Source of the DNA: Spiroplasma endosymbiont of Dioctria linearis
Lineage (GTDB): Bacteria > Bacillota_I > Bacilli_A > Mycoplasmatales > Mycoplasmataceae
Length of the DNA stretch: 64,000 nucleotides
Direction of reading: 5' to 3'
Assembly (NCBI RefSeq): GCF_964030865.1
Contig: NZ_OZ034984.1
Span: 434,001 to 498,000 of the forward strand
The translations under genes and the position numbers were made by a program. Positions within the stretch are counted from its first letter, which is position 1; each line of letters begins with the position of its first letter. Shown here one piece after another: positions 1 through 64,000 of the stretch. The notes beneath the pieces are model-generated. The model saw nothing but the letters and a program-made list of their open reading frames with translations, made no database searches and had not been told where the DNA came from.

Positions 1-129
1 AATAGCTCTTCTATTTGGCGAAGCAACAACAACATTTCTATTTCTAATACTTGGATCTTTTGCCATATGACAACTTGCAAAAAAAGCATCCATGTCTAAC
101 AAAAAAATTACTTTTTTATTATTCTCCAT
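1..129 (-). CDS. dinB: Y-family DNA polymerase (DinB/Pol IV-like), N-terminal part
   Basis: The first 43 residues are visible; the gene runs off the left edge. The start of the palm domain is clear: an aliphatic strand followed by LLDMDAFFASC, the metal-binding Asp and steric-gate region of Y-family translesion polymerases, then a VVVASPNRR stretch that matches the usual 'VVV' strand. It would copy damaged templates with low fidelity. The ATG lies 11 bp inside the end of tlyA, so the two are probably translationally coupled at the end of a dxs-unknown-tlyA-dinB operon. Activity cannot be judged from this fragment. The family call is firm; the exact subfamily (DinB or a UmuC-like relative) is not. 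Confidence 0.85.
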   Translation of the reverse strand, partial: MENNKKVIFLLDMDAFFASCHMAKDPSIRNRNVVVASPNRRAI

Positions 130-937
130 TATTTTCAAAAAACTCCCAACATTCATTTACAAGATTTAAAATTAAATTTTCATTAAAAATATTTTCTACA
201 TTATTTGTTTTTTTAATATAACATAAATACTCAATATTTTTTTTCTTACTACCAAGAATTGGAGATCAATTAATATCAATTATTGAAAAATTATTTTGAT
301 TACAATAATTAATAACTCTTTTTATTGATTTTATATGTCCTTCTTTTGAATTTATTTTACCATTTTTTACATCTTCACGATCTGATTCAAATTGAGGTTT
401 TATTAAAATAACTCCACTAGTATCTGTTTCAACGATATCTTTTAATGGTAATAATATTTTTTCTACTGATATGAAACTTACATCACAACAAAAAAAATTA
501 ATTTCTTTCTCAAAAAAAGTTTTATTTACAATTCTAAAATTTGTTTTTTCTAAAGATTTTACTTTTGGATTACTTCTTAATTTTCAATCTAATTGATTTG
601 TTCCAACATCAATTGCATAAACATAATCTGCATTATTTTGTAAACAACAATCTGTAAATCCTCCAGTTGAAGAACCTATATCTAAACAAACTTTATTTTC
701 AATATTAATATTTCAATATTGAATTGCTTTTTGCAATTTATTTCCAGCTCTACTTACAAATTCATTTTCTTGTTTAATTAATTTTATTATTATTTTTTCT
801 TGATCAAATAATGTTCCAGGTTTAGTTATTTTTTCTTCGTTAACTAAAACTTTTCCATCAATTATAAAACCTCTTGCTTTATTTCTGTTTTCAGTTAATT
901 CTAAATCTAATAAAATTTGATCAAGTCTTTTTTTCAT
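119..937 (-). CDS. tlyA: TlyA-family RNA methyltransferase (hemolysin-like)
   Basis: A 272 aa protein, the usual length for the family. Residues 1-60 form an S4 RNA-binding domain (starts MKKRLDQILLDLELTENRNK), and a FVSRAGNKLQKAI motif links it to an FtsJ-type Rossmann domain. The SAM-binding loop is CLDIGSSTGGFTD around residues 84-96. Family members methylate ribose in rRNA, and some are called hemolysins. Trp is encoded by TGA three times, so the gene looks broken under the standard code. A strong AGGAGA ribosome-binding site precedes the ATG. It lies 22 bp after the unknown gene 960-1832, and its stop overlaps the dinB start. Confidence 0.9.
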
Positions 938-959
938 ATAAAATTATCTCCTGGAATTT

Positions 960-1832
960 TTATTTTTTAAATTTTCTTTTCTTTGTTAGATTTATTCTTT
1001 GTTCCTTTAAATTACTTATTTTTTTGTTATTTTCAATATTTTCATAAAGTTGATTTTCTTTATGAACTCATTTACTTAATTTTTTAAATAATTCACTACC
1101 ATATGTATCTTCAAAACCTTTTTTTATTGTTTCTAGTTTTTTCATATATTTGGTTGTTGATAATGAAAACGGTTTTGTTAAGTTCAATTTTTTGTAGTTA
1201 CCTTCGTTTAAAGAATCTTTAATATCTAAAAGCATTTTATCTTTTTCTTCATTAGAATCTACATAAATTTCTTCACTGTTTTTAAGAACTTCAGATTGAA
1301 AATCATCTTCTTTTAAAAGATTTTCCAAAAAATTATCCTGATTAGATTCTTTTGAAATTGATTCTCCAAAGTCTTGAATTGTTTTCTCAACTAATGGATC
1401 CATTTCTTTTGTATAAAGAAGATCATCATCTAGTTCCATTGAAGAATGTTCTTTAAATGGTTCAGAAAGATTTAAAATATTTTTTTGATAAGTTTTTTTT
1501 AAGTTGGTACCAGTGTTATCTATTTTATTCTTTTGATTTTCAAAATCCAAAATATAATGTTCTGGTAAGTTATCATATAATTCCTTATTAAATTGATTTA
1601 ATTCTCTTATCAAAGTATCTTCTGAACCTGTGGGAATAACAATTAATTTATCATATTCTAATAAAATTTTTTTATCAGTTTTTGTTTTTAAATGTAATAT
1701 TCTTCTTAGTTCTTTTAAGTTATCAAAAAATTCCACGTTTTCCTTACTAGTTTGTTTATGAAGTAAGTCAACAATTTCTTTATCTTTTGAAATTTTTTCT
1801 AAAAAATAATTTTTATCAATAATATCTTTCAT
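960..1832 (-). CDS. Hypothetical protein, acidic, 290 aa
   Basis: No family was recognised. I chose the ATG at 1832 over the upstream TTG because it sits 8 bases after a GAGGG ribosome-binding site that overlaps the end of dxs. The N-terminal ~90 residues look globular. The middle (about 100-215) is rich in Asp, Glu, Asn and Ser with little hydrophobic core and is probably disordered. The C-terminus is basic and charged. There is no signal peptide or membrane segment. It is wedged between dxs (4 bp gap) and tlyA and surely shares their mRNA. One TGA (Trp) lies near the C-terminus, with a basic tail of 36 residues after it. Confidence 0.75.
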
Positions 1833-1836
1833 TTTT

Positions 1837-3471
1837 TTATCCCTCAAATATTTTCTTTATGACTGTTTCAATGTCCATGGTTAAATCTTTTAATAATAAT
1901 TCCTTTTCACCATGCTTTATATTAATTTTATCAAATGAGAAGCTAAATATATTAAGATTATTATATCTATTTTTAATATTTGTAAATAAATTATTTTTAT
2001 TAATTACTTGTTCATAGACAAAAATTTTATTATCTTTATGTTTTTCAAGTAATTTAATATCTATTGGATTAATATATCTTGCATTTATTAAGTTAATTTT
2101 CAAATTATTTGTTTCTATATAATTTTTAAATTCACTTAGTACATTTCCATAGCTAATTAAAGTAATATTGTTATTTTTATTAAAAATTAACTCTTGTCAC
2201 TCACCAATTTTGAATTCTGAATTTGTTTTATCTTCAATAGCTTGCATATTTTCATATCTTAAAAAGAATTGTTTATCATTTGTTAAATATGACTGTTTAA
2301 TCATAATTTTTAAGTCATTAATACTATATGGTTGGCAAATTATAGCTTGATTAAAGTTATTTATCATGAATAAATCATATATTCCATGATGACTAACTCC
2401 CCCACTGTAACTTAAACCTCCCCTATCTATTAAAAAACTCATAGCTAAATTATTTCTAAAGACATCATGAATTAATTGATCAAAAATTCTTTGAAAAAAC
2501 GTTGAATAAATTGAAATAAAAGTCTTTTTATTTGTATTTGCTATTGCACAAGCTGCTAATACACTAAATTCTTCATTTATTCCAACATCAATTACATTAT
2601 TTTTAAATTTAGTTTTTAAGTTAGTAAAATTTGAAGAATTTAACATTGCAGGACAAATTAAATAATCATTTTTTGTAAAATACTTTTCTAATTCAATAGC
2701 TATTAACTTAGAATAGTTATTCACAATATTAGGTTCCAGAGAATGTTTTTCAAATAGATTCTCTTTTCCACTATAGCCCAGTGCTTTTTTAGTAAAACAA
2801 TGAATTACAACATGTTGTTTTTCTTCATTGGCTTGATCTAACGCTTTAAAAAGTTGATCAAAATTATTACCATCTTCACATTTAATATATTTTAATCCTA
2901 AAGATTCAACATACATTTTCATATCTTTTATTTTTATTGAATTTTCTCCAATTGCTTGATTGTTATCATTTAAGATTGTAATAGTTTTTTTATCTGCATT
3001 TTGTAAATTAAGTAAACCTGCTAAGGTATATGAACCTAAAAATGCAGCATCTCCAATGATAGAAATAATATTTTTTTTATCGCTTGCAATTGCATAACCA
3101 AACTGATATGCAATTGAAGTTGAACTATGTCCAGTACTAATTCAATCATGTTTAGACTCTGCTATTTCTTGAAAGTTACTTAAGCCATTAAATTTTTTTA
3201 ATGTTTTAAATTTTTTTAAACCATGAACTAAAAGTTTATAAATATGTGATTGGTGACCTGTATCAAATAAAACTATTGATTCATCTAAATTATAATAAGC
3301 TAAAATAGACAATGTCAATTCTACAACTCCAAGATTACTTCCAATATGACCCTTATTTATTTTTACAAAGTCATTTAAAAAAATTCTTATTTCTTGTGCT
3401 AATTGTATTAAACTTTGACTATCTTTTATTTTGTATAAGGTTTTATAATTTTTTAAATCTACTAATTTCAT
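1837..3471 (-). CDS. dxs: 1-deoxy-D-xylulose-5-phosphate synthase, short divergent form
   Basis: A 544 aa TPP-dependent enzyme of the transketolase superfamily, expected to condense pyruvate and glyceraldehyde-3-phosphate as step one of the MEP isoprenoid pathway. The N-terminal part has DTGHQSHIYKLL and the KGHIGSNLGVVELT motif typical of Dxs. The TPP site reads GDAAFLGS then NDNNQ about 28 residues later. The central domain has LIDRGGLSYSGGVSHHGIYD, where typical Dxs has AGLVG(E/A)DGPTHHG. The chain is about 75 residues shorter than the usual ~620. Trp codons are TGA. It starts the leftward dxs-unknown-tlyA-dinB operon, beside a strong hairpin shared with the divergent nagB-like gene. Dxs identity is strong; full activity is likely but the site has drifted. 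Confidence 0.85.
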
Positions 3472-3534
3472 TTGTTTTCACCTATCTTATTTTACAATAT
3501 TGAGTCTATAAAAAAACAAAATGTTTATTTTTTT

Positions 3535-3569
3535 TGTTATTTACTTTCCTTTTTGGAAAGTAAATAACA
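3535..3569. promoter_or_regulatory. Perfect 15-bp inverted repeat between dxs and the nagB-like gene
   Basis: Two 15-base arms (left 3535-3549, right 3555-3569) match perfectly around a five-T loop. It lies between divergent dxs and the nagB-like gene. Neither strand has a T run after the hairpin (the minus strand is followed by A's), so it is unlikely to be a terminator. It is better read as an operator or a structured leader controlling one or both divergent genes. That role is inference. Confidence 0.7.
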
Positions 3570-3612
3570 AAGATATTATTTTAAAATTGAATTAGAAGAA
3601 AGGAATTGAAAT

Positions 3613-4329
3613 ATGAATATTATAAAAACAAAAAATTATGATGAAATGAGTGATATAACTCTAGAGTTATTTATAGATATTATTAATAAAAATAATAAAA
3701 ATAGAATTAATATTGCATTAACTGGAGGTAAAACTCCTTTACTATTTTATAAAAAATTAATTGCTAATTTATCTAAAATTAAAGACATAAACAAAATACA
3801 CTTCTACAATTTTGATGAAATTCCTTATAAAAAAGATCTTTCAAAAGGAATGACTATTGAAGATTTAGAAAAAATATTTTATTTACCAGCTAAGATAAAT
3901 GAAAAAAATATTGAAAGAATGAATATTTTAAATTGAAAAGAATATGCTAATCATTTAGAAAAAGATGGAGGTTTAGATTTAGTTTTATTAGGTATTGGTA
4001 CTGATGGTCACTTTTGTGGAAACCTATCAGGAGTTACAAAATTTGGTGACACAATAAGATTAATTAATAATAAGGATTTAGAAAAAAATATTAGTGTACC
4101 TAAGTTAGATGCTAACTTGTTTCACAGTCATTATGTTACTTTAGGACCTAGAGAAATAATGGCAAGTAAAAATATTATTATGATTGCTAATGGAGAAAAC
4201 AAAGCAGACATAATTAATAAAATAATAAACGGTCCAGTTATTGAAGAAGTTCCTTCTTCAATATTAACTTTACATCCAAATTTTAATTTAATTATTGATG
4301 AAGAAGCAAATAAAATAGTAAAAGTATAA
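3613..4329 (+). CDS. Glucosamine-6-phosphate deaminase / isomerase family protein (NagB-like)
   Basis: A 238 aa protein of the NagB/6-phosphogluconolactonase superfamily. The phosphate loop is seen as LTGGKTP around residue 40. A YNFDEIP segment corresponds to the catalytic Asp region, and GIGTDGHF near residue 127 matches the conserved GxGxDGH motif. The C-terminal TLGPREIMASKNIIMIANG and LTLHPN segments are typical of NagB (deaminated amino-sugar phosphate). It would convert glucosamine-6-P to fructose-6-P plus ammonia, linking to NagA at 54613. A 6-phosphogluconolactonase role is the alternative. AAAGGA sits 8-9 bases before the ATG, and a bidirectional terminator follows. Confidence 0.75.
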
Positions 4330-4331
4330 AA

Positions 4332-4360
4332 TAAAAATCTGGTTAAAAACCAGATTTTTA
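4332..4360. terminator. Bidirectional terminator between nagB-like and xseB
   Basis: A 13-bp perfect stem (4332-4344 with 4348-4360) with a three-base loop, flanked by A's and T's on both sides. It sits between convergent genes and ends inside the last codons of xseB. Confidence 0.9.
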
Positions 4361-4561
4361 AAAATTTGTTACATCATTATTATCTAAAACTTTTTTAACT
4401 TCACCCTCAAGAAAAGTTAATTGTTCTTTAGCTTCTTTTATCATATCAGTTCCTTTTTTAAATAACTCAATGGAATTTTCCATTGAAGTATTTGAATCAT
4501 TTAATTTATCTGATATATTTTTTATTTCATCTAATAGTTCATTAAAATTTTTTTTATTCAT
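4358..4561 (-). CDS. xseB: Exodeoxyribonuclease VII small subunit
   Basis: A 67 aa helical protein with the family pattern NFNELLDEI...SLELF-type amphipathic helices (here MENSIELFKKGTDMI) and a charged C-terminus. Several copies bind each XseA large subunit to form exonuclease VII, which degrades single-stranded DNA. Its ATG follows the xseA stop by one base, so the two are one transcriptional unit. Its stop lies at the edge of the shared terminator with the NagB-like gene. Confidence 0.9.
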   Translation of the reverse strand: MNKKNFNELLDEIKNISDKLNDSNTSMENSIELFKKGTDMIKEAKEQLTFLEGEVKKVLDNNDVTNF

Positions 4562-4562
4562 A

Positions 4563-5831
4563 TTATTTACTTCCTTCTTCTAATTTAAACTTAACAGTAC
4601 CATCTTTTAATACTGCATTTATAATTTTATTTTTTGATACTTCTTTAATTGATCTAATAACTTTATTATCTTGTTTTAAAATTGAATAACCCTTTGATAA
4701 AGGTAAGTATGGACTTTGTAATTCAATTTTTTCTTCATAAGTTTTTAGTTCTATAATATTTTTTTCTAATTTATTAATTAAACTTCTTTTTCAAGTTGAA
4801 ATATTATTTTCAAAAGTTGTATTTATAAATTTTAATTTATTAATAATAATTGAATTAAAATTTATAGAAGTATTTTTAAAATTATTAATCATTTGATTAA
4901 ATTTATTTTTAATACTTAAATTTAATTTTGAAGATAAATTATCAACCTCTATAATTATCTTTTCAATTTTAGTTTTTAATACTTTACCAAATTCATTTGT
5001 TTTTGTAGATAAAGCTTGTAATACACTATCTTTATCAGGAGTTGCTTTTTCTCCAGCTGCAGTTGGTGTTGAAGCTCTAAAGTCAGAAACATAATCTGTT
5101 AAAGTTATATCAGGTTCATGTCCAACACCACTAATTATTGGTATTTGACTTTCTCTAATTGCTTCAAGAACTTCCATTTCATTAAAAGATCAAAGGTCTT
5201 CATAACTTCCTCCACCTCTTCCAACTATTAAGGTATCAATTTTTATTTCAAATTTATTTGCTTGTCTTATTTTTTTAGCAATATCTTTTGCTGCTCCATC
5301 ACCTTGAACTAAAGATGGAAATAAAAATATATTTACTGGTGGATACCTTCTTTTAATAGTGGTAATTAAATCTTTAACTGCATCACCTGTTGCAGCAGTT
5401 ACTATACCAATGTTCTTTGGAAATTTAGTAATTGGTTTTTTAAATTCATCAAGAAATCAACCTTGCTCTTTTAATTCCTTATATCTTTTATCGTATAGAA
5501 GAGCAAGTTCTCCAACTCCATCTACTCGAACATCATAAACAACAAAAGTTATTTTTCCTGTTGGTTTATAGTATGATAAAGAACCTCTTGCAATAATTTC
5601 GGTTCCCTCTCTAATATTTAAATTTGTAAAAATACTTGCATTAGTCTTTCAAATTGCACAATCAATTTTTGCTTGACTATCTTTAAGCGAAAAATAAATA
5701 TGTCCAGTCTTATTAAGAGTTAAATTAGCAACTTCACCTTTTACATTTACATTTTTAAAAGTATTTGAATCTTCAAGATATTCTTTTAACATATCTGTGA
5801 AGTCAGTAATTTTAAAGATCATTTCTGTCAT
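4563..5831 (-). CDS. xseA: Exodeoxyribonuclease VII large subunit
   Basis: A 422 aa catalytic subunit of ExoVII. An N-terminal OB-fold (about 1-105, with [20 protein letters not shown]) is followed by the catalytic domain with [31 protein letters not shown] near residue 205, [17 protein letters not shown] and the RASTPTAA motif. A long coiled-coil arm follows, then a short C-terminal segment with KGYSILK. All expected motifs are present. It needs four TGA codons read as Trp. It is second to last in nusB-unknown-xseA-xseB. Confidence 0.93.
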
Positions 5832-5869
5832 TTTAGCACCTCTTAAATATTATCTGCTTTTTTATTTTT

Positions 5870-7351
5870 TTAATTCATTTCTTCAAGACATTTTTTTGTT
5901 TTTAAATATAAAACTTCATAATTTACTAAATCTTGTTTTAATATTTTTTTATTTTTTAAATAAAAAACTAAATCATCATATTTATTATCAATAAAATTTG
6001 ATAAATCTCATATATTTTTTTTATTAACTGATTCTTTAAAACTTAGATATTTATCTTGATCGTAATTATCAGTTAATAATTCTATTTCATCTTTACTTTC
6101 TTCATATAATTTTATAAAGTTTTTAAATCTAAGTATTTTTTCATTTGAAATAGTTTGCTCGACTTCATTATTAATTTCTTCTTTGTTTTCTATTTGAGTT
6201 AAGATATCATCTTGTGGTTCAAAAATATTATCGTTTGATAAATCCGCTAAATTTTCATGATCATTAAAAGTAACTGTTTTTTCTAAGTCTTGTTCTTCTT
6301 CTGGTTCTAAAGAAGTATTTACTTTGTCTAATTCAATCTTTTCTTCTTTTTTATCATTATTTTCTAAAATTTTATTTCAATATCAATTTAAAGTATCTGA
6401 CGTTTTAGAATTATCTGTTGTTAATTCTATTTCTGGTTTTCTTTTTTGATTTTTAGATAAATATTTTATAAGCTCATTAAAATTTTTAAAGTTTCTTAAA
6501 GATAGTGGTTTTAATAAACTAAAGAAATTATTTTTATCCACTGTGAAAATAGGTCCATCATCTTTAATAAAGTTTGCAAAAAACTTTAAATCATTTACTA
6601 AAGTAGTTTTATAATCTTCTTTTACTTCAACATTGTTGAAAAAAACATAAATTGTATCTTCTGCTATTACTTCAGATAACTTTTCCATTTTATTTTCATA
6701 TCTTAATTCATCGTAATTAAACGGTGTATAAAGAAATTTATCTAAACTATTTACAATATTTTTTGCTAAAAATTGATTTCACTCATTTTTATAACTTATT
6801 TTAGTTCCACTAAAAATATTATTAGAAACAATATTAAATAATTCTTTGTCATAAACTTTTAGTAATTTTATTAATTGATCTTGATAATGAGAGATTTTTC
6901 TATCTAACTTTGCATACTTTAAGAAGTGTTGATTATTATATCAATCTAAATTTCTAATTGTTACATTTACATTTAAATCATCTGTAAGTTTGTGAATTAA
7001 ATTTTGAATATCTAAATCTTTTTTTGATACTTTAGATGCAGTTATGAAAACAACATTTTCAAAATGTTGTTTTGAAAATTTTCTCTTTGATTTTTTTAAA
7101 TAATCTTTTATTAATAAATAATTTTTTGAATTAAAAATTTTAGATTCAAAACTTTGTAAATAACAATAAGTTGAAAGTTCACAAAAAGCTTTTGTTAAAA
7201 AATTTTCTTTAACTTCATCGTAAGAACTTATTTTTTGTTTAAAAATATAATTTTTAAACTCCTTATAAATTAAAAGTTTAATTTCTTTTGCCATCAAAAT
7301 TAGATGATCATTTAAATCATTTTTGAAATTTGTGAAATTTGTAACGCTCAT
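5870..7351 (-). CDS. Hypothetical protein between nusB and xseA, 493 aa
   Basis: No family was recognised. The frame is open from 7351 to 5870 when TGA is Trp. The N-terminal ~270 residues are Lys/Asn/Phe-rich and look like an alpha/beta globular region, with a segment (VVFITASKVSKKDLDIQNL) that could be a strand-loop-helix. Residues ~330-395 are acidic and low-complexity (Glu/Asp/Asn), probably a linker, followed by a charged helical tail. It has no signal peptide and no clear membrane span. It begins 12 bp downstream of nusB after a GAGGG site and ends 38 bp before xseA, so it belongs to that operon. A link to nucleic-acid metabolism is suggested only by its neighbours. Confidence 0.75.
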
Positions 7352-7363
7352 ATTTTTACCCTC

Positions 7364-7765
7364 TTATTTTATATTATCTAAAAGACCATTTACAAATGCT
7401 GTTTCAAAACTTGGTAAATATTGTCTTGTTAATTCTATACTTTCATTTATAATTATTGCCTTTGGAGTTATTTCTTTTTTTATTTCATAAACTGCATTAA
7501 TTAAAATTGCTTGAATAATTTTAGGCAATCTAGTTCAGTTTCATAACTCAGGCAATAATGATGAAATTATTTTTTTGTATTCAAGCGTGTTTTCAAGCAT
7601 ATCAAAGATATAATTATTTAATTCCTCATCTAAACTATCTAATTGAAAACCATCTAAAACTTCTTGTTTTATTTTATTTATATCTTCTTCTAATAAAAAA
7701 AGTCTATATAAAATTTGAATTGCATTTTTTCTTCTTTTTTTTAATATGGTAATTGTTTTTTCCAT
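7364..7765 (-). CDS. nusB: Transcription antitermination factor NusB
   Basis: A 133 aa all-helical protein. The N-terminus (RRKNAIQILYRLF) is the arginine-rich RNA-binding start of the NusB fold. The C-terminal half has AILINAVYEIKKE and PKAIIINESIELTRQY, then FVNGLLDNI, the family's signature end (usually VNGVLD). NusB binds boxA RNA with S10 to support rRNA antitermination. It is the first gene of a leftward operon with an unknown gene, xseA and xseB. Confidence 0.9.
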
Positions 7766-7787
7766 TTTCTTTTTTTATCTTTCTTTA

Positions 7788-8786
7788 TTATTCTTTTAAA
7801 ACAAAAGTCTTATTTTCTAATCCTAATCAATTATAATCATCATCTGTAGTTTTTCATTCTTTACCAGATTTAAATTCATTTATTAGTTCTATAAAGCCAT
7901 TTAATAAATTAGGTTTTGTAGTTTCTTTAATTGCTATTAAATCTTTATATAATTTTTCTTCAGGTGATAGAACTTTTCATTCCTTATTTTCTTTGCCAGG
8001 ATAATGTGGATTCTCAACATTAATTCATTCTAAACTATTTGATAAATCAAATTTATTTTCAGAAACTTCTTTAATTGCTTTTAAAATACCTTTTATAAAT
8101 TTTATTGTAACATTTTTATTTTCCTTAAAAAAAGTCAATTCAAGTTCAGGTTTATTTTTATCAATTAAATTAGACAAATCATTAAAAAAATATTTTTCAA
8201 TTTTAATTGTATTTTCAATATCTCCAAAAATACCATTTGAATCCTCAGTTTTATAAACTCCATCAGTCATTTCTGGAATATTTGTAAATTTTAATTCTAA
8301 GTATTTTTTATTAAATTCTGTTTCGGTTCCATCAGTCTTTTTTTCCCTATACGTAAAATAAACAGGAATTGTCTTATGTTTATTATTATCATTAAAATTT
8401 TTCTCTAAATAAGTAATAATATCTTCTGGTTCATTGTCTCCACCTATTGGAAATCCCGTATTACTTTTATAAAACTTAAATTCAATGTTATCTTCTTCAA
8501 TGTTATTATCACCAATACCAAATTTTTCATTGAATTCTTTTTGATTAGTAAAGTTATTTGCAATTATTTGTTTTATTTCAGTATTAATATTTTCTTTAGT
8601 AGTATCTTTTGCTTCAGTAGTATCTTTATTAAAAACAATTGTATTATGAGTTTTTGTTCCTCAAAATTTTTCAATATCTTTGAAGCTTTTAAAAGTATTA
8701 TCACTTGTTATTTTACAACTAACTATTTGAGTTGCTGGAGTAACAATTATTGATAAGCCAGTTAAAATTGTAAGTAATTTTTTCAT
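7788..8786 (-). CDS. Predicted lipoprotein, 332 aa
   Basis: The N-terminus MKKLLTILTGLSIIVTPATQ followed by IVSC is a prolipoprotein signal with a loose mollicute lipobox; Cys24 would be lipidated and the protein anchored outside the membrane. The rest is hydrophilic, rich in Lys, Glu, Asn and Thr, with no recognised domain. The segment EFNKKYLELKFTNIPE followed by later aligned strands suggests an alpha/beta repeat of the spiroplasma-lipoprotein type. It lies just upstream of nusB but is probably transcribed on its own or as leader of that operon; no terminator is visible between them (gap 22 bp). Confidence 0.8.
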
Positions 8787-8851
8787 TTTTTTCACCTTAA
8801 TTCACTATTATTTTACATTAATATATTATTAAATAAAGAAGAAATTTAGTG

Positions 8852-9268
8852 ATGAGTGATGATTTTTTAGATGATAATGTCAAAATCAATACTTTATTTC
8901 ATTTATTAGGCAATAATTAACAACTAGAATTAAAAAATAGATAAATTAATGAATTATGTATAAAAGTATTAACAAATTTTAAAGAAATTTATGCATATTT
9001 AAAGATAGTTAGCTTATTTGATAAAGAATGTTTAAAAAGATATAAGTTTAACCTTAATAGATTATTTAATGATTGCCAAATTGATCTAGATGAAATGTAA
9101 CAATATAGTGAAAATCAATATATTTGAGTCAATTTTTTAACACTAGCTTCAATGTTAATGAAACTAGAAAATAATTATTTTAAAGCAAATTTTTCTAATC
9201 AAATTAATGAAAATATTGTGGTTCTAGATAAAGCCTTAAGACTAAGATTAAATTTATTTCATAAATAA
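8852..9268 (+). pseudogene. Relic of a ~138-codon gene with three in-frame TAA stops
   Basis: One frame reads like protein from ATG 8852 to TAA 9266-9268 but is broken by TAA at 8918, 8942 and 9098. The pieces (MSDDFLDDNVKINTLFHLLG, then a segment with YAYLKIVSLFDKECLKRYKF, then WVNFLTLASMLMKLENNYF) have hydrophobic-charged spacing of a helical protein, and TGA appears once as Trp. No frameshift is needed. Each stop could be one base change from CAA or GAA. A terminator directly follows, as expected for a former gene. The function is unknown, and it does not resemble its neighbours. Confidence 0.65.
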
Positions 9269-9270
9269 TA

Positions 9271-9297
9271 AAAAAACTGCTTAAAAAGCAGTTTTTT
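9271..9297. terminator. Bidirectional terminator after the relic and nfo
   Basis: An 11-bp stem (9271-9281 with 9287-9297), five-base loop, A tract on one side and T tract on the other. It serves both the plus-strand relic and the convergent nfo gene, whose stop codon overlaps it. Confidence 0.88.
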
Positions 9298-10201
9298 ACT
9301 TAATTTCTTTTTCTTTAAAAGGATTTGTAAATTTATTATTTTTAATCATTTCAATTTCAACCTTGTATGGACTTATTTTTCCATCAATTCAAGGTGTTTC
9401 TAAAACAATCGGTATTTCCTTAAATAATGGATTATGAACAATATTTGCAAGTGAATCAAAACCAATATAACCATATCCAATGTTTTCATGACGATCTTTA
9501 TGATTTGAAATAGGATTTTTACTATCGTTTAAATGAATGGCCATTAGCTTATCTAAACCAACTTTTTCATCAAATTCTTTAACAACTTCATCAAAGTTGT
9601 TTTTAACGTCATAACCAGCATCATGCATATGACATGTATCAAAACATACACCAACTTTATCTTTTTGTTCGACTAAATCAAGTACTGTTTTAATTTCTTC
9701 AAATGTAATGCAAACTTCTGTTCCTTTTCCTGACATTGTTTCTAAAGCCACTTTTACTGGAGTATTTGGTAGAGCTTTATATACCATATTTAACCCTTTG
9801 GCAACATTAGCTAATGCAAGTTCTCTTGGAGCCCCAACAGCTGCACCTGGATGCAATACAACAGTATGTACACCAATTTCTTCCAATCTAATTAATTCTT
9901 CTTTTAACAATCTAACTCCCAATTCAAAAGTTTCAGGTTTTACTGTATTTGCTAAATTTATTGTGTATGGCCCATGACAAATAACCTTATTGATATCGAT
10001 GTTATTATGAATTAGCATTTTTTTAAATTCAACTATATTAAGTTTACTTGTTTCAGTTCTTCTAGTATTTTGTGGAGCTCCTGTAAAAAACATTAAAGTA
10101 TTTGCCCCATTTTCAATTGATTGTTTTGCACTACCAACCAAATAGTTATTGGCTGCATTCATTCCAACATGACTTCCTAAATAAAATTTTTCTTTTTCCA
10201 T
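9296..10201 (-). CDS. nfo: Endonuclease IV (AP endonuclease)
   Basis: A 301 aa TIM-barrel apurinic/apyrimidinic endonuclease of base-excision repair. The zinc-ligand motifs are all visible: ICHGPYTINLA, TVVLHPGAAVG, KVALETMSGKG, GVCFDTCHMHDAGYD, AIHLNDSKN with the HKDRHENIGYG loop, and IPIVLETP. The length matches the family. One TGA (Trp) near the C-terminus splits the frame under the standard code. It stands alone, between a bidirectional terminator and the ribF terminator. Confidence 0.97.
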
Positions 10202-10296
10202 AGTTTATATTACTCGTTTCTTTCATAATTATTTTAACATAATTCAATTAAAGTGAATATATACATAATAGTTTAGTCTTGTCTTTTATTACTTTA

Positions 10297-10334
10297 AAAA
10301 AATATCAGCTTTTAAATTTAAAAGCTGATATTTT
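10297..10334 (-). terminator. Terminator after ribF
   Basis: A perfect 19-bp inverted repeat (10297-10315 with 10316-10334) with A and T ends. It forms a long hairpin five bases past the ribF stop. It could also act on the plus strand. Confidence 0.85.
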
Positions 10335-10339
10335 TAATG

Positions 10340-11236
10340 TTATTTTATATATTTTTTAAATTTAAGTGTATTTTCAACATCTTTTTTTAGTAAATCTTTC
10401 AATTCCTCAAAACCATTTACTTTAATATTTTCTCTTAATTTTTCAAGCAAAGTAACTTCAACTTTTCAGCCATAAATTTCTTTGTCAAAATCTATTAAAA
10501 ATACTTCAAAAACATCTTGATTCATTTCATTTTTTCAATAACATCCAGATCCTAAAAAGTGTTTTTCCAAGCTTTCAATGTAAACATCACAAGCATATAC
10601 TCCATAACTTAAAGCAATAAATTCTTCTGTTATTAAATTTATTGTAGGAAAACCAATAGTTCTTCCCCTCTTTTTACCTTCACTTACTCTTCCAGTAAAT
10701 TGATAATTTAAATTATTTATTTTTTCAAATTCTTTAAACTTACTTTCCTTTAATAATTTTAAATTATTTTCAAGATCTTTTGTTTCTTTAGAATCAATTA
10801 TTATTGCATCTTTCTCCCAAAATTTTTCAATAAATTTTCTAGAAAATTTATTTGCTTCTGGTAAATTAAAGTTTTTAGTTACCATCATTTTATTTATATT
10901 TAAAAATCCACTAATATTCTTGTAAAGATCAATATCATTCATAGAGTTAATCATTGGATTTAATTGATAAAAAACTACATAATCAATTTTATTTGCTTCG
11001 GCCTTTTTAATTATATTTTTAGAATTTCAAAGACCATAATTCATTTCTCTACTGCTTAAAACAAAAAGAGTTGTCTTCAATTTTTCTTTTAATGCTATTT
11101 TTTTTAATAAATCTATTTGTTCATCTTCTTTTTTACTTCAATTTTCAAAGTCTGCTAACAATCCAACTGATTTATCAAGGTGTAACATAATCATTGTCAT
11201 ATTATTATAAAAAAATGTAATAGTATTAGATTTCAT
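10340..11236 (-). CDS. ribF: Riboflavin kinase / FAD synthetase family protein with eroded FAD-synthetase half
   Basis: A 298 aa protein of normal RibF length. The C-terminal riboflavin-kinase domain is intact in outline: FTGRVSEGKKRGRTIGFPT, then the nucleotide-binding region with SYGVYACDV, and the C-terminal EVFLIDFDKEIYG strand. The N-terminal adenylyltransferase half lacks the GNFDGVHLGH signature; the equivalent stretch reads MLHLDKSVGLLADFENW, and no ISSTxIR motif is seen. It therefore probably makes FMN but may not make FAD. Its ATG overlaps the stop of the 90 aa gene upstream by 11 bp, suggesting coupled translation. Confidence 0.82.
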
Positions 11237-11498
11237 TTTTATCACCATTTCTTAATAATTTATAGTTATTTTCTGCTTTTTCAAAATCAAAATTTGTTAA
11301 AATTCTTTTTTTAAACTTAAATGCTTGTTTCATACTTGTAAATGTAAAAATAGTAAAGCATTTTGTACATTTAAAATAACTATCTCTCTTGTCTTCAGCA
11401 ATATTATCATGAAGACAATCGCTTATTCCTTGATTAAAATATACGTAATCAAGATCAAATTCCAATTCCTCATTTAAGTCAAATATTTTTTTATTCAT
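11226..11498 (-). CDS. Hypothetical 90 aa protein with possible zinc-ribbon half site
   Basis: Unrecognised. It contains a CLHDN...YFKCTKCFTIFTF stretch, where one early Cys/His pair and a later CxxC could bind one metal ion. The rest is acidic at the N-terminus and basic at the C-terminus. It overlaps the ribF start by 11 bp and is the first gene of that pair. An inverted repeat and a divergent RpiR-type regulator lie upstream. Confidence 0.7.
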   Translation of the reverse strand: MNKKIFDLNEELEFDLDYVYFNQGISDCLHDNIAEDKRDSYFKCTKCFTIFTFTSMKQAFKFKKRILTNFDFEKAENNYKLLRNGDKNEI

Positions 11499-11560
11499 AA
11501 ATTATCACCATAATCTATTTTAACATATATGTATTTATTTTAAAATTACTTTTGCTTGAT

Positions 11561-11601
11561 TTATTGTATAAAATAAACTTTTAATTTACTTTATACAATA
11601 A
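11561..11601. promoter_or_regulatory. 12-bp inverted repeat between the 11226 gene and the RpiR regulator
   Basis: Arms TTATTGTATAAA (11561-11572) and TTTATACAATAA (11590-11601) are perfect complements separated by 17 bp. The arms are about two helical turns apart, which suits a dimeric regulator. It lies in the divergent intergenic region. A TATAAT box at 11679-11684 could be the -10 of the regulator gene. The regulator at 11720 is the obvious candidate binder, but this is inference. Confidence 0.6.
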
Positions 11602-11719
11602 ATTATTTTTAGATTTATCTAAAATATTAAAAATTATTTTACAATTACTTTTAAAATAATGAATAAAAAAATAAGATATATAATATTTTTGAGTAAAAAG
11701 AAATAAGAACAAAGATAAA

Positions 11720-12481
11720 ATGAATGAGCTACTATATAAAAAAATTGAAAAAATAAGTAAAAATTATATTAATGATACTTCTAAAATTATTAGTCAACAA
11801 ATTTTAAAGGATTTCTGAAATAATAATTTTAGAAAACAAAAACAATTAGCAAAAATTTGTAATGTAAGTGAAGCTACAATTACAAATTTTTCTAAAGCCA
11901 TTTCACTTTCCGGTTATCGTGAGTTAATTATAATTTTAAAGATGGAATATAAAAATAATTTTATTGATATTAAAACTAATAAAGTAAATCAGATATCAGA
12001 ATTATTTGTTAATTTTACAAGCTTTACAAAAGATACTGATTTTAAAATAAATTTATTTAAGAAAATTATTTTGAAAAATAATAAAGAAATTATTATAATG
12101 TCTTCTTACGAAACATTTTTCTCATCAATATTTTTATCTGATTTATTAAATCAAAAAAATTATAAAGCTACTATTTTTGACTTATCAAAAAGTCAAAATA
12201 ATTTAAATCAATCTCATTATTTTGAATATTCTTATATTTTTATTTTTACTGGTGATGATGCACAAGGTCTTTATAATGCCTATGAGTTCTTAAAAAATAA
12301 AATAGATAAAAATAATATTTTTATCTTATATACATATTTGTGAGAAAAAAACTTTGAACTTATTGATAACAAATTATTTTTGGATCAAAAATATTATGAA
12401 TCAAATATTACAGGATTAAATTTTTTTCTTATTAATTTTTTTAAATATTTTTCTACTTTAATTGATTATAAAGTTGATTAA
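11720..12481 (+). CDS. RpiR-family transcriptional regulator, divergent
   Basis: A 253 aa protein. Residues ~30-80 form the RpiR helix-turn-helix, seen as RKQKQLAKICNVSEATITNF followed by SKAISLSGYRELII. The C-terminal part is where a sugar-phosphate-binding SIS domain is expected; the pattern is kept (strand IIIMSSYETFFSSIFLSDLL) but the usual GxGxS loop is not clear, so ligand binding may be altered. RpiR proteins usually control sugar catabolism genes. No strong ribosome-binding site is visible. It converges on the Ig-repeat gene with only 7 bp between stops and no terminator. Confidence 0.75.
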
Positions 12482-12488
12482 TATTTTA

Positions 12489-15134
12489 TTAAATTAATCT
12501 TGCTTTAACTTCAATTTTAACAATTTCTCTTGCATTATCAGCATTTACTTTAATAATTGCATCTCCTATTAGTAGAGCTTTAATTGAAATAGTATCTCCT
12601 TTAGCAGTAACTGTTATTAAACCTGAGGAACTATTTTCAACTGTGGGATTTTCTAAATCATTATAATTTAAAATTTTAATTTTTGTTAGAGCACTACCTA
12701 CTCTAATTTTTACTTTTGTTTTATTTACTTTAATATCTATTAATTTTTTTGTAATTTTAATATTAACCTCTATTGGATTTCTTGCATTATCAGCATTAAC
12801 AATTATTTTTGTTTCACCTTCTGCAAGACCTTCAATTACAATATTACTATTTTCATGAGTTACTGCAATTATATTTGGGTTATTACTTGTAACTGTAACA
12901 TTAATTAAACTTTCAAAATTTTCTATTTTTATTAAAGCTTCATTCTCTGCTTCGATACTAATATTTGTATTATCTAATTCAATATTTATTAATTTTTTTG
13001 TAACTGTAACATTTATTTCTACAGAATCTTTTGCATTATCAGCATTAACAATTATTTTTGTTTCACCTTCATTAAGACCTGTTACTTTAATAGTTTCATT
13101 TTCAATCACTACTTCAGCAGTTTTTAAATCTTTAGACTGAACAGTTACATTGTTTAGACTTTCAAAATTTTTTATTTTGATTGAAGAATTTGTTTCTCCT
13201 GATTCTAAAGTAGTATTATTATTTGATAACTCAATGTTAAATAATTTTTTTGTAACTACAACATTTATTTCAATTGGCATTATTGCATTGTCAGCATTAA
13301 CAATTATTTTTGTTTCACCTTCACTAATACCTGTTATCTTAATAATATTTTTCTCTAATATTAACAATGTAATATTTGAATCTTTTACTTCAGCTTTAAC
13401 ATTTTGTAAATCGTTATAATTTTTTATTGTTATTAAATCACTGTTATCAACTTCTATGCTAGTAGTATTATTTGATAACTCAATGTTAAATAATTTTTTT
13501 GTAACACTTACATTTATTTCAACTGTATTTTTTGCATTGTCAGCATTAACAATTATTTTTGTTTCACCTTCTGTAAGTCCTGTTATCTTAATAATTTCAT
13601 TTTCAATTATTACATTAATAATTTTCTCATTATTTGCTTTAACAGAAATGTTATTTAAACTTTGATAATTTTTTATTACTATACTTGAATTAGTTTGTTG
13701 AGCTTCAACACTAACTTTATTATCTGATAAATCAATATCAAATAATTGTTTATTAACAGTTACGCTTATTTCGGCAGCACTTTTGGCATTGTCAGAATCA
13801 ACAATTATTTTTGTTTCACCTTCACTAACACCTGTTATTTTAATAGTTTCATTTTCAATTACTACTTCAGCAACACTTATATTTTTAGATTGAACTTTAA
13901 CATTATCTAAACTTTGATAATTTTTTATTTTTATTGAAGAGTTTGTTTCATTTGCTTCAACACTAACTTTATTATTTGATAAACCAATATCCAATAATTG
14001 TTTATTAACAGTTACGCTTATTTCGGCAGCATTTTTGGCATTGTCAGCATCAACAATTATTTTTGTTTCACCTTCACTAACACCTGTTATTTTAATAGTT
14101 TCATTTTCAATTACTACTTCAGCAACACTTATATTTTTAGATTGAACTTTAACATTATCTAAACTTTGATAATTTTTTATTTTTATTGAGGAGTTTGTTT
14201 CATTTGCTTCAATACTAACTTTATTATTTGATAAACCAATATCTAATAATTGTTTATTAACAGTTACGCTTATTTCGGCAGCACTTTTGGCATTGTCAGC
14301 ATCAACAATTATTTTTGTTTCACCTTCACTAACACCTGTTATTTTAATAGTTTCATTTTCAATTACTACTTCAGCAACACTTATATTTTTAGATTGAACT
14401 TTAACATTATTTAAACCTTGATAATTTTTTATTTTTATTGAAGAGTTTGTTTCATTTGCTTCAACACTAACTTTATTATTTGATAAATCAATATCCAATA
14501 ATTGTTTATTAACAGTTACGTTTATTTCCATTGGACTAACTACATTGTCGGCATCAACAATTACTTTTGTTTCGCCTTGTTCAATAGCAGTTATATGAAT
14601 TGTTTCATTATCATTAAATACTGTTACAATATTTTTATCTGCTGATTCTACATAAACATTATTTAATGCTAAGTAATTTTCAATTATTAATGAGGAATTA
14701 GTTTGCCCTACCTCAACAATTGCTTTATTATTTGATAATTCAATATTATTTTTTTTGGGTTCCTCTGATTCATTAACTATCGCTTTAAAAGTTCATTTTT
14801 TCTCTAAGTTTGAATTTTTTGTTGACCCAACTAAAGTTAAAAAAGTTTCACCAATGCTATTTGCATTTAATTCAAATTTACCATCATCATGTATAACTTT
14901 TTCAGTAACATGTGCAACTTCCATATTGCTTGAATACATCTCAAAATTTTTATGATCCTTATTGTATTCTTCTCAATCTTGAATTCAATGTCAATCTTTG
15001 TTACCATGATTCATAATAAAATTCTGCTCTTGTACTTTTTTTTCTTTTGTATTTGGCATTGTATACATAATAATTAATAAAATAAGCCCAATGATTAGTA
15101 AAATAATTACTAATGGTTTAAAGATTTTTCCCAT
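12489..15134 (-). CDS. Membrane-anchored surface protein with nine Ig-like repeats, 881 aa
   Basis: The ATG at 15134 gives an N-terminal membrane anchor (basic MGKIFK then LVIILLIIGLILLIIM); no lipobox Cys follows. After a ~110 residue region with several TGA-encoded Trp come nine repeats of about 84 residues, each with the pattern of a bacterial Ig-like (Big-2-like) domain: xxxIELSNNKxSIE...IKIKN...VTVQS...IENETIKITG, then SEGETKIIVDADNA. Three central units are nearly identical at DNA level (252-bp period). The protein ends with the last repeat and no sorting signal. It is likely displayed outside the cell, perhaps an adhesin; that role is inferred. Downstream of the deacetylase, same strand. 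Confidence 0.85.
13751..14515 (-). repeat. Nearly identical 252-bp tandem repeats inside the Ig-like gene
   Basis: The same short block (rc of the VTVNKQLLDI coding region) recurs at 13751, 14003, 14255 and 14507, exactly 252 bp (84 codons) apart. Units between these points differ by only a few bases. They are a site where recombination or slippage could change the number of domains without breaking the frame. Flanking units keep the period but have diverged. Confidence 0.9.
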
Positions 15135-15180
15135 ATTATACCTCTAAATTTTTCTATTTATATTATATTATTTAGAAAAA

Positions 15181-15213
15181 TTAAAGTACTTTAACTTTAT
15201 TAAAGTACTTTAA
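15181..15213. promoter_or_regulatory. Two copies of a 14-bp palindrome upstream of the Ig-repeat gene
   Basis: TTAAAGTACTTTAA occurs perfectly at 15181-15194 and 15200-15213, a 19-bp period. It lies 47 bp before the Ig-repeat start codon and after the small membrane gene. Each copy is self-complementary, and the two could also pair as one hairpin. No T run follows on the minus strand, so a tandem operator is more likely than a terminator. Confidence 0.6.
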
Positions 15214-15274
15214 TTTTATTAATTGGATAATAATATAGTTAATAGAATTTTTTAGAGTAATTTAAATATTTACA

Positions 15275-15568
15275 TTATTTATTTTTTTTAAAATTAAAAC
15301 CAATTCATACTAAAAAATAAATTATATCTGCAATTATAAAACCAAAATTGACTCCAATATTAACTCCTCACGAAGAAGTTCATATTAAAAAAGTTAAAAC
15401 ATATAGAAGAATAATTCATATAACATTTAATAACGCCATATTAATATATATAATTTTAAATATTTTTTTTGTATCTTTTTTAAAGTAATTTGCAACTGAA
15501 AAATATATGAAAAAAATGGAAATAAAGTTTAGAGTAATAAATTGAATAATTTCAAAAGTTGATCACAT
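15275..15568 (-). CDS. Small integral membrane protein, 97 aa
   Basis: Visible only when TGA is read as Trp (five TGA, including codon 2). The start ATG overlaps the stop of the deacetylase gene (TAATG), strong evidence for coupling. Three hydrophobic segments are seen: FITLNFISIFFIYFSVA, a region around NVIWIILLYVLTFLIW, and FGFIIADIIYFLVWIGF, ending in a basic tail. No family was recognised. It could help export or anchor the neighbouring surface enzymes, but nothing in the sequence shows that. Confidence 0.7.
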
Positions 15569-16317
15569 TAGAAAATTAAACCTCCATAATTCTTATAGTA
15601 ATGTTCCCCACTACTAAAATTAGCTGTTTTATAATTATTTTCAGCTAAATATAATAATAAATCTGGAAGCCATTCTTTTGCATAATCTCTTGTATGACAA
15701 ACTAATATTTGTCCAGGTTTGATATTTCTTTTATATTGCTTTAGAATTTTATTTTTTCCACAAATACTTTCATTGTAATCACAACCTAAATAACCTCTAA
15801 CAAAATAGTCAATTTTCATTTTGCTTTTAATATAATCCATACCTCTATAATATTGAAGATATGGCATTCTTACTGGAATGACACTAATATTTTTTTCTAT
15901 ATTATTCTCTTGATAAATTTTAGCGATCATTTCACTAGTTTGATAAAATTCATTAAAGCCTTCTTTTGTTTTAAACTGATAATTATTATGATTATAGGAA
16001 TGATTACCCAATGTATGACCTTCCTTAATGATTCTTTTAACAATCATTTTAATTTTTTTATCTGTTCAATATTTTTTATAATTTATTCCTGTTCCAAAAA
16101 ATGTTGCCTTGGCATCATTTTCTTTTAAAATATCTAATATTGTTTCATCTGCCAAACTAGGGCCATCATCAAAAGTAAGCATAACAATTTTTTCTTTTGT
16201 ATTTATTCTATTTACTTCATAATTAACTTTTGGAGTTGAGAAATTAAAAATAATACTAAAAAATAGAATTAACAACAAAGAAATATTTACTACTCTTTTT
16301 AATTTAAATTTTTTCAT
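15568..16317 (-). CDS. Secreted or membrane-anchored polysaccharide deacetylase (NodB/CE4 fold)
   Basis: A 249 aa protein with an N-terminal hydrophobic segment (residues ~8-27) that could be an uncleaved anchor or a signal peptide. The NodB motifs are all present: TFDDGP at 48-53 (catalytic Asp50 and metal Asp51), HSYNH at 106-110 (metal His pair), RMPY at 150-153, and ILVCH at 204-208 (catalytic His). CE4 enzymes remove N-acetyl groups from chitin, peptidoglycan or related polymers. A wall-less cell has no peptidoglycan, so the target may be host chitin or another glycan. The start has no good alternative. First gene of a cluster with the 97 aa and Ig-repeat proteins. Confidence 0.88.
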
Positions 16318-16354
16318 ATCATTTCATCCTTATAAAAATATTATAAATTAAATC

Positions 16355-16398
16355 AAAAAAAAAAAAAAAATGTTCTTCTAAATATAAAACATTTTTTT
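16355..16398 (-). terminator. Terminator with 16-base homopolymer tail after the beta-glucoside PTS gene
   Basis: An 11-bp stem (16364-16374 with 16388-16398). On the minus strand it is followed by 16 T's (A16 at 16355-16370 on the plus strand). It lies 11 bp past the PTS stop codon and also just upstream of the deacetylase start. Confidence 0.85.
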
Positions 16399-16409
16399 AA
16401 TTTAAAATT

Positions 16410-18122
16410 TTATTTATTAGTCCTTTTATTACTTTTTTCAAATAAAATTTGTTGCTTTAAAGTTTTTTTAGATTCTTGTTCTTTTTTGATTATTTCTTTA
16501 AATTCAGTTTTAGTTATTAATTTTAATTCATTTAAATCTTCATTATATTCTTCTAACAAAAGATCACGAGTTCTATTTTGAAAGAATCTAATTTTTCCTA
16601 ATAGTAAAGTTATTATAAAAGTGACAATACAACTAATTGCGATTGAAATTCCCCCTCAAAGAAATCCTCCTCCAATTCAAGTACTCACGCCTGTTGCACT
16701 TGGAGCTTTATGTTGAAACATTAACAAACCAAATATTGAATTAGCTCCTTGCAAGGCAAAAGTATTAGAAGCAACCAGAATTAAGCTTCCACAAAATACT
16801 CCAATTGAACAAGCAATTAAAGGATATAAGTGCTTTAAATTTACTGTAAATAAAGATGGCTCCGTAATTCCCCCAACAATAGCAGACACTCCATTTGAAA
16901 CTCCCAACTCTTTTAACTGTCTAATTCTTTTATTCAATATTACAAATGCTATTGTAGCTACGCCTTGAGATACATTTGATAACGTACATAAACCTTGAAT
17001 AATAGTTGCTCCATAAGCTGATTGCCCTTGCAATATAATTGGAGTTAAAGAATGATGTAAACCTGTTATTACAAGAGGACCATATAGTGCTCCCAAAAGT
17101 GGTAAAGCAATATATTTTGCAATTCCATTTGTACTTAATCAATTAACTGAAATAGATAAGTAATTTGTAAATAATAATCCAATTGGAGCCACAATAAATA
17201 TTGCAAATATAAATGTTACACCTATTATAAGAATTGGACTTAAAATATTTTTAGCAGTAGTGTTTGATATTTTAGATGCTCATCTTTCCATATAAGCTCC
17301 AAAAATAGCTACACCAATCATTGGTACCATTAATCCATTGAAGTTTATTTTTCATGGATATACTATACCTTTACCAAATAATGTCCATCCAGGATATTGT
17401 GACAAAATAGTTTGTCCTTCTTTAACTTCAACAGCTCCCATTGTTACTAATCCTGGAGCTGTTAATACAACTCCAATAAGTATTCCATAAATTGAACTAC
17501 ATTTCATTGCCTTAAAAACAGTGTAACTAACTGCTACTGTAATAAATAATGAAAAAGTACTAGTTAAAATATTAAGAATACTTGCAAATTGACCAAAGAA
17601 ATGAACACTATTAGCTAATGAAGTTCCATCTCCATTTCATTCAACTGTCATCAATGATCAAATTGTTAATAATAGTCCATAACCAATTAAGGGATATACT
17701 ATTGGTGAAAATACTTTACTAATAAAAGAGAGACATTTATTAGTAAACCCTTTTACTCTAAATTTACCTTTAATTTGTTTTATCTCTTCAAGTTGTTTTG
17801 TTTTAAAATCCATATCCTTTGAATTAGTTGATTTTAATAATAAAGTTCTACCATCAAGGTCATAACCATTTATTTCACAAAACGTTTCATAAAATTCAGC
17901 AACGTCCATACCAATTATAATTTGGTATTCATCACCACCCTTATTTTTTTTGATCCCTGTTACATGTTGATTTAATCCTAATTCTTCTTCATTAATTATA
18001 TTCCAATCATTTAAATGAAATCTCATTCTTGTCATACAATGAGTAAAATAATTTATATTTTCATAGCCACCTAAGTATTTAAAAATATCTTGAACTGATT
18101 GAATATATTTCTTCTTAATCAT
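16410..18122 (-). CDS. PTS beta-glucoside-type permease, IIBC components
   Basis: A 570 aa membrane permease. The N-terminal IIB domain has THCMTRMRFHL with the phosphorylated Cys at residue 29. After a linker, the IIC domain shows about ten hydrophobic segments, plus the family motif GGITEPSLF near residue 415. There is no IIA domain at the C-terminus; the end is a charged tail. It would import and phosphorylate a sugar such as a beta-glucoside, with IIA supplied elsewhere. It starts 5 bp after the stop of the 6-phospho-beta-glucosidase gene and shares its mRNA. The RpiR regulator at 19611 is likely the controller. Exact sugar unknown; trehalose or sucrose cannot be excluded, but the partner enzyme favours beta-glucosides. 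Confidence 0.9.
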
Positions 18123-18127
18123 CTTAA

Positions 18128-19489
18128 TTATCCTTCCTTATTCTCAATTAATTTCTTATATCAAAAAGCCGATTTTTTAAATTTTCTGCTCTGATCTTGT
18201 AAATTAACCTCAATTAAGCCATATCTGTTTTTAAATGCATTTCTAAAACTTCAACAGTCTAAGGCAGCTCAAATATGATAACCAAAACAATTTGAACCGT
18301 TATCAATTGCTCTTTTAATTTGACTGAGATGGTCTTGTAAAAACTCAATTCGATAATCATCATTTATTATTCCTTGTTCATCTCTAAATCTATCTTCATT
18401 TTCAACACCCATACCATTTTCTGCAATATATCAAGCAATATTGTTATATTTTTCTTTAATCTCCATTCCAATTTCATAAAGAGCTTCAGGATATATTTCC
18501 CATCCTCTATGAGGATTTATTTTAGCTTCCTTTGGAATATCAATAATAAATTTATCCATAATTCATCTTTCCTTGTGATTACTTTGAACTTTTACTCTAC
18601 AAGGGAAATAATAATTTATTCCTAGAAAATCTATTTTAGTTTGTTTAATTATTTCTAATTCCTCATTACTATAATTAGGTAAAATTGAATATTGCTTCAA
18701 AGTTTTTATTAAAATGGGGTCAATTACACCATTAAACATAATATTTAAAGGTCCCCTATTAACATATGCATCATAAATCTTAGCCCCTTCTTGATCTTCA
18801 TCAGAATTAGAAAAAGCATAAGTATAATTTCAATTAAAAACCAATCCAATTTGAGCTTTTAATCTATATTTTCTAAAAACTAGTAGCACTTTAGAATGCG
18901 CTAAAAATATTCCATATGCTTGCTGTACAGCTTGTTTAGGGTCATCCAAAGCGGGATAATGCTTATCATTTAAATAACCTTCATATACAGGAACTAAGGG
19001 CTCATTAAATGTCACATAAGAGTCAACACTATCATGATACTCTTGAAAAATAAATTCACAATATTGAACAAAAGAGTCAATTACTTCTCTTGAAGCTCAC
19101 CCTCCTTTTTGATGGGCTCAAAGTGGCATATCAAAGTGAAATAAAGTCATAATTATTTTGATGTTATTCTTTTTATATTCATTAATATAATCGTGATAAA
19201 ACTTAACTGCTTGTAAATCGAGTGTTTTACCGTCTGGAAATAATCTTGCTCAAGAAAATCCCGTTCTTAATGAATCAAAACCAATCTCTTTAAACATTTT
19301 GATATCTTCTTTATAATGTCTTGTAATATCACATGTTACATTAGGTCCAACATTATTGTGAAATAACTGAGGGCTTTCTTAATAATATTTATCAAAAGCT
19401 AAATCACCAATCCTTGTGATACCTTTTCCCTCAGTTTGCATTGCACTCATTGATGCTCCTATTTCAAACTTTTTTGAAAACTTAATCAT
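18128..19489 (-). pseudogene. 6-phospho-beta-glucosidase (GH1) interrupted by a stop at codon 37
   Basis: The frame encodes 453 residues of a glycoside hydrolase family 1 enzyme, the usual length, but TAA at 19379-19381 interrupts it after LAFDKYY. Everything after the stop is intact and in the same frame: acid/base motif TFNEP near residue 160, nucleophile motif YIAENGMG near residue 355, and the C-terminal YGLIEVNL. I checked codons 18131-18830 and found no further stop. Full-length enzyme would hydrolyse 6-phospho-beta-glucosides delivered by the adjacent PTS. A restart inside would lose the first barrel strand and its substrate-binding Gln. The gene has a GGAGGT ribosome-binding site. Recent decay, a sequencing error, or suppression are the options. 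Confidence 0.85.
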
Positions 19490-19510
19490 TTTTTATTTAC
19501 CTCCAAATTA

Positions 19511-19527
19511 ATTCTATTGAATAGAAT
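19511..19527. promoter_or_regulatory. Perfect 17-bp palindrome between bgl operon and its RpiR regulator
   Basis: ATTCTATT-G-AATAGAAT is a perfect palindrome with one central base. It lies 22 bp before the glucosidase start and 83 bp before the divergent RpiR-type gene. The position and symmetry are those of an operator for a dimeric regulator, most simply the neighbouring RpiR protein. Confidence 0.7.
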
Positions 19528-19610
19528 ATTTTTTTGCAATAAATTATATTAATGGAGAATTTTTTTGGAAAATCAAAAAAACTTTGTTAATATATATTTA
19601 GGAGAGTAAT

Positions 19611-20363
19611 ATGTTCAAAAGCATTAAAGAAAAATTGATATTAATAAAAACCAATCTTGAAAATCAAACCCATGTTTCAATTGCTAATTATTTACTTGAT
19701 TGTATTGAAAATAAAAAAACGCCTAAAATTAATGAATGTTCAAAACAAAGTTTTTGTTCTGAATCTGTCATTACAGCGTTTGCAAAAAAATATGGTTATG
19801 ATGGTTTTAAGGAACTGGCAATAAGAATTAAAGTTGAAACTGAATATTATAACTGAACAACTTTAACAATTAATAATGAAAATAATAACAACTCCTATCG
19901 AAATTTAATCAATAAATCAATTGATTTAATCGATTCACAAGAGAATAAAACAATAGATCTTATTAACTCTATTAAACAAACAAAAAATACTTATGCTATA
20001 AGTTGTTACCAACAATTATTTAATACAGAATTGTTTATAAGTGAATTAAATCTATTAGGCTATAATGCTCACTTTAATTATCAAAGAAAATTAAATGAAA
20101 CTTGAGTTAATAGAGTAACATTTGAAGATACTTTCATAATAGTTGCTTTTGGTTTGGATAATCAATATGTAATTAATTTTTATAATTTACTTAAAAGCAA
20201 GACTGACAATATTTTTATTATATGTTCACCATCTCAAGAACATAAATTTGACAAGTATAGTCAAATAATAATTATTGACTATTATGAACGCACCACATTT
20301 TTGGAATCAACAAGAAGCTCCTTAATTATGTATCTTATGAGTTTTATAGTTTGTAAACTATAA
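19611..20363 (+). CDS. RpiR-family regulator, probably of the adjacent bgl operon
   Basis: A 250 aa protein. Residues ~20-75 form the helix-turn-helix, seen as INECSKQSFCSESVITAFAK followed by KYGYDGFKELAI. The remainder fits the place of a SIS sugar-phosphate-binding domain (IISCYQQLF-like and FIIVAFGLDNQYV strands), but the usual SIS serine loop is weak. It diverges from the PTS/glucosidase operon, with a palindrome between them. GGAGAG lies before the ATG. The likely role is to sense phosphorylated beta-glucosides and control the operon and itself; that is inference from context. Confidence 0.8.
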
Positions 20364-20368
20364 AAAAA

Positions 20369-20680
20369 TTATTTTGAAGAAGTTTCTTTTAACTTTTCAA
20401 TTTTGGATTTAATTAATTGAATTTCTAATTCAATATAAATTAAATCCTTTTTTTTATCTTTAATAATATAATAGTTTTTATCATTTTCTTTTCTTCTTTT
20501 AAGATGAATTTGATAGAAAAGAAAACCTAATAAAGGAAAGAAAAATCAAAATCACAAATTTTTTTTAACCTTCTTATCAATTTGTCTTTCTTCTTTTAGC
20601 AAGTCTTTATACTCTTTTTCAACAATAAGAAGCTTTTCTTCCAACTCCTTTTGATTCATTTTGTCATATTTATTAAACAT
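20369..20680 (-). CDS. Small membrane protein with coiled-coil flanks, 103 aa
   Basis: Open with two TGA (Trp) codons. A charged N-terminal helix (KELEEKLLIVEKEYKDLL) leads into one hydrophobic segment (LWFWFFFPLLGFLFY, residues ~43-57), then a second charged, probably coiled-coil region to the end. No family was recognised. It ends 5 bp from the convergent RpiR gene and starts 11 bp below the 227 aa gene upstream, so the two are probably co-transcribed. Confidence 0.65.
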
Positions 20681-20691
20681 ATTTTTTTCCT

Positions 20692-21375
20692 TTAAACAGC
20701 AATAATCTGCTTTAATATTTCATTTACTAAATGATTTAATGATTGAAATATTATTTTTACTTCATTTGTATGAGCTAAAAACTGCTGTTTTTCACTTTCT
20801 AAACCAACTACTTCTAAACTAGAATAAATATTTTTTGTATCTTGTAAGAATAAAACCAATTTTTCGCAATTTTGTAATTTTTCTTGAAAATTATTTGAGT
20901 TATTAATATTTTTAATTAGCAAACAAATATCTTGTGCAAATTTTTTATTTCAGTTATCAATATTAAACTCTTCAATAATTTCTTGATAACTTTTATTATA
21001 AAGATCTATTTGATCATTAAAAAATTTACTAATATAATTTAAAAAAAATTCACCAGGATCTTTTTCTTCTATTTTTTCAAAATTATTACAATAGTTTCTT
21101 CACTCTAATTCAGTTTTATAAAAGTAGTGATATCTTTGCAAAATTAAAGTTAGCATCAAACTTAATTCAATTGGTTCATTATTAATGTTTTTTTCAAAAA
21201 AATTATTAATTCCTTCAAATAAAGTTTTACATTCATCTGTTTGACCTAAAAAAATGAGTTCATTTTTTTGTTCTTTATTTAAATTAAATTCTTTCTTATT
21301 TAAAAGACCATATAAATCCTTTTTATATAAACTAAAAATAATATTTTTTAAATTTATTTTATCATTTAATTTCAT
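20692..21375 (-). CDS. Hypothetical protein, 227 aa, helical
   Basis: Unrecognised. The protein is soluble, with no signal or membrane segment, and has alternating charged and hydrophobic positions throughout, suggesting an all-helical fold. Two TGA codons are needed as Trp. It is divergent from plsY and precedes the 103 aa membrane protein by 11 bp. I could not link it to a known family. Confidence 0.65.
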
Positions 21376-21510
21376 TCTTAATAAACCCTCCTATTTTAGA
21401 AAATAATTTTTAGGACTATTTTATTATTCTAAACTATTTTATTGCATATTACTATAAGTTTATAGTAAGATAAATTATGATTATTAGATATTTTACAAGG
21501 AGCATGGAAC

Positions 21511-22383
21511 ATGACTTTAGGAATTATTTTAGGAACTTTTATAACTTCCATTTTCGCATATCTCTTAGGAAGTTTTTCTTTTTCAATTGCTATTGTAAAA
21601 TGAAAAACCAATAAGGATGTTAGAGAACAAGGAAGCAAAAATGCAGGTGCAACTAACGCAAGTCGTATGATTGGTAAAAAATGAGGTGTTGTAATTATGC
21701 TACTAGACTCCTTTAAAATATTTTTAGCAGTCCTTCTTGCATTTTTAATTAGCTTAATACCAACTGGTACAACTGAAATTTTTAAAAATACAATTTTAAT
21801 TATTCCAGGTTTCTTTGCTTTAGTTGGGCATTGTTGACCAGTTTACTACAAATTCAAAGGTGGTAAAGCTGTAAGTTGCTTTTTAGGTTTAATGTTAGTT
21901 GCTAATTTTCTTGTAGGTTTAATATTCTTTACAATATGATTAATTTTAGTATTAGTTTCAAAAAAAGTAAGTATTGGTTCTATTTTTGCAACAATTTTAG
22001 CTGCAGCATTAATGTGAATTCCTCAACTTTCTGGATTAAATTATTTTTCAATTAATGGTAATGACTTTGAAAATGCATTTCCATTTGTTTGATATAATAG
22101 ATTTCACTTAGTTAATGGCTCACCAATGGATAGTTTCTTAGTAATAAACTTAGTTGTAACTTTTGCAGCGCTTATTCTATTGGCAAGACATTATCAAAAT
22201 ATTATTAGACTAATTAAAGGTACTGAGCCTGCATTTTTGGGAAAAAAGAAAATTAAGTCAAATAAAAATGGCATTGAAGTAAATGAATTAGATAAAAAGA
22301 ATGAAAATACAAAAAAAATTATTATAAATGAATCTAATTCCAAGGAAAAAAAACAGATTAAAAATTCAAAAAATAAAAAATAA
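21511..22383 (+). CDS. plsY: Acyl-phosphate:glycerol-3-phosphate acyltransferase PlsY
   Basis: A 290 aa integral membrane enzyme that starts phospholipid synthesis by acylating glycerol-3-phosphate. Motifs: EQGSKNAGATNASR (motif 1, residues ~46-59), the loop VGHCWPVYYKFKGGK (motif 2), and later AFPF/RHYQNIIRL (motif 3 region). About six membrane segments. The C-terminus carries an unusual ~70 residue Lys/Asn/Glu-rich extension not found in typical ~200 aa PlsY. The start is set by AAGGAG 8-9 bases before the ATG. A strong terminator follows. Confidence 0.95.
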
Positions 22384-22430
22384 AAAATGTACTTAATGAT
22401 AATTTAATTATCATAGCTGTACATTTTTTT
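22382..22430 (+). terminator. Terminator after plsY
   Basis: An 11-bp outer stem (22382-22392 with 22419-22429) around an inner inverted repeat, followed by T's. The stem begins inside the plsY stop codon. Confidence 0.85.
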
Positions 22431-22441
22431 ATTAATAAAAA

Positions 22442-23119
22442 CTATTTTGATATATATTTTCTTAAAAGTTTGGCATCTTTATCTTCTAAAATATTATTTA
22501 TTTTAAAACCATAATCATAATGACCAGTAAAAACTTTAAAATCTTTATTAAAATTACTTATTAATCAGTTAAAAGTCTCTAAAATTAACTTTTCATTTTC
22601 ATTATTTAGTTGCAATAATCCATCAACTAAATAAGTTTCATCTTTAAGAATGAAATCACCTGTAAATAATAATTTTTCTTGTGGTACTGAAATAATTAAA
22701 GAACCTTCTGTATGACAATTCTTTTTAAATATTTCAATATCATATCCATTTAAATTAACTTTTCCATCTTGTGATATTACTTTTAAATTTTTTATAGGTT
22801 CTAATATACATTTATTAACACCTTCAAAATAATTACTCATATTTTTTATTGGGTCAAAAAGATTTAATAGATCCTCTTTTCCAATAAAAACATTAGGATT
22901 ATTTTGACTTTTTGAGATTTCATTTATTCCATAAAAATGGGGAAAATGACCATGTGTTATAAAAATATCTGTTATTTGAATATTATTGTTATCCACAAAT
23001 TTTATTATATCTTTATAAGATTCATACGCTGTATCAAATAATACACCCTTTTTTTCTTCATTGTGTAATAAAAATGCATTTACCCTTTTAAATTTTTTAC
23101 AAGTAAAAACTTGTATCAT
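22442..23119 (-). CDS. Metallo-beta-lactamase-fold hydrolase with altered zinc motif
   Basis: A 225 aa protein with the MBL fold: strand-loop IFITHGHFPHFYG near residues 52-64, CHTEGSLIIS with the third-site His, LLFTGDFIL with the bridging Asp, and TGHYDYG with the last His. In the HxHxDH motif the Asp is replaced by Pro (H56-G-H58-F-P60-H61), so the second zinc would lack a ligand. The family resembles glyoxalase II-type thioesterases. The substrate cannot be told. It stands alone with plsY convergent upstream on the other strand. Confidence 0.8.
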
Positions 23120-23209
23120 TTTTTGTCCACCGTTCTAATATTTTATAATTGATATTCTGTACTTCATACGGAATTAAATTCCTAATTAATTATATAATAT
23201 TTTTTTAGT

Positions 23210-23253
23210 AAAAAAAAAAAAAAAATGTTTATTAAAAAACACTTTTAATAAAC
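23210..23253 (-). terminator. Terminator of the transketolase/UPF0154 operon with 16-base T tail
   Basis: An 11-bp perfect stem (23227-23237 with 23243-23253), followed on the minus strand by a base and then 16 T's (A16 at 23210-23225). Confidence 0.9.
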
Positions 23254-23256
23254 TTT

Positions 23257-23481
23257 CTACTTTCCTCTTTTAACAGCATTCATAGTTTTTTTAATATCAC
23301 TTTCAGTTGGTTTTCTTCCCATACTTCTGTACATAGCTCTAATTTGATTTTCATTAATTGGTGGATTTTCTCTTAATTGTTTTTGAATAACTTTTCTTGT
23401 TATTATAAAACCAATTATTCCCCCAACAATAGCAGTAGCTATTGCTATTAATAATGCACCTCATCATACTATAGTTCCCAT
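23257..23481 (-). CDS. UPF0154 family small membrane protein (YneF-like)
   Basis: A 74 aa protein. The N-terminal hydrophobic segment (ALLIAIATAIVGGIIGFIIT) leads into the family motif VIQKQLRENPPINENQIRAM, then MGRKPTESDIKK. The motif order and length match UPF0154. Function unknown. It follows tkt by 56 bp on the same strand and ends at a shared terminator. Confidence 0.9.
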
Positions 23482-23537
23482 TATATTTAAATCCTCCTTG
23501 ATTAATAATTCTTTTTTAATATTAACATAATTTTTAA

Positions 23538-25505
23538 TTATTTTAAGATAGTTAATATGTCTTTTGCTATATCTTGGCTAGTAAATTTAATTTCTTTAAT
23601 AACATCATTGAATGGTGCAGAATAACCAAATGTATCGATTCCATAAGCTTTACCATTATCACCTAAAAATTTATGTCAACCAAAAGTTGTTGAAAGTTCA
23701 ATTGAAAATCTTTGAGTACTTCTATTAATAATAGTATCTTGGTATTTTTTTGATTGTTTAATAAACTCATTCATATTTGGCATTGACACAACATTTACTT
23801 TATGACCCTTAGTTTCTAAAATTGATTTTACATCCATTGCTAAAGCAACTTCACTTCCTGATGCAATTAAAGTAACATTTGCATTTTTTGTTTCGCTTAA
23901 AATATAAGCACCTTTTTTTACATCTTCAATAATATTTTTATTATGATCTAATTCTTTTAAATTTTGTCTGGTGGCAACAATCACACTTGGAATATTTTTA
24001 TTATTCAAAGCACTATAATAACTTGCAATAGTTTCTGCCATATCGCATGGTCTATATAAACTTAAATTAGGAATACTTCTTAACATTGCCAATTGTTCAA
24101 TTGGTTGATGGGTTGGCCCATCTTCTCCAACTGCCACAGAGTCATGAGTGAAAATACTTAAAGTTTGAACTTTCATAATTGCGCTCATTCTTAAAGCAGG
24201 TTTTAAATAATCTGCAAAAACAAAAAACCCTGAAGCTACTGGCAATAGACCACCATGAAGTGCAATACCATTATTAATTGCACACATGGCAAATTCTCTT
24301 ACTCCATACATAATATTTCTTGCACTTAGATTATTAAAATCATAGTTTCCATCAGCACCCTTTATTTTAGTTGATTCACATAAATCAGCACTTCCCCCAA
24401 TAATTGAGGTAATATTTTTGCTTAAATAGTTAAATACTTCTCCAGAACTTACTCTTGTTGCTTGTTCTACATTTTTATTTAATGCTTGCAACTCTTTTAA
24501 ATCAATATTTCACTCTTTATTAATAGAGTTAATAAGTTCTTGTGCTAATTTTGGGTTTTTTGCTTGATATTTTGCAAATTTTGAACTCCACTCTTGTTCA
24601 CTCTTAACTCCCCTACTTAATACATTTTCTTTTCAAAAGTTATAAACTTCTTGGGGGACCTTAAATTCTTCTTCTTTTCAATTAAAATAGCTTTTAACTG
24701 TTTCGATATCAGTTCCCAATGGTGCTCCATGAACCTTAGTAGTTCCTTGATTGGTTGCTCCAATTCCAATAATTGTTTTAACTTCAATATATGTTGGTTT
24801 ATCACTTTGTTGTGCTATTAAAATAGCCTTTTCAATTTCTTTTAGATCCTCACCATTTTTAACATGTAATGTATTTCATCCAGCTGCTTTAAACTTAAGA
24901 CTAATATCTTCACTTTGAGCTAATTCAACTGGAGCATCTAATTGAATGTCATTTGAATCATGTAAGACAATTAACTTATTTAATTTATATCTTCCTGCAA
25001 AACTTATTGCTTCATGACACACACCTTCTTGTAAATCACCATCACCACATAAAACATAAGTAAAATGATTAACAATATCAAAATCTTTTGTATTATACTT
25101 TCCTGCTAAATGACTCTCTGCTAATGCCATCCCCACTCCCATAGCAAAACCTTGCCCTAATGGTCCAGTTGTTGCTTCAACTCCTTGAGTATGACCAAAT
25201 TCAGGGTGACCTGGTGTTTTTGAATTTAATTGACGGAATTTTTTCATATCCTCTATTGATAAATCAAATCCTGATAAATGTAGTGCACTGTAAAGTAATG
25301 CACTCCCATGACCTGCACTTAAAACAAATCTATCTCTATTAAATCAAGATGGATTTTTAGGATTTAAATTCATAAGTTTTGTAAACAAAGTAAATACTAT
25401 TGGACTTGCTCCTAAAACTATTCCGGGGTGACCTGAATTTGCTTTATTAACAGCTTCTATCCCTAAAATTCTTAGAGCATTTAGATTTTTATTGTCTTTA
25501 TTCAT
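23538..25505 (-). CDS. tkt: Transketolase
   Basis: A 655 aa TPP-dependent enzyme of the pentose phosphate pathway, normal length. Visible motifs: [44 protein letters not shown], the TPP motif [16 protein letters not shown], the pyrimidine-domain [20 protein letters not shown], and the C-terminal [12 protein letters not shown]. Trp residues are encoded by TGA. It would exchange two-carbon units between sugar phosphates, linking glycolysis to ribose-5-P. Its start is preceded by AAAAGAA only, a modest site. Confidence 0.95.
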
Positions 25506-25599
25506 ATTTCTTTTGAACCTCACTTTTATTCAAAATAATTATATCTCTAAAATTAAAAAAAATATAATTTGTATCAAGATATGTTTTAAATTTTTGATT

Positions 25600-25634
25600 A
25601 AAAAAAAAAAAAAAAATCCAATAAATGGATTTTT
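25600..25634 (-). terminator. Terminator after the spiralin gene with 17-base T tail
   Basis: A 9-bp stem (25612-25620 with 25626-25634) with five-base loop, followed on the minus strand by up to 17 T's (A17 at 25600-25616). It lies about 70 bp past the spiralin stop, and also just past the tkt start on the other side. Confidence 0.85.
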
Positions 25635-25703
25635 AAATAATTTTGTGGATAAATTATTTTTTACAATATGTTTAAATTTTCTTGTATTTTTTCTAATTAT
25701 AAA

Positions 25704-26330
25704 TTATTCTGCAGCAGCAGTTACTGTAATTACTATTGAACCAGTTAATAAAGTTGAAGCATCTACTGCAGTTACTGTAAATGTGTCTCCCTCATTTAAT
25801 GCATCAGCATCAGCAGCTTTTGCTTTATATGTAATTGTGTAATCTGTATCTAATACTGCCCCTTTAGCTAGTTCTACTATTGCAGCACTAATTGCTTTTT
25901 CAGCATCTTCTTTATTTGAAGTTGTTGTAATTTCAACTTTTAAATCTTTTAAATCTTTTTTGCTAACTTCAGGTGTTGAATTACCAACTTTAATAGTTTT
26001 TGTACCAGTTAATAATTTTGAATCTTTTGTTGCTGCAACTGTTATTTCAGTTCCATCAGCTAAAGCTTCTTCAGTTTCACCCTCATCAGCTTTTGTTGCT
26101 GCTTTTACGCTAATTGTGTAATCTGTAGTTTCCTTAGCATCTTTTACTTTAGCAGTAACTTGTTTTGCAATTGATTCTTTTGCTTCTTTTTCTGTTAATC
26201 CTGAAGCAACAGTTAATTCCATTTTTGATAAATCAGTTTTAGTTACTTCTTTATCTCCACATGCAACAACAGTTGCACTTGTTGTAGCAACTAAACCAGC
26301 TGCTCCTAATAATCCTAATAATTTTTTCAT
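25704..26330 (-). CDS. Spiralin-type surface lipoprotein
   Basis: A 208 aa lipoprotein. The signal MKKLLGLLGAAGLVATTSAT then VVAC gives lipidation at Cys24. The mature part is Ala/Thr/Lys/Glu-rich, unlike the Asn/Ile-rich proteins around it. It consists of two related ~85 residue repeats, each starting KxDLxxM/LxV, with a DYTISVKA / DYTITYKA strand and ending in LLTGTKTIKV / LLTGSIVITV. This layout, composition and signal match spiralins, the dominant surface proteins of Spiroplasma. A TATAAT box sits 39 bp before the ATG. A strong terminator follows. It likely is highly expressed; that is inferred from the promoter and terminator. Confidence 0.88.
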   Translation of the reverse strand: MKKLLGLLGAAGLVATTSATVVACGDKEVTKTDLSKMELTVASGLTEKEAKESIAKQVTAKVKDAKETTDYTISVKAATKADEGETEEALADGTEITVAATKDSKLLTGTKTIKVGNSTPEVSKKDLKDLKVEITTTSNKEDAEKAISAAIVELAKGAVLDTDYTITYKAKAADADALNEGDTFTVTAVDASTLLTGSIVITVTAAAE

Positions 26331-26368
26331 TTTTTATTCCCTTTCGTAGCCAATTAAGGCTTAACTAT

Positions 26369-26374
26369 ATTATA
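26369..26374 (-). promoter_or_regulatory. -10 box of the spiralin gene
   Basis: TATAAT on the minus strand, followed about 32 bp later by an AAAGGGA ribosome-binding site and the ATG. No convincing -35 at the standard distance was seen in this AT-rich stretch. Confidence 0.6.
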
Positions 26375-26423
26375 TAAAAATATTTTAATAAATAAAAATA
26401 ATTTTACAATTTTTTTTATCAAA

Positions 26424-26448
26424 GAAAAAAAATAGCTATAAAATAGCC
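26424..26448 (-). terminator. Weak terminator after the DUF896 gene
   Basis: On the minus strand GGCTAT-TTT-ATAGCT forms a six-pair stem (one G-U) followed by eight T's. A second, imperfect hairpin lies just upstream (26463-26495). Confidence 0.6.
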
Positions 26449-26499
26449 TTTATTTGCTTATAAAAGAGCTTTAAAAGAGAGAAAAAGCTTCTTTTAATA

Positions 26500-26712
26500 C
26501 TAACTACTATGGTTACTTTTTTTCTTTACTATATCGCCATTTTCATCAATAATTGTTACATTTTCTAGCTGTTGTTCAAGTCCCTTTCGAAAAATAGTAA
26601 TATATTTTTTTCTTAACTGATCACGTTCTTTTAACTCTACTGCTGTCAATTCTCTTTCTTTTGAGATTTTAGCAAGTTCATTAATTCGTTTTAACAGACT
26701 TTCCATTTCCAT
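26500..26712 (-). CDS. DUF896 (YnzC-like) protein
   Basis: A 70 aa protein with the family core LLKRINELAKISKERELTAV, the ELKERDQLRKKYITIFR helix and a QLENVTIID end. I chose the ATG at 26712 because GGAGGT lies exactly 7 bases before it; a longer frame back to 26763 would run through a hairpin and has no family support. DUF896 proteins are small helical hairpins of unknown role. The terminator-like hairpin just upstream separates it from the ROK gene. Confidence 0.88.
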   Translation of the reverse strand: MEMESLLKRINELAKISKERELTAVELKERDQLRKKYITIFRKGLEQQLENVTIIDENGDIVKKKSNHSS

Positions 26713-26730
26713 AAAAAAACCTCCATAAAA

Positions 26731-26764
26731 AAATGATTGAAAATTAGAATATTTTTCAATCATT
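26731..26764 (-). terminator. Hairpin with T run at the ROK/DUF896 junction (terminator or attenuator)
   Basis: A 13-bp perfect stem (26731-26743 with 26752-26764). On the minus strand seven T's follow, then immediately the DUF896 ribosome-binding site. The hairpin includes the ROK stop codon, so ribosomes finishing ROK would disrupt it. It could lower DUF896 expression depending on ROK translation. Confidence 0.75.
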
Positions 26765-27706
26765 TAATGCATAATAAGCGCTTCCAATCATTGCAGAATC
26801 ATTTCCTAATTGTGCATTCTCAATTGTTAATTCTTCGGCAAACATTTCAATAATGTATTTTTTAATATTTTTCTTAATAATTTTTATTATATGATCATCT
26901 AATTGTGTTAGACCACCCGCCAATATAATAGCTTCTGGATCTAATGCATTTATCATTGCTGCCATATGCATAACAAGTGGCTCAACAGCTTCTTGTAAAA
27001 GTAAAATCACTTCAATTGGATCTTCATTATTTTCAAAAACTTCAACAATTTCTTTAAAAGTTATTGTTTCAATATTATTAAAATAACTTGATGCTGGATG
27101 ATTTCTTTTTGATTTTAAACTTGTTTTAAAATGATTAACAATTCCTGATGTTGAAGACATTGGTTCAATACATCCTTTTAAGCCACAAACACAGTCATAC
27201 TTAGTTTGAAAGATTCCTCCTCCATGACCAAATTCTCCTGCAAATCCTCTAGACCCAGGTGACAACTTTCCTTCTGTTATAACAGCTCCACCAATTCCAC
27301 TATCAATATAATAAAAAATGATTGAATCATATTGTTTTGCAACACCAGTTCAAAATTCACCTAATGCACTTGCATTAGCGTCATTTATTACAAAAATTTG
27401 TTTTTTAAATAAATCTTCTGCTTCTTCTTTTATATTATAATTTGTCAACTCAAGATTTGCTGAATATCTAATTATCCCAAGCATATGATCAACATAACCT
27501 GGAATTGCAATACCTACTTTATCAATATCATCATCATAACTAATACCAATGGTTTCTAAACCATCAATAATCTTTTCATATAAATTGGGAATAATTCTAT
27601 CTTTTTCATGATCAACTGAGAATTGTGCTTGTAAATCACCATATTGATTAACTAAACCTACTTTTGATGCTGAAATTCCAACTTCAATAACTAAAATTAA
27701 TTTCAT
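26756..27706 (-). CDS. ROK-family sugar kinase (glucokinase-like)
   Basis: A 316 aa protein. The ROK signature is intact: FAGEFGHGGG, then CVCGLKGCIEPMSS with the zinc-binding His/Cys set. Active-site Asp is in FVINDANASALGEF, and the C-terminal GNDSAMIGSAYYAL is typical. The first phosphate loop, usually DIGGTK, reads VIEVGISASKV, with Glu in place of the Asp and Ser-Ala after. It would phosphorylate glucose or another hexose such as N-acetylmannosamine; I cannot tell which. GGGGAGG precedes the ATG, with a TATATT -10-like box upstream. Sits near the GH85 operon. Confidence 0.88.
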
Positions 27707-27786
27707 TATTTTTGTGGCCTCCCCAAACTTATTTAATATAAATATATCATTTTTTTACCTGATTAAAAGCATATTTTACAAAAATG

Positions 27787-28638
27787 TTATTTTTTATTAT
27801 TTCAACTAAATGAGAAATATGCTCCAGTTAATAAAACTAATGTATACATCATTCCAGTAAAACTAACTAAAGTTAAATTATAATTAAAACTAACTATTTT
27901 TCTATCACTATTTTCAATTATTCAGCTTAAATTTTTAGCAGATGAACTTATTAATCCAATTCACACTGAGTGTTTTTGAGGAAATAAATAACTAAAAATA
28001 ACGACTCCCTTATTTATAGCCATTAAATCAATTGGTAATAAATTATCTGAAAAAACAATGCACAAAATAATAATAATTATTGTTAAACTTTGTGATAATG
28101 CAACACTTTTAATTAGACCACTTATTATTGTTCCAATCGCAATTGAAATTAAAATATTTAAACTAATTGCAAATAAAATACCTAATCACTCACTGAAACT
28201 AATTAAGCCAAAAGAAGAGGCAATACTTTCATCTACTGGCTTAACATATAAAAGTCCTAATATTTCAATAGTAAAAAAACCAACTATAAATGCTACAATT
28301 CCTGCTAAAAAATTAAAAGCTCAAATACTTAATAAAAACTCCATTTTAGATATTCCAGCACTATGTACTCGCTTCAAAAATACTGAGTTTTTTCACTCGG
28401 AAATAGAAATATTTACTAAAAATACGATTGAATATGTTGGAATCATCATAAATAAGAATAATTTTGTTGGTTTATAATTAGCATTCATACCTCCTGTAAA
28501 TCATGTAAAGACACATAAAAAGAATATTGGTATGAAAAATAAATAAACATAAGTTCTGAAATTTTTTAAAATTGAGCTTGATACTAAAAGAAAATTGTTA
28601 AAAAAGTTTTTATTAAATTTTATAAATTTAATATTCAT
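27787..28638 (-). CDS. ABC-2-type transporter permease
   Basis: A 283 aa protein with about six membrane segments (for example VYLFFIPIFFLCVFTW, FLFMMIPTYSIVFLV, FLAGIVAFIVGFF, ILFAISLNILISIAIG). The layout resembles ABC-2 exporter permeases. Its ATG overlaps the ATPase stop by 11 bp, so the two form one transporter. Several Trp are TGA. It is the last gene of the GH85-ATPase-permease operon. The substrate is unknown; export of a lipid, peptide or glycan is possible. Confidence 0.85.
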
Positions 28639-29332
28639 TTATTTCAAACTCTTTTTTATAATATTCAATTAACATTTTTCTTATACTTCCATATTTTTTT
28701 ACAATATTTTTGGTTCTATCATCTAAATAAACTTCACCATTTTTCAAAATTATTACTCGATCGCATAGTTCTTCAACTTCTTCTGGATTATGAGAAATTA
28801 ATACAATTGTTTTTCCTTCGCTTTTTAAATTTCTAAAAAAATCCATTAGCTTTAATTGCATTTTCAAATCCAAACCAGAAATCATTTCATCTAAAAAAAT
28901 AAATTGTGGATTATTTATAACAGCTAAAAATGCATTAACTCTTTGTTTTTGTCCCCCACTCAAATTATTTAAATCTTTTTTTAATAGTTTTTCTATTTCA
29001 AATATTTTAATTAATTCCTTTGTTTTTTCATCTATTTCTTTAAACCAATTTTGTTTAAAGAACTTAACCAATATTTTAGAATTAACTCCCATAGGTCACA
29101 TTCCCTCTTGAAATTGAATTCCAACTTTTTTATAAATATTTTTTTCTCCATCAATTAGTATTTCTCCACTACTTGGTTTTATTTGACCAACAATTAATTC
29201 CATTAATGTTGTTTTTCCTGCTCCATTGGAACCTAAAATTCCCAGGCACTCTCCATTTTTAATTTCAAGATTTATATCTTTAATAACTTTATATTTTCCA
29301 AAGCTCTTTGATAAATTTTTTATTTCTAGCAT
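28628..29332 (-). CDS. ABC transporter ATP-binding protein
   Basis: A 234 aa ATPase. Walker A GILGSNGAGKTTL (residues ~33-45), Q-loop in KVGIQFQEGMWP, signature NLSGGQKQRVNAFLAV, Walker B FIFLDEMISGLD, and H-loop VLISHNPEEVEEL are all complete. It starts 2 bp after the GH85 stop and overlaps the permease start by 11 bp. The transporter would be an exporter of the ABC-2 class. Its co-operon with a surface endoglycosidase is unusual. Confidence 0.95.
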
Positions 29333-29334
29333 TA

Positions 29335-31920
29335 TTACCCCTCCAATTTAAATTTAATTCATTTAACTTCTTTAGTTGCATTATTTTGTATTTTTATATA
29401 AAGCTCATTAGTATCACTTGGAATATCTCTTACAAAATAATCATTTGAGTTAGTTTCTCCAACTCTAACTAGTTTATTTTTTTCTTTAAAATAAACTTCA
29501 TAATAAGAATAGATATCGTTATCTTTTAATAAATTCTCAAAATTAAGTCTAATATTTTGATAATTATTTCCTCTATCAATTAGTAATTCTGATTGAGCTT
29601 TTAATTGTGAAATATCTTCTAAATTCTGATTAATTTTTTCTGAATTAACAGCTAATTGTCCTATATTAATTTTATTTTTTTTATTTGAAGATTTAAATTG
29701 TAAGCCAATTTTGCCTATTATTCCCATTGATGGTGTTATAGTAGTTGTCACTTCTTTTCAACCTTCATCTAAATTCCTAATATTTATATTTGAACTTGAC
29801 CTTATATTTGAATTATTTGATTTTATTTCTTCATATACTATGCTTTCATCTGAAAGTTCATAATTTGATTTATATACAATCGAAACTGTTAATGGTTTAC
29901 TATCTGTATAATTACTTCCCATAATCATTCAATTATAACTTTTATTTGGGTCAAATGTGGCTTCTTCAATTTCTCCATTAATTTTAATTGAATTTGGTTT
30001 TTTAGAGCCAAGAGCAATTGAATTACCTTTCAAATATGGATTTAGATAATCATAATAACCAGTAATATCTGTTTCCTTATCAATTTGTTGTGTTTTGCCA
30101 ATACCATTATTTTGCAAAATCATTCATTTATATGTAGGTTGAACATCAGCAATATTGGTATTACTTCATGGGTAATTTTCTTCAATAATTCTTTCTTTTT
30201 TCTCATTTAATAAAGCAAATTTTGACCCATTACCAGTTGAAAAATTTGTAAAAAATGATTTATTAAAATCGTTTAAAACTGTTCTTTCATTTACTAAATT
30301 TCCTACACCATAACTTAAATAATCATTAAAAGTTGATTCATCATAAGAAACAGAACCCTTATCTTCAATTGAAAGCTGTCTATTTTTTCCAGTATAAATC
30401 ATGTCATCATAATAGTTTTGTAATGTCATTCCATAAATATCACTTTCTTGATTAGGAATTGCATTATTAATTTTATCCATCTCTTGTTGTGCTAAATCAC
30501 TTGCTGTATGTGCAGCAAAAATTGCTAAAGAATTATAAGAATTAGCTTGCTGTGCACCATTTTTAATATAGGTTCATTTATTATTATTTTTATCTTCTCT
30601 TTCCTTTGAGACATCACTTGCTTTATATTCATTTCCATTTTCATCAAAATGTTTATAAACAAGATCTCTAAGATCTCTTTGCCCTATTTTATTTTTATCA
30701 TAAAATATTTTTCCATTAATTCAACCACCCAAATTATACATATTAAAAATTTTGTGTGAACTCTTTTCAATTTTATTTTTTTTAATATAATCAAGAGATT
30801 TATTTGTAGTAATTCCAAAGTCACTTAAAAAATAATCTGTGTTTTTGTGCAGTGCTTCAGACTCCTGACTTGCTGTTTTACCAGTTGAATCTAATTCTAA
30901 ATTTCCATTATTTTTATATGAAAATAATACTAATTTATTAATCCTCTCGTCTTTTGAAGATTTAACCTTTTCATTCCACTGTTTCATAATTTCAATAACA
31001 GTTTTATAATTTAAAATATAACCATCTTCAAAATAACCATTAGGTTCATTATTTCAAAATCAACCATCAAAAGCCAAATTAACTGCCATATTAATTAAAA
31101 TATCAACTATTAGATAATTTCCCTGAGCATCCCTCTTTAAAAATTTTTCTAATGTTTCTTTCTTAAGACCATGATAACCATCTAAGAAAATATTTCCCAG
31201 TATTTTGGTTCCATTTAAATGAGCTTTTTCAACTTCATTTTTACCTGGGGGAATAATTATTCCCTCATCAGCTGAACCTGCTCAACTAACCATAATATCA
31301 TTGTATTGATAATTATTAAAACTTCTTGAATAAGTTCTTTTATTTCCGATAATCGTATTTTCATTAGAAGTGCTATTAATAATTGTTGTCATATTCATTT
31401 GTTGAATTTTTTCGTCTTGAGTCTCAACTCATTTAGAAGCGACATTAGTTCTTTTTTGAAGTTCAATTCTTGATTTATTATATTTAGCATCCAAATCTGA
31501 TTTGTAGTTTCATTCTAATATACTATTTACCTTATCAAAAATCTCATTTCTTTTGATTTCCATTATATCTTTTTTCCTATTACCATTTGGTAAAAACTTT
31601 GAATTTAATGGAACACCAGTTGGAACTTGCTTTAAAACTTCTAAGACTGTTTTAAAGCCTGTATTTAAGTATTTATAATTTAAATATCTATTTCTTTCTT
31701 CAATTTTTAATTTTATTCCTTCATCTGACACTGATGAAGGAATATCATGTAATAACCTTTTATTTTTATCATAGTATGGTTCTTCTTTTTTTCAGTTGTA
31801 ATCTGAAATTTTTGAAAGATCCGTACCATAATTAAATTTATTGTTTCCACAAGAAACTGTATATACTAAAAAAGGTATTACTATTGTTACTGATAACAAT
31901 GTAAATACTATTTTTTTCAT
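29335..31920 (-). CDS. Surface lipoprotein endo-beta-N-acetylglucosaminidase (GH85)
   Basis: An 861 aa protein. A lipoprotein signal (MKKIVFTLLSVTIVIPFLVY then TVSC, Cys24) anchors it outside. The GH85 barrel follows: DIMVSWAGSADEGIIIPPG near residue 213, AHLNGTKILGNIF, and AFDGWFWNNEPNGYFEDGY near residue 282, which carries the conserved Asn-x-Glu catalytic pair of the family. The C-terminal half has beta-rich modules that look like carbohydrate-binding and Fn3-like domains (YYEVYFKEKNKLVRVGETN). These enzymes cut between the two GlcNAc of N-glycan cores. TTGAGGGGAA precedes the ATG at 31920; an alternative ATG at 31924 is out of frame. First gene of an operon with an ABC exporter. Confidence 0.85.
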
Positions 31921-31950
31921 TCATTTTATTCCCCTCAAAATAAATTTAAC

Positions 31951-31980
31951 AAAAAAAAAAAAAAAGTAAATAACTTTTTT
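31951..31980 (-). terminator. Terminator after yqeH with 15-base T tail
   Basis: An 8-bp stem (31960-31967 with 31973-31980), followed on the minus strand by 15 T's (A15 at 31951-31965). It lies only 31 bp before the GH85 start, so a promoter for GH85 must sit inside or overlap the T tract, or the gene relies on read-through. Confidence 0.75.
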
Positions 31981-31995
31981 TAATTTTTTTCTAAC

Positions 31996-33300
31996 TTATA
32001 TCATTGCTTCTAACTGAGTTACTTTTATTCCATATTCTGTTTTAGGTACAGTTATTTCTAATTTCATACCCTTATAAGTCTTAAAGTTTATTCAACCCAA
32101 CCCTGAAATATGTAAGTCTATTTTTTTCTCGTCATTATATACAAAACTGTGAATTTCAAAATCACTGTCACTTGAAAGTAATCTTGGAGATAAATTGTAA
32201 CGATTCTTTTTAAAGTATTGTTGTGCATTTACTTTTTTTGTTCTATGTAATGGCATTTGTTTATTTATATAAAAGTGAAAGTTAGTTTTAGTTGGTTTAT
32301 GATTTTTTTCATTAATTGCTTGACCTTCGACAAAACTAAATCAAGCAAGTCCTCCATAAAAAATTGATTGACCAGCATTTAACTGATAAGTCACTTGTTT
32401 AATTTCTTTTTTAAAAAAGAAAAAATCTCAGTAATTTGGTGCAGTTGCAATAGCTATATGATTGTGTTTTACAAGACCAGGTGTATCATACACAAAGTTG
32501 TTTTCTGTAAAATTAATTTTAATTTTATCTAAAGTTGTATTAACATATTTTGAAGTAACAATTGAAGGAATTTGATTATTATATGTTAAACAAGCATTTA
32601 TTAAACTTGATTTACCAGCATTTGAAATTCCAACAATATATTGATCATACTCTACTGATTTCAATTCATTTACTAATGGAAAAATATAGTCACCTTTAAG
32701 AGATGAAGTAAAGATAATTTTTGAACCAGCAATTGGTGAATCTTCAAAGAACTTCTTAACATAATTTAAAATTTTCATTTTTTTTACTGCTTTTGGAAAT
32801 AAATCAATTTTATTAACTAAAATAACCACTTCCTTTTTTGATATTAATTTTTCTAATCAAGTTAATCTACTTCCAGGTAAATCAAACATATCAACTACAT
32901 AGTAATATCTAATTTTATTTTTAGTTTGATTTATTTCATCAATAATATCAATAAAATCTTTATCATTAATTTCTTGTTCTACTAATTTATTGTAGTATTT
33001 TATTTTAAAACATCTTAAACATAAATCTTGCTGTTCAATATTTAAACTGAACCCTGGTAATCTTTTATCAACAGTTTGCAACTGTTTCCCACAACCAATA
33101 CATTTTTTAGGTGCCTTTGATTGATAATTTGTAGTATTACCAATACCAGGTTTAGCTTCTGTTAGACTAACTTTACTTCTTTGTTTAATTTTAATTGTTT
33201 CTGGTTCTTCACTATTAGCATTAATTTGTAAGGCTTTATCTTCCAAATCTTCTAATTGTTTTTCAATTTCATTTAATTTTTCATTATTAGAGAATTTCAT
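31996..33300 (-). CDS. yqeH: Circularly permuted GTPase YqeH
   Basis: A 434 aa ribosome-assembly GTPase (30S maturation). The N-terminal zinc finger has CIGCGKQLQ...LCLRC. The G motifs are in permuted order: VNKIDLFPKA (G4), then VGISNAGKSSLIN (G1, near residue 227), then YDTPGLVKHN (G3). A long C-terminal domain follows. I chose the ATG at 33300, which has GGAGGT 5 bases upstream and overlaps the end of yqeG by 14 bp; longer starts are in the yqeG reading region without ribosome sites. Trp are TGA. Confidence 0.93.
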
Positions 33301-33871
33301 AGTTACCTCCAATTTCTCCTTCATTATAGAATCCCTCATGTAAGATATTCTTTTGTGACAATTTTTTCAAAATGTGTTTTTCTAAAAACTGTATTGTTTT
33401 ACTTTCTTCTTTATTTCTGCTTAAAGGTGACACTAAAATACTTTTAATATGTGCTCTATTTGCAACAAGTACATCTGTAACAAGTTGATCACCTATTATA
33501 ATCATTTCTTCTTCTTTATATTTAAATAGTTTTTTAACTAATTTCATCTTACCTAAAAGTGGTTTTTTGCAATCTCAAAAGTAATTTTTAATCCCTGCTT
33601 TTTTTGCAAAATTTTCGACCCTACTTCTAATATTATTAGAAAATAAGACAAATTCCATATTGTGCGAATAGACATTTTTAATAAAATTTAATACATTTGG
33701 TGAAGGAATTCTTTCGTTTCACCCAATTAATGTATTGTCCATATCACACATTATTAGTTTTATTCCACTATTTTTTAGTGAATCTAAATTTATCTTTTCA
33801 TAACTTTCAAGATAGATAGAGGGTTTAAAATAATTTAACAATAATAAATTTCTAGATTTTTTATTTGCCAT
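33287..33871 (-). CDS. yqeG: YqeG-type HAD phosphatase
   Basis: A 194 aa HAD superfamily IIIA protein: motif I MCDMDNTLI, motif II VLFSNN, the conserved Lys in KKPLLGK and motif IV IIGDQLVTDVLVAN. Length and motifs match YqeG, often adjacent to yqeH, as here; relatives dephosphorylate phosphatidylglycerophosphate. Overlaps yqeH by 14 bp. Starts 56 bp past the stop of the 311 aa gene. Confidence 0.92.
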
Positions 33872-33927
33872 TAAAAAACACCTCACATTATTAACTTAAT
33901 TATACCAATTTTATTCTTTTATCAATC

Positions 33928-34863
33928 TTAATATTTTTTAATATAAGTATTTTTAGCATAAGGAACTTGTGTAAATTCATATACAAAAGATAAAAATTCC
34001 AAAACTTTTAAGACATCATTATAACAATGGTCAATTACTCTTTTTATGTTCTTATTCATTGCTTTAAACTCTTCATATTCCATTTTTCTATTAACTGATC
34101 TTGAAAAAAATGAATATGCACTACAGCACATAGTATAAATGTCATCTTTTTCATCTTTAAAGATATTTTGATTAATTTCTTCAAATCAATCAAAGAATTT
34201 TTTAGTTCCTGTTAAAGCAATCATTTCATCACTTTGTTTTCCTGCTGGTAGATTTTCACGTTTTCAAAATTCTTCACCCAATTTATTAGTATTTGAAAAT
34301 GAAAAAGTATTCTCTAAAATATCATAAATATCAAAATAATTAGCATTTAATTCTTTACTATCTTTATTATAGAAAGCCATTTTTAATGTCTTTCTTGCAA
34401 ATAATCTTTTATTATCATTAATTCATTTATTAATGATTTTTACATCATTGCTAGCTCCAGCACAAACAATTGTTCTGATTTCCTTATTTCGGCACATATT
34501 CAAAAATGAAATAATCATTTTTGAATATTGATCAAAAAAATCATATGATTTATCATTAAAATTTCTTTTAATTGTAATTGATTTAATTGCTTTTTTATTA
34601 TCTCTATTTGAAATCTCTTTTAAAGATTTGGCAAAAGAGTACTGTATGACATAAACTAAATCTTTATTATTGTCATCGTATAGTTTTTTCTCATTTTCAC
34701 CATTATCATGTGAATGATTAAAAAACTCAGTATCTAAAACAATTATTGGAAACTGAATGTTTTCAAGAATCTTTTTAGAACCTTCCCTGTCAAATCTAAA
34801 GTTTTGGTTTTCATTAAGTAAAAAGAAGCCCTCATCAATTATTTTTATTGAATTCCTTTTCAT
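33928..34863 (-). CDS. Possible DEDD-type 3'-5' exonuclease-like protein, 311 aa
   Basis: Not securely recognised. Residues ~38-45 read PIIVLDTEFFNH, like exonuclease motif I (DTE/F). Residues ~139-147 (AGASNDVKII) fit the position of motif II with its Asp, and HCYNDVLKVLEFL near the C-terminus resembles the RNase D/Pol I motif III (YxxxD) with His in place of Tyr. It could be a DnaQ/RNase D relative. It lies upstream of yqeG-yqeH on the same strand and diverges from the 277 aa gene. No signal or membrane segments. TGA appears as Trp several times. Confidence 0.6.
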
Positions 34864-34953
34864 ATTAATACCTACTTTAAAAAGATAATATCATATTTTT
34901 AGGTATATAATTTTGATAAATATAAGTTATTATATTTATAAAGGTGAAAATAA

Positions 34954-35787
34954 ATGCAAAATTCAAATAATTTTAAAAAATATTTAGATGAAATTTCAGT
35001 AAAATGATTCAAAAATTTTATAATAGAAAAAATTGAAAGTTTTAGAAATGGTTTTATAGAAGATAACGACCCAGGTTTTGGAGACTTTACTCCTGATTTG
35101 AATGTCACATCTTATATTTTAAATAACGTAAAAGCTGATATTGAAACTATTAGTAAATACAGCGATATCAAAGAGTTTATTGAAAAATATAGCTTAAATA
35201 TCAAAAATAGTGAAGATCTTAAAAGTATTGGTAATGCTGCGCAATCAGAATTATTAGAAACAATAGAAAAAAATCCTAATAATATTCAAGAAAAAATAAC
35301 TGAATTGATAATGAAAATGCAAATAAACAATATAACTAAAAATCTAGATAAATCTTTAAAAATTATTGAAACTTTACTTAATAAATTAGGTGAAGATACT
35401 TCAATTAATGAAATTGAATATGAAGATTTGGAGTATATTCTTCAAAAAAATTTAGAAAAAACATTAAAAAAATTAAAACAATGAAATCTTGAAAATCCAA
35501 AACAAAGTGATTTTTATAAAGAAGAAATGGCTATAGTTGAAAATGACCCTGACTTTCAAAAAAGAAAAGAAGCAAGTGAAATTATTGAGCATTACTTTGG
35601 TAATATAATTGGTCAAGAAATTGAAGAGAACGAAATTGAAGGGCTTTCAGTTGAAAATATTAATGAAAACTCTAAAATTATTATATTTAATAAAGGAATC
35701 ATGATTAGTGAAGAACTACGTGGAAAAGTTGACTTAATTAGCTGTATTTTTAATAATAGTAAAGAGTTTAAAAAAAACAATGTCTAA
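34954..35787 (+). CDS. Hypothetical protein, 277 aa
   Basis: Unrecognised. An acidic, mostly helical soluble protein; the middle (residues ~115-185) looks coiled-coil (KNLDKSLKIIETLLNKLGED). The C-terminal ~60 residues have a strand pattern (IIIFNKGIMISEELRGKV). AAGGTGA lies 6-7 bases before the ATG. It is a single gene, divergent from the DEDD-like gene and followed by a strong bidirectional terminator overlapping its stop. Confidence 0.7.
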
Positions 35788-35801
35788 GGACATTGTTTTT
35801 T
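35772..35801. terminator. Bidirectional terminator between convergent genes at 35.8 kb
   Basis: A 13-bp perfect stem (35772-35784 with 35789-35801), four-base loop, A and T tracts on either side. It overlaps both stop codons. Confidence 0.9.
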
Positions 35802-36594
35802 AAATAAATTTATACCTAAATTCATCAATAATCATAAATTCTTCTTGAGTACTACTAATTTTTTCAAAAGTTATTTTACCTGTTAAATCTAACGATAATT
35901 TTGTTTTTGCTGATCAGGTTAGTTTAGAAATAAATGCTTTCTTTTGATCTTCATTTAATGTACCATCAATTTCATAGTCTCAATTGCCTTTTTCATTCTG
36001 TTTCTCTAATACTTTTAATCTGAAATTAATTCCATCAATTATTTTATTTATAAAATTAAATGTTTCACTTTTATTTAATGGATTTGAGTTAGTTAAGGAT
36101 GCTAATACTTTTCCCTGGTCTTTTCATCCTTTTTTTATAGTTAAAGCTAAATCTGATTCAACTTTTGTACTATAAGCTCCATCAACATTTTTAACAACTA
36201 TTGAGTTTAAAAAAATATTTTCTACAATAATTGTCATTCCTGTAAAATCATAAGAATTTTCTATTATATTTGGATTATAAATTTCTGCTAATATCTTTAA
36301 AAATTCAGCTTCAGTTGGATTATCTAAATCTAACTCAACTTTATTATTTGCTATTTTATTTGATGATAAGCTTGATTCAAAACCATTGTGTTCTCATGAA
36401 TCATTTATAAATTCTAAATAATCAAGATTATATAATTTAATAGTTTCATTATCTTTAAAAAATATATTTATGTCATTTGTAAAACCCGTAAAACTTTTCG
36501 ATGCAATAGAAATTAATGGATCACATGAAACACTCATAATTGCAGAGGTTGGTATGATAAATAAACTAGATAGTATATAAATTATTTTCTTCAT
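35800..36594 (-). CDS. Predicted lipoprotein, 264 aa
   Basis: Signal MKKIIYILSSLFIIPTSAIM then SVSC gives a lipidated Cys24. The mature protein is hydrophilic and ends in EKISSTQEEFMIIDEF; no domain was recognised. GGGGAA sits 6 bases upstream of the ATG. It overlaps the end of the upstream lipoprotein gene by 29 bp, an unusually long overlap that implies tight coupling. Its stop lies in the bidirectional terminator. Confidence 0.8.
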
Positions 36595-37576
36595 TTTCTT
36601 CCCCTTTTATATTAATTTCTATAGAAATTTTATCAATTTTTATATTATCTATATTAAAACTTTTCAAGTTAATTGATTCATACTCTTCTTGATTATTTTC
36701 TAATTCCTTTGCTTCTATTTCATTATTATTTAATTTAAAGTCTAAATCTTGTTGATAATAATAAAATAAGTTTTTTACAATATTTATTTTCTCCATTTTT
36801 TTTGTCTTATCAACATCTTCAAAAGATATTTTCAAAATATTATTTATCTCCTTTTCTTCTGAATCATTTTCAACGATTTCTTCAGATTCAATGTTAACTG
36901 ATTCAGCTAAAAGTAAATTCTTAATAATTTCTTCATTTAAAATAAATTCTTTATCAAAAAAATTCAATTCCGTATTAATTTTTTTATCTTTCTTTTTATC
37001 AATTATTTCTAAACTATTTTGTTTAGATAAAAGAATTAAATTATCTTCTTTTCTATACTTTCCAAAAAAATATATATTTTTTGAATAATCCAAACTTAAC
37101 TCTAGATTTGAATAATCATAGAAAGTATTTTTCTTTTCATTAGGTTCTATATTAAATCACTGAGCCAAATCATCCAAGGCATATTGTGTCATTATTCTAT
37201 CTTTTATATTATTATCATTTCCAACATTACCATATTCGTCTGAACTAAGTTCATTACCAAAAAAAGTATTATCTCTATCACATATAAATTCATCACAATT
37301 TAATTTTAATTCATTTCCATTTAAATTAAGTAGTTGCGCTTGTTTTTCAATTTTAGTTTCTGGCTCTGGAATCTCAACTTTTTTTTCTAAATCAGGAAGC
37401 ATGGAAAATTCCTTTATTTTAGTGTTTTTTTGGTTCTTAAAAACTGTTTGAAATGCTTTATTATAGTTAGTTTCATAAAATCTATTACTATTTTCAGTGT
37501 TCCCACAAGCCACAACTGCAGCTGTTGTCGAAGTTAACAAAGATACAACACTAAAAAAATTAATTATTTTTTTCAA
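36566..37576 (-). CDS. Predicted lipoprotein, 336 aa, with TTG start
   Basis: The lipoprotein signal reads (M)KKIINFFSVVSLLTSTTAAV then VAC. The best start is TTG at 37576: AAAGGTGA lies 5-7 bases before it and the peptide then begins like every other lipoprotein here. The next alternative, GTG at 37585, overlaps the ribosome-binding site. The mature part is very acidic and Asn/Glu/Lys-rich. Near residue 90 is LKLNCDEFICDRDN, the only Cys pair. No domain was recognised. It overlaps the next lipoprotein gene by 29 bp. Confidence 0.75.
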
Positions 37577-37724
37577 ATTTATCACCTTTTAAAATTATAA
37601 CAAAATAAAAAGAAAATCATATTCAGATAATTTTAATGGTTGTATAAAAAAAGTGGAATATTATTATTAACAACTGCTGCAAATGAGATAGAATAGACAA
37701 CCTTAAAGAGACTTGCACTTGATT

Positions 37725-37925
37725 TTAAATCAATTGTAAATGTTCTCTTTTTTTATTATAAATATAGTCTTGAAGATTATTTCTTTTTAAAATGAATTCT
37801 TTGAACTTAATTTTAAAACTCTCCAATGAGTCAAAACTATTTCTATAATCTTTGAAGAAAATATCTTTATATCATCCATTTAAAGATTCAGTAGGAGAAT
37901 TGCGTTTAAATCCAACATCAGACAT
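37725..37925 (-). pseudogene. C-terminal fragment of a transposase (integrase-core, IS3-like)
   Basis: A 66-codon open segment reading MSDVGFKRNSPTESLNGWYK ... ending in IYNKKREHLQL. This layout, a NSPTESLNG motif followed 40 residues later by YNKKREH, matches the last part of IS3-type transposases (the catalytic Glu near 'ESL' and YNxxRxH). The rest of the element is absent. Upstream, the frame stops abruptly at an unrelated plus-strand segment, so it is a truncated relic. Short inverted pieces (GGTTGT at about 37636, ACAACC at 37697) could be leftover ends. Confidence 0.6.
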
Positions 37926-37928
37926 TTA

Positions 37929-38045
37929 CATCTTATTCAAGTTGAAGACAAACACTTACATGGAAGTATTAAAACAGCACTATCTAATAAGGAATTTGAA
38001 ACTACTAAAATACCCAAAATTGACTCTCCTTGGAAAGCTAACTAA
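37929..38045 (+). pseudogene. Plus-strand coding remnant abutting the transposase fragment
   Basis: An open segment of 38 codons ending in TAA 38043-38045, reading IQVEDKHLHGSIKTALSNKE then FETTKIPKIDSPWKAN. It has protein-like composition but no start codon or upstream part. Trp is written TGG, unlike most genes here. It begins exactly where the minus-strand transposase fragment ends, so the junction looks like a deletion or insertion scar. Parent gene unknown. Confidence 0.4.
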
Positions 38046-38070
38046 CTGATATTTTTTGATAGAAAAAGAG

Positions 38071-38109
38071 AAAATACAAGATCTATTTATTGGATAAATC
38101 TTGTATTTT
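38071..38109. terminator. Hairpin in the decayed region
   Basis: A 12-bp perfect stem (38071-38082 with 38098-38109), 15-base loop. On the plus strand it follows the coding remnant, so it may be that gene's old terminator. Between it and 38365 I see two smaller inverted repeats (38280-38309, 38319-38337) and no gene. Confidence 0.5.
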
Positions 38110-38365
38110 GAGACATAAGCTCTTATTATCTACATAAAAATAATTAAGATAAAATTGTTTTATATAAGTGAAAATTTGCTGCTCCCCATAAAATACCTTT
38201 ACATATTTTCTTTAATTTCTATAGGTATAATTCACAAATAAAATATTTTTAAATTATAATATATGTCAAAAAAATAAAAAGAGAATTATTATGAAACTAA
38301 CAATTCTCTTATGAATTATATATTACTAGGTAATATATAATAATTTTTTTAGTAATTAAATTATA

Positions 38366-39730
38366 TTATTTAAATTTCTCTGGAATAAAATCCTCTTGTA
38401 AACCAGAATTATTTGCAAAGTCAACTCATAATATTACACAATCCACATTTCATTTTGAAATATTTTGATTAAAATTATGAGCATTAGTAAACATATAACT
38501 CATATCAAATACTTTTGATGTATCTCATCTACTAATATCTTGATTAAAGTTTAAAGCTTCAAAAAACATATATTGCATGAAGTTTGCATTTGATGTATCT
38601 CAATTACCAATATCTTGATTAAATTTATCTGCTTTATAGAAAACATGACTCATATAAGTTACACCCGATGTATCTCATCTACCAATATCTTGATTAAAAC
38701 TATAAGCATTATAAAACATAAAACCTAAAGTTCATACACTTGATGTATTTCAACTACCAATATCTTGATTAAAATTAGTAGCAAATTGAAACATTCCTGT
38801 CATTTCTCTTACATTTAATGTATCTCATCCACCAATATCTTGATTAAAACTAGAAGCATTATAAAACATATTACTCATATTTATCACACTTGATGTATTT
38901 CAGCTACCAATATCTTGATTAAAACTTTTAGCACTTCAAAACATACTACTCATATCTACTACGTTTGATGTATTTCATCTACCAATATCTTGATTAAAAT
39001 CATAAGCTTCCATAAACATACTTTTCATATCGGTTACATTCAATGTATCTCAATTACCAATATCTTGATTAAACTCAGAAGCAGAATTAAACATACCCTG
39101 CATATTTGTTACATTCGATGTATCTCAATTACCAATATCTTGATTAAACTTATAAGCACTTCAAAACATAAAAGTCATATCTGCTACGCTTGATGTATTT
39201 CAACTACCAATATCTTGATTAAAATTAAATGCTAAATTAAACATTCTACTCATATTTGTTACATTTGATGTATTTCAATTACTAATATCTTGATTAAAAT
39301 TATTAGCTGCATAAAACATTCAACTCATATTTGTTATATTAGATGTATCTCATTCTTCAATTCCATAAATTTTTTCATTCTTATTATATCTAAATAAATT
39401 TTCCAATGATGTAATTTCTTTTGGTAATACACTTGGCATTTCCCTTACACGACAATTTATTATTGTTGTTCCATCACTTCAAACACCCATTTTTATAATT
39501 TTTTGAACATCAACACCTAAAAAATTTTTTTCTTCTGTTTGATGCACAATACCATTACTATCAACATATATAGTTACTTGATCTACTTTTGGTAAAACAT
39601 TTTCATCATTTGTTATCACAGGATAATCATATATTAATTCATCAGAGTTTTTTGAAACCTCATTAACTACTGGAGAAATATTAGTCATTCCAAATGTACT
39701 ATATGCTAATAAACATAACAATTTAAACAT
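38366..39730 (-). CDS. BspA/DUF285-type repeat surface protein, 454 aa
   Basis: The N-terminus MFKLLCLLAYSTFGMTNISP could be a short signal peptide. After ~110 residues come twelve full 25-residue repeats with the consensus W(D/N)TSNVTxMSxMFxxAxxFNQDIGx, and a degenerate thirteenth. These are DUF285 repeats, found in mollicute surface proteins; they form leucine-rich-repeat-like solenoids. All repeat Trp are TGA, so the gene is invisible under the standard code. GAAAGG precedes the ATG, with a TATAAT -10 box at 39798-39803. No C-terminal anchor is seen. A flanking transposase fragment and gene relics suggest an acquired accessory locus. Confidence 0.9.
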
Positions 39731-39853
39731 ATTTACATTACCTTTCTTTCAACTGCCCACCCTACCAACCTTTTACATCTTTTCCTTAATTTTTATTATT
39801 ATAATTTCAAAATAAACTAAAATGTTTTTAAAAATAAATGCAAAAAATTTTAA

Positions 39854-40064
39854 CTAAATATAATTAAATACTTTTTTTACAAACACTTTCTTATTTAAAT
39901 TTAAATTATTATCAAATATATTTTTAATGTACTGATTTTCAAAAAGATATTTACTGGATTTTTCTATATCTAGATTAATAAATTTATTATTTTCTATACT
40001 ATGGCCTGCTTTTTTATTATCATGATTTTGATAGTCATTTTAATATCATTACTTATACTTTTCA
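39854..40064 (-). pseudogene. Gene relic with one frameshift (C-terminal ~60 codons)
   Basis: Reading on the minus strand, MKSISNDIK and then, one frame over, NDYQNHDNKKAGHSIENNKF ... ending FVKKVFNYI before TAG at 39854-39856. It is coding-like but needs a frameshift after about nine codons. It is unrecognised. First of three relics on the same strand. Confidence 0.45.
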
Positions 40065-40090
40065 TATTTTTTTCTTATTTTAAATAATTT

Positions 40091-40345
40091 TTAACTGGTT
40101 TGAACTATATTAAATTTGTTATTTAGTTCTAAAATTTCAACAACTTCATAATAATTAATATATTTATTGCTAATTAATTGTTGAGAATTAATATCATGCT
40201 TTCCAACTCAAAAGAAGCATTAAATAGGTATTCTAATATTATAAAAATTATTTTTTAAATCAATTTGTATATAACCCCGCATTAATTTAAAAAGAGAGTT
40301 ATTCACCTTTAGTTGCTTTTTTCCTTGGAAAAAGTAATTTCTATT
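40091..40345 (-). pseudogene. Gene relic with an internal TAA
   Basis: On the minus strand one frame runs from about 40345 to TAA at 40091-40093, through RNYFFQGKKQLKVNNSLFKL and IDLKNNFYNIRIPI, then a TAA at 40220-40222, then CFFWVGKHDINSQQLISNKY and NYYEVVEILELNN. The pieces are clearly protein-like with one TGA as Trp. The parent gene is unknown; plasmid or prophage origin is possible. Confidence 0.5.
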
Positions 40346-40490
40346 ATAACTTATTGCTTAATATCAAAACATCTTATCAAAATGCTAATTTTAGCATAAT
40401 TTTTATTAATAAGATTATTCTCAAAAAATTACTAATTTTTTTGAATAATCCTATTGATTGAATATTTTTACTTTGCTCATATTTTACTCC

Positions 40491-40790
40491 CTATAAATAA
40501 ATACTTTGCTTTTTAAAACGCTTAACAGTATTTTTATCTTCTCAATAACCCATTAAAAATAATTTTTGTTTTTTATAAATGAGTTTAATAAAATTTCTTA
40601 TAACCATATTTTTGGAATCATTTCTTTTTTTACAAATTTCTTCTAATCATCTATAAATGTTTTTTTCTACTTTCCAAATTATTTTTATATCCTAATCATA
40701 TAATTCTAATTTCTTTTGAAATTTTATTAAAATTAGTGTCTTTAAATATATGTGTGTTAATACTGCAAATTGGTTTTACTCCACTTTTTG
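40491..40790 (-). pseudogene. Gene relic with a frameshift (basic protein end)
   Basis: On the minus strand, VKPICSINTHIFKDTNFNKI and IRIIWLGYKNNLESRKK read in one frame, then NIYRWLEEICKKRNDSKNMV and KQKLFLMGYWEDKNTVKRF in another, ending in TAG at 40491-40493. A single frameshift near 40665 joins them. Very basic, possibly a DNA-binding or replication protein, but not identified. Confidence 0.5.
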
Positions 40791-40799
40791 TGTATCTTT

Positions 40800-41370
40800 A
40801 GAATCTTTATAAAGATCTTAAAGTTTTTTATCTTTTTGTTTTAAAATATTAAACGACTTAAATAAAAGTAATCTTCATCTTTTCTTGTAATATTTATTTT
40901 TCTTTTTTTATTGCAGAAGGTTAAAAAATTACTTTTTAGTTTATTTTGAGATATGTAATATATAAATATTTAAAAAGAAAGAATTATTGATAACAAAAAA
41001 AAATACTTTTGTAAGTACTTTTCATATTTTATTTAGTAATTTTTTATCCCTACATTTTTTATAGAATAATTTTAATTGCAAAGTACTTAAAAAAATTAAA
41101 AGGAAAGATTTTTAATTTACAACAAATAAAAAATCTAATCTTAATATATATTTTTAAAATTTATATAAAATATTTTCAATTTTTTTAAATTAATTTTAAT
41201 TCCTATAATATTAATTAATTAAAAGTCAACTAATAAATATAAAATAATATGATTTTATTAATCATGATAACTTTATAGATTTTTTCAGTCAATTAGTTTA
41301 ATTGTATTTTATATAAAAATCTTATTTATAGCTTTTTTATATTTATAAAAGTAATTTAGTACTTCCCCTA
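40800..41370. other. Non-coding, AT-rich remnant
   Basis: No coding frame, repeat or RNA gene can be supported here. Short minus-strand coding-like scraps may continue from the relic at 40491 up to about 40950. Beyond that there is only A/T-rich sequence with simple runs. Confidence 0.5.
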
Positions 41371-41868
41371 TTATTTCACAATTCCATCTTCTCAAAAATT
41401 AATTGCCAAAATATTTTTTATATATCTTATTGATATTTCTAAATCATTTATTGGAATTTTTAAATGTCCATTTGTATTTCCAGTTGCAATATGAACCAAA
41501 ATTAATAGAGGAATTTCAGGTTCAGAATTAAGAAAATCAATTGGATCCATTTTTTTTATTTCTTCAAAACCAGAGTTTTCGTACATTTCTCTTTTAAAAG
41601 ATATAATTCCAGTTTCCATTCAGTTTTGAATTAATCAATCTTTAATTTTATTATTTAATTCAGTTATATCATTTATATTTGAGGAAATAATTTCTAATGA
41701 TCATTTAGGGAAAGTTCTTATTAATTCTTCTAAAGATTTAATAATTAAAATTTCTCTAAAAGTTTCACCACCATCACTTTTACCTTGAATCATACAAAAT
41801 GATGTGCCCTCTTGAAATGTCACTTTACCTAGGCTCGATTTTTTTAAATTATAAACTTTCTTTTCCAT
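41371..41868 (-). CDS. Hypothetical protein, 165 aa
   Basis: Unrecognised. It looks like a compact alpha/beta protein: LGKVTFQEGTSFCMIQGKSD at the start, then FREILIIKSLEELIRTFPKW, and LNSEPEIPLLILVHIATGNT in the second half. There is no signal or membrane segment. It needs TGA as Trp several times. It precedes no obvious operon partner; a small membrane protein gene lies 99 bp upstream on the same strand. Confidence 0.7.
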
Positions 41869-41967
41869 AGTAGCCCCTTTAAAATACGATTAACAATATT
41901 ATACACTAACTTTTTATTAAAATTAAATATAAAAAATTGCTAAATCAACGAGTTTAATAAAATTATT

Positions 41968-42492
41968 TTATTCTTTAATTATTTTTTTATCTTCATAATT
42001 ATCAAGATAAGTTTTTGCAAATAAAATTCCAAATAATGAACCTATTAATAAAAGTGAATTACTTAATCCCATCAGTAAAAAAAATATTAAAGACAAAAGT
42101 ATTGAAAGCTCATCACCATTTTTAAAAACTCCAAAAATAATGGCAGGCAAAATTGAAATTAATAAACCAACACCACCAGCACATAAACCAAAGATGTAAC
42201 CAAATCTTTGAGGTATTGATTTTCTTGAATTAATAAAAATTAAAATAAAAATTAAAATAATAAATGATATAAAAGTTGCTAATAAAATTGTAATACCAAT
42301 ACCTTTTATTAAACTTAAACTTGCATTTAAATTTGTCTGTAATCATTTCCCTAAATCTAAAAAATATTTATAACTACCTTCCATAAGAGGTTTTATCGAT
42401 ATTAATAAAATAGAAAAAACCATTACATTTATTAATAAAGTAAGGATAAGATATATAGAAATATTTGATAAAGTTCGTGAAAGTCTTAGCAT
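41968..42492 (-). CDS. Membrane protein, 174 aa
   Basis: Four hydrophobic segments are seen: IYLILTLLINVMVFSILLIS, ITILLATFISFIILIFILIF, ICGLCAGGVGLLISILPAII, and LLSLIFFLLMGLSNSLLLIG. The C-terminus is charged. GGAGTT sits before the ATG. No family was recognised. It lies downstream of ruvB on the same strand but 81 bp away. Confidence 0.75.
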
Positions 42493-42573
42493 GATAACTC
42501 CTTTTAATATGAATTTAATTTTAGCATTTTAAATATCTTATTTATATTTTTTTTAAATATTAAAAATAAATAC

Positions 42574-43518
42574 TTAAACTAAAATTTCTTTTTCTAATCA
42601 TTCAATTGCTTTATCAGTTATTTTTTTTCCTTTAAAAGTTTTCTCAACTAAAAAGTTTCTAATTAAGATTGGTTCAATTAATTTTATAATTATTTGTTGC
42701 TGTAATCCCATTACTTGTTGAATAGTTTCAATACCTAATACTGAATGTTTATATAAAAGTTTTAAATAAGAAATTTCTTGATTGGTTAATCCAAATTTAT
42801 AAATTTCTAATTTTAAAAAAATACTTTTAATAATTTTTATATCAATATTTTTAAGATCTAAAGTAATAATATAATCATAAATTCTTTTTAAAAGATTAAT
42901 TGCAACTCTTGGAGTATTTTGACAAAACTTTGAAATATAATTAATTACTTCCTTATTTAAATCTATTTCTAACTTCTTACAATTTAATTGAATTATATCT
43001 GCAATTTCATTTTCACTATAATGTTGAAAATGAAATAATATGGGAAATCTATTTTTAAATGGTTCGGCTAATTTATTTATTTCCGTTGTTGCACCAACTA
43101 AAGTAAAGTTTGCAACTTTTATATTCACAACTTTTGAGTTATATTCTTTACCCACTATTATGTTTAATTTATTATCTTCTAGCACTGGATATAGAATTTC
43201 AAAAACTTCTTTTGAAACAGAATGAATCTCATCAATAAATAAAATTTCATTTTCTTTTAAAGATGTTAGTGGGAAAATAATATCACTAGGTTTTTGTAAA
43301 CTTTGACCATTTAAAATATATATTTTTTTATTTATTATTTTAGAAACTAAATAAGCTAAACTTGTTTTACCTAAACCAGATGAACCATGAATAAGAATAT
43401 GATCTAAGTTTTTATTTCTTTTTTGAGCAGACTTTACAAATATATTTAAATTATTTATTATATTTGTTTGTCCAATAAATTCCTTTAAACTATTTGGTCT
43501 AAAAACATTATTTTCCAT
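42574..43518 (-). CDS. ruvB: Holliday junction branch-migration ATPase RuvB
   Basis: A 314 aa AAA+ motor. The FRPNSLKEFIGQ start, Walker A GSSGLGKTSLAYL, Walker B ILFIDEIHSVSKEV, sensor FTLVGATTEI and arginine region NTPRVAINLL are all present, with a C-terminal winged helix. The N-terminus begins only 8 residues before the FRPNSLKEF motif, as in other mollicutes. It overlaps the end of ruvA by 11 bp. It would drive branch migration with RuvA; no RuvC is seen here. Confidence 0.96.
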
Positions 43519-44059
43519 AATTATTTAAACTTAAAATTGTTTTAGATAAAAGAATTTCTTCACTTAAATTTAAATCCATATTTTGAATAGCCTTATAAAT
43601 GTCGGATATTTTATACCCTAGTTTGTTTAAAGAATTTATTACATTCATTTGTTTTAAACTATATTTCTCATTAAATAATTTTAATCTTATTTCACTGATG
43701 ACTTTTTTAGAAATACTTTCAGATAAATTGCAAACTCTATTTAGAGAATTTATATCCTGCTCTTTACAAATTTTAATAAAATCTAACTCATTTAAATTTC
43801 TAAATATTTTTTTAATAGTTGTTATTCCAATATTTTTAATATTTAAAATCAAATCTGCCAAATCTCTTATTGATTTACTATTAAAAAATAATAAATCATT
43901 AGAATAATCATTTTTATAATTTATAACATACAAAATAAGCATTTTATTTAGTTGCAAATTCTCATTAAAAATTTTGTAACCTTTATAACCAATATTATTA
44001 ACTTTTAATAAAAGAAAATCCTCATCTTGTTCTGTTATAGCACCTTCTAAATAATACAT
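43508..44059 (-). CDS. ruvA: Holliday junction DNA-binding protein RuvA
   Basis: A 183 aa divergent RuvA. An N-terminal OB domain (MYYLEGAITEQDEDFLLLKV, VNNIGYKGYKI) precedes helix-hairpin-helix segments (LNIKNIGITTIKKIF, RVCNLSESISKKVISEI) and a C-terminal RuvB-binding domain (INSLNKLGYKISDIYKAI). The order and the overlap with ruvB (11 bp) make the call safe although the HhH Gly residues are partly lost. Confidence 0.92.
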   Translation of the reverse strand: MYYLEGAITEQDEDFLLLKVNNIGYKGYKIFNENLQLNKMLILYVINYKNDYSNDLLFFNSKSIRDLADLILNIKNIGITTIKKIFRNLNELDFIKICKEQDINSLNRVCNLSESISKKVISEIRLKLFNEKYSLKQMNVINSLNKLGYKISDIYKAIQNMDLNLSEEILLSKTILSLNNYGK

Positions 44060-44097
44060 TAAAGTATCACCCCTATTATATAATCGCTATAAAATAA

Positions 44098-44120
44098 AAA
44101 AACAAAACAAGTTTTGTTTT
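44098..44120 (-). terminator. Terminator after the 137 aa gene
   Basis: A 10-bp stem AAAACAAAAC/GTTTTGTTTT (44099-44108 with 44111-44120), very short loop, T's after it on the minus strand. It lies between the 137 aa gene and ruvA. Confidence 0.7.
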
Positions 44121-44166
44121 AAATATAATCTTTTATAATAATTTAAATTTTTTCAAGATAAGTATA

Positions 44167-44580
44167 TTATTCTTCGTATACTATTTTTATTTTTCTTTTT
44201 TTATTTTGTTTTAATTTCTCAATATTTTCTTTAAAGAATGCAATTCTTTCTTCTTTGATTTGACTAGCTCTTTTTTTATCAATTGGTTTCTTTTCCATTG
44301 CTAATTTTATTTTTAAATCTTCAACAGTGTAGTTTCTTCCATTATTTAAAATATCATCAATTCTGGCTTTATTTTCAATTGCCTTTTTAATTTCTTCAGG
44401 TAAATCAGCTAATTTAGAAGAACCCGCACTATTTGACTTTCTTAATAATTCAATTTTTGAAATTTGATTATTTACTACTGCTTCTGGTTTACCAACAGTT
44501 CTACCACTTTCAAGTTTTTCTAATGATCCAAGTGAATATAAATTGTTAATTGAATACGCTTTTTTATCCTTCTTTTTCAT
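44167..44580 (-). CDS. Hypothetical basic protein, 137 aa
   Basis: Unrecognised. It is Lys/Glu-rich, soluble and mostly helical (ADLPEEIKKAIENKARIDDI, FFKENIEKLKQNKKRKIKIV). The N-terminal 60 residues are polar and probably flexible. GGAGAAA precedes the ATG. It ends at a terminator, so it is a single gene. Confidence 0.7.
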   Translation of the reverse strand: MKKKDKKAYSINNLYSLGSLEKLESGRTVGKPEAVVNNQISKIELLRKSNSAGSSKLADLPEEIKKAIENKARIDDILNNGRNYTVEDLKIKLAMEKKPIDKKRASQIKEERIAFFKENIEKLKQNKKRKIKIVYEE

Positions 44581-44765
44581 TTCACAATTTCTCCTTTAAA
44601 GTTTTATTATTACATATAATTATATCTTATTTGCTTCTACTAAGGTAGAAATAATAAAATAATTATTTTTTTAACTAACAAAAAAATAATATAGGTTTAT
44701 GAAATATTTTAGAAATAATGATGAAATTGCAAAATTAGTTTAATTCCTATTTCAAAGAAAATAAA

Positions 44766-44792
44766 AAAAAATTTGTTTTAACCAAATTTTTT
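44766..44792 (-). terminator. Terminator at the end of rpsU
   Basis: A 10-bp stem (44766-44775 with 44783-44792) with the rpsU stop codon in its loop and T's following on the minus strand. Confidence 0.8.
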
Positions 44793-44942
44793 GTTTTGTT
44801 TTTGTTTGTAAATACGTTTTTCTTTTTTACTTAAATGATATTCACGTCTTCTTGCTTCTGATTTATTTGAAGCAGCTACTTTTTGAAAACGTTTCAGTGC
44901 TTTTTCAATTGGTTCACCTTCGCGTACAACAACACTTGCCAT
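44778..44942 (-). CDS. rpsU: 30S ribosomal protein S21
   Basis: A 54 aa basic protein: MASVVVREGEPIEKALKRFQ, then KVAASNKSEARRREYH, as in Firmicute S21, with a Lys-rich tail. It completes the 30S platform near the anti-Shine-Dalgarno. Codon use includes CGT and CGC for Arg, unlike most genes here, fitting high expression. AGGAGT before the ATG and a good promoter upstream. Confidence 0.95.
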   Translation of the reverse strand: MASVVVREGEPIEKALKRFQKVAASNKSEARRREYHLSKKEKRIYKQKQNKKFG

Positions 44943-44966
44943 TTTTTCAACTCCTAGTCAAAAATA

Positions 44967-44995
44967 ATTATAGATTGTAAATTGCTTTGTGTCTA
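44967..44995 (-). promoter_or_regulatory. rpsU promoter
   Basis: On the minus strand: TAGACA (44990-44995), 17-bp spacer, TATAAT (44967-44972). The start codon is 25 bp from the -10 box. One mismatch to TTGACA. Confidence 0.75.
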
Positions 44996-45065
44996 TATTT
45001 TTTGCAAAAAAAGTGAAAAAAAAGATAAAAAAGTAGATAATATTTAAAGAAATGGGCAAAAAATC

Positions 45066-46241
45066 ATGAAAAAACAAATAAATTTAATAGTTACAGGAGG
45101 AATTGCTGCTAGTAAAGCTTTAAAACTATATCAATTATTGACAAAAACTTATGAAGTTAAGTTAATAATAACTAAAAATGCTAAAAAGTTTGCAGATTTT
45201 GGTGATATTGACTATTTAGAGGACATATTTGATAGAAATTTCTATGACTCACACCATTATGGTGAGCATATAAAAATTGCCTTTCAAAGCACTCTAAATG
45301 TGGTTTATCCTGCTTCTTACAACTATATTGGTAAAATTGCCAATGGAATAGCTGATGATTTAGCTAGTTTAATATTCTCTGTTTCAAATTACAAAACAAT
45401 TTTATTCCCAAGCATGAACTCAAATATGTATTTAAACCCTATTTTAGAGAAAAATAAGCATATTTTAGAGTCTAGTGGAAATGTTAAGTGAATTGAGCCA
45501 AAATATGGTAAATTAGCAAGTGGTCATGAAGGAATTGGTAGATCATTAGAACCTGAAGAAGTAATAAAATTTATTGATTTAGAACTAAATAGTTTTAAAA
45601 ACTTATCAAATAAAACAGTTCTACTAAATTTTGGCAAAACTAGAAGTTATATTGATAAAGTTAGATATATTACAAATGCAAGTAGTGGCAAAATGGGATC
45701 TGAATTAAAAAAAATTCTAAAAAACAATTGTAAAGCGTTAAAAACTGTCTTTGGTGACACATTAGTGGCAAATATTTCAGATGATGATAATATTTACGTA
45801 AAAACAAACTCCGAAATGTTGGAACAAATGTTAAAAAACTTTAATAAATCAGATATTGTCATTTGTTCAGCTGCTTTATATGACTTTGAAGTTGAAAATT
45901 ATATTGATAAAAAAATAGAAAAAAGATCTCTTTCAGATAAGGAATTAAATTTAACCCTAAATCCCGCAATTGATGTTTTAAAGGAACTAGGAAAAGTTAA
46001 AAAAAATCAATTCTTGGTTGGGTTTTCCTTAGCAAATAATTTTGATTTAGAAAAAGCTTGAAAAAAAGTAAAAGAAAAAAATCTTGATATGTTAGTAGTA
46101 AATCTAGCAAGTGCTATGGAATCAAATAGTAATGAAATTAAAATATTATTAACAAAAAACAAGAAAATTATTGAGTTTAATAAGGCAAAAAAAAGTGAAA
46201 TTGCCTTTAATATTATAAAAACAATTAATGATAATATTTAA
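45066..46241 (+). CDS. coaBC: Bifunctional phosphopantothenoylcysteine decarboxylase / synthetase
   Basis: A 391 aa fusion for coenzyme A synthesis. The CoaC half has the flavoprotein start LIVTGGIAASKALKLYQLL, PASYNYIGKIANGIADDLAS and the PSMNSNMYLNP loop. The CoaB half starts near residue 180 with VLLNFGKTRSYIDKVRYI, NASSGKMG, and VICSAALYDFEV followed by LNPAIDVL. It would make 4'-phosphopantetheine from 4'-phosphopantothenate and Cys. Divergent from rpsU, with a bidirectional terminator after it. Confidence 0.93.
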
Positions 46242-46266
46242 AAAAGAACTATTGAAGTTCTTTTTT
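46240..46266. terminator. Bidirectional terminator between coaBC and the glucose-type PTS gene
   Basis: An 11-bp stem (46240-46250 with 46256-46266), five-base loop, between convergent genes. It overlaps both stop codons. Confidence 0.88.
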
Positions 46267-48045
46267 AAACATTTTTTTCTTATTTTTATTTGAAATAATA
46301 AAATTTAATATCTCAATCTTTTCTTTATTGTTATCAATGATTGAAAAAATTATAGTGTCCTCTTTTTTTTCAATTTTTTCAAAATGGTCGAATAAGTTCA
46401 TAGTATTATTAGTGTTTTTAAATTTAATAGTTAAATCTTTTTGAGTTAACTGATAACTAAGAATATTTTTTATTCCTCCAAAATCTTCAATTAATTTATA
46501 AATTGAATCTCTCAATAACTTAGCATTTATAATATCATTATTTTCTTCTCTATTAAATTTCTTAAATCAAAAGAAAGCCACAATAAATATAAAGATACTT
46601 GCAATAACTCCAATTATTGGAATTATTCATATTTTTGTATTTACTCCATTTGCAGTTGGAATAATACCACTTAATATAAAATCAAAAATACCAGTTGAAA
46701 ATGATGTTCCTAGTTTTACTTTAAACAATGAGGTTAACATTGCTAAAATACCATTTAAAGGACAATAAATAGCAAAATAAAATAAAGGCATTGAATAACA
46801 AAATAGATATTCTACAGGCTCTGTTACTCCTACAAGCATAGCTGTTAAAGCAGCTGTAATGTAAATACCCATTTTTGATCTTTTCTCCCCTCTTGGTGTC
46901 ATTAATAACAAAGTTAATGATAAAGTTGGCAGAATAAAAATTGAATTTATATAACCTCCTGAAATAAATCTACTTACTCTTAAACCAGCATTTCAACAAT
47001 CATCAATGGTAATATATTTATTAGTTGAGACAATATTTCAAATAATTTGATCTCCACTTGGATTTGATTGAAAAATACTTTCAGTTTCTTTAAATCAAAT
47101 ATTTATTGGAGTCTCAATTAAATTAAAATCACTCTCTCCTAAATAGTTTTTAAAAATTGTAGTAATTTCTTCTTGTCCGAATCCCTTTTCCTTAATATTT
47201 AAAAGTTCCGTTACAATAGCTAGATTTTCACCATGTGATTCTCTTAAAAGATATTGAATCAATAAGTCTTGTTGATATGAATTTAAATCTCCACCTACTT
47301 GGGTGTATCACATTGGAGATTGTCAAAGTAAATTTGAGCCAAAAGGTATTAACATTCTTTGTATTGTTCTAAATATAAAAGCATCTAATCCAATTGGTGA
47401 TTTGGCAACCACAGCTCCCATCATCGACAAAACATAGCCAAATATTGGTCATACTATTATAAAAAGAGAAGCAAAAACCATTGAAAAAATAATAGTTAAA
47501 ATTATTACAAATCTTTCTTTAGCAAAAAATTCTAAACCCTTTGGTAAATTTATATCTTTAAACTTCTTATAAATAAATGTAACATAGGTTCCAACAAGAA
47601 TGCCACCAATAACTCCAGAATTAAATGTTTCTAAGCCACCAAAAAATAATTTTGAAAGATAGAGGTTTTTTTGTAAGTCCTTTCAAAATCAAATATCAAA
47701 TAAGTTTTTATTCACTGAATTATCTTTAATTGAAGCTCAAATAAAAACATTAAAGACTAAATAAGATAAAATTCCACAATAAACAGCAACTCCCTTATTT
47801 GAAGTAAAACCTATTATAATTGCTAGTGCAAATCAAATACCAATATTTGAAAATAAAATACTGCCGATATTAATTAGGAGATTTACTTTTGTAGCATTTC
47901 CAATTGATAAAATAATTCCAAAAATAGGCATTAAAATAATTACAAAACCAAAACTAGTTCCTAATTTTTTCAAGAAACTTTTTGCTTTATTTTTTGTATA
48001 TCATGCTATATCAAATCCTCTAAATTGAGTTTGGTAATTTTCCAT
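46249..48045 (-). CDS. Glucose/N-acetylglucosamine-type PTS permease IIC with cysteine-less IIB domain
   Basis: A 598 aa membrane protein. IIC of the glucose superfamily: about ten hydrophobic segments, ADALTAMLVGVTEPVEYLF-type loop near residue 408 (TAMLVGVTEPVEYLF seen) and an extended periplasm-side loop (residues ~220-330). The C-terminal 85 residues align with a IIB domain by length and by the GGIKNI helix, but the phosphorylation site, normally C-x-T-R-L-R, reads YQLTQKDLTIKF, with no Cys. No IIA domain follows. It could be a permease using another protein's IIB, a sensor, or a decaying gene. GAAAAG before the ATG. Single gene, flanked by terminators. Confidence 0.85.
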
Positions 48046-48083
48046 GACTTTTCCGCCTTTTATATGGTTATTTTAGCATAAAA

Positions 48084-48111
48084 AAAAGATATGTTAATCA
48101 ACCTATCTTTT
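48084..48111 (-). terminator. Terminator after the Asn-rich coiled-coil gene
   Basis: An 8-bp stem (48084-48091 with 48104-48111), imperfectly extended inwards, with T's on the minus strand. The stop codon lies in the right arm. Confidence 0.75.
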
Positions 48112-50535
48112 AACTAATTTATACTTACTTAAAACTATTTTAGATGAAGTATGATGATTTTTTTTCTTTTTAAGCTCTAATTCTTTTGCTTCTTCTTTTG
48201 TTATTATATTTAAATTTTTTCTGCTTTCTAAATATAAAATTCTTTTTTCATCACCCTCATATTGATTTTGATTTCTTAATTCAGTTGAAAAATTATTTTT
48301 ATTCGCAAAAGATATTTTTTGATCAATAATTATTTCTTTGGAATTCTTTCTTTTTGAATTGACTCTCTTACTTTGATTTTTGTTTGTATTGGTTGTTGTT
48401 GTAACTGTAATCTCTTTTGTATTAGTTACCAAATTATTTGTGTTATTTTCAGCAATAATTTCTGAGTTATTATTAACAATTTGATTCTGACTTTGTATTT
48501 TATTTTCTGTTAAATTATTTACTCTACTATTATTTTCAATATTTATTTCTGAGTTATCATTAATAAATTGATTTTGACTTATCATTTTATTTTCTGTTAA
48601 ATTATTCACTTCACTATTGTTTTCAACAATGTTCTGTGAATTATAATTAACAACATGAGTTTTATTACTTGTTTTTTTCTTATTTGTTCTATTGTTTTCA
48701 ACAATGTTTTGTGAACTATTATTAGTCAATTGATTTTGACTAATTGATTTTTTAATATTTTCCTTTAAATTATTTTCTTTACTATTTTTTTCAATAATGT
48801 TTTGTGAATTATAATTAACAACTTTATTTTTATTAATTGAGTTTTTCTTATTTACTGTATTATTTTCTTTTGTATTATTTAGTTGCTCAATATTTTTATT
48901 TTCTATGATTACTTGTAAATTATTGTCTGGTTCTTGTAAAAGTTTTGATTTTTCTTTAATAGAATTTACTACTCTAAAAGCTTTTTGTTTTGAGTTTAAA
49001 GACCTGTTAATTGTTTCTGCTCTTCATTTTTTCTCAAGAATTTGATAAGTAGTTTCAATTTTTCTTCTTTCTTTTTTAATAGTATCTTCAAAATTTTCAT
49101 TAAGCTTTCTCTTTTTGTTTTCAAGTTCTCTTAATTCATTAATTTTTCTTTCTTCTCTTAATTTAGTAAGTTCCTTATGAAGGAACTCATTTTCTCTAAT
49201 TAACTTTTCAATTTGTCTATCTTTAGCTCTTGCTTTCTTTTTAATTTTTTTAATAATTTTTTCAGAATTAGTTTCAAATAATAAGATATTATTTTCTTCT
49301 CCATCCTCAGAAACATCAAGATTTTTTTGGAAGTTATTACCTGTAATAAGTTCTCTCGTATTCTTATTTTCAAATAAGTAGTTATTAATTTCTTTAATAA
49401 TTACTTTTGGTTCTGTAAGATTATTACTTTCCTTAGAGTTTTTATTAAATTTACTTTCAGTATTTTTGTTTTCATTAACTATAAACTCTTGTGAGTCCTT
49501 ATTATTTTTAATTTCTGTTTTAACTGTTGAGTTATTTTGTTCAAAATTGTTATAAATTACTTTATTATCAATATTTCTTTCAACTTTATTCTCAACTTGA
49601 TTAGTTTTTTTATTATCTTTCAAACTAGTTTCTAAATCTTGTGCTTTTTTAAGTTCTTTTCTCTCTGATTTATTTCTTAATTCTTGTGTATATCTAGATC
49701 TACTCATATTAATCATTTCCTCTTGATAGTCATCAAATCCAGGAACATCAAAAAATGTCTCAAGATTAATTTCTATTGTTTTTAGGATTTCAGAGTTAAA
49801 TTCACTTTCATCTAAATTACAAAGTTCATGAGTCATTTCTTTATAATCAAATTCACTTTCATCATTATAAAAATTTTCCTCTATAATTTCATCAGGAATT
49901 TTATCAATAGTTTTATAAGTAGTTATAGCATTCGATATTTTTTTTAATCTATTATTTGCAAATTTAGCTATATTTAATTTTAACTCTTGTGTTATTTCAT
50001 CATCTTCAAACTTAGCTATTTCATATTGTTTTTGAGCTACTTTTATTTTTTCTTGTTCTTTTTGGATAGCTAACTCAATTTTTAATTTTTTGCTAGCAAT
50101 ATCTTGCATTTTATTTATATCTTTAATTTCACTGTTGTTCTTTTTCAAAGAACCATTAAAACTATGCAAATTTTCAGAAATATTATTAATTGGTTGATAT
50201 CTCTTTATTTTTGATTGTCCATTAGTTTCTTTTTTTTGAAAAATTTGTTGAATTATTAATAGATTAGAATGACGTTTTTTTGAATTTAACTCTTGTTTTA
50301 AGTTCGTTCCACCACTTTTTTTACTATTTTGATAAATAATAAAATCTTCTATTTCTAAAAGTTTTGTTATGTATCTTCCAATATTTTCCTTTGTTTCTTC
50401 ACTTGAAGAAGAAAATTCAGTTGTAATAAGGTTTATAGTTGAAGGATTTATATTTAATTCAACTAAATCATCAATTCTCTTTCTGATTGAACTTGGTAAA
50501 TTATAATCATCCATTTCAAATCCGTACTTTTTCAT
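48103..50535 (-). CDS. Large Asn-rich protein with coiled coil and degenerate repeats, 810 aa
   Basis: Unrecognised. The frame is open for 810 codons with one TGA (Trp) at residue 504. The N-terminal ~270 residues are charged and helical (SIRKRIDDLVELNINPSTIN), partly Ser/Asn-rich. Residues ~430-500 form a strong coiled coil (DRQIEKLIRENEFLHKELTK followed by a Glu/Lys-rich helix). The C-terminal 300 residues hold degenerate repeats of SQNxVNNNSExxxENNSxVNNLTENK type and are predicted disordered. There is no signal, so it is probably cytoplasmic, perhaps structural. An extended -10 (TGATATAAT) at 50570-50575 and GGGGGG upstream suggest good expression. The role is unknown. Confidence 0.75.
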
Positions 50536-50569
50536 TGATAACCCCCCTAAAAATACAAATATTACCTAT

Positions 50570-50575
50570 ATTATA
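50570..50575 (-). promoter_or_regulatory. Extended -10 promoter of the Asn-rich coiled-coil gene
   Basis: TATAAT with TGA before it on the minus strand (TG-A-TATAAT), 35 bp from the ATG, followed by a GGGGGG ribosome-binding site. Confidence 0.65.
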
Positions 50576-50845
50576 TCAAAAAAAATACCTTTTTATTAAA
50601 ACCTTTGTTTATGCCTTTATATAAATTATGAATTTAAGTTAATTGATAGCTTAAATTGGCATTTTTGGCTAAATTAGACTAAATTAACCAAAAATTAGTC
50701 TTTTCTAGCTATTTATTTTAAGTTTTTATCTATTTTTACTATTATCTTAATAATTCTCTATTTAAGTTAATATGAGGTAAAATATCAGTTTTTTACCATT
50801 TATTTAGTTTATTAAGGCAGTTTTCTTTTAAATAACTAAATATGC
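50576..50845. other. AT-rich intergenic region with no gene found
   Basis: This spacer follows the permease stop and precedes the coiled-coil gene promoter. I see no open frame, RNA gene or strong hairpin. A GACTAA...TTAGTC inverted pair at about 50677-50702 is weak. Confidence 0.5.
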
Positions 50846-51568
50846 TTATTTTTTAAATGTTTTTAATGAAAGATACAAAAAATAACTTAAAGTCCCTATT
50901 CAACCCAATATTACAAATCCAGCAATTAGTAATTTTGTTGTAGATAATTCTATTGATCCAACAACATGACTGTAAAACATATATAAACATCCAAAAGGAG
51001 TTAATACTTCTATATAATAGAAACTTTGATTTTCCGCCATTAAACTTTGAAATGGAATAATTAAACCTGATAAAAGCAAAAATAAATAAAATAATAGCAT
51101 TGAAAAAGGAATTATAGAGTTAATTGAAGTAACTAAAGAACCCAAAATTATAGCTATCATAAAAGCTAATGAATAAGAAATAATTGGAAATATTAATAGC
51201 ATTAAAATAGCTTTATAATCAATATTTACTTTGAAGGCCAATATTGTAATTAAAAAAATTATGAAAGAAACAAATGTAAATATAATTAAATTAACTAAGT
51301 ATAAAGCAAGCGTATATCTTTTTATTGCTCCCTGAATGATTAAATAGTGTTTAATTCTCTTTTCAATTTTATCTGAACAAAAATAAATGCTTATTGGAAT
51401 AATTGTTCCAGCTAAAGATATTAACAATATTATTCCCATTAGTCCATAGTGCAAATATTCTCTTCCAAGTAACAGCCCAAAAATTATTATTAATACTATG
51501 GGAAAAACTACAGAGAAAAGTCAATTGATTGGAGTTTTTATGACTCTTAAAAATTCAGCTTTAAACAT
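50846..51568 (-). CDS. ABC-2-type transporter permease, second exporter
   Basis: A 240 aa protein with six hydrophobic segments, for example WLFSVVFPIVLIIIFGLLLG and LLFYLFLLLSGLIIPFQSLM. The loop ending in EVLTPFGCLYMF is typical of ABC-2 permeases. Its ATG overlaps the original end of the upstream ATPase gene, so the pair is coupled. Trp are TGA (three). No terminator is evident after it. Confidence 0.85.
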
Positions 51569-51633
51569 CTTCTGCAACCATCTCTTCTAATATCCTTACT
51601 CTATGCTGGTAGTTTCCTTCTAATTTAAAATCT

Positions 51634-52230
51634 TTAATAATTTTTCCTTTTTCTAAAAAAAATAACTCTATTACAAATCTTTGCTACCTCCTCAGGATTA
51701 TGTGACACTAATAGTAAATTAATCTCATTATTTTGATAGACATAATTATAAATAATATTAATTATTTTAATTTTTCATTTGTAATCAAGTGAAGTTGAAA
51801 TTTCGTCCAAGACTAAAAAATTGGGTTTATTTAATAAAGCAATTAGAAATTTAAATTTTTGTTGTTGACCTGCTGAAATTTTTATAAACTTATTATTCAT
51901 AATTTCTTTTAATTCAAAATTATTAAAATATATATTATGATCCAAACTTATTTTATATAATTTGCAATATAAATAAAAAATATCTTTCAGACTAATGTCT
52001 GCATTAAAATTTGAATCTTGAAAAACAGCATTATAAATATATTTTTTATCACAATAAAAATTTCCTTTATATGAATTTTTTAGATTTAAAATTAATTCTA
52101 TAAGAGTTGTTTTACCTGCACCATTTAATCCCATAAATGCTATTCTATCACCATCATTAATAATAAAACTTTCAATATCAAGAACTTTATTTTTTTTATA
52201 AAAATATTTAAGTTTAGTTAACTTAATCAT
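51634..52230 (-). CDS. ABC transporter ATP-binding protein, frameshifted near its C-terminus
   Basis: The open frame encodes 198 aa: Walker A MGLNGAGKTTLIEL, signature ISAGQQQKFKFLIALL, Walker B FLVLDEISTSLD and H-loop LLVSHNPEEVAKI are complete. It ends in an unnatural VIFFRKRKNY after an 8-base T run on its strand (plus-strand A8 at 51655-51662). Removing one base there restores RVIFLEKGKIIKDFKLEGNY and a stop at 51561-51563 that overlaps the permease start. The short form keeps all catalytic motifs and may still work; only about 30 C-terminal residues are lost. Confidence 0.85.
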
Positions 52231-52364
52231 CTTCTCTCTCCTTTTATAATAATTTGATTGTTATTGAAAATGTTTTGAGCAATTAATAATAGTTGCAGTA
52301 ATACATAATTCTAAAACATAAAAAAATTACAAGAAATTAAATAATTAAAACTTTATTAAAATAA

Positions 52365-52396
52365 AAAATAAAACTTTATGTAAAAAGTTTTATTTT
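52365..52396 (-). terminator. Terminator after deoC
   Basis: A 12-bp stem (52365-52376 with 52385-52396), eight-base loop, A/T ends. It lies 12 bp past the deoC stop and closes the nagA-deoC operon. Confidence 0.85.
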
Positions 52397-52407
52397 AATT
52401 ATTAATT

Positions 52408-53070
52408 TTAATACCCATTCTTGTGTTCTTCACCTTTAACAATTGCAACTCCACCACTTGTTCCTAAACGTGACGCACCATTTTCAATCATTTGCATAGC
52501 ATCATCATAGGTTCTAACTCCACCAGCTGCTTTAACTTTTGCATTATCTTTTACAATTGATTTCATTAATGCAACATCTTTAAAAGTAGCACCCCCTGAT
52601 GAAAATCCTGTTGAAGTTTTTACAAATTCTAAATTTGCTTTTAATGCTAATTCACAACATTTAATAATTTCCTCTTGTGTCAATAAACAATTTTCTAAAA
52701 TTACTTTTACGCAATTATTTAGTGCTGCTTTTTTTACAGCAACCATATCATTTAAAACCAAATCTCAATTAGCATCTTTTACTGCTCCTACATTTATTAC
52801 CATATCGATTTCACTTGCACCATTTTCAATTGCTTGTTTTGCTTCAAACGCCTTTACTTCACTTGTTGTTGCTCCTAATGGAAATCCCACAACAGTTGTT
52901 ATGCCAACATTACTTCCTTTTAATAAAGATTTTGCATAAATTACATGACTTGGATTAATGCAAACTGTTGCAAAGTCATATTCTTTAGCTTCAATACATA
53001 ATTTTTCTATTTCAACTTTTTTAGCATCCGCTTTTAATAAAGTATGATCAATATACTTGTTTAATTTCAT
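52408..53070 (-). CDS. deoC: Deoxyribose-phosphate aldolase
   Basis: A 220 aa class I aldolase, normal length. The Schiff-base Lys sits in [15 protein letters not shown]. Other signatures are [34 protein letters not shown] and the proton-relay [13 protein letters not shown]. It splits deoxyribose-5-P to glyceraldehyde-3-P and acetaldehyde. ATG at 53070 has AGGAG 9-10 bases before it; longer readings overlap the oxidoreductase gene. Last gene of the nagA-membrane protein-Gfo/Idh-deoC operon, 1 bp after the oxidoreductase stop. Confidence 0.96.
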
Positions 53071-53071
53071 C

Positions 53072-54052
53072 TTAAATTTCTCCTGGCTTTTCTTGATTTT
53101 TTTCAACAAGATTTAAAACTCTTACTGTTTCACAACTAATGTCTAATAAATAATCTCTTAAATTAAAATCATTTTCAGCTATCATTTTTAAGAAAACTGA
53201 TATTTCGTATTCAAATAAATCTTTATCACTTTCCGTTTTATGAATTACTTCAGCTTCATTTGAATTAGTTTTATAAACATTGATTTCTTCTAATTCTATA
53301 ACATTTTTAAACGTCATAGTTGCAATATCTGATAGTAACTCATTTTCAATTATTCCTCTACTTGCTTTACTACAAACTATATTTGTTAAAACATCACTAT
53401 CATGTTTTAAAATAACACAATCATTCATTCCACTTCCGTTGCCAAGCCTTTGACCCATTGATTTAACTTCAATAACTGGCCCAAAAAGAGCAATGCTTAA
53501 TTCAACTGGATAAATTAACATATCATAAGTTGAACCCTTACCTAGTTTTGAATCAAAAACTGAATCATATTGTCCCATTTTAACTTGAGCCATTCTTGAA
53601 GAATAGCGATTCAAATTTAAATTAGCAATAAATGGTTGGTAGCTTTTAACAAACTTAAATAAATGAGAAATTTGCGGACAGTGAAATGTTTTATAAGCTT
53701 CCATTAAAAAAACATTGTTTCTTTTTGCAATCTCTGATATCTCAAGTGCTTGTTCAAAAGACAGTGTTAATGGTTTTTCAAGTAAAACATGTTTTTGTTG
53801 TGTTAAAAAATATTTAGCTTGTTCATAATGTAAACCATTTGGTGAGGCAATATAAACTGCATCAACTTCATCTAACATTTGATCAAAATTATCAACAGCT
53901 TTAGCATATAACTTATGATCACGAATAAAATCTTTTGCTCTAGTTTTATCTCTTGAATAGCAACATACAACTTTACAATTTGGATTTTTTACAGCAGCAT
54001 TTATAAACTGTTGTGTAATTTTTGAAGTACCAATTGTTCCAAACTTAATCAT
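53072..54052 (-). CDS. Gfo/Idh/MocA-family oxidoreductase
   Basis: A 326 aa NAD(P)-dependent oxidoreductase. Rossmann start [39 protein letters not shown], and the family motif [15 protein letters not shown] with catalytic Lys. The C-terminal alpha/beta domain follows ([20 protein letters not shown]). Substrate not clear, probably a sugar or inositol derivative. GGAGGA before the ATG at 54052. Overlaps the membrane-protein gene by 8 bp. Standard length. Confidence 0.9.
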
Positions 54053-54623
54053 GTTCTTCCTCCTGCATAAATGGATTAAAATCCTCATCTTTTTTTTCTA
54101 TTACTTTTGACTTTTCTTTACTAACTTTCATTTTAATTTCATCCTCTTGTTCAAATCATAATTTATTTGCAATTACTTGTTCTGATAATCTTGAAAAGCT
54201 TTCTAGTATCGAAATAACTACTCCCAAAATTAATTGGACTATAATAAATATTATAACCATTACATAAATATTTTTTGAAACAAAGAATATAATTAAAATA
54301 TCAATAATTGAAAGAATAAAAATAGTTAAAATAAATATTGAGCATAAAAGTATTTGAATTTTTTCTCTTCTAATATAATTATAGTTTAATTTTTTATTAA
54401 CATTTCTTCTAAGAAAAAAGAAAATCAATAAACTTGCAATAGCTGATATTAATAATAAAATTTGAATTGCAATATAGGTTTTGTTATCTATTAATAAATT
54501 TTGTCCATCACTTTTAAAAACATTAATAAATGATATTAATGAAATTGAATAATTAAAAATTAATCCTAAAGTCAATAAGAATTTTATCATAGTAAAACTT
54601 CTTGGATTAACTTTACTTTTCAT
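54045..54623 (-). CDS. Membrane protein, 192 aa, in the nagA operon
   Basis: Four hydrophobic segments: IKFLLTLGLIFNYSISLISF, IAIQILLLISAIASLLIFFF, ILLCSIFILTIFILSIIDIL, and VMVIIFIIVQLILGVVISIL. The C-terminus is acidic and charged. The ATG at 54623 overlaps the end of nagA by 11 bp, and its end overlaps the oxidoreductase start by 8 bp, so it is embedded in the operon. Unrecognised; not a clear transporter. TGA is used once as Trp. Confidence 0.75.
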
Positions 54624-55755
54624 AAACCTTTTCACCTTCTACAAATGTTTTTAAAACTTCTAAATTTTTATTCAGAACAACTAAATCAGCAAATTTGTTT
54701 TTTTCAATACTTCCTCGCTTATTAAAAATTTTTAATTGCTTTGCAATATTGATTGAAGTCATTTTAATTAATTCTGTCATTTTAATTTCAGGATTAGCTT
54801 CAAGCATTACTCTAACATTAAAATCATAAGTCGCACCTGCTCCTGCTAAAACACCACTATCTTTTAATGAAACTCTCATTCCCTTTTTAATTACTTCTAA
54901 ATTTCCTAATTTATATTCACCATCATCTAATCCCTTTGCATTCATAGCATCTGTTATAATGCAAATACCATTTGCTCCTTTAATCTTATAAATTAATTTT
55001 AAAGTATCTTTTTCAATATGAATTCCATCAGTAATTACTTCACATAAAATATCATCTTTATATAAACTAAAAGTTGCAAGTCCAGGTTCATACTGACTAA
55101 CTCCACTCATTCCATTAAATAAATGAGTTACATGTCTAAAACCAATTTCATAATCTTTTTCACATTGAGAAAAACTCATGTTTGTGTGACCAACACTTGG
55201 TAAAATATTATTTTCCAAGAGATACTTGGTAAAACTACCATCTTGTAAGTCAGCTGCATAAGTCATAATTCTTATATTATCATTTGATGCTTTAACTAAC
55301 TCTTTTAAATATTCAATATTTGGATTTGTTAATAAAGAAACTTCATGCGCTCCTTTTTTTTCTTTTGATATGAAAGGACCTTCCATATGTAAGCCTAAAC
55401 ATTTTGATCCTAACTTTTGATTTTCCATAAATTTACTAAATTCTTTTAAATACTTAATATTATTTTCCTTAGAATTGGTAACACTAGCTTGAACATAACT
55501 TGTAATACCCTCTTTTGATACATTTTTTGAGAAATTTTCAAAAGCACTTATTGTTCCATTTTCAAAGTCGTAACCATAACCACCATGAACGTGACAGTCA
55601 ATAAATCCAGGTAAAAGTCAATTGCCTTCAATATCAATACCTTCAAAATTAGTTTTACCCCTATTAATTGATTTAATAATTTTATTTTCTATTTCTAATC
55701 AACCATTTTCAATTACTTCATTTTCAATTACAATGTTAGCATTCTTTATAATCAT
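54613..55755 (-). CDS. nagA: N-acetylglucosamine-6-phosphate deacetylase
   Basis: A 380 aa amidohydrolase-fold enzyme of typical length. Metal and active-site motifs: FIDCHVHGGYGYDF, LGLHMEGPFIS, SVGHTNMSF, HVTHLFNGMSG, EVITDGIHIEK and CIITDAMNAKG with the catalytic Asp. It makes glucosamine-6-P and acetate from GlcNAc-6-P; the NagB-like protein at 3613 would take the next step. First gene of the nagA-membrane protein-Gfo/Idh-deoC operon. GGAGC before the ATG. Confidence 0.96.
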
Positions 55756-55829
55756 ATTTTAGCTCCTAACAACTATATTTTAAGTCAAAAAGTGAAAACT
55801 TTATTAAAGAAATTAAATAATTCAAGATT

Positions 55830-58040
55830 TTATTGCTCTTTTAATAACATAATTGCTTCTTTTAAAGTAGTTAATCTTGCTTTTGGGTTCCTATTACAAG
55901 CTTTTATAAAAAGTAACTGATCTGAAATTATAAACAAATTTTGTTTTGCTCTTGTAATAGCAGTATACAACATTTTCTTATTAAGTATAAAATTAGAGTT
56001 TCTATTATTTCCATCTAAAATAATAATTGTATTTTTATATTCACTTCCTTGAGTTTTATGAATTGAACAAGCATAACTCAATTTGATTTTTTGAAATGAA
56101 CTTAATCCCATTTCTATTTCTCTTTCATTAAAAACTATTTTTGCAGTTTTTAATTTATCACCAATGAAATTTAATTCTTTAATATAACCTACATCTCCAT
56201 TTGAAAGTTCATAGATTGGGTCATTTTCAATATACATAACTTTATCATTTACTCTAAACTCTAAATCATATCTTTTATAAACTTTTGATTTAGAAGGATT
56301 AACTAAATTTTGAATAATGTTATTTAAATTATCAATACCTAAATTTTCTTTATACATCGGAGCAATAATTTGCAAATCATTTAATTGATCTTCAATACTT
56401 GTTGGATTTAAATTACTATATGTATCTTTTAAAATATTGACAATATGTTCATAGTCCTTTGAAAAAGTGAATTTAACATTTGAAGTATTTTCAAAATTGA
56501 AATTATTAATAGTTTCATTTTTAATTGCATCTGAAAGTTCAATAATAGAATTAATCTCTCCTTCACTATTTAATTGTCGATTATTTTTAATAAGTCTTGT
56601 TGTTTTAAAATAATTACTAACAATTAAATCTTCATAAAGATTACCATAACTAACACTTGGTAGTTGTTCCACATCTCCTACTAATAGCATTTTTTTAATA
56701 CCTTTTACTCCTCTTAAAAGAGAAGCAAATAAATGATTATCTATCATTGAACACTCATCAATAACAACTAAATTTTTAAATATTGGTTTATTTTCATTTG
56801 CTTCAAAAATATCATTACCAGAATATTGTAATAGCCTATGAATTGTTGAAGTTTTGTATCCTGAATCATCTTTTATTTTTCCAGCTGCTCTACCAGTTGG
56901 TGCAGTTAGTGCAAAATTATTATCGTTATAGACTAGTTCATACATTTTTACAATTCCAGTAATAACTGTTGTCTTACCAGTACCAGGTCCTCCTGTTATT
57001 ATTGAAATATCATTTTCCATAAAGTTTTTAATTGCTTCCACTTGTTCGTTATTATATTTAAAATTTTTAATTCCACTTCTAGAAGAAATAAAATTTTCAA
57101 CTTCTTCCAATTTTTCTTCAAAGTTAAATTCTCTTTTTAAATAGTTAGTTCTATTTAGCAAGTTAAATAATTCTTTTGCAATAAATTGTTCATCTTCATA
57201 ACTCTCTTTAGTATAAATTTTTTGATTTTTAAAATAAATAATTTTTTGATTTTTTGCATAAAGAAGTTTATTTCTAATTTCCTCATCACTTAAATTAAAA
57301 TGTGTTTTCATTTTTTTAAGCAGTTGATTTATATCAGTAAAAGTATTTCCCTCTTTAAAAAGAATTTCTTTTACAAACTCATTTGCAAATCAAGAAACTC
57401 TTCTTTCATCATTTTCTTCCATGCCAAAAGTAGTACAGACTCTGTCAACTTCATAAAATGGTTGCATTCCTTTTTCATTTGCATAACTATAAAAGTCTTC
57501 TCTTAAAATTTGTTCAATAAAATTAATATCCTCCTCTTCCTTCTGTAATAAATTTAAAAATTCTATTTTTAAATTATTTTCCACAAATATGTCTAAAATT
57601 TTTGTATCACCAAATTTTGAAATAACTACATCATAAATTATTTCTGCTTTTGCTTGTGTCATATCTTTTATATTAAATAACTCAGTCTTATTATTCATTA
57701 TTTTTGCAAAAACATCATCTTTAAAATATTCAACAATATTTTTTGCTAAATTTTTTCCAACAGTTGGAAAGATTGGCGAACTTAAATACTTAATCAAACC
57801 ATCCTGATCAAAAGTTTTGACCTGACTAAAACTTTTTATTGATAAACTTTTTTGATTTCTTTTTGTATCATCAACTTCTTCACCACTAACTTCATAAATA
57901 ATACCAATTTTCATCATTCCAATTGGTCCTGTTATTACAATTGATTTTTTTTCATCGCTAAACAAAACAAAAATTGCTATCGCATAGCCATTATCTGATT
58001 TAAAAATAAATTTTGACACTTTACCTTTGTACTGTTTCAT
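55830..58040 (-). CDS. recD2: RecD2-type ATP-dependent DNA helicase
   Basis: A 736 aa superfamily 1 helicase. N-terminal OB-like domain (MKQYKGKVSKFIFKSDNGYA), helix-hairpin-helix segment (LSSPIFPTVGKNLAKNIVEY), then motor domain: Walker A ITGGPGTGKTTVITG near residue 352, DECSMIDNHLFASLL, VGDVEQLPSVSYGNLYEDL, and C-terminal ACSIHKTQGSEYKNTI and YTAITRAKQN. No RecB/C partner is needed in this class. One TGA (Trp) at position 217 splits it under the standard code. Single gene upstream of nagA. Confidence 0.95.
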
Positions 58041-58082
58041 GTTTCTTACTTTCTAAAATTATATTAATTTAATCATAATTAA

Positions 58083-58106
58083 AATAAAAAAACACATAAT
58101 GTGTTT
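58083..58106 (-). terminator. Terminator after parC
   Basis: An 8-bp stem AAACACAT/ATGTGTTT (58090-58097 with 58099-58106), T's on the minus strand, starting right after the parC stop. Confidence 0.8.
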
Positions 58107-60842
58107 CTAAATTAAGTCTTCTAAATCTAATTTAAGTTCACTAGTTTCTTCATCACTAATACTTACTTTTTTACTTTCATTAGATTCTCTTGATTCCTTG
58201 ATCATTTCTTCTTGAAACTCTTCAGATATTATTTCATCTTCAACTTCATCAAGAATTATTTCTTCTTCAACTTCATCAAGAACTATTTCTTCTTTAATTT
58301 CACTATTTATATTTTCAGATTTTTCAATTTTATCAACCGCTATTTTTTTAGCGGCTAACTGCTTTTTTACATTCACAACTTTCTTTGGCTCTTCATCATC
58401 TCCACCTTTTGGAGTTGGTGGTACATCATTATTATTAACAATGAATGATTTTTCTAAAGTTGTTGTAATTATTTCAGCCATATCTAAATCTTCTGGTACA
58501 TCTTCTAAGTCAGCAAATTTAAAGTTTTTAACATTTAATTGTATTAAATTATCTTCTTCATCAAGAATATTTAAAATATCATTTGTTTGAATATTATATA
58601 AGAATGTTGCAAACTCATCACGTTTTTTATTTCAAGGATATAATCTAACTCCTCTTTTTGGTCTTGCCATAATTGGAACATGATCTTGTTTAATTTTTTT
58701 AACATTTCCTTTATTTGTAATGATTAAAACATCACCATTACCAAATGCTTTACCAGCAACAATATCTTCATCTTTAACTACAGTTGACTTAACTCCTTTT
58801 GCATTAGGACCTGCTGAAGGTATTTCAGCAATATCATATCTAACAGCAAAACCTGTTCTTGTTAACATTGTTGCAGATTTTGTTTTTGAAGTTACAAGTG
58901 AAGCTGATACAAGTTCATCTTCATTTTGTAATTTAATAATTCTAAAAGGTTTTGAAAACATTTTAGTTTCTAAATCTTCAACTGGTGTACGTTTTATCAT
59001 TCCCTTTTTAGTTGCTAAAAGTATTTCTTGTTTTGCATTTTTAAATTGTTTAACAACAAATGCAGCAAGAATTCTTTCATTTCCAGAAATTGTTGCAACT
59101 TTATTTATATGCATTCCAATTTCTTTTCATTTACTTGGAATAATTTTATAAACAGGAATTGAATAATATGTTCCTGCACTTGATACAAGTAAAATAAAAT
59201 CTAAACTTGAAGCTGGAACTTGTGAAATTCAAATATCATTTGGTTTACGTTTGAAATCCTCCATTGAGTTTTTTCCCAATTGAGAGTCTTCAATTGCTTT
59301 TAAATAACCATCTTGAGAAATTCAAATTGTGTAATCTTTTTGTACAATAGTTTTTTTTATTTCAACTTCAATATTTTCAATTTCACTAACAACTTGACTT
59401 CTTCTTGGAACACCAAATTCTTTTTTTGTTGCTATCAACTGTTCAATTACTTTTTGATCAAGAACTTTAACATCACCTAAAATCGCTTTATAGCCTTCAA
59501 TTAAAGACGATAATTCTTTTTTCTCTTCTTCTAATTTAACAATATCAGTTGAAGTTAATCTATATAGTCTTAAATCAACAATAGCTATTGCTTGAGTCTC
59601 ACTAAATTGATATTTTTCAATTAAGTTTGCAATGGCATCGCTTCTATTTGAAGAATGTCTAATTATTTTAATAACTTCATCAAGAATTGAAATAGCTTTA
59701 ATTAGCCCTTCAATGATTTCTAATCTTTTTTCAGCTTTTTCTAAATCAAATTTAGTTTTTCTTGAAAAAATTTCTTTGTAATGCTTAATATAAGCAGTAA
59801 TAATATCAATTATTCCCAATTGTTTTGGTTGTTTTTCAACAATCACAACATTATTATAGTTATATGAAATTTGTAAAGGTGTATTTTTTAATAAAAATTT
59901 TCTTGTAATTTCATAGTCAGCTTTAGGAGAAAGTTCAATTACAATTCTTAAACCAGTTCTATCAGTTTCATCACGAACTTCTTTTACTTCTAAATGAGGA
60001 TTTGCATCAACAACATCTCCCATTTTTTTAACAAGATCTTGTTTAATAATTTCATAAGGAATTTCATCAATAACAAGATTGTCACCTTCTCTATGAATTT
60101 TTGATTGAACAATTACTCTTCCTTTACCAGTTGCAAATGCAGAGTCAATTCCTTCTTGACCCATAACAATTCCTCCAGTTGGAAAGTCTGGTCCTTTAAC
60201 GATTTTTGAAATATCACTTAATTTTATTTTCGGATTTTTAATAGTTGCAATAACTGCATCTATTATTTCAATACTATTATGAGGAGGCATATTTGTTGCA
60301 TAACCAGCAGCAATTCCTGTAGCACCATTTACCAAGATATTTGGAAAATATCCTGGTAAAACTGTCGGTTCTCTTTCAGAATCATCATAGTTTGGTGCAA
60401 AAAGAACAGTATTTTTTTGCAAGTCAGCCAAAATAATACTTGATATTTTAGCAAGTCTTGTTTCAGTATAACGCATAGCAGCAGCACTATCACCATCAAT
60501 AGAACCATTGTTACCATGCATGTCAACTAAAGGAATATTTAATTTTCATGGTTGACTCATACGAACTAATGCATCATAAACAGAAGTATCACCATGGGGG
60601 TGATATTTACCAATAACATCTCCAACCACACGAGCAGACTTTTTATAAGCTCTATCATGAGTTAAATTTATTTCGTTCATTGTAAATAAAATACGTCTTT
60701 GTACTGGTTTTAATCCATCTCTTACATCAGGTAAAGCTCTTTCTTGAATAATATACTTGGCATATCTTCCAAATCGATCACCCATTAAGTCTTCAAGCGC
60801 GAAATTAATTATTCCTTTTTCTTCTTTATTATTATTTGACAT
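58107..60842 (-). CDS. parC: DNA topoisomerase IV subunit A
   Basis: A 911 aa subunit. The N-terminal DALP-type motif [19 protein letters not shown], the quinolone-resistance region [20 protein letters not shown] (with Thr where many ParC have Ser), and the catalytic Tyr in [13 protein letters not shown] near residue 124 are clear. The C-terminal beta-propeller repeats are shorter than in GyrA, with no GyrA-box, so ParC fits better. A ~130 residue Glu/Asp-rich tail ([16 protein letters not shown] end) is an unusual extension. AGGAGG before the ATG. TGA Trp codons occur throughout. Partner parE lies upstream, separated by an unknown gene. Confidence 0.95.
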
Positions 60843-60854
60843 TTTTATATCCTC

Positions 60855-61850
60855 CTAGTTTATATCAAAGTCCATCTCACTAATATCAGTGTTAATGAAG
60901 TCGATAATATTTAAATTTTTGATTGTTTTTCTACCCTCATATGATAATTCTCAAAGTCCAGTAATTGAGTTTTGAACATATAATTTTGGATTATTTTTTG
61001 ATACTAAACTTCTTCCAAGATTTGCCATTATTTTACTTACTTCTTCATCTTTTCTGATTTGAATATAAACTTTTTCCAATTCTTCAATTTCATTAATATT
61101 AGCTTCTAAGCTAACTTCATTAACTTTATTTTTATCTTCAGCTGCTAAACCAAAATCTATTGTGGCATAACCATTATAATACATTATTTTATCAACTATT
61201 TCAATTGATGAAATATATCTTGGAATACCTTCTATTTTCATAATTTTTTTTGCAAGTAAATTAATTGATTTTAATGAATCATCTATTTTTATAATTACTT
61301 CTTCAAGATTAAGTCCAAAAATCTCAACTGCTCGATCCTCTTCAACTGCAACTGAACGCAAGTTAATAAAGATATTGAAAATATCTATTCTTGTGGAACT
61401 TATTTCTTTTAAAACTTCTTTTGATTTTAAAAGAATTGGTCCTGTTGTTGGGTTTAAATAATATGAATCAGTGAATTCATCATAGACAAGAATACCCACA
61501 TGGGGTTTAGATATTTCTCTTGCTTTTTGCATAACACTTTTGGATTTTTCCAGAAATTTATTTATTGTTTTTATTAATCAGTTTACTTCTTTGTCGTTTT
61601 CTACATTTATTTCAATTCATTGCTCAGTTGCTAAGGATGTGGCTGAGAAATCATTTTCATCATAGTCTGTACTTTTCAATTCAAAAAAAAGGATTGGTTC
61701 TTTGAGTTCATAATAAAAAGAAAATGTATTAAAAATATCTCCATATCTTTTAATTTCTTTATTTATTTTATTATATTCTTCAATTTTTTGAACAATAATC
61801 TTTGCCTTTTGTGCAAAAGAAAGTTTATTTTCCACTTTTACCACATCCAT
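60855..61850 (-). CDS. Hypothetical protein between parE and parC, 331 aa
   Basis: Unrecognised. A soluble, acidic alpha/beta protein. It starts LSFAQKAKIIVQKIEEYNKI and later has TDSYYLNPTTGPILLKSKEV, RSVAVEEDRAVEIFGLNLEE and DKIMYYNGYATIDFGLAAED. No signal, membrane or nucleotide-binding motif is seen. It begins 16 bp after parE and ends 12 bp before parC; the parC ribosome-binding site overlaps its stop. It must be co-transcribed with both. Two TGA codons as Trp are required. Confidence 0.75.
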
Positions 61851-61866
61851 CCTAGCAACTGTTTAA

Positions 61867-63801
61867 CTAAATAAATTCCGTATTTTCTTCAAGTGTAAAT
61901 TTAACATTTTCTTCAATTCATTCTTTTCTTTTTTCAGAATTATCACCCATTAGAGTTCTAAAAGAATTTTCAGCAGCTAGTGCATCATTAATCGTTACTT
62001 GTATTAATTTTCTATGTTCTGGATCCATTGTTGTTTCTCAAAGTTGGTCAGCGTTCATTTCCCCTAACCCTTTATACCTTTGAATTTCAATTTTAGCTTT
62101 TGTTTTTTTCATATGACTTGCTAATTCTTCTTCTGTTCATAAATACATAAAGTCCTTTTTATTTGAACCTGTTGTAATTTTAAACAATGGAGGCATTGCA
62201 ATGTAAATGTTTTTATTGACAATCAATTCTTTCATATAGCGATAAAAGAAAGTTAGCAATAAAGTTTGAATATGAGCACCATCGGTGTCAGCATCTGTCA
62301 TTAAAATTATTTTTCCATAATTGATATCACTAATATCAAAATCACTTCCAATACCAGCACCAATTGCATTAATTATTGTTGTAATTTCTTCATTTTTAAG
62401 TAAATCAATTAATTTTGTTTTTTCAGCATTTATTACCTTACCTCTCAATGGTAAGATGGCTTGGAATTTTCTATCTCTTCCAGATTTAGCACTTCCACCC
62501 GCTGAATCCCCTTCAACTAAATAAATTTCATTTTCTTGTTTATTTTTTCCTTGTGCTGGAGTTAATTTTCCAAGCATTGTTCTTGATTTTGATTTTGATT
62601 TTTGATCTCTAACTGCTTGTCTTGCTTTTCTTGCTTCTTCTTTTGCCCTTCGAGCCAACAGTGCTTTTTCAATAATTGAAATAGCAATTGTTTTATTCTC
62701 TTGTAATCAAAAGCTAAAGTGTTCTTCTGTTACTTTTTCACAAGCATATTTAGCTTCACTTGTTCCTAATTTTCCCTTTGTTTGACCTTCATATTGAATT
62801 AAACTTTCTGGGATTTTTACAGTTACAATTGCTATTAAACCTTCTTTAATATCTGATGAATCTAGTTTTTTATCTTTTTCTTTTAAAATACTTTGAGTTT
62901 TACCATATTCATTTAAAGCTTTAACCATTCCTGTTCTAAAACCAGTTACATGAGTTCCTCCATCACTGGTTTTAACATTGTTAGCAAATCCTAATACTGT
63001 TTCTGAAAAATCAGTTGTATAAGTTAAAGCAATTTCAACATCAATATTTTGTTCGCTACCTTTTAACATAATTGGTGAGCATAAAGCTTTTTGATCACCT
63101 CTTAGTTCATTAACAAATTCTGTTAATCCATTTTCATATAGATACTCAACATACTTATCACTTCTATTATCTTTTAAAGTTAATTTAAGTCCAGAATTTA
63201 ATAATGCTGATTCTTTTAATCTTTCACTAATTGTTGAAAATGAAAACTTTGTTGTTGAAAACATTGTTTCATCAGGCAAAAAGTTAACAGTTGTTCCTGT
63301 TTGTTTTGACGTTCCAATTTGTTTTAACTGATCAACTAATTTTCCCCCATGAGCAAACTTAATTTGTGATATAAGCCCATCTCTGTGAATGATTACTTTA
63401 AATTTAGATGATAGTGCATTAACAACTGATGAACCAACTCCGTGTAATCCTCCAGAAGTTTTATAGCCATCACCACCAAATTTTCCCCCAGCATGCAATA
63501 CTGAGAAAATAATTTCTGGTGTTGATTGACTTGTTCCTTTATAACTTCCTATTGGAACTCCTCTTCCATTATCTTTTACTGTCACTGAACCATCTTTTTC
63601 AATTGAAACGTTAATTTCACTACACACTCCAGCAAGAGCCTCATCAATTGAGTTATCAACTATTTCTCAAACTAAATGATGTAAACCCCTTGAATCAGTT
63701 GAACCAATATACATACCAGGTCTTTTTCTAACTGCTTCTAGACCTTCTAATATTTGAATACTATCTTCTGTATACGATAAATTCTTATTGTTTTCAGCCA
63801 T
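61867..63801 (-). CDS. parE: DNA topoisomerase IV subunit B
   Basis: A 644 aa GHKL ATPase subunit. [27 protein letters not shown] with the catalytic Glu, [31 protein letters not shown], then the TOPRIM motifs [16 protein letters not shown] and [15 protein letters not shown], and the C-terminal [20 protein letters not shown]. The length matches ParE. It would decatenate chromosomes with ParC. It has a clear promoter (63831-63860). Trp residues use TGA. Confidence 0.97.
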
Positions 63802-63830
63802 ATTTTACCTCATTATTTCATAATAGAATT

Positions 63831-63860
63831 AATATATCACATTTCATTAAAAAATGTCAA
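63831..63860 (-). promoter_or_regulatory. parE promoter
   Basis: On the minus strand TTGACA (63855-63860), 18-bp spacer, TATATT (63831-63836) with TG before the -10 (TGATATATT). The ATG is 29 bp past the -10. One of the clearest promoters in the window. Confidence 0.85.
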
Positions 63861-63950
63861 TTTAATCAAAAACCCTTTAAAATAGGGACTTGTCTTCAAA
63901 ATAGTTACTTTTTAGGATAAAAAACATTTAATGTGAGAAAAGTTTTAACA

Positions 63951-63975
63951 AAAAAAAGAGTTTTGTAACTCCTTT
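63951..63975 (-). terminator. Likely terminator of a gene beyond the right edge
   Basis: On the minus strand a GGAGTT-like arm and AACTC (63958-63962 with 63967-63971, weakly extended) are followed by 8-9 T's. It would end a leftward gene whose body lies past 64000. Confidence 0.5.
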
Positions 63976-64000
63976 CTTTCAATTATTAATGATTTTATTT

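Follow-up and report, generated by a model that had tools for sequence, protein, structure and literature searches.

A predicted surface endo-beta-N-acetylglucosaminidase of family GH85 and an ABC-2 (type V) transporter are encoded together in the window, by which we mean the whole 64,000-nucleotide stretch of the Spiroplasma endosymbiont of Dioctria linearis analysed here. Comparison of GH85 loci leaves us in little doubt that the two constitute a dedicated, co-inherited module. Its parts belong to known families, and what appears to be new is that, across Spiroplasma and related genera, a glycosidase has a type V ABC transporter of its own with which it co-evolves. The literature that we searched, which records GH85 itself in S. 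mirum and S. poulsonii, does not mention the link to a transporter; the novelty is provisional, because that search excluded subscription papers.

Organization of the operon

When open reading frames are read with code 4 (TGA as Trp), the genes for the GH85 lipoprotein, the ABC ATPase and the ABC-2 permease are tightly packed in an operon of three genes (Table 1). A gap of 2 bp separates the GH85 and ATPase genes, and the ATPase and permease genes overlap by 11 bp. The first-pass annotation had described this arrangement from the letters, and it is confirmed by the coordinates and the family matches. An Rfam search of the window returned no match, and promoter and terminator scans gave signals at or near background.

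In a relative without GH85 (G179), yqeH (87% identical to its counterpart in the window) directly adjoins the gene for the ROK glucokinase (95% identical), and this empty site lacks exactly the GH85, ATPase and permease genes. The yqeH gene lies beside ROK without the cassette in five of the six relatives tested, G179 among them; in the sixth (L173), yqeH was not seen in the stretch examined. We therefore ruled out the ROK kinase as a member of the unit and regard it as a neighbour, not a partner. A gene for a spiralin-domain lipoprotein (window 25704-26330) lies just past the ROK glucokinase gene. Elsewhere in the window, positions 38366-39760 encode a protein in which DUF285 repeats form four stretches (427 bits), near which a short possible transposase remnant without a Pfam match is located (37725-37925).

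Table 1. Features of the cassette in the window and gene orders of related cassettes.
Feature	Position	Strand	Basis or remark
GH85 endo-beta-N-acetylglucosaminidase, surface lipoprotein, 861 aa from ATG	29335..31920	-	PF03644 and Endo-A alignment
ABC ATPase, 234 aa	28628..29332	-	PF00005, 92.8 bits
ABC-2 (type V) permease, 283 aa, six transmembrane helices	27787..28638	-	PF12698, 24.3 bits (below cut-off), and fold search
Catalytic Asn290-x-Glu292 of GH85	31045..31053	-	Alignment to Endo-A N171/E173
Stretch absent from relative G179, extent approximate	27819..32006	no strand	Between yqeH and ROK glucokinase gene
Type A (window type)			GH85-ATPase-permease
Type D			ATPase-permease-GH85
Type B			c3-ATPase-permease-GH85-permease; in some cases the ATPase follows the set or is encoded on the opposite strand
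Type C			c4-ATPase-permease-permease-GH85
Type C'			ATPase-permease-permease-c4-GH85
Type E			c25-ATPase-permease-GH85-permease
Second cassette of the window's genome, type C	L090:6091-12758 (C1:766-773 kb)		
c4	L090:11391-12758		
c3	L060:11149-12156		
c25	L061:4402-5625		

The GH85 enzyme

The assignment to GH85 stands on a PF03644 match of 80 bits, well above the cut-off of 22.2. A lipobox (TVSC) occupies residues 21-24. The motif FDGWFWNNE, which had been picked out at first pass as the catalytic region, covers residues 284-292, and its N290 and E292 align with N171 and E173 of the Arthrobacter enzyme Endo-A (PDB code 3fha). This alignment has an E value of 1e-28, or 1.8e-52 when a 25-sequence GH85 profile is used, and the profile alignment takes in the C-terminal region as well. 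The catalytic Glu is thus located by alignment; the structure model (pLDDT 49.7) was too poor for use and for that reason was kept out of the fold search. Among the order's GH85 proteins (n = 59), the catalytic Asn is invariant and the Glu is retained in all but one (58).

The protein consists of a catalytic domain and a β-rich, Fn3-like C-terminal region (Fn3 match 7jgt). Both can be aligned with Endo-A, from which the window protein differs in an N-terminal extension, a long unaligned stretch from about residue 300 to 555, a lipoprotein anchor and a dedicated transporter. GH85 enzymes cleave the bond that joins the two GlcNAc residues of the core, which yields an oligosaccharide (PMC5215778, in line with what is known of the family). 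The window enzyme may plausibly trim host glycoproteins, with hydrolysis as the predicted reaction.

The two deepest-branching GH85 proteins, both in G181 (L033:6908-8926 and L032:7108-9387), have no linked transporter and adjoin c27-family lipoproteins. That of L033 is the lone exception at the catalytic Glu, with Gln in its place; the other is encoded near GH38 mannosidase matches, a setting suggestive of a feeding role apart from the cassette.

The ABC transporter

In the window ATPase, the Walker A, Q-loop, signature, Walker B Glu and H-loop are all intact, and the Walker A Lys, the Walker B Asp-Glu and the H-loop His are invariant in all 51 cassette ATPases. The permease scores below the PF12698 (ABC2_membrane_3) cut-off of 31.6, so that Pfam alone leaves its class unsettled. 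A fold search with the permease model (pLDDT 74) returned NosY, TarG, KpsM, Wzm and ABCG (probability 1.00, TM ~0.6), and nearly all of the top 50 matches are type V transporters. On these matches, with E values above 1e-3, we assign the modelled permease to the six-TM type V/ABC-2 fold.

Two positions distinguish permeases that are linked to GH85. Asp198 is present in 92% of the linked permeases versus Gly in 100% of the unlinked ones (n = 20), and Trp226 in 99% versus Phe in 55%. By analogy with the topology of type V folds, the segment between TM5 and TM6, which carries both residues, is expected on the outer side of the membrane, and we infer that it could contact the enzyme or its substrate.

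Linkage across the order

We retrieved the surroundings of GH85 genes, called the genes and classed the neighbours. GH85 was found in 40 of 320 genomes of the order. In the window's family, a related ABC-2 permease lies within 5 kb of 53 of the 57 GH85 matches, which include a few fragments of one gene. With about 0.65 unlinked permeases per genome, only ~0.3 linked matches would be expected by chance, and chance neighbourhood is thereby ruled out. The transporter also accompanies all five GH85 loci of a second family, f11 (G311-G319, S. platyhelix included). Elsewhere, this ABC-2 family was linked to GH85 at none of 13 loci (10 outside the order and three in the mycoplasma family f7). Two of the three mycoplasma loci (L122 and L046) carry a MalFG-type importer instead, one of them with its ATPase (OB_MalK), while the third lies on a 4.7 kb contig. 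An ABC-2 transporter had at first struck the annotators as an odd operon partner, and beside these sugar importers it is indeed odd. In a Herbinix MAG (Clostridia; L129:3075-9101), GH85 is encoded downstream of an ATPase and two ABC-2 permeases of an unrelated family (PF06182), with an RCC1-repeat gene between; this is possibly a parallel pairing, but we take the single distant case as coincidence.

The order GH85-ATPase-permease is kept in many relatives, and further arrangements occur (Table 1). Overlaps or gaps of at most 20 bp separate the cassette genes at 131 of 133 junctions, the overlaps being overstated because starts were set at the first possible codon. Types B and E place the GH85 gene between two permease genes. 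Types A and D lack the N-terminally anchored extracellular proteins c3, c4 and c25, for which Pfam returned no family above the cut-off and which may form one divergent family (profile comparison probability 63-85). The window's genome holds a second cassette, with c4, an ATPase, two permeases and a GH85 with an intact FDGWMINNE motif.

Where a cassette is damaged, its enzyme and transporter parts have often both decayed, as in L079, L069 and S. poulsonii L126; L121 is a counter-case, with GH85 split and the transporter intact. In S. poulsonii MSRO_BK (L126:3248-12084), repeated copies of IS-like transposase genes interrupt both the ATPase gene and the GH85 gene, although the blind-killing strain is reported to up-regulate an endo-beta-N-acetylglucosaminidase gene (PMC7187355). 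Two GH85 proteins derived within the cassette clade (L062 and L047_2) have no transporter, so that the enzyme can persist without it.

These two proteins bear on the proposal, raised in part at first pass, that the role of the transporter is to export, anchor or release the GH85 lipoprotein. One-to-one co-evolution (see below) and the coupled gene order would suit such a role. However, nearly all transporter-linked GH85s have their own lipoprotein signal or N-terminal anchor, and L062 and L047_2 bear the same signal while being unlinked, which makes export of the enzyme very doubtful.

Co-evolution of enzyme and transporter

In the ATPase tree (90 rows), all 39 unlinked ATPases fall on one side of a single branch (support 100/99), and the 20 sampled unlinked permeases are likewise set apart across one branch of their tree (support 99), which corresponds to the same single change. 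A transporter of the linked lineage without GH85 was therefore not found in these genomes. Away from GH85, the ABC-2 transporters of the family are plain ATPase-permease pairs with no conserved extracellular partner.

A mirror-tree comparison of GH85 and ATPase distances in 51 pairs gave r = 0.87, a value reached in none of 2000 free shuffles and in none of 2000 shuffles within the 14 genomes that have two or three cassettes. The cassette types are coherent in both the GH85 and ATPase trees, which agree in the branching order of types E, B, C and C'. In each of the two trees, members of f11 group beside the same relatives from the window's family, a pattern that would fit a transfer of the entire cassette. 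Judged from these trees and distances, enzyme and transporter have been inherited together and co-evolve as a unit.

An alternative with which these trees are at odds is that the transporter extrudes membrane-active host peptides in the manner of LanFEG, and that GH85 is an independent surface enzyme of the same operon. The LanFEG/LanI immunity set consists of an ATPase, two permeases and an anchored protein, a composition that the larger cassettes resemble, and a lantibiotic-protection model is among the many ABC matches of the ATPase. A transporter of this kind would, however, be expected often without GH85, and no unlinked ATPase belongs to the linked lineage (0/39). The within-genome co-evolution moreover speaks against independence of GH85 and ATPase. 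Of the readings considered here, we give peptide extrusion the least credence.

Possible roles in feeding and import

The importers at the mycoplasma loci suggest that the ABC-2 transporter might import the oligosaccharide released by GH85, in place of the type I importer of streptococci and mycoplasmas. To our knowledge, bacterial type V transporters are exporters or act mechanically, which counts against import, and the unlinked homologues resemble plain ABC-2 exporters. Support comes from the EndoD/ABCNG (NgtS)/SpGH92 pathway of S. pneumoniae, in which a surface GH85 likewise cuts the N-glycan core and is functionally paired with an ABC transporter, NgtS, that takes up its product (PMC5215778). 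The anchored extracellular protein of types B, C, C' and E could also bind substrate. The pneumococcal pathway, in contrast, relies on a type I importer, a solute-binding protein and mannosidases. Type I (BPD) permeases and a solute-binding protein are present at L122 and L046 but were not found beside the window GH85, and the window type, like type D, has no binding protein. Searches of the window's genome for GH38, GH92, GH125 and GH20 found none; across the family (60 genomes), GH92 and GH125 were each found in 0/60, GH20 in 1/60 and GH38 in 15/60. Taken together, import seems unlikely to us.

With these four families as those searched, a feeding role for the cassette is weakly supported. 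The idea put forward in the first-pass annotation that NagA, a NagB-like protein and the ROK kinase could use released GlcNAc is not borne out either, since the product of GH85 is an oligosaccharide and not free GlcNAc; the GH85-free relative keeps ROK without the cassette, and the genome lacks the four families.

Discussion

As our first choice, ahead of the four rival explanations, we tentatively propose a mechanical coupling of the ABC-2 transporter to GH85, aware that it may well prove wrong. Anchored as a lipoprotein to the outside of the single membrane, the enzyme would cut the chitobiose core of host N-glycans, and a homodimeric ABC-2 permease and its ATPase would work with this enzyme alone. 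The permease would use its extracellular segment between TM5 and TM6 to meet GH85, and movements of the transporter powered by ATP could then work on the enzyme or a bound glycoprotein in loading, release, activation or turnover. Such work would be of the kind proposed for NosDFY-NosZ, rather than secretion of something unrelated, and its purpose would be the remodelling of host glycoproteins at the symbiont surface and not bulk sugar feeding.

We favour mechanical coupling because of the family-wide linkage, the close spacing of the cassette genes, the place of GH85 between permease genes in types B and E, the joint inheritance and decay, the residues D198 and W226 confined to linked permeases, and the presence of NosY among the closest folds. 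It is weakened by the NosY match being weak and common to lipid and polysaccharide exporters, by the persistence of L062 and L047_2 without a transporter, and by the extra anchored protein of types B, C, C' and E, which the window type lacks. In NosDFY(L)-NosZ, an ATPase and an ABC-2 permease are likewise encoded with an extracellular enzyme; in contrast, the cassette has no gene for a NosD β-helix and no copper chemistry, and mechanical work is here a proposal only.

The fold matches also lend themselves to another explanation, in which the transporter would supply the outer leaflet with an acceptor, a lipid or another molecule, and host N-glycans would be transglycosylated by GH85 onto this acceptor or onto surface proteins. 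GH85 enzymes are known to act as transglycosylases, TarG, KpsM and Wzm are movers of glycolipids, and the genome lacks a glycan-degrading set. Mycoplasmas, moreover, use exogenous oligosaccharide to hexosylate their surface proteins by means of an unknown enzyme (PMC12453214), at most an analogy because the species concerned have no known GH85 link. The acceptor, however, is still putative, and the enzyme has the catalytic Asn and Glu typical of an ordinary hydrolase; decoration of an acceptor is in our judgement decidedly unlikely. A stronger form, in which the cassette is a self-decoration machine for the surface, with an acceptor (lipid or protein) offered by the ABC-2 transporter and captured host N-glycans transferred onto it by GH85, we hold to be very improbable. 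If true, it would mean that a symbiont without a wall is clad in sugars taken from its own host.

Compared by description and not by sequence, the module also recalls the MIB-MIP system of Mollicutes, which processes host glycoproteins at the surface and has an ATPase gene cluster adjacent in most species (PMC11213901). There, however, the enzyme is a protease and not a glycosidase, and the cluster is ATP-synthase-like and not an ABC transporter.

The module opens two questions to experiment, namely in what way insect symbionts without a cell wall act on the glycoproteins of their hosts, and whether a transporter of the ABC-2 type can be of service to an enzyme outside the cell. The gene set may also shape the symbiosis; in this respect, an endo-beta-N-acetylglucosaminidase gene is reported to be up-regulated in a blind-killing strain of S. 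poulsonii (PMC7187355).
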